Below are positions 1 through 34,051 of a DNA stretch of 34,051 bases, in pieces; the first letter of the stretch is position 1, and each line of letters opens with the position of its first letter. This stretch comes from an uncultured Merdimonas sp. GTDB taxonomy: Bacteria; Bacillota; Clostridia; Lachnospirales; Lachnospiraceae. The translations under genes and the position numbers were made by a program. The notes beneath the pieces are model-generated. The model saw only the letters and a list, made by a program, of their open reading frames with translations. It ran no database searches and had not been told where the DNA came from. The stretch is from the NCBI GenBank assembly GCA_944375745.1, contig CALWAV010000013.1:1-34051 (forward strand), written 5' to 3'.

Positions 1-610
1 TCTGATGGACAAACACAGACGTATCCACAGAAAGCCCCTGTATTTCGAAATATTTCTCCCAGAACTCTTCAAATTCCCGGACCCCTGTCCGTTCGCAGAG
101 AAGTTCAAAATACCGGCTTCTGCTCAGGAGATAGTCGTCATTGTAAGTCTGCTTCTCTCCTTCCTTCCGGATGCCTTTGTCCCTGGCAGTCCCCGCCAGG
201 ATCTCCATATAAGGCAGATCGATAAAACGGGCGGGAATCCCCCTGCGGTCCGCCTCCCTCAGAGCAGTCAGTTCGGGAGAGCTGTCCAGAAACGGATAAT
301 AACACTTGTAATCTTCCTTTTTCTCACTGATCAGACCGGTCTTATCCTGATAGGCATAATACAGAGCCAGAGGAGGCTGCGTGTCCTCATGGGTCAGCAC
401 CGGAATCAGATGCTGCGCGTTCTCCGGCCCCTCGATCAGGATACAGTCCGGCCGGTAAGCCTCTATGGCTCTCTGCAGATGGAAGGAGCAGACCGGACTG
501 TGGTGGCGTACAGGAAAATACAGCACTCCTCCGGACAGATCGTACTCCGTCCCCGGGGCAATGATGTTCTCTATCTCAGGTATTTCCTGGCTGCGTAGTA
601 GCTGCTCCAT
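1..610 (-). CDS. DUF5682 family protein, N-terminal part (runs off the window edge)
   Basis: An open frame runs from an ATG at 610 to the window edge, giving about 203 residues of the N-terminus. The diagnostic segment is FPVRHHSPVCSFHL near residues 32-45, followed by ILIEGPEN; this is how I recognise the DUF5682 family. The family has no established biochemical role, but its genes usually sit with a MoxR ATPase and often a von Willebrand A protein. The start overlaps the end of the MoxR gene by 40 bases. It has GAGGG six bases upstream, and no other in-frame ATG lies before the conserved motif. Translational coupling to MoxR is likely. The C-terminus and any vWA partner lie outside the window. 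Confidence 0.8.
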   Translation of the reverse strand, partial: MEQLLRSQEIPEIENIIAPGTEYDLSGGVLYFPVRHHSPVCSFHLQRAIEAYRPDCILIEGPENAQHLIPVLTHEDTQPPLALYYAYQDKTGLISEKKEDYKCYYPFLDSSPELTALREADRRGIPARFIDLPYMEILAGTARDKGIRKEGEKQTYNDDYLLSRSRYFELLCERTGVREFEEFWEKYFEIQGLSVDTSVFVHQ

Positions 611-1686
611 AAGCCGCCCTCTTTTCCTCCCTTGTCCCGGATCACCGTCTCAAAATAGCCCCGGAGTTTCTCCAGATCATCGCCGTTTTCCTTCTGTACG
701 GCTCCCACCAGGTTCTGGACCAGGCACCCCATATCCATCCGGGAATCTCCGTAATAATAAGCTGTCAGCATGGTCTGGTAATAGACCGACACCGCCTCCG
801 CCGTGCTCATGACTGCCGAAGGCCGGTCAATCCGGTGTCCCATGGAGGAGACGCCTTCCCGCAGCTCATGGTAGGTAGCGGCCAGAATTTCCGCCACATC
901 CTCATCCGGCTCCATCTCGATCTGATTCTCCCGGGCCAGCTCTTCCACCTCATTTAAAATGATCTGTTTTTCCAGGGTCACATCCCGGACCGGCATCACC
1001 GTCTCAAAATTGAAGCGGCGCTTCAGGGCGCTGCTCATCTCATTGACACCCTTGTCCCTGGTATTGGCTGTGCCGATTACATTAAAGCCTGCTTTGGCAA
1101 AGAGAAGGCCCTCCTCTCCCAGCTCCGGCACGTTCAGAACCTTGTCGCTTAAGACGCTGATCAGGCTGTCCTGAATCTCCGCGGGCGTTCTGGTAATCTC
1201 CTCAAAGCGGGTCAGGATTCCCTGCTCCATGCCCACATACAGAGGGGAAGGCACCAGAGCCTCCCGGGAGGGTCCCTTTGCCAGCAGAAGCGCATAGTTC
1301 CAGCTATATTTGATCATGTCCTCCGTGGTGCCTGCCGTACCCTGAATCGTATTCATGCTGGTGCCGCTGATGGCCGCGGATAATAGCTCCGACAGCATGG
1401 TTTTTGCCGTTCCCGGCTCTCCTACCAGCATCAGGCCCCGGCTGCCCGCCAGCGTGATAATGCACCGCTCCACCAGAGCGTCGTTGCCCAGATATTTTTT
1501 CCGAATCCGTATTTCCCGCCCGTTCCAGGAAAGCGGCTCCCTGCTTCCCAGAATAAAGGTGCGCACTGCCTTTGGCGACAGCTTCCAGTTCAGCGGCTTC
1601 CGGTCCGTATCCAGCGCCTGCAGAGCCTCCAGTTCCTCCCGGTAACGCACCTCCACCGGGGGCTTTAATTCTGTCCTGTAATCCAT
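571..1686 (-). CDS. MoxR-type AAA+ ATPase
   Basis: A 371-aa AAA+ ATPase of the MoxR class, cytosolic chaperone-like machines that remodel partner proteins. Walker A is GEPGTAKT (89-96). The Walker B position reads FEEI (161-164), so the usual Asp is a Glu. Sensor 1 is GTANTRDKG from residue 205, followed by ALKRRFNFE, where arginine-finger residues are expected. The gene is 40 bases downstream of an 83-aa gene and overlaps the DUF5682 start, so the three form one transcription unit. Partner choice suggests it works with the DUF5682 protein; the substrate is unknown. Family assignment is firm, function is not. Confidence 0.9.
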   Translation of the reverse strand: MDYRTELKPPVEVRYREELEALQALDTDRKPLNWKLSPKAVRTFILGSREPLSWNGREIRIRKKYLGNDALVERCIITLAGSRGLMLVGEPGTAKTMLSELLSAAISGTSMNTIQGTAGTTEDMIKYSWNYALLLAKGPSREALVPSPLYVGMEQGILTRFEEITRTPAEIQDSLISVLSDKVLNVPELGEEGLLFAKAGFNVIGTANTRDKGVNEMSSALKRRFNFETVMPVRDVTLEKQIILNEVEELARENQIEMEPDEDVAEILAATYHELREGVSSMGHRIDRPSAVMSTAEAVSVYYQTMLTAYYYGDSRMDMGCLVQNLVGAVQKENGDDLEKLRGYFETVIRDKGGKEGGLWSSYYAARKYLR

Positions 1687-1726
1687 GTCTTTTCCTCACT
1701 CAGAATGGAGCGCCGGCAGCTCTTTT

Positions 1727-1978
1727 TTACTGCCAGTTCTCCATCATTTCAATTATTTTCTCCTCATAGTCCCCCAGCACTTCCTCCTGACGGCCTCCAT
1801 GCTGCAGATTCATCTCCACGCTCCATTCGCCATCCTCTTCAAAGTCCCAGATATGGTAGGGAACGCCCCGGTAGGAAAAATCCACGCTTCCGCAGCCGTC
1901 CTCCTCATGATACTCATATTCCCAGCCCTTTCCTTCCAGATAAGCGCGCACGCGCAGCAAACGTCCTTGTTCTTCCAT
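1727..1978 (-). CDS. hypothetical 83-aa acidic protein upstream of MoxR
   Basis: I do not recognise a family. The protein is small, acidic and rich in Tyr and Trp, with motifs such as YEYHEEDGCGSVDF and YHIWDFEEDGEWSVE and no signal peptide or membrane segment. The open frame extends to 2146. I chose the ATG at 1978 because AAGGAG lies just before it, and because a good promoter (2061-2089) starts transcription inside the extended frame. The gene leads the MoxR-DUF5682 operon with a 40-base gap. It could be an adaptor or accessory factor for the MoxR machine; this is inference from position. Confidence 0.7.
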   Translation of the reverse strand: MEEQGRLLRVRAYLEGKGWEYEYHEEDGCGSVDFSYRGVPYHIWDFEEDGEWSVEMNLQHGGRQEEVLGDYEEKIIEMMENWQ

Positions 1979-2060
1979 CCTGTTCTCCTTTTTACGGGCC
2001 GGCATATTCTGTCGAAAAACCTGTCTCTTTTTTGCTTCTCCGGCACCGCTCTTACCTCTA

Positions 2061-2089
2061 AGAATACGGAATTTCCAGGTATACGTCAA
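2061..2089 (-). promoter_or_regulatory. promoter for the 83-aa/MoxR/DUF5682 operon
   Basis: On the minus strand TTGACG (2084-2089) is followed by a 17-base spacer and TATTCT (2061-2066). The spacing is ideal for a housekeeping sigma factor; the -10 matches 4 of 6. It predicts a leader of about 75 bases before the 83-aa gene. Confidence 0.6.
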
Positions 2090-2111
2090 GAGCTTCCCGG
2101 CTCCCATCCAT

Positions 2112-2160
2112 AAAAAGAAAGACAGCCTCCGCCGGAAGGGACGCAACGTCCCCTGCCGGC
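2112..2160 (-). terminator. intrinsic terminator of the DUF1177/AroM/M29/racemase operon
   Basis: A GC-rich stem (gccgg..gggacg-caa-cgtccc..ccggc, 2131-2160) is followed in the minus direction, after about ten bases, by a T-rich stretch (2112-2120). It lies 31 bases past the racemase stop. It separates this operon from the MoxR operon promoter just downstream. Confidence 0.65.
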
Positions 2161-2190
2161 AGAAACTGCCCTCCTTATGTACCGCAGGAC

Positions 2191-2853
2191 TCAGCCCTGC
2201 TTTCTCACTGCCTCAAAGTAAGCAAACAGTCCCTCTGCCAGAACCGGATCAATCACCGGAATTCCCAGCTCCTTCTCCAGATCCCGGGCAATTCCGATAG
2301 TCGTAAGACCGGTGCAGCCCAGAGCGATGACCTCCGCTCCCATCTCCTTCAGTTCCCTGCCTTTTCGGAAACAGGACTCTCTTCCCTCCGGGGTCATCAG
2401 ATCCAGCGTGCTGTTCACGCCCTCAGGTCTTCCCATTGCTACCAGCCTATCCGGCGCGATCATCCGCAGATAAGCCTTAGGCGCGTAATCTACGATACCC
2501 AGCACCGCCACCTTGTCTCCGTAACGCAGAGACAGAGCGGCTGTCGTCTCCCCGCCGCCGGTCACCGGCATGCCTGGAAGCGCTTTCCTGACCTCAGGCA
2601 CACCCGGGTCGTCCGCGCAGCTGACAATAATCATATCCACATCCTCAAAGGATTTTGCCGTCTCCACAATCTTCGGCACCGCAATCTGCTCCAGTTCATG
2701 GCTGTGAATCCCCTCCGGCTGATCCGGAATACATTTGGAAATGCAGCGGATCCCGGGATAATGCTCCTCAATAATACGTCCGTGCATTCCCACAAACTCC
2801 GGATCATCGGAAGTCAGGACACGGATAACTCCCACTGTAAATTTTTTGTCCAT
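2191..2853 (-). CDS. aspartate/glutamate (hydantoin) racemase family protein
   Basis: A 220-aa cytosolic protein of the Asp/Glu/hydantoin racemase superfamily. These enzymes invert or isomerise acidic amino acids, hydantoins or maleate with a pair of cysteines. Both expected Cys are visible: C79 in VSCADDPG and C180 in LGCTGLTTIG. Length is normal for the family. It is the last gene of the leftward operon, 21 bases after the aminopeptidase, with an AAGGA site before the ATG at 2853 and a terminator downstream. Context with an OPT importer and an aminopeptidase suggests it works on an amino-acid unit released inside the cell. The exact substrate cannot be read from sequence. Confidence 0.85.
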   Translation of the reverse strand: MDKKFTVGVIRVLTSDDPEFVGMHGRIIEEHYPGIRCISKCIPDQPEGIHSHELEQIAVPKIVETAKSFEDVDMIIVSCADDPGVPEVRKALPGMPVTGGGETTAALSLRYGDKVAVLGIVDYAPKAYLRMIAPDRLVAMGRPEGVNSTLDLMTPEGRESCFRKGRELKEMGAEVIALGCTGLTTIGIARDLEKELGIPVIDPVLAEGLFAYFEAVRKQG

Positions 2854-2874
2854 CTTGTTTTCCTTCCATCTAAA

Positions 2875-3816
2875 CTAAACCACAAATTTACCCTTATCGA
2901 TGATCAGCTTATCATCAAAATACAGCGTCGGGTTCAGAATGATGCCGTCCATATGGCAGTCTGCCTTATTGGTTCCGCCAAAGGAGGTATTGGTTCCAAA
3001 GGCGATGTGTACGGTTCCGTACACCTTCTCATCCTCCAGAATAATGCCGTTCAGAATTGCGGCTTCGTTCGTGCCGATTCCAAGTTCTCCTACTGTGGCA
3101 TTGCGCTCATTGGCCAGAAGAATATCCAGATTTTCTTTCTTCTCTCCTTCGATCTTCTGAAGCTTTCCGTCCCGGATCGTTACCTTCAGCGGGGAATCCA
3201 GCTTGCCGATTCCCACCATGGAACCGTCAATAATCATCTCACCGTTGACTCCGTCCTCCAGCGGCGCGATATAGGCTTCTCCCGAAGGAAGATTTCCGCT
3301 CTGGCCCGGCTCTCTGTATACGCCGGGGCTGGGAACGCCTTTGCGGCCGTCCAGATTCAGGGTCAAGACACAGCCGTCCTTCTCGATTCTGGCTGTTTTA
3401 CACTCTGTCAGAAGCTCCGTGATCTTCGCGGTCAGCTTCTCTACTTCGGCGTAATCCGCAGTCATGGCTCCCTTGGAGAACATCTCCTCGGTAATGCCCG
3501 GCATGGTAGCCACACGGGTGCCCTCTGCCACAGCCTGAATCTTCGCGTTTGTATGGGTCAGGGACTTGGCTGTGGGGCAGATCACAATGTCAGCAGCCTT
3601 CATGGCTGCCGCAATGGCCTTCGGCGGTTCCTCTCCGTTCAGCTCCCGCTCCTTCATCACTGTCATCATGGCCTCGCAGCCCAGATTTTTTGCTCCCTCA
3701 TACAGGGCCTGAGCGATGGAGACCCGGGTATCATCGGTCACGATGTAGACTTCCTCTCCGGCCTTTGCGTCCAGACAGTCTCTCAAAATATTTTCAGAAA
3801 TTGTTACCAAATCCAT
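2875..3816 (-). CDS. M29-type (thermophilic aminopeptidase-like) metalloprotein
   Basis: 313 aa, resembling M29 aminopeptidases and their relatives such as the NicX dihydroxypyridine dioxygenase. Likely metal ligands in order: E180 in PSGEAYIAP, E244 in VGELGIGTN, H270 in GTVHIAFG, and H288/D290 in CHMDG. That pattern fits a dinuclear aminopeptidase. The protein is shorter than typical M29 enzymes (about 400 aa) but keeps all candidate ligands. It sits 15 bases after aroM and 21 before the racemase, so it is cotranscribed with both. The likely role is cleavage of an imported peptide or related amide. Because the fold is shared with a dioxygenase, a non-peptidase activity remains possible. Confidence 0.8.
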   Translation of the reverse strand: MDLVTISENILRDCLDAKAGEEVYIVTDDTRVSIAQALYEGAKNLGCEAMMTVMKERELNGEEPPKAIAAAMKAADIVICPTAKSLTHTNAKIQAVAEGTRVATMPGITEEMFSKGAMTADYAEVEKLTAKITELLTECKTARIEKDGCVLTLNLDGRKGVPSPGVYREPGQSGNLPSGEAYIAPLEDGVNGEMIIDGSMVGIGKLDSPLKVTIRDGKLQKIEGEKKENLDILLANERNATVGELGIGTNEAAILNGIILEDEKVYGTVHIAFGTNTSFGGTNKADCHMDGIILNPTLYFDDKLIIDKGKFVV

Positions 3817-3831
3817 AATCTGTTCTGTCTC

Positions 3832-4509
3832 CTATTCTTCCACGTCCGTCAGCTCAGAGATCACACGGGCCAGAAGGGTTCTTGGCAGAACCACCAGCTT
3901 TCCGGTCTCTTTTGCGAACATATTTTTCATTTCCTGCGTAAATCCAATGCAGTCCAGAACCACCAGATCCCCGTCCATATCCTTGACCTGGCGGGCAGCC
4001 TGCTCCAGAGCTTCCCAGTCTCCATAGGGTGACGCGGGCACAGATTTCACATGATCCACAAACTGGGACCACTTTTTCTCGCACTGCTCCACCTGAAGCG
4101 GTGAGGGCGTAATCGTGATGATGCTGGATTTCTTTGTGAGCAGCGGCACCACTTTATTCAGGATGTGGCAGGGATAAACCAGCGGAACCTTTGAGGTAAG
4201 GCTGTCCGGAAAATCCCCGGTGCAGAAGAACATAATCAGGCGGACGCCCTCGTCCTCCAGCTCATGGATGCACTCCTGAAGCCGCGGAAGGATAAAGCGC
4301 TCCGCAAAGGTGACCGAAGAGCCGTCTGTCAGCCGGGAGACCAGCACATAATCGCCTTCCTCCGGAGCGAAACGGGCAATCTCTTCTTTGGTAAGTCCGT
4401 CCAGTCCGCCTCTCTGAAGAAGCTCCACCTTTCCGTCAAAAAGACGCATGATATCGGCAGTCACGTCTGTTCTGGGTGCCTGTCCGATGGTTATGGCTCC
4501 GATTTTCAT
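3832..4509 (-). CDS. AroM family protein
   Basis: 225 aa. The N-terminus GAITIGQAPRTDVTADI and the later FFCTGDFP segment identify the AroM family. The E. coli aroM gene lies in an operon with aroL, but its activity is not established. Two cysteines, C96 in FFCTGD and C187 in LDCIGF, sit where Asp/Glu racemase-type proteins carry their catalytic pair, so a related fold is plausible. The gene lies 13 bases after the DUF1177 gene and 15 before the aminopeptidase. In this setting it is more likely a catabolic enzyme than a shikimate-pathway protein. Confidence 0.85.
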   Translation of the reverse strand: MKIGAITIGQAPRTDVTADIMRLFDGKVELLQRGGLDGLTKEEIARFAPEEGDYVLVSRLTDGSSVTFAERFILPRLQECIHELEDEGVRLIMFFCTGDFPDSLTSKVPLVYPCHILNKVVPLLTKKSSIITITPSPLQVEQCEKKWSQFVDHVKSVPASPYGDWEALEQAARQVKDMDGDLVVLDCIGFTQEMKNMFAKETGKLVVLPRTLLARVISELTDVEE

Positions 4510-4522
4510 GGCGCATTCCTCC

Positions 4523-5467
4523 TTAATCTTCCCTGCCCAGGGTCTGCAGATGCTTCATGGAGCCGTACAGCTTCTGAAGACGCTCGTACTCTTCCTCATC
4601 GTAGAATTTCAGATTCCCTCTTCCGAAGTCCTTGGCTACTTCCAGCATGAAGCGGGCAGCTTCCTCCACATCCGTCACATGGGTAGCGCCTGTAGCGCAG
4701 CCCGGAACCATTACCTCCGCGGTGATCGCCACGCCTACTACCGGCGCGTCTGTAGCCGTACAGGGCTGAAGCACGCTGTTCAGATGATATACGTCATTGC
4801 CGTAAGGAGTAATATCCTGCATGGTCAGCGGGAATACATAGGGAAGGCGTCCTGTGGTGATCTGCATCTTCTCCAGCAGATCCTCGGAAGTACGCAGGAT
4901 CCATCCTTCCTTTACTGTGGGAGAAATGGCAAAGCCTCTTGTATTGATGACACGGTTGCCCTTTGTGGTATCCACAGACAGAATCGCGTCCAGCTCCGGT
5001 GATACTTCTTCTCTGTTTACCTGAGACATTTCCACCGGGGAGCCCATGAAGGGAACGGGCTTATGAGGAGCAGTAGGAGCATGGGGGCAGATCTGAGTGG
5101 AAATAAATACATCTCCGTCCAGATAATCTCCCTTATTCTGCATGTCCAGAAGCTTAGCCGCAATCGCGATGGCTGCCAGAGCTCCATCTCCGTCTGATAC
5201 GAAGCCGATCATCTCCGGACGGGCGCCGATGCCGCCGAGACGTCCCAGAAGGCCGATAGTAGGCGCGTCTCCGCCTGACATCTTGCCTTTCGTTCCAGGG
5301 ATGCGTACCTTTACCATATCGGTGCTTTCTCCCTTGGGTCCTTTGATGGCATATACTTCGATATTAGCGTCTGCCTTAATGCTGCGCAGGTAGTCCTCCA
5401 CAGACTTTCCTGTGACTGTACTGCTGTCCAGTACGTCAAACGTTTCCAGAATCTGTTTCATCAGCAT
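4523..5467 (-). CDS. DUF1177 family protein
   Basis: 314 aa, recognised as DUF1177 from SGGDAPTIGLLGRLGGIG, the GFVSDGDGALAAIAIAAKL segment and ISTQICPHAPTAPH. The H/D/E-rich conserved positions (FVSDGDG, CPHAPTAPH, SVDTTKGN) are reminiscent of metallopeptidase-type enzymes, but I cannot assign a reaction. It is the first gene of the leftward operon. The start at 5467 is preferred over the ATG two codons later because AGGAGGT is eight bases from it. A near-consensus promoter (5498-5526) lies just upstream. Co-occurrence with AroM, M29 and an OPT transporter points to processing of an imported peptide-like compound. Confidence 0.85.
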   Translation of the reverse strand: MLMKQILETFDVLDSSTVTGKSVEDYLRSIKADANIEVYAIKGPKGESTDMVKVRIPGTKGKMSGGDAPTIGLLGRLGGIGARPEMIGFVSDGDGALAAIAIAAKLLDMQNKGDYLDGDVFISTQICPHAPTAPHKPVPFMGSPVEMSQVNREEVSPELDAILSVDTTKGNRVINTRGFAISPTVKEGWILRTSEDLLEKMQITTGRLPYVFPLTMQDITPYGNDVYHLNSVLQPCTATDAPVVGVAITAEVMVPGCATGATHVTDVEEAARFMLEVAKDFGRGNLKFYDEEEYERLQKLYGSMKHLQTLGRED

Positions 5468-5497
5468 ATTACTCTACCTCCTGTGTGTTTTTTTTTG

Positions 5498-5526
5498 ATT
5501 ATAAGTCTTTTATTCTGAATCCGCAA
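5498..5526 (-). promoter_or_regulatory. promoter of the leftward DUF1177 operon
   Basis: The minus strand shows TTGCGG (5521-5526), a 17-base spacer and a perfect TATAAT (5498-5503), about 30 bases before the DUF1177 start. The region is much more AT-rich than the genes on either side. Confidence 0.7.
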
Positions 5527-5533
5527 TGAATTT

Positions 5534-5677
5534 TTTGACATTTGATTTTCTCTGTCCAGACTTTTCCAATTCTCGGAAATTCTTCCTTGTATGAAGGAAA
5601 CCCGAGAAATATATTCTCAATTTTTTCCCATTTCTTAATGAAATTTTTATGGTTTTTTTATTTTTATTTGACATTTG
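5534..5677. promoter_or_regulatory. divergent control region: repeated TTTGACATTTG and a nested palindrome
   Basis: The OPT/DUF1177 intergenic stretch is AT-rich and carries an 11-base direct repeat, tttgacatttg, at 5534-5544 and 5667-5677. Between the copies lies a nested inverted repeat at 5570-5608, with outer arms ttctcgg/ccgagaa and inner arms ttcctt/aaggaa. The second repeat contains TTGACA (5668-5673), a possible -35 for OPT with a weak -10 (gaaaat, 5691-5696). The palindrome could be an operator or an RNA hairpin. No regulator gene for this cluster is inside the window. Confidence 0.5.
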
Positions 5678-5730
5678 TACTTTTTAATGAGAAAATTGAT
5701 GGAAGTCATTTATTAAAGGAGTGTGAGTTT

Positions 5731-7416
5731 ATGGAGAAACCCAAGTATGAAGTACCAAAGGAATTGATTATTCCTGCTTCAGAACACCCCAAGGCATTTG
5801 AAGGCCCCACACTGATTCTGAATATTATCATGTGTGCTCTGGGCGCTATCATCGGTCTTGAGCTGATTGTACGTACAGGCGTAACGCCGAACACATCCAT
5901 CATCGGAGCTCTGTTCGCCATCGTTCTGTCACGTATCCCGGTGGCTTTCTGTCAGAAGTTCCGCAGCGTACACCGCCAGAACCTGATTGCGACCTCTATT
6001 TCCGGCGCAACCTTCTCCGCGGCAAACTGTCTGCTTCTGCCTATCGGTATTCCGGTAGTTATGGGCCGCCCGGATCTGGTGTTCCCGATGCTGATCGGTG
6101 TATTCATCGCCACTGTTATCGATGCCACGATTCTGTACCGCAGTTTTGACTCAGAGATGTTTCCGGCTGACGGCGCCTGGCCGCCCGGAGTTGCTTCCGC
6201 AGAGTCCATTCTTGCAGTAGTGGAAAAAGGAAAGAAAGCATTCTTGATGATCGTAGGTATCGTCATCGGCTGGGTTGGCAAGCTGGCCGGAATCCCCACA
6301 GACCTTCTGGGGGTTTCCTGGTTCGGTGATTTCTTTGCCATGCTGGCTCTGGGCGTAGGTTCCATCGTCATCGGCATCATCAATGACAATGGTTTCGTGC
6401 TGTCCCTGTTCGGACACAGCGCTTCCCTGTTTTCCGGGCTGCTTCCGGAGGGACTCTCTTCCACCGCCATGATCACCTATATGCCCCACGGCGTTATGAT
6501 CGGCGCAGGAGCCGTCTCTCTGATCCAGTGCGCGGTTATGCTGGCGAAAAAGAGTAAATCCGAGGATACCGCTCCATCCGGCAGACAATATACCCGCAGC
6601 ATGAGCAGTCTGAAGAAAACTCTGGTAGGCGGCTACGGCGTATACCTGATCGGAGCCTTTGTTCTGGCGCTGGGCTGCGGCATTCTGACCGATATGTCCC
6701 CGGTTAAGCTGATCATCTGGCTGATTTATACGGCCTTTGCCGCTATCGCTTCCGAGCTGATCGTAGGAATTTCCGCCATGCATTCCGGATGGTTCCCGGG
6801 ATTTGCTACCGCGCTGATCTTCCTGCTGGTAGGTATGCTCATCGGCTTCCCGCCCATTCCGCTGGCTCTGATGGTTGGCTATACTTCCGCCACAGGCCCG
6901 GCTTTCTCCGATATGGCCTATGACCTGAAATCCGGATATATCTTAAGAGGATCCGGCGTAGATCCGGAGCTTGAAATGGAAGGAAGAAAGCAGCAGTACC
7001 GCGCAAACATCTTCTCTTTCGTAGTTGCCCTGATCGTGGTAATCCTGATGGTAAACCGTTACTTTGATCAGGGGCTCTTCGCTCCGGTCAGCGCTACTTT
7101 TGCCACTACCATTGACGCGGGAACAAACGCGGAAATCGCGAAATGGCTCTTCATCTGGGCTATCCCAGGCGCGATTATTCAGCTCATCGGCGGAGAGCGC
7201 CAGATTGGTATTCTGTTTGCTACCGGCCTTCTGGTAGGAACCACCATGAACGGCGTCACCATTCTGATTGGTCTTCTGATCCGCCACTTCCTGCTGAAAG
7301 CAAATCCGGAGCACGAGCAGACCCTGAATATCCTGGGCGCCGGCGCTCTGGCAGGAGCGGCTCTGTGCAGCTTCTTTACAGCTACGCTGGGATTGTTCAA
7401 CAAGAAGTCATCATAA
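5731..7416 (+). CDS. OPT/YSL family oligopeptide transporter
   Basis: 561 aa, a polytopic membrane protein with about 14 hydrophobic segments. Family-typical stretches are FPADGAWPPGVASAESIL and MHSGWFPGFATALIFLL, followed by GYTSATGPAFSDMAYDLKSG. OPT proteins are proton-coupled importers of peptides, glutathione or metal chelates. The frame is open back to 5542, but the ATG at 5731 has AAAGGAG ten bases upstream and begins a typical hydrophilic N-terminus, so I start there. It heads a rightward operon with a nitroreductase (18 bases on) and an 89-aa gene, and is divergent from DUF1177, AroM, M29 and racemase. The substrate is probably a small peptide or derivative handled by those enzymes. 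Confidence 0.9.
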   Translation: MEKPKYEVPKELIIPASEHPKAFEGPTLILNIIMCALGAIIGLELIVRTGVTPNTSIIGALFAIVLSRIPVAFCQKFRSVHRQNLIATSISGATFSAANCLLLPIGIPVVMGRPDLVFPMLIGVFIATVIDATILYRSFDSEMFPADGAWPPGVASAESILAVVEKGKKAFLMIVGIVIGWVGKLAGIPTDLLGVSWFGDFFAMLALGVGSIVIGIINDNGFVLSLFGHSASLFSGLLPEGLSSTAMITYMPHGVMIGAGAVSLIQCAVMLAKKSKSEDTAPSGRQYTRSMSSLKKTLVGGYGVYLIGAFVLALGCGILTDMSPVKLIIWLIYTAFAAIASELIVGISAMHSGWFPGFATALIFLLVGMLIGFPPIPLALMVGYTSATGPAFSDMAYDLKSGYILRGSGVDPELEMEGRKQQYRANIFSFVVALIVVILMVNRYFDQGLFAPVSATFATTIDAGTNAEIAKWLFIWAIPGAIIQLIGGERQIGILFATGLLVGTTMNGVTILIGLLIRHFLLKANPEHEQTLNILGAGALAGAALCSFFTATLGLFNKKSS

Positions 7417-7434
7417 GCACAACGGAGAATACAT

Positions 7435-7962
7435 ATGAATATTTCTGAAGCTTTGGAAAAAAGACGAAGTATCCGCAGCTTCAGCTCCAGGCCAGTCGCC
7501 AGAGAGCTGTTGCTGGAGCTGGCCCAGGCAGGACGCCTGGCGCCCAGCGCCAGCAACCTCCAGGCCTGGCATTTTTTCTTTCTGATTGACCCGGAGCTGG
7601 TAAAAAAAGTGGATTTGTTCAGTCCGGGCTTAAGCGGACATCCGCCTGTGATCCTGGCCATCTGCTCCGACATGGGGTACGCGAGGGTCCACGGCTCACC
7701 GAACTCAGAACGGTACGGCTGCATCATGGATGCTGCCATGGCTGCGGAGAACATTATGCTGAAAGCCCTGGATCTGGGACTGGGTTCCTGTGCCATCAAA
7801 TCCTACAATGACGCCGCTATCCGCAAACTTTTAAAGCTTCCGGAGGACTACCGGATCGAAATTCTGATTTCCCTGGGCTATCCGGAAGGAGAACCCAGGC
7901 CCAGACGGCTGCGTCCCATGGAAGAAATTCTTCATTTTAACGCATGGCAGGAGGAAGCATGA
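7435..7962 (+). CDS. nitroreductase family FMN-dependent oxidoreductase
   Basis: 175 aa, short-type nitroreductase fold. The FMN phosphate-binding segment RRSIRSFSSRPV lies at 9-20, LAPSASNLQAWHFF near 35-48, and the C-terminal ISLGYPEGEPRPR loop is typical. Such proteins reduce nitro groups, quinones, enones or flavins with NAD(P)H, and some dehydrogenate peptide or heterocycle bonds. A GGAG lies eight bases before the ATG. It follows the OPT gene by 18 bases, and its stop overlaps the next start (ATGA). Membership in the OPT operon suggests a redox step on the imported compound; this is inference. Confidence 0.88.
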   Translation: MNISEALEKRRSIRSFSSRPVARELLLELAQAGRLAPSASNLQAWHFFFLIDPELVKKVDLFSPGLSGHPPVILAICSDMGYARVHGSPNSERYGCIMDAAMAAENIMLKALDLGLGSCAIKSYNDAAIRKLLKLPEDYRIEILISLGYPEGEPRPRRLRPMEEILHFNAWQEEA

Positions 7963-8228
7963 AACAGGAAAACTATTTTGAACTGCTGGTATACATGATT
8001 ACCAGCGCGGCGGGTCTTCCAGGTGAGCCCAGAATCTACGGCCCCCTGCGGATGATCGAAGCGTCTGAGCGCCTGTGCGGACTGATGCTGGAGGAGGAGC
8101 CGGAAAACCGGGATCTGCAGGAGCTGAAAAGTATCATAGAGGCCGGAAAGCAGAAGACCACGTCCGATGAAGAGGGCTTTTACCAGATGCTCCAGGACGC
8201 GGCCGCCAAGCTGACCGACATGGTTTAA
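7959..8228 (+). CDS. 89-aa protein, possibly DUF6092-like
   Basis: A small cytosolic protein with the core ELLVYMITSAAGLPGEPRIY followed by a GPLRMIEASERLCGLML helix. This reminds me of DUF6092, but I hold that loosely. No catalytic motif is evident. The frame is open five codons further upstream. I use the ATG at 7959 because it overlaps the nitroreductase stop as ATGA and follows GGAGGAAGC. Strict translational coupling suggests a partner or subunit of the nitroreductase. It ends the OPT operon, before the shared terminator. Confidence 0.75.
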   Translation: MKQENYFELLVYMITSAAGLPGEPRIYGPLRMIEASERLCGLMLEEEPENRDLQELKSIIEAGKQKTTSDEEGFYQMLQDAAAKLTDMV

Positions 8229-8261
8229 ATCTTTCTTATACAAAGAACATGTAAAACAAAC

Positions 8262-8321
8262 GACGGCTGCGAAATCACAGAATAAAAAGTGATTCCGCGG
8301 CCGTCTTTCTATCTTTCTTTT
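8262..8321 (+). terminator. bidirectional terminator between the OPT operon and DUF917
   Basis: A 17-base stem (8262-8278 with 8289-8305, two G-U pairs) encloses an A-rich loop. A T-rich run follows on the plus strand (8306-8321). On the minus strand the sequence after the stem reads GTTTGTTTTAC, so it may also stop the convergent DUF917 transcript. Confidence 0.85.
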
Positions 8322-8356
8322 GTTCAGAGCCGGTAACTTTTCTTTCCCTTTCCTTT

Positions 8357-9445
8357 TTAATCCCGGAACAGCTCCTCTTCATAAGACACCAGTTTCTTGC
8401 CAAGCACTGTCTCCGCTTCCTCAAACAGTACTCTCTGATGCATGCCTGCGCCCAGAATCAGCTTTTCCTTCGGGATCTTCACAATAATCACATCCATATT
8501 GTCGCCGATCTCCGCGCTGGACAGAGCCAGGCCGGTCTTCGCGTCAAGGGTGCAGAGCAGATCCGGGAAGGTGCCTACACGCTCTCCGTTTTTCTCCAGA
8601 GTCATATATTCATTCCAGTAAGTCAGCTCGTAATCATCGCTGCCTTCCTTAATATGAACCTCGCCCACATCATAGCCGCCGTCCATACAGAGATTATATC
8701 CGCTGGTCACGCCCTTACAGATGACCTGAGCCTCATAATTTTTCTTCAGGAATTCCAGAAATCCCTCCACATTGTCTTTGTTTTCCAGGTATGCCTTTCC
8801 GATATCCATTGCCTGGGAGATAGCTCCTACAGCAGCGTGGGTCTTCGTATATTCTGCTGTGACAGGATTGCGCAGCACACAGCACAGACCGCCGGAAGCC
8901 ACTGCTGTCTGACGAATCATATGAGAAGTGGCGTTCATGGTTCCTTTTGTGATTGTCTCCACATACTTGTCACCCTTTCCGCCGCAGGCCGCCTGAACGG
9001 TCTTGTAATCCGGGATGGCATTCAGGCCGATGCTGCCCATGGGGCCTGAAGGATGTGCACGTCCGTTGCTGGGAGCGTCAATGACGGGAATTCCTGTCAA
9101 AGCGGAAATCACCCAGCCATTGGATGTAGAGACGCCGCCATTTTCACAGGAGGTAAAACCCGCAATCTTCGTCCCGCTGGCATCCTCAAAATTCTTCAGC
9201 ACCGTCTTCCAGTGTTCTACCGTACAGCAGGTATCCTTTGCAGAGGGAGCACCCACCATGGATACATTTACAATGATATCCTCCGGCTTCAGCTCGTCTG
9301 CCTCCATCAGCGTAAGCGCGTCTGTATGGCGGAACGCCTCCTCCATGGCATCAATCCCCATCTGAAGGCTGCCTCCGCCGCCTCCGCCCAGGAAAAGACC
9401 TCCATAGAGAGCCTGCATGCAGTTTTCTTTTGTCATCTTAATCAT
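8357..9445 (-). CDS. DUF917 family protein (S-methyl-thiohydantoin desulfurase-like)
   Basis: 362 aa, normal length for the family. The glycine run GGGGGGS (20-26) and DAPSNGRAHPSGPMGSIGLN (around 140-160) identify DUF917. From memory, this family was renamed after an S-methyl-thiohydantoin desulfurase, and its genes often sit with hydantoinase/oxoprolinase-type enzymes. The start at 9445 is supported by GGAGG seven bases before it. The gene stands alone on the minus strand, converging on the OPT operon across a shared terminator. A link to the racemase-like protein through hydantoin-type chemistry is attractive but not shown. Its promoter is not clear; TATAAG near 9480 is a weak candidate. 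Confidence 0.85.
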   Translation of the reverse strand: MIKMTKENCMQALYGGLFLGGGGGGSLQMGIDAMEEAFRHTDALTLMEADELKPEDIIVNVSMVGAPSAKDTCCTVEHWKTVLKNFEDASGTKIAGFTSCENGGVSTSNGWVISALTGIPVIDAPSNGRAHPSGPMGSIGLNAIPDYKTVQAACGGKGDKYVETITKGTMNATSHMIRQTAVASGGLCCVLRNPVTAEYTKTHAAVGAISQAMDIGKAYLENKDNVEGFLEFLKKNYEAQVICKGVTSGYNLCMDGGYDVGEVHIKEGSDDYELTYWNEYMTLEKNGERVGTFPDLLCTLDAKTGLALSSAEIGDNMDVIIVKIPKEKLILGAGMHQRVLFEEAETVLGKKLVSYEEELFRD

Positions 9446-9490
9446 AAGATATCCTCCTCTCCTTTTTGTACTCTTGCTCTTATATTCTTA

Positions 9491-9541
9491 AAACGTCTGC
9501 GCGTCGGAAAACCGGCTGACGCCTGTCCCCGGCACGCAGAC
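9491..9541 (-). terminator. tyrS terminator
   Basis: Outer arms gtctgcg (9495-9501) and cgcagac (9535-9541) enclose a GC-rich inner stem. On the minus strand the structure is followed by GTTTTAAG. It lies 18 bases past the tyrS stop and separates tyrS from DUF917. Confidence 0.65.
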
Positions 9542-9559
9542 ATTCTCAGATTTCCCTGC

Positions 9560-10786
9560 TTACTCTGCCTTTACCTTATGGTACACCTTCTTGCCCTTGC
9601 GGATGATCATGGCTCCGTCTTCGTCCAAATCCTCCGCAGTAAAGGTCTTGTATACATCTGTAACCTTCTCATCGTTCACACTGACGCCGCCCTGCTGTAC
9701 CAGACGTCTGGCCTCGGAACGGGTAGGCGCAAGCTTTGTCTCCACCAGGAGGGACAGGATATCCTTTCCAGCCTCCATGTCTGCCTTTGCTACCACGGTG
9801 GTAGGCATATCGTCTGTCTTTCCGCCGCTTACAAACAGAGCCTTGGCAGCGCTCTGGGCCTTCTTTGCCTCATCCTCTCCGTGTACCAGACCGGTCAGCT
9901 CATAAGCCAGGATCTCCTTGGCCTGGTTCAGCTGGCTTCCTTCCCATTTATCCATCTCATCGATCTGCTCCAGCGGCAGGAAGGTCAGCATCCGCAGACA
10001 CTTCAGCACATCCGCGTCCGCGATGTTTCTCCAGTACTGATAGAAATCGAAGGGAGAAGTCTTGTCCGGATCCAGCCATACAGCGCCGGACTGGGTCTTG
10101 CCCATCTTCTTTCCCTCGGAATTCAGAAGCAGGGTAATGGTCATGGCATACGCGTCCTTGCCAAGCTTGCGGCGGATCAGCTCTGTGCCGCCCAGCATGT
10201 TGCTCCACTGGTCATCGCCGCCAAACTGCATATTGCAGCCATATCTCTGAAACAGCTCATAGAAATCGTAACTCTGCATCAGCATGTAGTTAAACTCCAG
10301 GAAGCTTAATCCCTTCTCCATTCTCTGCTTGTAGCACTCTGCGGTCAGCATCCGGTTTACGGAAAAATGAGGCCCAATCTCCCGGAGGAAATCCACGTAA
10401 TTCAAGTCCAGCAGCCAGTCCGCATTGTTCACCATCAGGGCTTTCCCCTCTGAAAAATCGATGAAACGGCTCATCTGCTTCTTAAAGCAGTCGCAATTGT
10501 GCTGAATGGTCTCCACAGTCATCATCTGGCGCATGTCAGAGCGGCCGGAAGGATCTCCCACCATGCCTGTTCCGCCTCCCAGCAGAGCGATGGGGCGGTT
10601 GCCCGCCTCCTGCAGGCGCTTCATCAGGCACAGCGCCATGAAGTGTCCCACATGAAGGGAATCAGCTGTCGGGTCAAAACCGATATAAAATGTCGCCTTT
10701 CCATTGTCAATCAGTTCCCGGATTTCCTTTTCGTCTGTCACCTGGGCAATAAGGCCGCGGGCTGTCAGTTCATCATAGATTTTCAT
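9560..10786 (-). CDS. tyrS: tyrosyl-tRNA synthetase
   Basis: 408 aa, class I synthetase that charges tRNA-Tyr in the cytosol. The HIGH-type motif is HVGH (45-48), the Tyr/ATP pocket includes [17 protein letters not shown] is near 189-194, and the KMSKS-type motif is KMGKT (227-231). The C-terminal 70 residues form an S4-like RNA-binding domain ([18 protein letters not shown]). All catalytic motifs are intact. The gene is monocistronic, with its own terminator and a long upstream leader containing a T-box, so expression should rise when uncharged tRNA-Tyr accumulates. Confidence 0.97.
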
Positions 10787-10868
10787 TTTCTTTCTCTCCT
10801 TTGGCTTTTTTTCGGTTTTGTACAGGGCGACGAGCTCTCAGGGAAGCGTCTATGGCTTCTTCCGGTAT

Positions 10869-11183
10869 AAAAAAACTCCCGCCCTTTCACTGAAAGGACG
10901 AGAGTGTACATGCTCCCGTGTTACCACCTTACTTCACAGCTGCCTCACGACAGCTGCCTCTGTCGGTATCCGAAACCCGAATACCCTGACGCTGTAACGT
11001 TCGTCTCCTACGTCGCAGCCTACTTGCGTCCGCTCACAGCCTCCGCGTTCGGTGCGCAGCTCAGAGAGGTATTCAAGCTTATGTACCCCGTGCGCCTCTC
11101 ATCAGCCGGCTGCTTTCTGTACGGTTCTCCAAAAGCTCTACTTGTTCTCTTCATAGCCTTTGAATATCAGATTTTATAAATCT
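10869..11183 (-). promoter_or_regulatory. T-box riboswitch leader of tyrS
   Basis: The 448-base stretch between tyrS and the ABC permease is filled mainly by this leader. The conserved T-box reads AAGGTGGTAACACGG on the minus strand (within 10912-10930). The terminator is a 14-bp stem with wobbles (10876-10904) and a run of seven T (10869-10875). Upstream, GAATAC (11069-11074) presents a UAC tyrosine codon as the likely specifier, preceded by Stem I sequence including AGTAGA. Start is set from the promoter at 11190-11218. Confidence 0.93.
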
Positions 11184-11189
11184 GGGTTC

Positions 11190-11218
11190 ATTATATCGGG
11201 TGCAAAATTATTTGTCAA
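11190..11218 (-). promoter_or_regulatory. consensus promoter of tyrS
   Basis: The minus strand carries a perfect TTGACA (11213-11218), a 17-base spacer and a perfect TATAAT (11190-11195), just upstream of the T-box leader. A strong constitutive promoter fits control by attenuation. Confidence 0.92.
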
Positions 11219-11234
11219 GCCCCGGTATCTATTC

Positions 11235-12422
11235 TTACAGGAACGTCCCGATCACTCCCCCCGCCAGCAGCAGGATTCCCGGCACTACATACTTTCTCGG
11301 GTGATGCCACAGATCACTTTCCGTCTGCCAGCCTCGGATCGGAAAACGCCATTCCAGCAATACCGATAGGACCGCCCCCAGAACCGCGAAGCAAAAGGCT
11401 GCCAGAAACAGCGTTCCTGTGACGCCTCCGCTTTGCAGCTCCCAGCTGCAAAGAAAGACCATATCTGTGAACAGAAAAAATCCGGCCAAAAATCCTCCAT
11501 ATGGAAGACAAAAAGCCCGGATCTGTCCGGGAAGAAAGCGCACAGCCCTTTCAAGAGCCGGATCTCCGGAAAGCAGTACGCACAGAGGAGTCTGAAAGGA
11601 CAAAAGGCCGAAGCCAAGGGACAGTACAAACCGCGGCTCCATGCCCTGGAACAGGAAAGGCAGCAGCCAGGCCATCGCGCACATTCCCGCGGAATTGACA
11701 AGATAATTTTTATGCGTCCAGAGATACCGGAAAAAATACCGCCTGATGGAATGGCTTTTGGAAGCTTTTTTCCTTCGCTTCACTCCTCCGCCGCTCATAT
11801 TTTGACGGCAGAAGACGTAAGGATCCCCATGTCCCAGCAAGACAGGAGCGGCAGCGCATTCTGCCAGCAGTAAAAGTATAAAAACCGGGACGCACCCGGC
11901 CAGTCCTCCCCGGAAAACGTATACCAGATAAGGAGCCATGCCAAGGCATCCCAGAAAAAATCCGGCCTTCCGAAAGGCCCAGACGCAGGCCGCCGCCAGC
12001 ATAGCATGAGCCGCGCAGACCAGCCCCAGAATAAGCCGTACAGATAAATTTCCGGCTCCTCTTTCACCGTCTGAGACTGCCAGAAGAACTGTCAGAACAG
12101 GCAGCGTCTTCGTCACAACGGTATAGAGCCCCAGGGCTCCCACGCAGGAAAAAACCATTTCCCTTTTTTCAAAGGGCAGCATAAAAAGATTCTGCATATT
12201 TTCCATGGTACTTTCCGAAAAAAGAGTCTGCCACATGACTCCCGCCGTAAACACCCAGATGACCAGAAAATAAAACACTGGCCGTATCTCCACGCGGATC
12301 TCCGCCTCATAGAGCCCGTAAAACACCACCGCGCAGACCAAAACAAGACGCCCCAGGCGTTTCTGTCCCGCCCCAAAATATTTTTTCGCCAGCGCCCGGT
12401 AAATGCTGCCTCGAGCTCTCAT
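11235..12422 (-). CDS. ABC transporter membrane protein (permease)
   Basis: 395 aa with roughly ten hydrophobic segments, and a basic loop (SGGGVKRRKKASKSHSIRRY) in the middle. I recognise no narrow family; the layout matches the permease of small two-part ABC exporters. The start overlaps the stop of the ABC ATPase gene (ATGA), so the two are translated together and probably form one complex. The gene ends just upstream of the tyrS promoter with no clear terminator. Substrate unknown. LytTR-type sites before the operon and the adjacent AgrC-like kinase suggest peptide-responsive export, immunity or resistance. Confidence 0.75.
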   Translation of the reverse strand: MRARGSIYRALAKKYFGAGQKRLGRLVLVCAVVFYGLYEAEIRVEIRPVFYFLVIWVFTAGVMWQTLFSESTMENMQNLFMLPFEKREMVFSCVGALGLYTVVTKTLPVLTVLLAVSDGERGAGNLSVRLILGLVCAAHAMLAAACVWAFRKAGFFLGCLGMAPYLVYVFRGGLAGCVPVFILLLLAECAAAPVLLGHGDPYVFCRQNMSGGGVKRRKKASKSHSIRRYFFRYLWTHKNYLVNSAGMCAMAWLLPFLFQGMEPRFVLSLGFGLLSFQTPLCVLLSGDPALERAVRFLPGQIRAFCLPYGGFLAGFFLFTDMVFLCSWELQSGGVTGTLFLAAFCFAVLGAVLSVLLEWRFPIRGWQTESDLWHHPRKYVVPGILLLAGGVIGTFL

Positions 12423-13129
12423 TCCACACCTCCTCCCAAAGCTGCCCGTATCCTCTCCGGATCCATCTGCTCCCTTCCAAACTCCTGACGGATCCTTCCC
12501 TGTTCCAGCACAAGCACCCGGTCTGCCGTCAGGGTCAGGCTCTCCAGAATATGAGAGGCGAAAAGGATACTGCCCCGATCCCGGTATCCGGAAATCTGCC
12601 GGTACAGAAATTCCGTACTCTGAAAATCCAGACCATTCACCGGCTCATCCAGCAGAAGCAGTCTGGGTGAAAGCACGAAGGCAGTGATAAGAAAGGCTTT
12701 TTTCTGATTTCCAGTGGAAAGCTCCCGAAGCAGCATATGCTCACAGTCCTCAAAATGAAACCCTTCGATCAGTCTCCGGACTTCCTCTTCCCGTGGCTTT
12801 TTCCCGTAGGCCGCGCAGACGTAAGACAGGTACTCCCGGAATGTAAAATATCCAAAGGAATGATCCTCGGCAAACACCGTGTAGCGGCAGCGCTTAAAGC
12901 TTTCCTGCCGGAACTGAACCGGACGCCCCAGAAACTGCGCCTCCTCCAGGCGGAAGCCGCCATGAAGGCCTGAAAGGATTTTCAACAGGGTGGTCTTTCC
13001 TGCGCCATTGAGTCCGATAAGGCCGGTAATCTCCCGGGCGCCCAGGTTCAGAGACAGATCTGACAGAACTGGTCGCCCTTTCTCATACCAGCCGGACAGC
13101 TTCCTGATATTCAAAAGCCCCTCTGCCAT
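12419..13129 (-). CDS. ABC transporter ATP-binding protein
   Basis: 236 aa, single nucleotide-binding domain. Walker A GLNGAGKTT (39-47), Q-loop region VFAEDHSFGYFT (85-96), signature LSTGNQKK (137-144, a variant of LSGGQ), Walker B LLLLDEP (157-163), H-loop in FASHIL. All parts needed for ATP hydrolysis are present. Its ATG overlaps the stop of the 58-aa gene (TAATG) and its stop overlaps the permease start, giving a tightly coupled three-gene operon. It resembles the ATPases of bacitracin/lantibiotic-type exporters in size and setting, but the substrate is not evident. Confidence 0.93.
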   Translation of the reverse strand: MAEGLLNIRKLSGWYEKGRPVLSDLSLNLGAREITGLIGLNGAGKTTLLKILSGLHGGFRLEEAQFLGRPVQFRQESFKRCRYTVFAEDHSFGYFTFREYLSYVCAAYGKKPREEEVRRLIEGFHFEDCEHMLLRELSTGNQKKAFLITAFVLSPRLLLLDEPVNGLDFQSTEFLYRQISGYRDRGSILFASHILESLTLTADRVLVLEQGRIRQEFGREQMDPERIRAALGGGVE

Positions 13130-13305
13130 TACATACGCCCCTCTCCACCGCGGCCGTTCCGATCATCCTGATCCTTTTTCCAGATAGTAAAAGCAGAGTA
13201 CAAAAAGGCAGCGCCCACAAGCAGAAACAGCGGGTTCAGGCTGATAAGCCCTACTGCCACAAGCATCACTCCAAGCACTGATCTTACATACATATGACGA
13301 CGCAT
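13129..13305 (-). CDS. 58-aa single- or double-span membrane protein
   Basis: A short reading frame: a basic N-terminus (MRRHMYVRS), two adjacent hydrophobic stretches (VLGVMLVAVGLISL and PLFLLVGAAFLYSAF) and a charged tail ending in GRGGEGRM. GGAGG lies seven bases before the ATG at 13305, and the TAA overlaps the ATPase start, so it is a real cotranslated gene. It leads the ABC operon, directly behind the LytTR-type sites. Possible roles are a small exporter subunit, an immunity peptide or a regulator of the permease. No family recognised. Confidence 0.8.
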   Translation of the reverse strand: MRRHMYVRSVLGVMLVAVGLISLNPLFLLVGAAFLYSAFTIWKKDQDDRNGRGGEGRM

Positions 13306-13336
13306 ACAAATTCCTCCTTCGAACTTTTATATTCCT

Positions 13337-13403
13337 ATCATAGTCCGAAAATAGACTCTGCGCCAAAATGTCCCTAAACTGCAGGATTTTGTCCCCAAAC
13401 TGC
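13337..13403 (-). promoter_or_regulatory. twin LytTR-type sites and promoter of the 58-aa/ABC operon
   Basis: On the minus strand two direct repeats, GCAGTTTGG (13395-13403) and GCAGTTTAG (13374-13382), start 21 bases apart. That is two helical turns, the layout of LytTR-domain binding sites. Each matches 8 of 9 positions of the published LytTR consensus as I remember it. Downstream are a weak -35 TTGGCG (13361-13366), an 18-base spacer and TATGAT (13337-13342). A poor -35 behind activator sites suggests activation by the LytTR regulator at 14764-15483. Confidence 0.72.
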
Positions 13404-13412
13404 TTCGAAACA

Positions 13413-13444
13413 GCCGGGCTGCCGCTTTGTCAGCGCCGCCCGGC
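13413..13444 (-). terminator. hairpin over the kinase stop codon, weak terminator
   Basis: Arms gccgggc (13413-13419) and gcccggc (13438-13444) with an inner cgct/agcg stem span the histidine kinase stop codon. Only TGTTTCG follows on the minus strand, so termination may be partial. It separates the sensor genes from the ABC operon. Confidence 0.4.
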
Positions 13445-14767
13445 AAAAGACATGGTTGCCGTGGCACGGAAAATTCCGTTTTTCTCTGATACCTGTACCG
13501 TTCCGTCGTATTTCCGCGCGGCAGCCTGAGCGCTTTTCAGGCCCCAGCCATGAAGGCCTTCTTCTGTCTTTGTAGTCTTCAAAGCTCCGTTTTTCTCCTT
13601 GAGCTCTCCGGAAAAGCTGTTTTCCACCCGAATCACCAGCATCTGATTCACCCGGCGGATCACAAGGGAAACAAACCTGTTCTCCGGGCTCTGAACCTTA
13701 TCCGCCGCTTCCAGGGCATTATCCAGCAGGTTTCCCAGCACTGCTGTCAGATCCTCGCTCCTGAGATCCGTATGCCGTGGAAATTCTGCCTCCGCGTGGA
13801 AACGGATTTTTTTCTCCTCTGCGGCAGCCGCCCTGCTGTTGATCAGGTAATCCACTGCCCTGTCCCCTGTCCATGTCCGTTCTGCCATATTCCGGACAGG
13901 CTCCTGAATCCCCTCCAGATATTCCAGGGCCTCCCTGTTCTCTCCATCGGAGAGAAGTCTCTGAAGCACGCCAATATGATGGTGAAAATCATGAAACAGC
14001 CGGGCATTAAGCTCATAGGACTGGTTCAGAGACCGGTAATCTCTTTCCAGAAGCTCTCTCTGCTCCGTCTGGAGCCGCAGAAGCTCCTTTTCCATCTCAT
14101 ACTGTTTTCTCATACTGAACACCAGAACTCCCACCATCAGAATCAGGGACATCATCAGCCACAGATAGAGTTCATCTGCGGAAAACGCGATTCGTTTCTG
14201 TTCCGACAGGGTCACCACTGCCAGAAAGCCTGCAATCACAATCAGTGAGACCAGACGAAGGCCCCGTTTCTCCTGTGTCTGTTTTTCTTCTTCCGGTTCC
14301 TTCTGGCCCTCTCTCTGCTTTCCCTTTCTCAGAAGCCGCAGCGCCAGAAGGGAAAAAATCACATAAAAGCTCCACAGTGCCGCCTGCCCCGGAAAGCTTT
14401 TCCGTTCCAGAAATATCCTGCTGCCGGTCAGCACAGCCGGCAGGGCTCCTGCCAGAAAGGACCAGAGCGCAAGGCCAATCTCATAAAAGCTGCTGATAAA
14501 AAGGCACATTCTCAGATCTGTCTTTCCGGTCCGGGACGCCAGAACCCCGGCCAGCACAGCCTCGGCCGCCAGCCCATAGTATTCCGGTCCCCCGGCCAAA
14601 GCAAAGCAGACTGCCAGAACAGCTCCTCCTCCAAAGGCCGCGGCACACTCTCCTGCCCGTGCACTCTTTTCCCGGCCATCCATCAGTCTGCGGATCAAAA
14701 GAAACGCAAAAAGGGCGCGCAGACCCGACAGCGCCATATGGGAAACCGCAAAAAAGCTTTCTGTCAT
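13430..14767 (-). CDS. AgrC-like sensor histidine kinase (HPK10/GHKL type)
   Basis: 445 aa. Two hydrophobic clusters, about five segments before residue 145 and two at 171-217, form the membrane sensor. A coiled linker with many Glu, Leu and Arg residues follows (221-250). The phosphoacceptor box is FHDFHHHIGVL (258-268, His259 or a neighbour). The GHKL ATPase has N-box GNLLDNALEAA (345-355) and G-box GLHGWGLKSA (404-413). This is the class that senses peptides or cell-envelope stress and pairs with LytTR regulators. The start overlaps the regulator stop by four bases, so the pair is translated together. No autoinducer peptide gene was found next to it. Confidence 0.92.
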   Translation of the reverse strand: MTESFFAVSHMALSGLRALFAFLLIRRLMDGREKSARAGECAAAFGGGAVLAVCFALAGGPEYYGLAAEAVLAGVLASRTGKTDLRMCLFISSFYEIGLALWSFLAGALPAVLTGSRIFLERKSFPGQAALWSFYVIFSLLALRLLRKGKQREGQKEPEEEKQTQEKRGLRLVSLIVIAGFLAVVTLSEQKRIAFSADELYLWLMMSLILMVGVLVFSMRKQYEMEKELLRLQTEQRELLERDYRSLNQSYELNARLFHDFHHHIGVLQRLLSDGENREALEYLEGIQEPVRNMAERTWTGDRAVDYLINSRAAAAEEKKIRFHAEAEFPRHTDLRSEDLTAVLGNLLDNALEAADKVQSPENRFVSLVIRRVNQMLVIRVENSFSGELKEKNGALKTTKTEEGLHGWGLKSAQAAARKYDGTVQVSEKNGIFRATATMSFAGRR

Positions 14768-15483
14768 AGATGCTCACCCCAATACCTGTTAATCTCTTCC
14801 TTGACGGACTGCAGATGGGAACGGCTTACGGGCAGCGCCATGCCGTTCTTCAGAACTGCCATGCCCTCCTTCACCTGCAGAATGTGAATCAGATTGACGA
14901 TACAGCCCCGGTCCGTAAAAATAAATTCTTCCGCGTCCAGTTCCTCCAGGACCTGCTGGAGGCTTTTCCGTACCTTCGCTTCTCCGTCCTCCGTCACCAG
15001 ACGGGCATTCTTTCCCTCTTTCTCAATATAAAGGATCTTCCGGTAAGGAATCTTTTCCAGCCTGCTGCTGGTCTGAATCGTATAAGTCCTTCCATCCTCC
15101 AGAGCCAGGAGCTTCAAGGCCGCGTCCACTGCTCCCGGAAGCCTTGCCTCCAGCTCAGCCTTCGGCACATAGCGGAAAATGGACAGCTCGAAGGCATCAA
15201 TGGCATATTCTATGTGAGAAGTGACAAAAATGATTTTCACATCCGGAAGGAACGGACGTATCTTTTCCGCCAGCTCCATGCCTGTGGCACCGGGCATCTC
15301 AATATCCAGAAGCAGCAGATCGAAATAAAATCCATCCTCCGTAATGTCACAGAGCAGGTTCCTCCCGTCTCTGTAAGACACCACTTTCCCTGTGCACCTG
15401 CAGCGTCCAAGACTCTCTCTGACTGTCTGTTCATATATGGCAATCATACTGCTGTCATCATCGCAGACTGCTATCTGAAGCAT
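14764..15483 (-). CDS. LytTR-family response regulator
   Basis: 239 aa. A receiver domain at 1-120 has acidic residues D8/D9 and the phosphoacceptor D60 in LLLLDIEMPG. A C-terminal LytTR DNA-binding domain follows, including KILYIEKEGKNARLV, RGCIVNLIHI and NGMALPVSRSHL. The frame is open to 15549, but AGGAGG nine bases upstream of the ATG at 15483 and the MLQIAVCDDD start fix the N-terminus. It forms a two-component pair with the following kinase gene. The twin LytTR-type sites about 1.4 kb downstream make the ABC operon its likely target. Confidence 0.93.
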   Translation of the reverse strand: MLQIAVCDDDSSMIAIYEQTVRESLGRCRCTGKVVSYRDGRNLLCDITEDGFYFDLLLLDIEMPGATGMELAEKIRPFLPDVKIIFVTSHIEYAIDAFELSIFRYVPKAELEARLPGAVDAALKLLALEDGRTYTIQTSSRLEKIPYRKILYIEKEGKNARLVTEDGEAKVRKSLQQVLEELDAEEFIFTDRGCIVNLIHILQVKEGMAVLKNGMALPVSRSHLQSVKEEINRYWGEHL

Positions 15484-15546
15484 GGCTGTTCCTCCTGATT
15501 CTTTTATGGGAAACAGAAAATCTCCACCCGCAAAACTTTTCTGCAA

Positions 15547-15579
15547 CAAAAAAGGAACCCTTGAATTTCAAGGATTCCT
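15547..15579 (-). terminator. terminator downstream of tRNA-Glu
   Basis: A minus-strand stem of about 11 bp, AGGAATCCTTG with CAAGGGTTCCT (15553-15579), is followed by a run of T (15547-15553). It lies four bases past the tRNA 3' end and isolates the tRNA from the response regulator gene. Confidence 0.85.
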
Positions 15580-15582
15580 GTG

Positions 15583-15654
15583 CAGTCGATAGGGGAATCG
15601 AACCCCTGTTTCCGCCGTGAGAGGGCGGCGTCTTAACCGCTTGACCAATCGACC
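15583..15654 (-). tRNA. tRNA-Glu, anticodon CTC
   Basis: 72 bases. The acceptor stem GGTCGAT pairs with ATCGACT (one G-U). The D arm has GGTCAAGCGGTTAAGAC, the anticodon stem is CCGCC/GGCGG with loop CTCTCAC (anticodon CTC), and the T arm is CAGGGGTTCGATTCCCCTA. The discriminator base is G and the CCA end is not encoded. It stands alone, with its own promoter and terminator. Confidence 0.95.
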
Positions 15655-15683
15655 ATATCTTCTGGCTCACTGCCAGCTTGATT

Positions 15684-15712
15684 ACTATACCATAGAATTC
15701 CATGGAATGCAA
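15684..15712 (-). promoter_or_regulatory. promoter of tRNA-Glu
   Basis: The minus strand has TTGCAT (15707-15712), a 17-base spacer and TATAGT (15684-15689), about 30 bases before the tRNA 5' end. Confidence 0.75.
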
Positions 15713-15725
15713 GCACTTTTTTCAT

Positions 15726-15767
15726 TATTTTTTTATTTCCCGGCCCTGCCTTTTACTTCAGGGCCGG
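15726..15767 (-). terminator. terminator of bcp-yaaA
   Basis: A perfect 9-bp stem, ccggccctg (15740-15748) with cagggccgg (15759-15767), has a long T-rich tract after it on the minus strand (15726-15738). The yaaA stop codon (15753-15755) lies in the loop. Confidence 0.85.
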
Positions 15768-16547
15768 AGTTCTTATAAACACATAGGTACTCTCATCGGA
15801 TTGTTCCGGATCAAACCGGTAATCCAGCCGGTCAAAAGCCTTCGCCTCCTCCGGCTCCTTCGCCTGCCGCTCTGCCAGGAAGCGCACCATCTCTCCTCTG
15901 GCCATTTTCGCATAGGTGCCTTTCTGTACAATCTTTCCGCCGGACCATTCTCCAAAGACACAGGTGATAAACCGGTCTTCTTTCTTCAGATACCGTTCCA
16001 CGCAGCGGGAATATTCTTTCGAGGCCAGATTCAGAATCACTGTACCGGAATCTGCGGAAATGCTCTCTCCCGATTCAAAGTGCCCGTCTGCGCAGGCCTC
16101 TCGAAAGATTCTGTCTCCCCAGAACATGTACAGATCCTTCGCCTCTCCCACAGACAGCCTGGCCTGCATCTCCAGCCGGTAAGGCGTCACTCCGTCCATG
16201 GGCTTTAAAACGCCGTAAAAGCCGGACAGAATCCGCAGGTGCTCCTGGACCCAGGACAGCATATCCTGTTCAAAAACCGCAGGCGCCATATACTGATACT
16301 GAATTCCCTCATAAGACAAAATGGCCGGCGTCAGATTTCCGCGCAGATCCATGGTCTGGAACCGTTCAAAATTCTGGCGGGCCAGAGACTCATTACAGCC
16401 CCAGAGCTTCTTTGCCTCCTCATAGGACAGCTCTCTCATGCGGGCCAGAAGGATTTCCGTATCATCCAGAAGCGCCGGCTCCCCAAGGGGCGCCAGCGTA
16501 TCTGTGTCCACATTCATTTTCTTGGCAGGAGAGATGATCAGTCTCAT
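15753..16547 (-). CDS. yaaA: YaaA family peroxide-stress protein
   Basis: 264 aa. It starts MRLIISPAKKMN, the hallmark of the YaaA (DUF328) family, and has LSGFYGVLKPMDGVTPYRLEM at about 108-128 and a late YAKMARGEMVRF motif. In E. coli YaaA limits free iron damage during peroxide stress; the fold binds DNA and is cytosolic. The start overlaps the stop of the peroxiredoxin gene bcp (ATGA), so both are made together, which supports an oxidative-stress role. Length is normal for the family. Confidence 0.93.
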   Translation of the reverse strand: MRLIISPAKKMNVDTDTLAPLGEPALLDDTEILLARMRELSYEEAKKLWGCNESLARQNFERFQTMDLRGNLTPAILSYEGIQYQYMAPAVFEQDMLSWVQEHLRILSGFYGVLKPMDGVTPYRLEMQARLSVGEAKDLYMFWGDRIFREACADGHFESGESISADSGTVILNLASKEYSRCVERYLKKEDRFITCVFGEWSGGKIVQKGTYAKMARGEMVRFLAERQAKEPEEAKAFDRLDYRFDPEQSDESTYVFIRTPALK

Positions 16548-16999
16548 GCAAGCTCCTCCAGCATCTGTGCCGGATTTTCCGCAGCCTTTACCTTATCAAA
16601 GGCCTTTGCAATGATTCCGTTTTCGTCAATCAGGTACGTGGTACGCACCACGCCCATGGACACCTTTCCGTAATTTTTCTTCTCCTTCCAGACATCATAG
16701 GCCTGAATCGTCTGAAGCTCCGGATCTGAGAGCAGCGTAAAGGTCAGTCCCTGTTTTTCCTCAAACCGTTTATGAGAAGCCACGGAATCTTTGCTGACCC
16801 CCAAAATCACCGCGCCCTTTTCCTCAAACTGGGGGCGGAGCTCTGAGAAACCGCAGGCCTGCCTCGTGCAGCCTGGTGTATTGTCCTTCGGGTAAAAGTA
16901 AAGAATCACCTTTTTCCCGGCGTAATCAGAAAGGCTGTGCATTTCTCCATTCTGATCGGGAAGGGTAAAATCAGGCGCTTTTGTTCCAATCTCAAGCAT
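16544..16999 (-). CDS. bcp: thiol peroxidase of the Bcp/PrxQ type
   Basis: 151 aa, peroxiredoxin fold. The peroxidatic Cys is C44 in DNTPGCT and the resolving Cys is C49 (RQAC), the atypical two-Cys spacing of Bcp/PrxQ. The late VVRTTYLIDENGIIAKAF segment is also typical. It reduces hydroperoxides using thioredoxin. GGAGGAG precedes the ATG at 16999, and a TATAAT-like -10 lies at 17052-17057. It overlaps yaaA and forms a two-gene oxidative-stress operon. Confidence 0.95.
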   Translation of the reverse strand: MLEIGTKAPDFTLPDQNGEMHSLSDYAGKKVILYFYPKDNTPGCTRQACGFSELRPQFEEKGAVILGVSKDSVASHKRFEEKQGLTFTLLSDPELQTIQAYDVWKEKKNYGKVSMGVVRTTYLIDENGIIAKAFDKVKAAENPAQMLEELA

Positions 17000-17051
17000 T
17001 GTATTCTCCTCCTACTGTTTTCATATGGTTTCCCTGCTATGCTTTACCGGC

Positions 17052-17057
17052 ATTATA
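17052..17057 (-). promoter_or_regulatory. -10 element upstream of bcp
   Basis: A perfect TATAAT on the minus strand, 52 bases before bcp. No good -35 is present at 16-18 bases, so an activator may be needed or the call may be wrong. It is flanked by a short repeat, TGCCGG, on both sides. Confidence 0.4.
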
Positions 17058-17077
17058 GCTTCCGGCATTTTTCTGTT

Positions 17078-18307
17078 CTATTGGCTTACCGTTCCGTCAC
17101 TGCCAATGGCAATTCCATTGGAAATACTTTCCAAACTCTGGTAAAAGCCCGGCTTTTCCGACTCTTCCAGCAGTGTCATCTGATTCGCCTGGCTGACGCA
17201 GGGAACCAGCCGGATCTCTGTGCCGTTCTCACTCAGAGTCAGCTCTGCCAGCATGGTCTCATAGGTTCCGTTGCTGAAAATAAAATTCCCCAGACTGTAA
17301 AAAACGGGTTTTCCCTCATAGTATTCAATCCCCTGAAGCACATGCGGATGGGCTCCTATGACAGCGTCAGCTCCCGCGTCAATATATTGTCTGGCCAGGG
17401 TTCTCTGATATTCCTCGGGCTGCGTACTTCTTTCGATGCCCCAGTGGACATAGACCACCGTAAAATCGCAGCTCTCCTCCGCTTTTTCTATCTCACTCAC
17501 CAGAGCCGCAGCGTCATAGGTGGTAAAGAGCCCGGAGCTGTCCGCGGAAGCATTCCAGGAATACTCCGGTATCACCCGGCTTGCTCCCAGAAAACCGATG
17601 GTTTTCCCGTGGATTTCAAAGGTCTTCAGTGCCTTCGCTTCCTCCAGATTCTCTCCCGCTCCCACATGGGCAATGCCTGCGCCGTCCAGCGTCCGCAGCG
17701 TCTCTGTCAGAGGGCTTCTTCCAAAGTCCAGCATATGATTATTGGCCAGGGTCACGATATCCACGCTTAAATCCGAAAGAACAGACACATATCCCGGATC
17801 CACCCGGAAGGTATACTGCTTATCCTCCATGGCTTCACCTGTGGTTCCAAATGGGAATTCCTCATTCACCATGAAAACATCCGCGCTCTCAAGAACCTCC
17901 AGAAGCCCCTCCGAAGCAGCTGCGGAAATTCCCTGCTGGCTGTATTTGCTCTGGAGCAGATCGGTGAGAAACAGATCCCCGCCGAAGAGAAGGGTCACAG
18001 GTTCTCCCTCCCAAACCTCCTCCGTCTGCTGTCCGGCCTCCGCATTCTCAATCTCTCCATCTGCAGCCTGTACGGTTCCGCTCTGGCCTCCGCCTGCCGG
18101 TTCTCCGGCACCGTTTTCTTCCGTCCCGGCCGGGACTCCCTGTCCCGGATCCACCACCGTCACCTGGGGAGTCTGATACGGGCTCTCCTTTTCCTCTGTC
18201 TCCGGAGGCCTTACAAGTCCGCCTGCCAGACAGATGGACAGACTTACTACCAGCAGCAGAATGCAGAACCTGAATCCCCGTACCAGAATCTTAAGAAGCT
18301 TTCCCAT
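17078..18307 (-). CDS. CapA family metallophosphatase-like membrane-anchored protein
   Basis: 409 aa. An N-terminal signal-anchor helix (about residues 8-30) is followed by a low-complexity Glu/Gly/Pro/Gln linker to about residue 100, then the CapA/PgsA catalytic-like domain. Motifs: LFGGDLFLTD, MVNEEFPFGT, LANNHMLDFG, VVYVHWGIE, GAHPHVLQG and YSLGNFIFS. The D, E, N-N-H and H-x-H pattern matches the metallophosphatase core. In Bacillus CapA is needed for poly-gamma-glutamate synthesis, but many Clostridia carry CapA-like proteins without the capBC genes, and none are visible here. The domain should face the outside of the membrane. A GGAGG lies before the ATG. Confidence 0.9.
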   Translation of the reverse strand: MGKLLKILVRGFRFCILLLVVSLSICLAGGLVRPPETEEKESPYQTPQVTVVDPGQGVPAGTEENGAGEPAGGGQSGTVQAADGEIENAEAGQQTEEVWEGEPVTLLFGGDLFLTDLLQSKYSQQGISAAASEGLLEVLESADVFMVNEEFPFGTTGEAMEDKQYTFRVDPGYVSVLSDLSVDIVTLANNHMLDFGRSPLTETLRTLDGAGIAHVGAGENLEEAKALKTFEIHGKTIGFLGASRVIPEYSWNASADSSGLFTTYDAAALVSEIEKAEESCDFTVVYVHWGIERSTQPEEYQRTLARQYIDAGADAVIGAHPHVLQGIEYYEGKPVFYSLGNFIFSNGTYETMLAELTLSENGTEIRLVPCVSQANQMTLLEESEKPGFYQSLESISNGIAIGSDGTVSQ

Positions 18308-18373
18308 TCATCCTCCTTTACCCGGGAGCATGGATACAAGACCCGCTCCCCTTTCCCGGTCTTCCGCGGATAA

Positions 18374-20638
18374 TCAGGAACACTTGCTCCAGCCGCAGTT
18401 TTTACAGATATTGCAGCCGCCCTCAAAGCTCAAAGGCTCTCCACACTCAGGACATACAATCTGAGCTTTTTTCTCTGCCACCGCCTTGGGCTTTGGCACT
18501 GGCTTTGCCTCTCCGCCTTCTTTGATTCTGCGCTCCTTGAGCTCTTCCTGAACCTCCAGATACATGTCAAGCAGCGCATTTCCCACAGCCATCGGACAGC
18601 AGGAGCCCTTGCTGGTATCCCCCTTCGTGGCCCGGCGCACCGTGTAGGACGGGCAGGATCCGGTAGAATTGAGCTGGTCAATGATGGTGTAAATGTCGAT
18701 GCCGCCCCGGGCACTGATGGAAATCATACGGGACAGGCCGATCATGAAATTGTTGCAGCCGCCGGTGGAGCCCTTGCTCAGATAAATCTCCAGCAGAGCC
18801 CCCGTATGAGGATCAAACAGAGCGATGCAGTGGAGGCTTCCGCAGCCGGTAATCAGCTTTCTCTTCTTTCCCAGCACATCGTCATTGACCTTGATGATTT
18901 CACCCCGGCCGAGACCTTCTCCTGCCGCTATGCCTTTTTTCTTGTCTGTACTCAGGATTCCCACCCGTTTGCAGCCGTCACGGAAAATCGTGATGCCCTT
19001 CAGGCCTCTTTCATAGGCATAAAGGTACAGACGCTCCGTCTCTTCCACGGTAAAGGAATTGGGCACATTCACTGTGGAGCTGATGGATGCGTCGATATGC
19101 TCCTGCCATACGGACTGCATGTCGATTCTCTGGCGGTAATCCAGAGTCATGGCTGTCACAAAGAAATCCGGCAGGCTGCCCTCATCCTTGATCTTATGCT
19201 CCTTCATATACTGCTCCACAATCGGCGTATAGACCTTATAGTACACATCACTTCCGTGAAGAGACTCTGTCTTTCTCTCGTAATAATTGGCGTAAATGGG
19301 CTCAATGCCGCCGGAGATGCCCAGCATCGTGGACAGCGTTCCGGTGGGGGCAATGGTCAGAAGCTGGGAATTGCGGAGTCCGTATTTCTGTACCAGCTCC
19401 CGGGTGCGCTCTGTGGTATTGCGCAGGAAATAGGGAGTCTCCATGATTTCCTCCACATTGCATCTTGGGAAAGCCCCTTCCTCTTTGGCCAGCAGCGCCG
19501 AGGTCTCGATGGCCGTATCTGCCATGGCAAAACCAATCCGGTCACAAATCTCCACGGCCTCAGCCTCTCCGTAGGTCAGGCCCAGCTTCAGAAGCATGTC
19601 CGCAAGGCCCATGATACCAAGGCCGATCTGTCTCCAGTCTGACACGCTTTCCTGCTGTTCCTTCAGAGGATGCAGCGGAAGCCCCTCCTCAAGCACCTCG
19701 TTGAGAGCCTTTACACAGACTCTGACGCAGTCCTTGAACAGGCCGAAATCAAAATACGCATTATCCTCAAAGGGATTCTGCACAAACTCTGACAGGTTCA
19801 TGCTGCCCAGAAGACAGCTTCCCCCTGCGGGCAGCGGCTCCTCCGCACAGGGATTGACACCTGCGTAGGAGAAGGATTTTGTATTGGAAAGCAGGTTCCA
19901 CTCCTTAATCCGGTCCCAAAACAGAGCGCCCGGCTCCGCGTAATCCCAGTTAGTCTCCGCCAGGTGGTGGAACAGATCCCGGGCCATGATCTTCTTTTCG
20001 ATCTTCTGACCTGTCTCTTCTCTTGTATAATGAAGCAGGAATGGCTTATTTTCTTTTACTGCCTCCATGAATTCATTGCTGACCCGAACAGAGATGTTGG
20101 CCTTTGTCACCTTGTTCAGGTCCGTCTTCAGATCCACAAACTCTTCCACGTCCGGATGGGAGCAGTCAATGGATATCATCAGGGCGCCCCGTCTTCCGTT
20201 CTGTCCGATCAGGCTGGTCACCAGTGAATAAAGCTCCATAAAAGACACGGAGCCGCTGGTCTCTTTGGCCGCGTTGTTGATGGCGGCTCCTCTGGGACTT
20301 AAACCCGAAATGTCGATGCCGCAGCCTCCTCCATAGCTGTAAGTCCGGGCAAGCTTCGTGGCGCAGTTGAAAATACTCTCGATATTATCTTCCGGAGGCG
20401 TAATCACATAGCAGTTGGACAGGCTGATCTTCTTCCCATGGTTCTGCAGTCCCCGGTTGGACAGAATCCTTCCGCCGAACAGAAACTTCTTTTCCTTAAT
20501 CAGCTTGGCCACATCCTGATTTCCGCCGCTGACGCGCGTAATCCACTCTTCGAAATTCTCATTTTCGAAGCAGTATTTTTTCTTCCAGATATCCGTTCCC
20601 AGCTGGTTATTTTCTCCCAGCCACTCCTTTTCGTCCAT
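18374..20638 (-). CDS. nrdJ: adenosylcobalamin-dependent (class II) ribonucleotide reductase
   Basis: 754 aa, makes deoxyribonucleotides with a B12-derived radical, independent of oxygen. The active-site triad NPCAE lies at 262-266 (C264, E266). C76 in SLSNCYV and C275 in GGSCLLGSMNL are conserved positions for the redox pair and substrate site. The radical-domain segment SGGIEPIYANYYER and a C-terminal Cys-rich tail (CPECG, CNICKNC, KCS) complete the protein; the tail probably binds zinc and carries the reactivating thiols. The frame extends eight codons upstream, but the ATG at 20638 has GGGAG at the right distance while the first ATG has none. Two NrdR boxes overlap its promoter. Confidence 0.95.
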   Translation of the reverse strand: MDEKEWLGENNQLGTDIWKKKYCFENENFEEWITRVSGGNQDVAKLIKEKKFLFGGRILSNRGLQNHGKKISLSNCYVITPPEDNIESIFNCATKLARTYSYGGGCGIDISGLSPRGAAINNAAKETSGSVSFMELYSLVTSLIGQNGRRGALMISIDCSHPDVEEFVDLKTDLNKVTKANISVRVSNEFMEAVKENKPFLLHYTREETGQKIEKKIMARDLFHHLAETNWDYAEPGALFWDRIKEWNLLSNTKSFSYAGVNPCAEEPLPAGGSCLLGSMNLSEFVQNPFEDNAYFDFGLFKDCVRVCVKALNEVLEEGLPLHPLKEQQESVSDWRQIGLGIMGLADMLLKLGLTYGEAEAVEICDRIGFAMADTAIETSALLAKEEGAFPRCNVEEIMETPYFLRNTTERTRELVQKYGLRNSQLLTIAPTGTLSTMLGISGGIEPIYANYYERKTESLHGSDVYYKVYTPIVEQYMKEHKIKDEGSLPDFFVTAMTLDYRQRIDMQSVWQEHIDASISSTVNVPNSFTVEETERLYLYAYERGLKGITIFRDGCKRVGILSTDKKKGIAAGEGLGRGEIIKVNDDVLGKKRKLITGCGSLHCIALFDPHTGALLEIYLSKGSTGGCNNFMIGLSRMISISARGGIDIYTIIDQLNSTGSCPSYTVRRATKGDTSKGSCCPMAVGNALLDMYLEVQEELKERRIKEGGEAKPVPKPKAVAEKKAQIVCPECGEPLSFEGGCNICKNCGWSKCS

Positions 20639-20657
20639 TATCTCCCACTCCAATCCA

Positions 20658-20712
20658 TTCATAGATATAGTTGTATAGCTCTTATACTAGCACAAGATAT
20701 AGTTTTCCTCAA
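20658..20712 (-). promoter_or_regulatory. nrdJ promoter with two NrdR boxes
   Basis: Two copies of a CTATATCT-centred palindromic element lie on the minus strand at 20690-20705 (AAACTATATCTTGTGC, strong) and 20658-20673 (weaker). They are offset by 32 bases, the three-turn spacing of tandem NrdR sites. The strong box fills the spacer between TTGAGG (20707-20712) and TAGTAT (20684-20689). NrdR would repress when dATP is high. Confidence 0.78.
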
Positions 20713-20748
20713 GAGGCTTTTTCTGTGCATTCCCGAAGTCTCCTCTTT

Positions 20749-21225
20749 TTACGATTCCAGCCCCTCATCCTCAATCAGATCCGTACCGTCAGCCGCAGAG
20801 GTGGCCAGGAAATCGCAGCGTTCATTCTGCTCATGGCCGTCATGGCCCTTGACCCAGATGAATTTCACCTGATGGGGTTCTTTTGCCTTCAGCAGCCTTT
20901 TCCAAAGATCCACATTTTTCACGGGCCCTGCGCTTCCTCTCCAGTTCTTCTTCAGCCATCCGTCCACCCAGTGCTGGTTAAAAGCGTCCGTCACATATTT
21001 GGAATCAGAATACACTTCCACCTGGCAGGGACGGTTCAGAGCCTCCAGCCCCACGATCACAGCCATCAGCTCCATCCGGTTATTCGTCGTCCTTTTATAC
21101 CCCTGGCTATATTCCCGCATATGAAGCTGCCCTTTTGCATCCTCACAGGTCAGGATTACCCCGTAGCCTCCCGGCCCATCCGGATTTCCTCTGGCTGCCC
21201 CGTCTGTATAGATTTTTACAAGCAT
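20749..21225 (-). CDS. rnhA: ribonuclease HI
   Basis: 158 aa, removes RNA from RNA-DNA hybrids. The catalytic carboxylates are visible: D in YTDGAARGNP, E in NNRMELMAV, D in YSDSKYV and the late D in NERCDFLA; WVKGHDGHEQNE is the conserved His loop. The frame runs back to 21306, but the ATG at 21225 has GGAGG nine bases before it and gives the standard N-terminus and length. The nrdJ promoter starts 22 bases past its stop, so the two DNA-metabolism genes are adjacent but separately promoted. Confidence 0.94.
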   Translation of the reverse strand: MLVKIYTDGAARGNPDGPGGYGVILTCEDAKGQLHMREYSQGYKRTTNNRMELMAVIVGLEALNRPCQVEVYSDSKYVTDAFNQHWVDGWLKKNWRGSAGPVKNVDLWKRLLKAKEPHQVKFIWVKGHDGHEQNERCDFLATSAADGTDLIEDEGLES

Positions 21226-21293
21226 ACGTTTAAACCTCCAAGCACTTCTTTTCTGCCCGCAAATCCAAAACCCCGCAGGATTCTGCGAGTCAG

Positions 21294-21327
21294 AAAAAGG
21301 GGACACACCAGCCGGTGTGTCCCCTTT
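21294..21327 (-). terminator. terminator of the purine permease gene
   Basis: A perfect 14-bp stem, aaaggggacacacc (21296-21309) with ggtgtgtcccctttt's partner arm (21314-21327), is followed on the minus strand by TTTTT. It lies about 60 bases past the permease stop and upstream of rnhA. Confidence 0.9.
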
Positions 21328-21385
21328 GATGTTCTATCCTATTTTACCTGATAGGAGCCGGGAATGCAACCTGTCTTCTCTTTCC

Positions 21386-22741
21386 TTACAGCAGCGCCAG
21401 AAGCACAAAGTTCAGAATAAACAGGAACGTGCATACCCAGAGAATCGGATGAATCTCCTTTGTCTCCTTCTTGCAGATCTTTACGATGCAGTAGAAAATG
21501 AAGCCTGTGGCAATACCGTAAGAAATGCTGTAGCACAGAGCCATTACAAAGCCTGCGAAGAATGCCGGAATCGCCTCGCTGAGATCCTCCCAGTTAATCT
21601 CCTTGAAGGAAGAAGTCATCATAATACCTACCGCTACCAGCGCGGGAGCAGTCGCCGCAAAAGGAACTGCGCTTACAAAAGTAGCAAGAAATGCGGAAAG
21701 TGCAAAGCAGATCGCTACCACTACGGAAGTAAGACCTGTACGTCCGCCTGCTCCGATACCGGAAGCGCTCTCCACGAAGGTGGTCGTATTGGAAGTTCCG
21801 AACAGAGCTCCGATGGAAGTAGCCGTCGCATCTGCGAAAAGAGCCTTGTCCAGTCTGGATTTGAAGCCCGCGCTCTTCTCCATCATCTCCTCATCCTCAG
21901 CGCTGAAAATACCGCTGCGGCGTCCGGTTCCGATAAAGGTTCCGATAGTATCAAAGGTATCTGTGATGCTGAAAGAGAAGATCGTGATCAGCACCAGCGG
22001 AATCTTGGCCGGATCAGAAAACAGGGTTCCAATGCCACCTTCCTTAAAGATAGCAAGGAATGTGGTGGGCAGAGCCGCGCATGCCTCTGAAAAGCTTGTG
22101 GTATCCTGGGGAGACGTTACCCCAAACGGAATACCAATCAGCGTGGTCGCAATAATTGCAATCAGGATTGCTCCCTTTACATTGCATACAAGAAGCACAA
22201 TCGTCAGAATCAGTCCGATGATAAATACCCAGAATGCCGGCTGATTCAGTGTAGCCAGAGCGGGAACACCGCTGTCAAAAGTGATGATGCCCACGTTCAG
22301 AAGTCCGATATACGCTACAAAGATACCGATGCCGCCGCCGATTGCGTTCTGCAGGCCTGTCGGAATCGATTTGATGATGTATTTCCGGACCTTTGTCACG
22401 GTGATCAGAATATTTACGACACCGCAGATAAATACCATGGACAGGGCCTGCTGCCAGGTAAATCCAAGTCCGAAGCATACGGTATAGACAAAAAACGCAT
22501 TCAGGCCCATACCGGGTGCCTGCGCGTAGGGAACGTTCGCCACCAGACCCATAACCAGGGTTCCGATAATAGAAGCAATGATCGTAGCAAGGAACACTGC
22601 TCCCCATTCCATGCCGGACTGGGACAGAATGCTGGGGTTCACCACAATGATGTAGGACATTGCAAAGAATGTGGTAAGTCCCGCCATAATCTCAGTGGAA
22701 ACAGACGTGCCGTTCTCTTTGAGTTTGAAGAATTTCTCCAT
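21386..22741 (-). CDS. NCS2/AzgA-type guanine/hypoxanthine permease
   Basis: 451 aa, about 12-14 membrane spans. Family signatures are TEIMAGLTTFFAMSYIIVVNP at the N-terminus (20 residues shown in part), YAQAPGMGLNAFF, FSITDTFDTIGTFIG and FGTSNTTTFVESASGIGAGGRTG (seen around residues 325-347). These place it in the PbuG/PbuO branch, proton-driven import of guanine, hypoxanthine or adenine. AGGAGGG precedes the start at 22741. It is monocistronic with a strong terminator. I looked for a purine riboswitch in the leader and did not find its conserved junction sequences, although the leader is structured. Confidence 0.92.
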   Translation of the reverse strand: MEKFFKLKENGTSVSTEIMAGLTTFFAMSYIIVVNPSILSQSGMEWGAVFLATIIASIIGTLVMGLVANVPYAQAPGMGLNAFFVYTVCFGLGFTWQQALSMVFICGVVNILITVTKVRKYIIKSIPTGLQNAIGGGIGIFVAYIGLLNVGIITFDSGVPALATLNQPAFWVFIIGLILTIVLLVCNVKGAILIAIIATTLIGIPFGVTSPQDTTSFSEACAALPTTFLAIFKEGGIGTLFSDPAKIPLVLITIFSFSITDTFDTIGTFIGTGRRSGIFSAEDEEMMEKSAGFKSRLDKALFADATATSIGALFGTSNTTTFVESASGIGAGGRTGLTSVVVAICFALSAFLATFVSAVPFAATAPALVAVGIMMTSSFKEINWEDLSEAIPAFFAGFVMALCYSISYGIATGFIFYCIVKICKKETKEIHPILWVCTFLFILNFVLLALL

Positions 22742-22844
22742 TACATAACCCTCCTAGTTTTCTCGCCCCTTTCGGGGATTTGCAGGTTGTCTGATCTGCT
22801 TTGGCCCGCAGGCCTCCCGCAAATCAAAATACGGTTTTATGTTA
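22742..22844 (-). promoter_or_regulatory. structured leader and promoter of the purine permease
   Basis: An extended -10 (TG-C-TAACAT, 22839-22847) with a weak -35 would start RNA near 22832. In the roughly 90-base leader, gatttgcagg (22777-22786) pairs with cccgcaaatc (22816-22825) over 10 bp with one G-U, and a cccc-tttc-gggg hairpin (22766-22777) shares a base with it just before the ribosome site. This does not match the purine riboswitch. Class unknown. Confidence 0.45.
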
Positions 22845-22939
22845 GCACATAATCTCAGAAAAGTCCATGTAATGTCAGTCATTTTCACTCTTTCGGATTT
22901 CCTATAAATACTTATTAGATATTCTTATAAACAGCTATC

Positions 22940-22985
22940 GACGCCGGTGTACAAGGGACCATACAGCTCCCTGTACACCGGCGTC
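22940..22985 (-). terminator. long hairpin downstream of spoIVA
   Basis: Arms gacgccggtgtac and gtacaccggcgtc plus aggga/tccct give about 18 bp with one bulged A. It begins eight bases past the spoIVA stop, where a terminator is expected, but the following sequence (GATAGCTGTTTATAAG) lacks a solid T run. Confidence 0.6.
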
Positions 22986-22992
22986 AGTAATT

Positions 22993-24474
22993 TCAAATAA
23001 TAATACAGATCAGGCCGCCGGTGCTTTCATTCACGATTTTCTGCATGGTCTCCTGCAGCTTCACCTGGCTTTCATCTCCTATCTGATAAATCTTGCTCCG
23101 GATACCATCCTCCACCAGTTCCTCCACGGATTTCCCGAAAATATTCGTATTCCAGATTCCTTCCTCCGAGCTGCTGCTGTCTTTGAGAAACCGGATCAGA
23201 TCCTGCGCCTGTTCCTCGCTTCCCACGATAGGCGCAATCTCCGTCTCAATGTTTGCCCGGATCATATGGATGCTGGGCGCGACAGACCGGATTTTTACGC
23301 CGAATTTATTTCCCTGGTGGATCAGTTCCGGTTCTTCCAGTGTGATCTCGGACTGATCCGGCAGAACCACACCATAGCCTTTCTGCCGGACAGAGGACAC
23401 AGCCGCCTCCACTCTCGCATACTCCTTTTTCATGCGGGACAGTTCCCGGATCAGCGCAATCAGCTCATATTCTCCGAGTATTTCGCTTCCGGTCAGCTCA
23501 CTGAGAAGCTCGTAATAATATTTTTCGTCTATTTCCAGCATCACCTGGCCGCAGCCGCTGTCCATATGAATGCCCTCAAGCTTTACCTTTTCTATGTACG
23601 GACTGTCTGTTTTGAGATTTTCAGGCGTCAGTTCCCGGATAGTACTGATTCGGTCCGCAGTTTCACGGATGCTTTTGATGATATCCTGCTTAATCTTGTG
23701 GTCCATAGGAAGCATTTCCACCCATTTGGGCACATAAAACTCCAGCTTTGCCAGAGGAAACTCATAGAGAATCTGCTCCAGAATCCGGGTGATGTCCTCT
23801 TTTTTCAGCTGCTCGCAGTTCACCGGCAGAACAGCCACTCCATACTTTTCTTCCATGCGGGCCGCCTGCGACTGCACCGGTTCGCTGTAGGGCCGTTCGG
23901 AGTTCAGCAGGATAATAAAGGGTTTCCCCAGCTTTTTTAATTCTGCCACGGTCCGCTCTTCCGGCTCTGTATAGTTTTCTCTGGGGATTTCCCCAAACGA
24001 TCCGTCGCAGGTCACCACGATTCCGATGGTGGCATGATCGGTGATGACTTTCTGGGTGCCCAGCTCCGCCGCCTGGGAAAAGGGAATTTCATAATCGAAC
24101 CAGGGCGTTTTCACCATCCGCTCTTCCCCGTCCTCAATATGCCCCTCGCTGCCGGGCACCATAAAACCCACACAGTCGATCATGCGGATCCGCACTTCCA
24201 CATCATCGGAGATCCGCACTGCCGCAGCTTCCTTGGGAATAAACTTGGGCTCCGTGGTCATAATCGTCTTTCCCGCCGCTGACTGGGGCAGCTCATCTCT
24301 GGCCCTGGTCCGGGCGTGCTCATCCTCAATGCCCGGCAGCACGCAGAGATCCATGAACCGCTTGATAAATGTAGATTTTCCGGTGCGGACCGGCCCTACC
24401 ACCCCCAGATAAATCTCGCCTCCTGTCCGGGTCTTAATATCCCTGTACAGGTTATATTCGGAACTTTTGTCCAT
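22993..24474 (-). CDS. spoIVA: stage IV sporulation protein A, spore coat morphogenetic ATPase
   Basis: 493 aa, matching the usual SpoIVA length. The N-terminus YRDIKTRTGGEIYLGVVGPV leads into Walker A GPVRTGKST (27-35); DCVGFMVPG is the Walker B region, and a long alpha-helical middle is followed by the conserved C-terminus, ending in GGLICIII. SpoIVA polymerises using ATP on the forespore surface and is the base of the spore coat. The frame is open to 24585, but the ATG at 24474 has GGAAGGGG upstream and gives the standard start. A sigma-E-like promoter lies just before it. All domains look intact, so the host should be spore-forming. Confidence 0.97.
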   Translation of the reverse strand: MDKSSEYNLYRDIKTRTGGEIYLGVVGPVRTGKSTFIKRFMDLCVLPGIEDEHARTRARDELPQSAAGKTIMTTEPKFIPKEAAAVRISDDVEVRIRMIDCVGFMVPGSEGHIEDGEERMVKTPWFDYEIPFSQAAELGTQKVITDHATIGIVVTCDGSFGEIPRENYTEPEERTVAELKKLGKPFIILLNSERPYSEPVQSQAARMEEKYGVAVLPVNCEQLKKEDITRILEQILYEFPLAKLEFYVPKWVEMLPMDHKIKQDIIKSIRETADRISTIRELTPENLKTDSPYIEKVKLEGIHMDSGCGQVMLEIDEKYYYELLSELTGSEILGEYELIALIRELSRMKKEYARVEAAVSSVRQKGYGVVLPDQSEITLEEPELIHQGNKFGVKIRSVAPSIHMIRANIETEIAPIVGSEEQAQDLIRFLKDSSSSEEGIWNTNIFGKSVEELVEDGIRSKIYQIGDESQVKLQETMQKIVNESTGGLICIII

Positions 24475-24491
24475 AAAAATACCCCTTCCAT

Positions 24492-24533
24492 ATATACTGC
24501 TACAGTATATGCAAGAGGTATTTTTCCTATGTG
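24492..24533 (-). promoter_or_regulatory. putative sigma-E promoter and palindrome before spoIVA
   Basis: On the minus strand CATATACT (24504-24511) differs by one base from the sigma-E -10 (CATACACT). CACATAGG (24526-24533) gives a CATA core at a 14-base spacing. The -10 overlaps a perfect palindrome, atatactg-cta-cagtatat (24492-24510), at the expected start of transcription. Confidence 0.55.
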
Positions 24534-24581
24534 TTTCAATTTTTTGGGCGGCCGGCGCCGCAGCCAAGTCTGCCCGGCCGG

Positions 24582-24785
24582 TCATTCAATATCAATATCC
24601 AGGGGCTTATCAAGCTCCTCCGACACATATTTGCCGTTTTTCTTTCTCTGGCGCACGCACTCGGTCAGAAGATATTCGATCTGTCCGTTCACGGAACGAA
24701 AATCATCCTCAGCCCAGGCAGCTATCTGGTTGTACAGCTTCGTGGAAAGGCGGAGCGGAATCTGTTTCTTCTGGTTATCTGCCAT
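24582..24785 (-). CDS. Arc-like ribbon-helix-helix protein
   Basis: 67 aa. The motif KKQIPLRLSTKLYNQIAAW, followed by SVNGQIEYLLTECVRQ, is the strand-helix-helix pattern of Arc/MetJ-type DNA-binding proteins. The tail is acidic (KPLDIDIE). It starts 19 bases after the SPFH gene and is cotranscribed with it. The paired genes suggest it either regulates the SPFH operon or assists the SPFH protein; it could also bind protein rather than DNA. It ends 107 bases before spoIVA. Confidence 0.8.
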   Translation of the reverse strand: MADNQKKQIPLRLSTKLYNQIAAWAEDDFRSVNGQIEYLLTECVRQRKKNGKYVSEELDKPLDIDIE

Positions 24786-24804
24786 AGGTTTCTGTCCTGT
24801 CTGA

Positions 24805-25830
24805 TCAGTACAGGCTGCCCGTATTTACAATGGGCTGGGCATCGTGGTTTCCGCAGAGAACTACCAGAAGGTTGGACACCATGGCGGCCTTGCGCTCGTC
24901 GTCCAGCTCCACCGTATGCTTCTCATCGAGACGCTCCAGAGCCATCTCCACCATACCGACCGCTCCTTCCACGATCATTTTTCTGGCATCAATGATTGCC
25001 GACGCCTGCTGTCTCTGCAGCATCACCGCCGCAATCTCCGGCGCATAAGCCAGATAGGTGATGCGCGCTTCCAGAATCTCCAGACCCGCATCCGCCACTT
25101 TGTTCTGGATCTCATTCCGGATACGCTCTGCCACCACTTCACTGGATCCCCGCAGGCTTCCCTCATCGGCGATGCCGTCTCCCGTGGTGTCCACGCCCGG
25201 AGCCACATCATAGGGATAGATGCGGACGATATTGCGCAGGGCGCTGTCACACTGGAGGGAAAGGTATTCCTTATAATTGTCCACCTCAAACACAGCTTTT
25301 GCCGTATCCACCACACGCCACATAACCGCGATGCCAATCTCCACCGGATTGCCCAGGCAGTCGTTGATCTTCTGCCGGTTATTGTTCAGCGTCATGATTT
25401 TCAAGGAAATCCGCTTACCGATTGCTTCTGATGTACCCGCCTGCACTGCCACATTCACTTGCAGCTTATTCGCGTCATTCACATCCCCGCTCTGGTTCAG
25501 CCGGGTCTTTGCCGCCGGATTCACTGCCGTACAGAAGGGATTCACGTAGTAGAAACCTTCTTCCTTCAGGGTCCCCACATATTTTCCAAACAGCGTCAGC
25601 ACCAGGGCCTCCTGGGGCTTGAGCACCTTCAGTCCACACAGAGGAATCCAGCCAAGAGCCATCCAGAGGCCTCCGATAACAATCAGCGTCACCGCCAGAG
25701 GCATCAGAGTCCCCGCATCCGCCATCACACAGCCGATCACGAAAACTCCTATCCCTGCCGCATAGAGCAGCAGAATCAAAAACAGCATGGCCAGCCCGTT
25801 CTTTTTTCCGTTCAGTATTTTCTCCTGCAT
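24805..25830 (-). CDS. SPFH/band-7 domain membrane protein
   Basis: 341 aa. Two N-terminal hydrophobic helices (about residues 14-38 and 43-62) precede the SPFH domain, with LKPQEALVLTLFGKYVGTL and EEGFYYVNPF at its start. A helical region follows (ERIRNEIQNKVADAGLEILE, QRQQASAIIDARKMIVEGAV). Proteins of this kind form membrane-bound oligomers that organise membrane domains or regulate FtsH-type proteases. A GTG at 25833 is possible, but the ATG at 25830 has better spacing to AGGAGG. It has a consensus promoter and is followed by the Arc-like gene. Confidence 0.9.
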   Translation of the reverse strand: MQEKILNGKKNGLAMLFLILLLYAAGIGVFVIGCVMADAGTLMPLAVTLIVIGGLWMALGWIPLCGLKVLKPQEALVLTLFGKYVGTLKEEGFYYVNPFCTAVNPAAKTRLNQSGDVNDANKLQVNVAVQAGTSEAIGKRISLKIMTLNNNRQKINDCLGNPVEIGIAVMWRVVDTAKAVFEVDNYKEYLSLQCDSALRNIVRIYPYDVAPGVDTTGDGIADEGSLRGSSEVVAERIRNEIQNKVADAGLEILEARITYLAYAPEIAAVMLQRQQASAIIDARKMIVEGAVGMVEMALERLDEKHTVELDDERKAAMVSNLLVVLCGNHDAQPIVNTGSLY

Positions 25831-25859
25831 CACGCATTCCTCCTCTTTTTGATATCAAA

Positions 25860-25888
25860 ATCATATCATAATAATATTTATATGTCAA
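25860..25888 (-). promoter_or_regulatory. promoter of the SPFH operon
   Basis: The minus strand has a perfect TTGACA (25883-25888), a 17-base spacer and TATGAT (25860-25865), 29 bases before the SPFH start. Confidence 0.85.
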
Positions 25889-25924
25889 TCATATTTCCCT
25901 GATATCTCAAGAAAGGAATACGTC

Positions 25925-25974
25925 AAAAAGGGCCTGCGGCCGGGATTACTTTCTTCCCGGATGCAGGTCCTTTT
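25925..25974 (-). terminator. terminator of the ftsH-hdeD operon
   Basis: A long stem (aaaagg.cctgc..ccggga with tcccgg..gcagg.cctttt) with small internal loops is followed by five T on the minus strand (25925-25929). It lies about 25 bases past the HdeD-like stop. Confidence 0.85.
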
Positions 25975-25998
25975 CCATTCACTTTTTCTTACCTTTCC

Positions 25999-26553
25999 TT
26001 ACCAGCGGGAGTCCATATCTCCCTTTCCTCTTCCGAACGCCAGCACAATGCTGTCCACGCCCAGCAGCACCAGATAGCAGCCGATAATCGTATCCAGGGA
26101 CAAAAGCGTGACCGCCGGACTGAACAGCATCAGCACTGCCAGGATCAGTCCCAGAATGTTCAGAATCAGCGTCAGATAATAGCTGAACGGATTCAGAAAT
26201 TTCAGGATGCGGGGCTGGGTCGCCAGTCTGGAAATACAGTGGGCCAGAAACCACAGCGGAAACAGCACCGCGGCGGCTATGCTTCCCGCTCCCGGGTACA
26301 CCAGCAGCATGACTCCGGCCATAACACTTAAGATGCCCGAAATCAACGACAGGATAGGTCCAAAGCCCGTGTACCGTTCCATCTTTACGTAAAATACAAT
26401 ATCTGCAATACCCGTGAGCACCGCCAGCAGTCCATACAGGATCACCAGTCCTGTCAGCGCCATGCCGGGATGGCTCAGGGTCCATATTCCAAGAATCACC
26501 AGCAGGATCCCTATGATAAACTGCATCCATCTGAAGCCTGAATATCTCCTCAT
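25999..26553 (-). CDS. HdeD/DUF308 family membrane protein
   Basis: 184 aa with six hydrophobic segments and almost no soluble loops. The opening WMQFIIGILLVILGIWTLSHP and the repeated hairpin layout with GxxxxxxGI motifs are typical of HdeD-like proteins, which in enteric bacteria take part in acid resistance. The role in Clostridia is not known. It begins three bases after the ftsH stop with AAGGAGG before the ATG, and is the last gene of the coiled-coil/ftsH/hdeD operon. Context points to membrane stress or quality control. Confidence 0.85.
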   Translation of the reverse strand: MRRYSGFRWMQFIIGILLVILGIWTLSHPGMALTGLVILYGLLAVLTGIADIVFYVKMERYTGFGPILSLISGILSVMAGVMLLVYPGAGSIAAAVLFPLWFLAHCISRLATQPRILKFLNPFSYYLTLILNILGLILAVLMLFSPAVTLLSLDTIIGCYLVLLGVDSIVLAFGRGKGDMDSRW

Positions 26554-26556
26554 GTT

Positions 26557-28377
26557 TTACGCCTCCTTACGATCCAGAATTTCCATAAATTCTTCGCCTG
26601 TGATCGTTTCCTTCTCATACAGGTAATCCGCCAGTTCATCCAGCTTCTTCCTGTTCTGCTTCAGGATTTCAACAGCCTTTGCATGCTGTTCCTTTACAAT
26701 CGCCACAACCTTTTCATCGATTTCCTTCTGAGTCTCAGGTGAGCAGGCCAGAGAGGTATCTCCGCCCAGATACTGGTTGTTTACCGTCTCCATGGCTACC
26801 ATATCGAAATCATCGCTCATGCCGTAGCGGGTAATCATGGCCCGGGCAAGCTTTGTGGCCTGCTCGATATCGTTGGAGGCACCTGTGGTAATCTCTCCTA
26901 ATACCACTTCCTCGGCAGCCCGTCCGCCGGTGTAGACCGCAATCTTGTCCTCTATCTCTTTCTTGGTCAGCAGATATTTATCCCCCTGCTCCACCTGCAT
27001 GGTATAGCCCAGCGCGCCTGAGGTACGCGGAATAATCGTGATCTTCTGTACCGGAGCTGAATGGCTCTGCATGGCTGCCACAAGCGCATGTCCCGTCTCG
27101 TGATAAGCCACCACACGCTTCTCCTGATCGGAGAGCACGGCATTCTTTTTCTGATAACCTGCGATGACTACCTCGATGCTTTCCTCCAGATCCGCCTCCG
27201 TCACGTAAGACCGTCCGTCACGCACCGCACGGAGAGCCGCCTCGTTTATGATATTGGCCGGCTCCGCGCCGGAAGCTCCTGCCGCCATCCGGGCAATCGT
27301 GTGGAAATTCACGTCGTCCGCCAGCTTTACCTTTTTCGCGTGCACCTTCAGAATATCCTCTCTTCCCTTCAGATCAGGCAGCTCCACCGGGATGCGCCGG
27401 TCGAAACGTCCGGGTCTTGTAAGCGCCGGGTCCAGGGATTCCGGCCGGTTGGTTGCCGCCAGAATCATGACTCCCGTATTTTCCTCAAAGCCGTCCATCT
27501 CTGTCAGAAGCTGGTTCAGAGTCTGCTCCCGTTCATCATTGCCGCCCATCTGTCCGTCACGCTTCTTTCCGATGGCGTCAATCTCATCGATGAAGACGAT
27601 ACAGGGCGCTTTTTCCTTGGCCTGGCTGAACAGGTCACGCACCTTGGAGGCTCCCATTCCTACGAACATCTCCACAAATTCCGAACCGGAAATGGAGAAG
27701 AAGGGCACGTTCGCCTCTCCGGCCACCGCCTTGGCCAGCATGGTCGTTCCTGTGCCGGGAGGGCCGACAAGAAGAAGGCCCTTTGGCATGGAAGCTCCCA
27801 CCTCGGAATATTTCTTCGGATTGTGAAGATAATCCACAATCTCGGCCAGGCTTTCCTTGGCTTCCTCCTCGCCTGCCACATCATCGAAGCGGATGCCCTT
27901 TGTGGACTGCACATAGACCTTCGCATTGCTCTTTCCCATGCCGAAGGCCATGGAATTCTTTCCGCCCATCTGCTCCATCAGCTTCTTGTTCATGTACTGT
28001 CCCAGGGCGATGAAAATCACCAGCGGAATCAGGAAGGTCAGAAGGCTTGACAGCAGGGAGGAAGAACCGTCGTCCATATTTCTGTCAAAGACCGCGCCTG
28101 CGTCATAAAGCCTCTGGGTCAGCGTGGGATCTTCCATAACTCCCGTCCGGTATATCTGGGTTTCATCCTTATCGGTAAACAGAATCTGGGAATTGTCCAC
28201 CTCTACCCTTCCTATATTTTCATCCTCGATCATACTCATAAAAGTTCCATAATCCACATCTGTCACCTGTGCCCTGTTCAGCATCGGCGTCAGAAAAATA
28301 TTCGCCAGCAGAATGACCAGCAGCACAATGCCGTAGTAATAGTACAAAGGCTTCTTCGGCGATTTTACTTCTTTCAT
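26557..28377 (-). CDS. ftsH: FtsH-type membrane AAA+ zinc protease with altered Walker A
   Basis: 606 aa. Transmembrane helices lie at about 12-30 and 107-127, with a short extracytoplasmic domain between. The AAA+ domain has Walker B FIDEID (263-268), pore motif FVGMG, sensor ATNRPE and arginine fingers RPGRFDRR. The protease motif is HETGH (426-430) with the distal ligand in [11 protein letters not shown]. The striking feature is Walker A: GPPGTGTT (205-212), where Lys211 is Thr (codon ACG at 27747-27745; AAG expected). A second oddity is GAEP at 371-374, with Pro373 where Leu is usual. Without the lysine, ATP binding and unfolding should fail while the zinc site stays intact. It lies between a coiled-coil gene and hdeD; the genome may carry another FtsH elsewhere. 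Confidence 0.93.
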
Positions 28378-28401
28378 GTTCTCTCCTCCATTTCTGTATG
28401 A

Positions 28402-28803
28402 TTAAGACAGCTCCTCTTCTGCCTGTTTCCCAATTGCCTCCAGGGAAATCAGAAGCGCCCGGTCCGCGGCCTGGCTTGCAAAATCCAGGCTGTATTCCGC
28501 CAGGAGCAGCCATTCCTCCGGGGAAATCTTTTCCTGGCCGTTTTCCATCTCATTCCTAGCCTTACGGACTGTCTCCTCCATTTTTTCATAGATCCTCGAT
28601 ATTCTTCCAGCCATCTCCGACCTGCTGAACTTCAGTCTTCTGCTTAAATTCTGCTGTTCTTCTTCGCACTCCCGGCGGACGAGCTTCGTTTCCCGGGCCA
28701 GGCTGTTCCTGTCAGAGGTCTGGCTGAACTGAATTCTGCTGTGAAGCCTTCCCAGTTTTTCATCCAGTTCACACAGCTTCACCGAAAGCAGCTCATGAGC
28801 CAT
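28402..28803 (-). CDS. 133-aa coiled-coil protein upstream of ftsH
   Basis: I recognise no family. The protein is mostly alpha-helical, rich in Glu, Arg and Leu with heptad-like spacing (LCELDEKLGRLHSRI, EEEQQNLSRRLKFSR, ISRIYEKMEETVRKA), and has no membrane segment. The frame is open to 28857. I chose the ATG at 28803 because AAGGAG lies ten bases upstream, and because an extended -10 (28856-28864) would start the transcript inside the longer frame. It ends 24 bases before ftsH and leads that operon. An adaptor or regulator for this FtsH is possible. Confidence 0.72.
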   Translation of the reverse strand: MAHELLSVKLCELDEKLGRLHSRIQFSQTSDRNSLARETKLVRRECEEEQQNLSRRLKFSRSEMAGRISRIYEKMEETVRKARNEMENGQEKISPEEWLLLAEYSLDFASQAADRALLISLEAIGKQAEEELS

Positions 28804-28855
28804 ATATACCGCACTCCTTTCCCTTTGCAGTCTCCTGTTCCTCTCATCAAGAAGC

Positions 28856-28864
28856 ATTGTAGCA
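28856..28864 (-). promoter_or_regulatory. extended -10 promoter for the coiled-coil/ftsH/hdeD operon
   Basis: TGCTACAAT on the minus strand is a TG-n extended -10. The -35 region is poor. The start of transcription would fall near 28849, about 45 bases before the ATG at 28803. Confidence 0.5.
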
Positions 28865-28911
28865 GAGCTTTTTCCGAAAAACCATGATCAGAAATTTCCT
28901 TCTGTATAGAC

Positions 28912-28949
28912 AAAAAGACCGAAGTGTAAAAATTTTTTACACTCCGGCC
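28912..28949 (-). terminator. terminator of the TetR gene
   Basis: A stem of about 16 bp, gaccgaagtgtaaaaa with ttttttacactccggcc (28917-28949, one G-U), is followed by TTTTT on the minus strand (28912-28916). Confidence 0.88.
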
Positions 28950-29000
28950 AGTTCTGTAAAAACATTTTTCATATCAAACACGCGGGATAACAGGCGCTTT

Positions 29001-29552
29001 TCAAAACGTATCTTTTTCTCCCATGGGCGCCATCTCTCCCTTCAATATCCGGTAAACGCTGTGAACAATATAGTCCAAATCCTGTGTGTCCTTCTCGGTC
29101 CAGCTCTGCAGGAGTCCCATAAGCGCCTCGCAGTGGTAGCGGATAATCAGCCGGGCATCCCTGCCGCTGTAATCCTGATACAGCCCGCCTTCGGCCGCAG
29201 CCTGCTCGAAAAAAGCATAGAAAGTCTCTCTGATAATCGCTTCCAGCTCGTCCCGGTAGTTGGACGCAATTCCCTGGCGCACATAGGGTTGAGCGTTTAA
29301 AAGCATCAGAAACAAATACCTGAGCTTCCCTTCCGCGCTCTCCTGCTCCATACATTCCTGAAGCAGTTTTTCCGATCCTCTCTGTAAAATCCACCGGAAC
29401 AGATCCGGAATATCCTCAAAGTGGTAATAAAAGGTCTGCCGGGTGATACTGCACTCCTCCACAATGTCCTTCACCGTCAGCTTTTTAACCTTCTTTTCCA
29501 TGATAAGACGTCTCGCTGCCTCCGCTATAATCTCCTTCATATCCACTGCCAT
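29001..29552 (-). CDS. TetR/AcrR family transcriptional regulator
   Basis: 183 aa. The N-terminal HTH reads KKLTVKDIVEECSITRQTFY followed by YHFEDIPDLFRWI, the classic TetR recognition helix. The C-terminal half is a ligand- or dimer-binding helical domain without recognisable specificity (DhaS-type regulators are similar in size). It has its own promoter (29604-29632) and terminator, so it is monocistronic. It lies between the Opu importer and the ftsH operon. Which gene it controls is not clear; no obvious palindrome was found over its promoter. Confidence 0.9.
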   Translation of the reverse strand: MAVDMKEIIAEAARRLIMEKKVKKLTVKDIVEECSITRQTFYYHFEDIPDLFRWILQRGSEKLLQECMEQESAEGKLRYLFLMLLNAQPYVRQGIASNYRDELEAIIRETFYAFFEQAAAEGGLYQDYSGRDARLIIRYHCEALMGLLQSWTEKDTQDLDYIVHSVYRILKGEMAPMGEKDTF

Positions 29553-29603
29553 GCCTGTGTCCGTCCTCTCCTGCCGCTGATCTTTTGTGCTGCTTTCCGT
29601 TTC

Positions 29604-29632
29604 ACTTTATCATGACAGATTGTTTTTTTCAA
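29604..29632 (-). promoter_or_regulatory. promoter of the TetR gene
   Basis: The minus strand shows TTGAAA (29627-29632), a 17-base spacer and TAAAGT (29604-29609), about 50 bases before the TetR start. Confidence 0.55.
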
Positions 29633-29671
29633 GCCGGACCTGCTTCTCACGCACTGCTTATCTATTCTCGC

Positions 29672-30387
29672 TTATCCGTTCTTCTTCTCTCCCGCACCGC
29701 TGTATTCGCAGTCCGCCAGCCGGTCATCGGGCAGGTGGCAGATACGCCGCTCCTGATCCACCAGCTTTTTCACAAACTCCGTGGCAGGGTGCCGCAGCAG
29801 CTCCGCCGGTGTGTCATACTGCTGAATCTCTCCTTTATCCATGACAAGCACCTTCGTGCCAAGCTTCAGAGCCTCGGAAATATCGTGGGTCACAAAGAGC
29901 ACGGTAATGCCTGTCTGCTCATAGATCCGGCGCAGCTCCGTCTGAAGCTGGGAGCGGGTCAGCTCGTCCACCGCCCCGAAGGATAACGGCTTTTCAGCTC
30001 TTCCTCCAGCCCCACGATTTTCATCCATTTGCTGACCGCCTCTTTGGTCCTCTGTCTGTCTCTCTTATTGAGCAGATTCGGCACGTAAGAAATATTCTGC
30101 TCCACCGTCATGTGGGGAAAGAGCACGCTTCCCTGAATGGCATAGCCGATATTTCTGCGAAGCTCTGTCTGGTTCTTTTCCCGTATATTCTCCCCGTCTA
30201 TCAGAATATCTCCCGCCGTCGGGGAAATCAGTCCGTTTACCATCTTCAGGGCTGTGGTCTTACCGCAGCCGGACGAGCCGATGATGGTGACAAACTCTCC
30301 TTTCTCAATAGACAGGTTCAAATCCTTCAGTACCACTTTGTCTCCATATGCCTTTTTGATATGCCGAAATTCAATCACTGTCTGCAT
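29672..30387 (-). pseudogene. Opu-type osmolyte ABC ATPase, broken by a deletion
   Basis: The first fragment (30387 to a stop near 29957) has Walker A GSSGCGKTT, Q-loop YAIQGSVLFPH and continues to LKSRYPS, where it leaves frame and stops. The second frame resumes at FGAVDELTRSQLQTEL with the H-loop VTHDISEAL and ends at 29672. The part between, which should hold the LSGGQ signature and Walker B DEP, is missing. The junction is at CCTTCGG (29976-29982 on the minus strand), a string that would occur both in the PSE codons and in the PFG codons. A single deletion of about 88 bases between them explains both the loss and the frameshift. The transporter should lack an energising subunit unless another copy exists. 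Confidence 0.9.
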
Positions 30388-30401
30388 GTCTCATTTCCTC
30401 C

Positions 30402-31943
30402 TTACTTCAACAGGCCGCGGGCCGCCAGAAACTCCTCTGCCACATCCCTGGGCTCCTGCCCTTCTGTCTCCACCTGATAATTCATCTGCGCCATATCACT
30501 GTCCGAAATAATGCCCGTAACCTTTTCAAACACCTCACTGAGCTCCGGATGCTCCTCCAGCACCTCGCTCCGGACGATGTTTCCACAAAGATACGACGGG
30601 TAAAATTGCTTATCATCCTCCAGCACCACCGCGTCCGAGGCGGAAAGCTGTCCGTCCGTGGTAAACACTACCATCACATCAATTCTTCCCTGGTTCAGCG
30701 CCTGATATTTCAGACCGATATCCAGATCCATCGTCTCCTTAAAGGAAAGCCCATAGGTCTCACAAAGAGCGTCATAGCCGTCCTCCCGCTCGAAGAAATC
30801 ATACTCTGCTCCGAAAATCAGCTGGTCTGACACCGCCGCCAGATCCGAATAGGTTTTCAAGTCATACTGATCCGCAATCTCTTTCCGTACCACCAGGCCA
30901 TAGGTATTGTTAAATCCATACATGTCTGCCCACTGCATGGAATACTGTTCCTCGTATTCCTGCTCCATCTCCCCAAACAGATCTTCTGTGTACAGGCCGT
31001 CCCTCTTTAAGACCATATTCCAGGCCGTACCCGTATACTCCGGATAGATGTCAAATTCTCCGCTCTCCATAGCTGGCTGGATATTGGAGGTTCCGCCGCC
31101 TACGCCCTGGGTCAGCTCCACTTCCAGATCCGTATCCTGCTCAATCAGAATGTCCAGCATCTCTCCCAGCACATACTGTTCCGTCATAGGCTTCGTGGCA
31201 ATATAAATGGTCTCCCCTTTCCGGGATGACAGAACCGCCGCCAGAAGACCAAGCAGGCAGAGAATCAACGCCGCAAGTCCCAGAATTCGGTTGGTCCGCT
31301 TTGCCCTGGCGCTGCGCTTCATCATACGCCGCTCGATGAACCCGAACAGGAAATCCATCACCAGAGCCAGAAACGCCGTCAGGAGACTGCCTGCCATGGT
31401 CATAGCCGTCTGGTTCGTGGTAATGCCCCGGTAAATGGCCACGCCCAGGCCGCCTGCGCCAATAAAGGAAGCGATACCGGCCAAAGCAATGGTCATGGTC
31501 ACCATACTCCGGATGCCGGACATAATCACCGGCATGGCCAGCGGAAGACGAATTTTAAAAAGAATCTGCATCCGCGTGCTTCCCATTCCCTTCGCCGCCT
31601 CCAAAATAGCCGGATCCACATTCGTCATACCGGTATAAGTGTTCCGCACCATGGGAAGCAGGGCATATACAGTCAGGGCAATTACCGCTGTGGCATTTCC
31701 CACTCCGGAGAAGGGAATCAGAAAGCCCAGCATGGAAATGGAAGGAATGGTATACAGAAAATTTACCACTCCAAGGGTGGGCTTCGCCGCCTTCTGAAAC
31801 TCACTGATAAGCAGCCCGAAGATTCCGCCGATTACAATCGCAATCAGAATCGCCAGCAGCGAAATCTGCAGATGCTCCAGAATCAGTCCCGCAAAAAAAT
31901 CCTTTCTCTCCCAAAGAAGCTTTCCTATCTCCTGCAGCATCAT
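30402..31943 (-). CDS. osmolyte ABC transporter permease fused to substrate-binding protein
   Basis: 513 aa. Residues 1-215 form a BPD-type permease with about six spans and the EAA loop (ILEAAKGMGSTRMQILFKIRLP). A further helix (about 221-241) tethers the C-terminal binding domain, which starts near TIYIATKPMTEQYVLGEML and has GGGTSNIQPAMESGEFDIYP. This permease/binding fusion is known in the OpuB/OpuC/QAT group importing glycine betaine, carnitine or choline. The ATG at 31943 overlaps the stop of the flavin/ferredoxin gene, and GAGG precedes it. The ATPase gene 14 bases downstream is broken. Confidence 0.92.
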   Translation of the reverse strand: MMLQEIGKLLWERKDFFAGLILEHLQISLLAILIAIVIGGIFGLLISEFQKAAKPTLGVVNFLYTIPSISMLGFLIPFSGVGNATAVIALTVYALLPMVRNTYTGMTNVDPAILEAAKGMGSTRMQILFKIRLPLAMPVIMSGIRSMVTMTIALAGIASFIGAGGLGVAIYRGITTNQTAMTMAGSLLTAFLALVMDFLFGFIERRMMKRSARAKRTNRILGLAALILCLLGLLAAVLSSRKGETIYIATKPMTEQYVLGEMLDILIEQDTDLEVELTQGVGGGTSNIQPAMESGEFDIYPEYTGTAWNMVLKRDGLYTEDLFGEMEQEYEEQYSMQWADMYGFNNTYGLVVRKEIADQYDLKTYSDLAAVSDQLIFGAEYDFFEREDGYDALCETYGLSFKETMDLDIGLKYQALNQGRIDVMVVFTTDGQLSASDAVVLEDDKQFYPSYLCGNIVRSEVLEEHPELSEVFEKVTGIISDSDMAQMNYQVETEGQEPRDVAEEFLAARGLLK

Positions 31944-32554
31944 GATTCACCTCTCCTTTCTATGGCCTGTACCGGGCAATTCTCCCGGCATAATCCGCAG
32001 TGCAGGCAGTGTTCCTGCCGGATCACATAAGGGCTCTCCTCTTCGATGCACTGCTGGGGACAGTTCCGCATACACTCCCCGCAGCCGATACAGGCATCTG
32101 TGATTTCAAATCCTTTCAGCCTTATTTTTTCCTTTCCAATACAAAAGCTTTCCCGGTAAATCGGGCTCTTTCCCAGGTCGAAGAATTCTACCTGCCCTTC
32201 CTCTATGCAGAAAGGCTCCAGTATGTAACGGCTCTCTCCTGGATACACACCTTTCATGGACGGGTTTTCTTCGAAAATCCGGTCAATCCAGGCTTTCTGT
32301 TCCGGAAGTTTTCGAACCTTTCCGCTCACCCGCACCATCTGGTATTCCCGGTTCATCCCTGTGACTGCCACACGTCCGGAAGCTGTCAGCTGCCGGTAGA
32401 AATCCTTTCCCCTGGCTGTGCAGAAGTAAAGTTTTCCCTCCTCCACCAGCATTACATCAATCATCCGCACCTGCGGAAATCCGTTTTCATCCACTGTGGC
32501 AAAAGCCACATCTTTCACGTCACGCAATATCTGCAGACATTCCTGTGCTGTCAT
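31940..32554 (-). CDS. pyridoxamine-5'-phosphate-oxidase-fold protein fused to a 2[4Fe-4S] ferredoxin domain
   Basis: 204 aa. Residues 1-125 are a split-barrel flavin-binding (PNPOx-like) domain: VAFATVDENGFPQVRMIDVM, YFCTARGKDFYRQL and a VAVTGMNREYQMVRVSGK strand pair. Residues 147-204 hold two ferredoxin clusters, CIGCGECMRNCPQQC and CLHCGLCRENCP. The fusion suggests electron transfer between ferredoxin and flavin or an F420/heme-type cofactor. AAGGAGG precedes the start. It is the first gene of the osmolyte importer operon and divergent from an HxlR regulator. Why a redox protein shares this operon is not obvious. Confidence 0.9.
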   Translation of the reverse strand: MTAQECLQILRDVKDVAFATVDENGFPQVRMIDVMLVEEGKLYFCTARGKDFYRQLTASGRVAVTGMNREYQMVRVSGKVRKLPEQKAWIDRIFEENPSMKGVYPGESRYILEPFCIEEGQVEFFDLGKSPIYRESFCIGKEKIRLKGFEITDACIGCGECMRNCPQQCIEEESPYVIRQEHCLHCGLCRENCPVQAIERRGES

Positions 32555-32645
32555 TTTGCATCCTCCTTATATTTCCCATTTATACTGCCTCATTGACAAC
32601 TGCTGTCTTTAATGCTATTGTAGGAATGTAGAGAAAAAATATAAA

Positions 32646-32672
32646 GTAAGCACAAAAAAGTGCTATAGTTAC
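32646..32672. promoter_or_regulatory. inverted repeat between the redox/Opu operon and the HxlR gene
   Basis: The 153-base divergent intergenic region holds gtaagcac-aaaaaa-gtgc-tatag-ttac, nested arms gcac/gtgc and gtaa/ttac. It is a reasonable operator for the HxlR regulator next door. Promoter elements in this AT-rich stretch are ambiguous on both strands. Confidence 0.4.
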
Positions 32673-32707
32673 CTGAAAGATACTATTATGGAAAATGGGG
32701 GATTTTT

Positions 32708-33028
32708 ATGAAAAAAGAATTACCGGCCTGTCCGGTAGAGACTACTCTGATGCTCATCAGCGACCGCTGGAAGGTTCTGATTATCCGGGATCTGCTGGGC
32801 GGCACAAAACGGTTTGGGGAATTAAAGAAATCCATCGGAAATATTTCCCAGAAGGTTCTGACTGCCAACCTTCGCTCCATGGAAGAATGCGGCCTTCTGA
32901 CCCGGAAGGTCTATGCGGAAGTGCCGCCCCGGGTGGAATATACGCTCACCGAAACCGGATACAGCCTGCAGCCGGTTCTGGACGCCATGATCGCATGGGG
33001 AACGGAATACAAGAGGAAGAACGCATAA
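32708..33028 (+). CDS. HxlR family transcriptional regulator
   Basis: 106 aa, winged-helix HxlR type: CPVETTLMLISDRWKVLIIR at the N-terminus, LLGGTKRFGELKKSIGNISQ for the HTH, and the wing RKVYAEVPPRVEYTLTETG. C8 sits just before the first helix, the position of the redox-sensing Cys in YodB/HypR-type members. A GGGGG element lies before the ATG. It is divergent from the flavin/ferredoxin gene, so it probably senses an electrophile or redox signal and controls that operon and itself. Confidence 0.93.
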   Translation: MKKELPACPVETTLMLISDRWKVLIIRDLLGGTKRFGELKKSIGNISQKVLTANLRSMEECGLLTRKVYAEVPPRVEYTLTETGYSLQPVLDAMIAWGTEYKRKNA

Positions 33029-33030
33029 GA

Positions 33031-33055
33031 AGGCCGCCGGTTTATCCGCCGGCCT
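33031..33055 (+). repeat. hairpin after the HxlR gene
   Basis: Arms aggccgccgg and ccgccggcct pair at 9 of 10 positions around a tttat loop. On the plus strand it is followed by A, not T, so it is not a classic terminator alone. It abuts the longer inverted repeat at 33058-33118. Confidence 0.55.
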
Positions 33056-33057
33056 AA

Positions 33058-33118
33058 AAAAGAGACAGTTTCGTGAAATGCATGCTTTTAACCTGCATTT
33101 CATGGAACTGTCTCTTTT
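33058..33118. terminator. 24-bp inverted repeat between convergent genes
   Basis: 5' arm 33058-33081 and 3' arm 33095-33118 pair over about 24 bp with two wobbles; the outer part reads agagacagtt/aactgtctct. It has T-rich sequence outside each arm on the appropriate strand (CTTTTCTCTTC on plus, TTTTTTAGG on minus). It lies between the HxlR gene and the HTH-membrane gene and would work as a bidirectional terminator. Confidence 0.75.
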
Positions 33119-33177
33119 CTCTTCACCCCGGTCATGCCCGCGGACCGCAAGCCAGACGGACACGACCAGGCGCCTTA

Positions 33178-34051
33178 TCACTTCTTCTTTACCAGCGTCT
33201 CCAGAATCCCGAACACCGCCGCAAACAGAACGCCTGCTACCGGCCAGATAATCCAGGAACTTTCCCAGTTATTCCGGGTGAAGCTGATATAAAGGTAAAT
33301 GGCCGTAGCGATACACCAGTAAGCGCCCTGAAAGACGCCGAGAATCCGGTTGGCCCTCTTCTTTTCCGCAGTATAGTCTCCCTCCTGGAGAAGTTTCTGA
33401 TAGCTGCCCTGGATGGTGCCGCAGCGCACAAACAGCCAGACGCCGCAGGCCACAAGGATCAGAAGAATACATACGGACAGAGTTGCCGGCAGAGCCCCCG
33501 CGCCGAAAGCGCCGGCAAGCAGAGGCGGCACTGCCGCCAGGATGCACAGAACCACGCCGCCTGTGATACTGACGCGGAAGGTCCCGGCAAATTCCTCTTT
33601 CTTCTTTTCCACAATTCCGGCCACACCGTATTCCAGAACGATATCTTCCTTTTCCAGGTATTCATATCTGGAAAGCCTAATTCCATTCAGAACAAAAACT
33701 GCCACCGCAGCTGCCACCATCAGAATCAGAACCAGTCCGCCGATGCCTTCAGCCGCCCGCATGGATAAAGCAATTCTTTCCTCCGCCGCAAGACCGCACA
33801 ACAGAATCACAGTGAGCGGCGAGAGGATGCACAGAACCACGCCGAACGCAATCCGTCCGGAGGTCTCCCGGCTTACATCCATAAAGGCATTGGCTTCCTC
33901 CAGGCTTACCCGGCGCGCCGCATTCTCCGCAGGCTCGTCGGTCTCCGAATAAGACAGTTCCTCCATCTCATCCTTTAACAGGTAATCCGTACTCACGCCA
34001 AACAGCGCGCTCATCTTTATAATACGGTCCAGGTCCGGAATCGAGGCTCCG
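33178..34051 (-). CDS. HTH (XRE) regulator with C-terminal membrane domain, N-terminus outside the window
   Basis: The frame continues to the window edge. It enters with a typical XRE tail, GASIPDLDRIIKMSALFGVS then TDYLLKDE, so most of the helix-turn-helix is beyond 34051. After an acidic linker come about six hydrophobic segments: VVLCILSPLTVILLCG and GLVLILMVAAAVAVFVL, then after a soluble loop (EKEDIVLEYGVAGIVEKKKE) four more, ending GVLFAAVFGILETLVKKK. Such HTH-membrane proteins are common in Clostridia; ligand and targets are unknown. The last ATG at 34014 is internal, not the start. Confidence 0.85.
   Translation of the reverse strand, partial: GASIPDLDRIIKMSALFGVSTDYLLKDEMEELSYSETDEPAENAARRVSLEEANAFMDVSRETSGRIAFGVVLCILSPLTVILLCGLAAEERIALSMRAAEGIGGLVLILMVAAAVAVFVLNGIRLSRYEYLEKEDIVLEYGVAGIVEKKKEEFAGTFRVSITGGVVLCILAAVPPLLAGAFGAGALPATLSVCILLILVACGVWLFVRCGTIQGSYQKLLQEGDYTAEKKRANRILGVFQGAYWCIATAIYLYISFTRNNWESSWIIWPVAGVLFAAVFGILETLVKKK

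Follow-up and report, generated by a model that had tools for sequence, protein, structure and literature searches.

The window analyzed here, i.e., a stretch of 34,051 nt of DNA from an uncultured Merdimonas sp., contains an ftsH paralogue followed and preceded by genes on the same strand (Table 1). FtsH_ext, AAA, AAA_lid_3 and Peptidase_M41 all score above their curated Pfam cut-offs in the encoded protein, with AAA_lid_3 spanning residues 355-399. With the usual motif names and roles, we observe that Walker B (D264/E265), the pore phenylalanine (F238), both arginines of the SRH (R324/R327), the HExxH motif (His426/Glu427/His430, in the exact form HETGH that few of the compared sequences have) and the downstream zinc aspartate (Asp503) are all retained, and that the open reading frame contains no stop and no frameshift. 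The Walker A motif reads GPPGTGTT. This confirmed the starting observation of a first-pass annotation of this DNA, namely that a single base (ACG in place of AAG, at 27747-27745) converts the Walker A lysine to threonine while the remaining motifs are intact. The protein is an FtsH by descent, as judged from its domains, its HExxH and zinc aspartate and its grouping with sister-species orthologues; since the threonine at residue 211 departs from the Walker A consensus GxxGxGK[TS], even with the Walker B DE, pore phenylalanine and SRH arginines in place, we class it on its sequence as an FtsH by descent only, and not as a working ATP-driven FtsH.

Table 1. Position of the ftsH paralogue, its two altered codons and the neighboring genes in the window
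Feature	Position	Strand	Remarks
SPFH/Band_7 protein	24805..25833	(-)	further downstream; also beside G011, G001, G003 and G002 orthologues
hdeD/DUF308 membrane protein	25999..26553	(-)	immediately downstream of ftsH
ftsH paralogue	26557..28377	(-)	606 aa; FtsH_ext, AAA, AAA_lid_3, Peptidase_M41
Codon CCG, Pro373, otherwise Leu, AAA lid region	27259..27261	(-)	alignment and codon comparison
Walker A codon ACG, Thr211, Lys expected	27745..27747	(-)	AAG in L006, L007, L008
139-aa protein, no Pfam match	28402..28821	(-)	upstream; recurs near ftsH of this type
TetR-type regulator	29001..29552	(-)	upstream of ftsH

To place this residue among other FtsH proteins we used a set collected by similarity to the 606-aa protein, the sampling of which is uneven. 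Of 182 loci, 173 have a segment across residue 211 at a tblastn E value of 1e-80 or below, giving 154 distinct segments (by first source: genome contigs, 80; genus, 48; family search, 25; viral contig, 1). These represent 153 distinct genes, as the L116 segment covers part of the gene already counted in L021. Lysine is present at residue 211 in 152 of the 153 genes (153 of 154 segments) and threonine in the window copy only, i.e., this is not a loosely conserved site. The nine loci with no segment over residue 211 (L025, L115, L118, L120, L121, L122, L129, L151 and L152) include one broken orthologue (L025 and L121, see below) and a further partial slice of the L021 gene (L115). Two others, L152:46-3306 (+) in G007 and L151:2306-5443 (-) in G015, encode proteins of 1086 and 1045 aa in the reading used here, respectively, in which AAA_2, a second AAA domain and Peptidase_M41 are fused and FtsH_ext is absent among the families shown; judged by these predicted domains they are an unusual FtsH-type fusion, and their M41-linked AAA domains read GKT. 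Thr211 itself is known from one draft assembly of 162 contigs that is 83% complete. The relatives from genome contigs are the best 80 of 575, all at 81% or less, so that records of the window's genome itself or of its near relatives are possibly absent from them, and no conspecific was found among these 80; a scan of IMG/VR for another record of the species returned two distant matches only (45 and 33%).

Intact orthologues are present in three sister species (L006, L007 and L008, with 96%, 94% and 91% identity), and all three encode lysine with AAG. A tree of 29 rows, built without G002, groups the window copy with G011, then G001, then G003, with all of these groupings starred, and this grouping places the Thr211 change on the terminal branch. 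The fifth copy in the genus, that of G002 (L025/L121, G002:C70:83077-84755), is broken: approximately 139 nt are deleted from Walker A onward, with a shift of frame, in a gene starting 126 nt from the contig end; a lysine is read at the deletion junction, where the ancestral state of the codon is doubtful. Threonine as a variant of a clade was rejected, since the intact sister-species orthologues and all other distinct genes have lysine.

The arrangement seen in the window recurs among the compared ftsH genes. Among the 103 distinct ftsH genes having at least 700 nt of downstream sequence, 38 have hdeD within 1000 nt, and this ftsH-hdeD pair (25999-29552 in the window, and 38 other distinct genes) often occurs together with an upstream tetR and a small uncharacterized protein. 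Inspection of the residue in orthologues next to hdeD, as the first-pass annotation had suggested, found lysine in all 38 of the other distinct copies, the window gene being the sole threonine among 39. An SPFH gene follows the pair in the five genus loci vs none of 61 others with at least 3000 nt downstream, and by analogy with HflK/C its product is a possible FtsH partner. Further upstream in the window, an ABC ATPase gene (29672-30387 (-)) that adjoins an osmoprotectant-type ABC transporter gene is missing 88 nt relative to G001 and G003 (junction near 29973), a deletion that removes the ABC signature region, shifts the frame and splits the open reading frame in two. In G003, the opuBC-like permease/binding-protein gene (L119 about 16559-16596, G003:C6) matches as two overlapping pieces, suggesting that the transporter locus with the disrupted ATPase gene in the window may be broken in this species as well.

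Our comparison also identified a change that the first-pass annotation had overlooked. Residue 373 (codon 27261-27259), located after GA[DE] in the alignment of the AAA lid region, is leucine in 152 of 153 covering segments and proline in the window copy only; the three intact orthologues have CTG, CTG and CTT at this codon. A second altered core residue suggests damage to the protein, and L373P could additionally impair folding. A third change, F493L, is near-private, leucine occurring in one other row of 120.

The remainder of the gene has evolved under constraint. Between the window and G011 copies dN is 0.020 and dS 0.508 (ratio 0.040), and dN/dS lies between 0.031 and 0.062 over all ten ftsH pairs. 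Counting as private those codons at which the other three copies agree exactly, synonymous and nonsynonymous changes number 26 and 4 in the window, 39 and 3 in G011, 53 and 6 in G001, and 74 and 17 in G003. These values indicate that purifying selection acted on ftsH along most of its own branch and give no hint of a long relaxation, and Thr211 is therefore judged to be recent or not real, unless a precise change arose under otherwise unchanged constraint. An old pseudogene was rejected on the same ratio (0.04) and the lack of a stop.

Error in the assembly was addressed by counting private radical changes (BLOSUM62 score of -1 or below) in the 11 window genes that were compared with relatives. 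The window has 14 and G001 has 13, and on this basis the window is no noisier than usual and ftsH is no outlier. The 14 are distributed over spoIVA (5), opuBC (5), a ferredoxin-like gene (2), tetR (1) and ftsH (1), with none in six genes (RNR, rnhA, permease, SPFH, hdeD and the 139-aa protein). The ftsH count is thus L373P, in 558 shared codons, whereas the other ten genes together have 13 over 3305 codons, K211T being outside it because this codon is missing from G002; ftsH as a standout in such changes was accordingly rejected once all 11 genes had been counted. Across the wider set, 15 of 106 other FtsH proteins have private changes, one to three each, at columns that are invariant in the rest. 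The window gene is left out of this count, as is the divergent L002, which has 28 private changes and is the only member of its subgroup in the set; 12 rows that were duplicates and 4 that were short (L025, L072, L090_365 and L121) were dropped beforehand. Ten of the 15 carriers are MAG or uncultured records and five are named isolates (L040, L057, L075, L097 and L114), with the L040 record titled UNVERIFIED_CONTAM. L090 (365 aa) was rejected as an FtsH, as HEFGH is present and the AAA part absent.

Our search for a second ftsH, also proposed in the first-pass annotation, found four M41 genes in the 83%-complete draft (G000), and hence at least four in this bacterium, three of them in addition to the Thr211 copy (on C138, C4 and C31), all three with GPPGTGKT; the closest, on C31, is 70% identical to it. 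Because three ftsH genes with an intact Walker A remain, loss of the Thr211 copy is plausibly tolerable. Inactivation had been held to be implausible if the orthologues all had lysine and the genome had no second ftsH; the first is what we find, and the second is not.

Taken together, these data most likely describe a copy that was broken recently, or else a sequencing error, rather than a new kind of enzyme. The reading that we place first, at a little under an even chance, is a loss-of-function allele that arose recently, is private to this assembly and affects a redundant FtsH paralogue linked to hdeD. K211T and L373P are both private, the gene was otherwise under purifying selection and three intact ftsH genes are left; the 88-nt deletion in the ABC ATPase gene is a loss allele of another gene nearby, though it too could be an assembly fault. 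Against a loss allele, the change is seen in a single draft assembly only, there is no ftsH-specific signal of decay beyond the two residues, and there is no stop or frameshift. Ranking close behind, and a serious contender, is a consensus or assembly error, with AAG as the true codon and the protein an ordinary FtsH. A single-base difference confined to one draft assembly is what such an error would look like, singletons at invariant columns are common (two thirds of their carriers being MAG or uncultured records), and the G002 orthologue is broken in a gene that starts close to a contig end. Error would, however, have to strike one gene twice if L373P is also false; L001 and L004, the two other FtsH proteins of the same genome with close relatives in the set, have zero private changes at invariant columns, the private radical changes in the window match the rate in G001, and the named isolates among the singleton carriers show that such changes are not confined to MAGs.

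The first-pass annotation had offered, besides a recent loss mutation and a sequencing error, both of which stand, a regulatory paralogue and an energy-independent protease. As traits of a lineage these two fall, since the three intact orthologues and the 38 hdeD-linked copies keep lysine and the invariant L373 is also changed. We consider it unlikely that a pseudo-ATPase subunit has been selected in which the Thr211 FtsH joins mixed hexamers and dampens or redirects other FtsH as a natural dominant-negative: the protease site, pore phenylalanine, arginines and membrane part are all intact, the genome has other FtsH copies, and mixed FtsH hexamers are known from photosynthetic organisms (PMC9020784), but the lysine of the three intact orthologues and of the 38 other hdeD-linked copies argues against it, L373P points to damage, and the closest own-genome paralogue, the putative partner, is just 70% identical. 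Somewhat less probable again is a newly arisen ATP-dead subunit, kept because it would poison or tune mixed hexamers with the cell's other three FtsH proteins. Least credible of all, and very improbable, is a membrane protease that would need no ATP to act on unfolded or short substrates; HExxH and the zinc aspartate are intact, but Thr211 is in none of the relatives compared, and the pore phenylalanine, Walker B and arginines all keep the form typical of ATP-driven enzymes, as recent ancestry predicts.

If Thr211 is real, the likely defect in ATP use put forward in the first-pass annotation holds up, and normal use of ATP would not be expected of the subunit. Loss of the Walker A lysine would abolish normal ATP binding and hydrolysis, substrates would then not be pulled into the intact protease chamber, and the other FtsH copies would make up for the lost function; such a subunit would fold yet be ATP-defective, inactive alone, and might weaken its partners in mixed hexamers. 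A real change would also suggest that this genus can lose its hdeD-linked FtsH, and would provide a natural Walker A-defective FtsH allele open to testing. If it is an error, it illustrates how often public genomes have single private changes at sites that are otherwise invariant, as in 15 of 106 other FtsH proteins.

Canonical bacterial FtsH (e.g., PDB 7tdo and 2ce7, with Thermotoga maritima among the sources) have the same domain order, pore loop, Walker B, arginines and zinc-site region as the window copy, with PDB 7tdo similar over nearly the full length of the 606-aa protein (residues 18-603); the window copy differs from both by the lysine-to-threonine change in Walker A and the leucine-to-proline change in the lid region. 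In PDB 3kds, presumably an engineered K207A mutant of Thermotoga FtsH, the aligned sequence has alanine where the window copy has a natural threonine, and therefore the cytosolic part of FtsH can fold and crystallize without this lysine. Among the matches listed in a limited survey of open-licence papers in PubMed Central, no title or abstract opening concerned a natural bacterial FtsH without the Walker A lysine, which does not prove that none exists. In paraplegin this lysine touches the beta-phosphate of the nucleotide, and its counterpart in p97 is essential for ATP hydrolysis (PMC2734466). In photosynthetic organisms, photosystem II repair is compromised if type B FtsH has its ATPase inactivated, but not if its protease is inactivated (PMC9020784). 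The plant FtsHi proteins (PMC8197885) are likewise relatives of FtsH with one catalytic function lost, but their defect is the reverse of that in the window copy, with the zinc site lost and the AAA+ domain intact. Furthermore, FtsHi are conserved lineages, whereas the Thr211 copy retains its zinc site and its predicted inactivity is not conserved across species, and on both counts it lies outside the FtsHi type.
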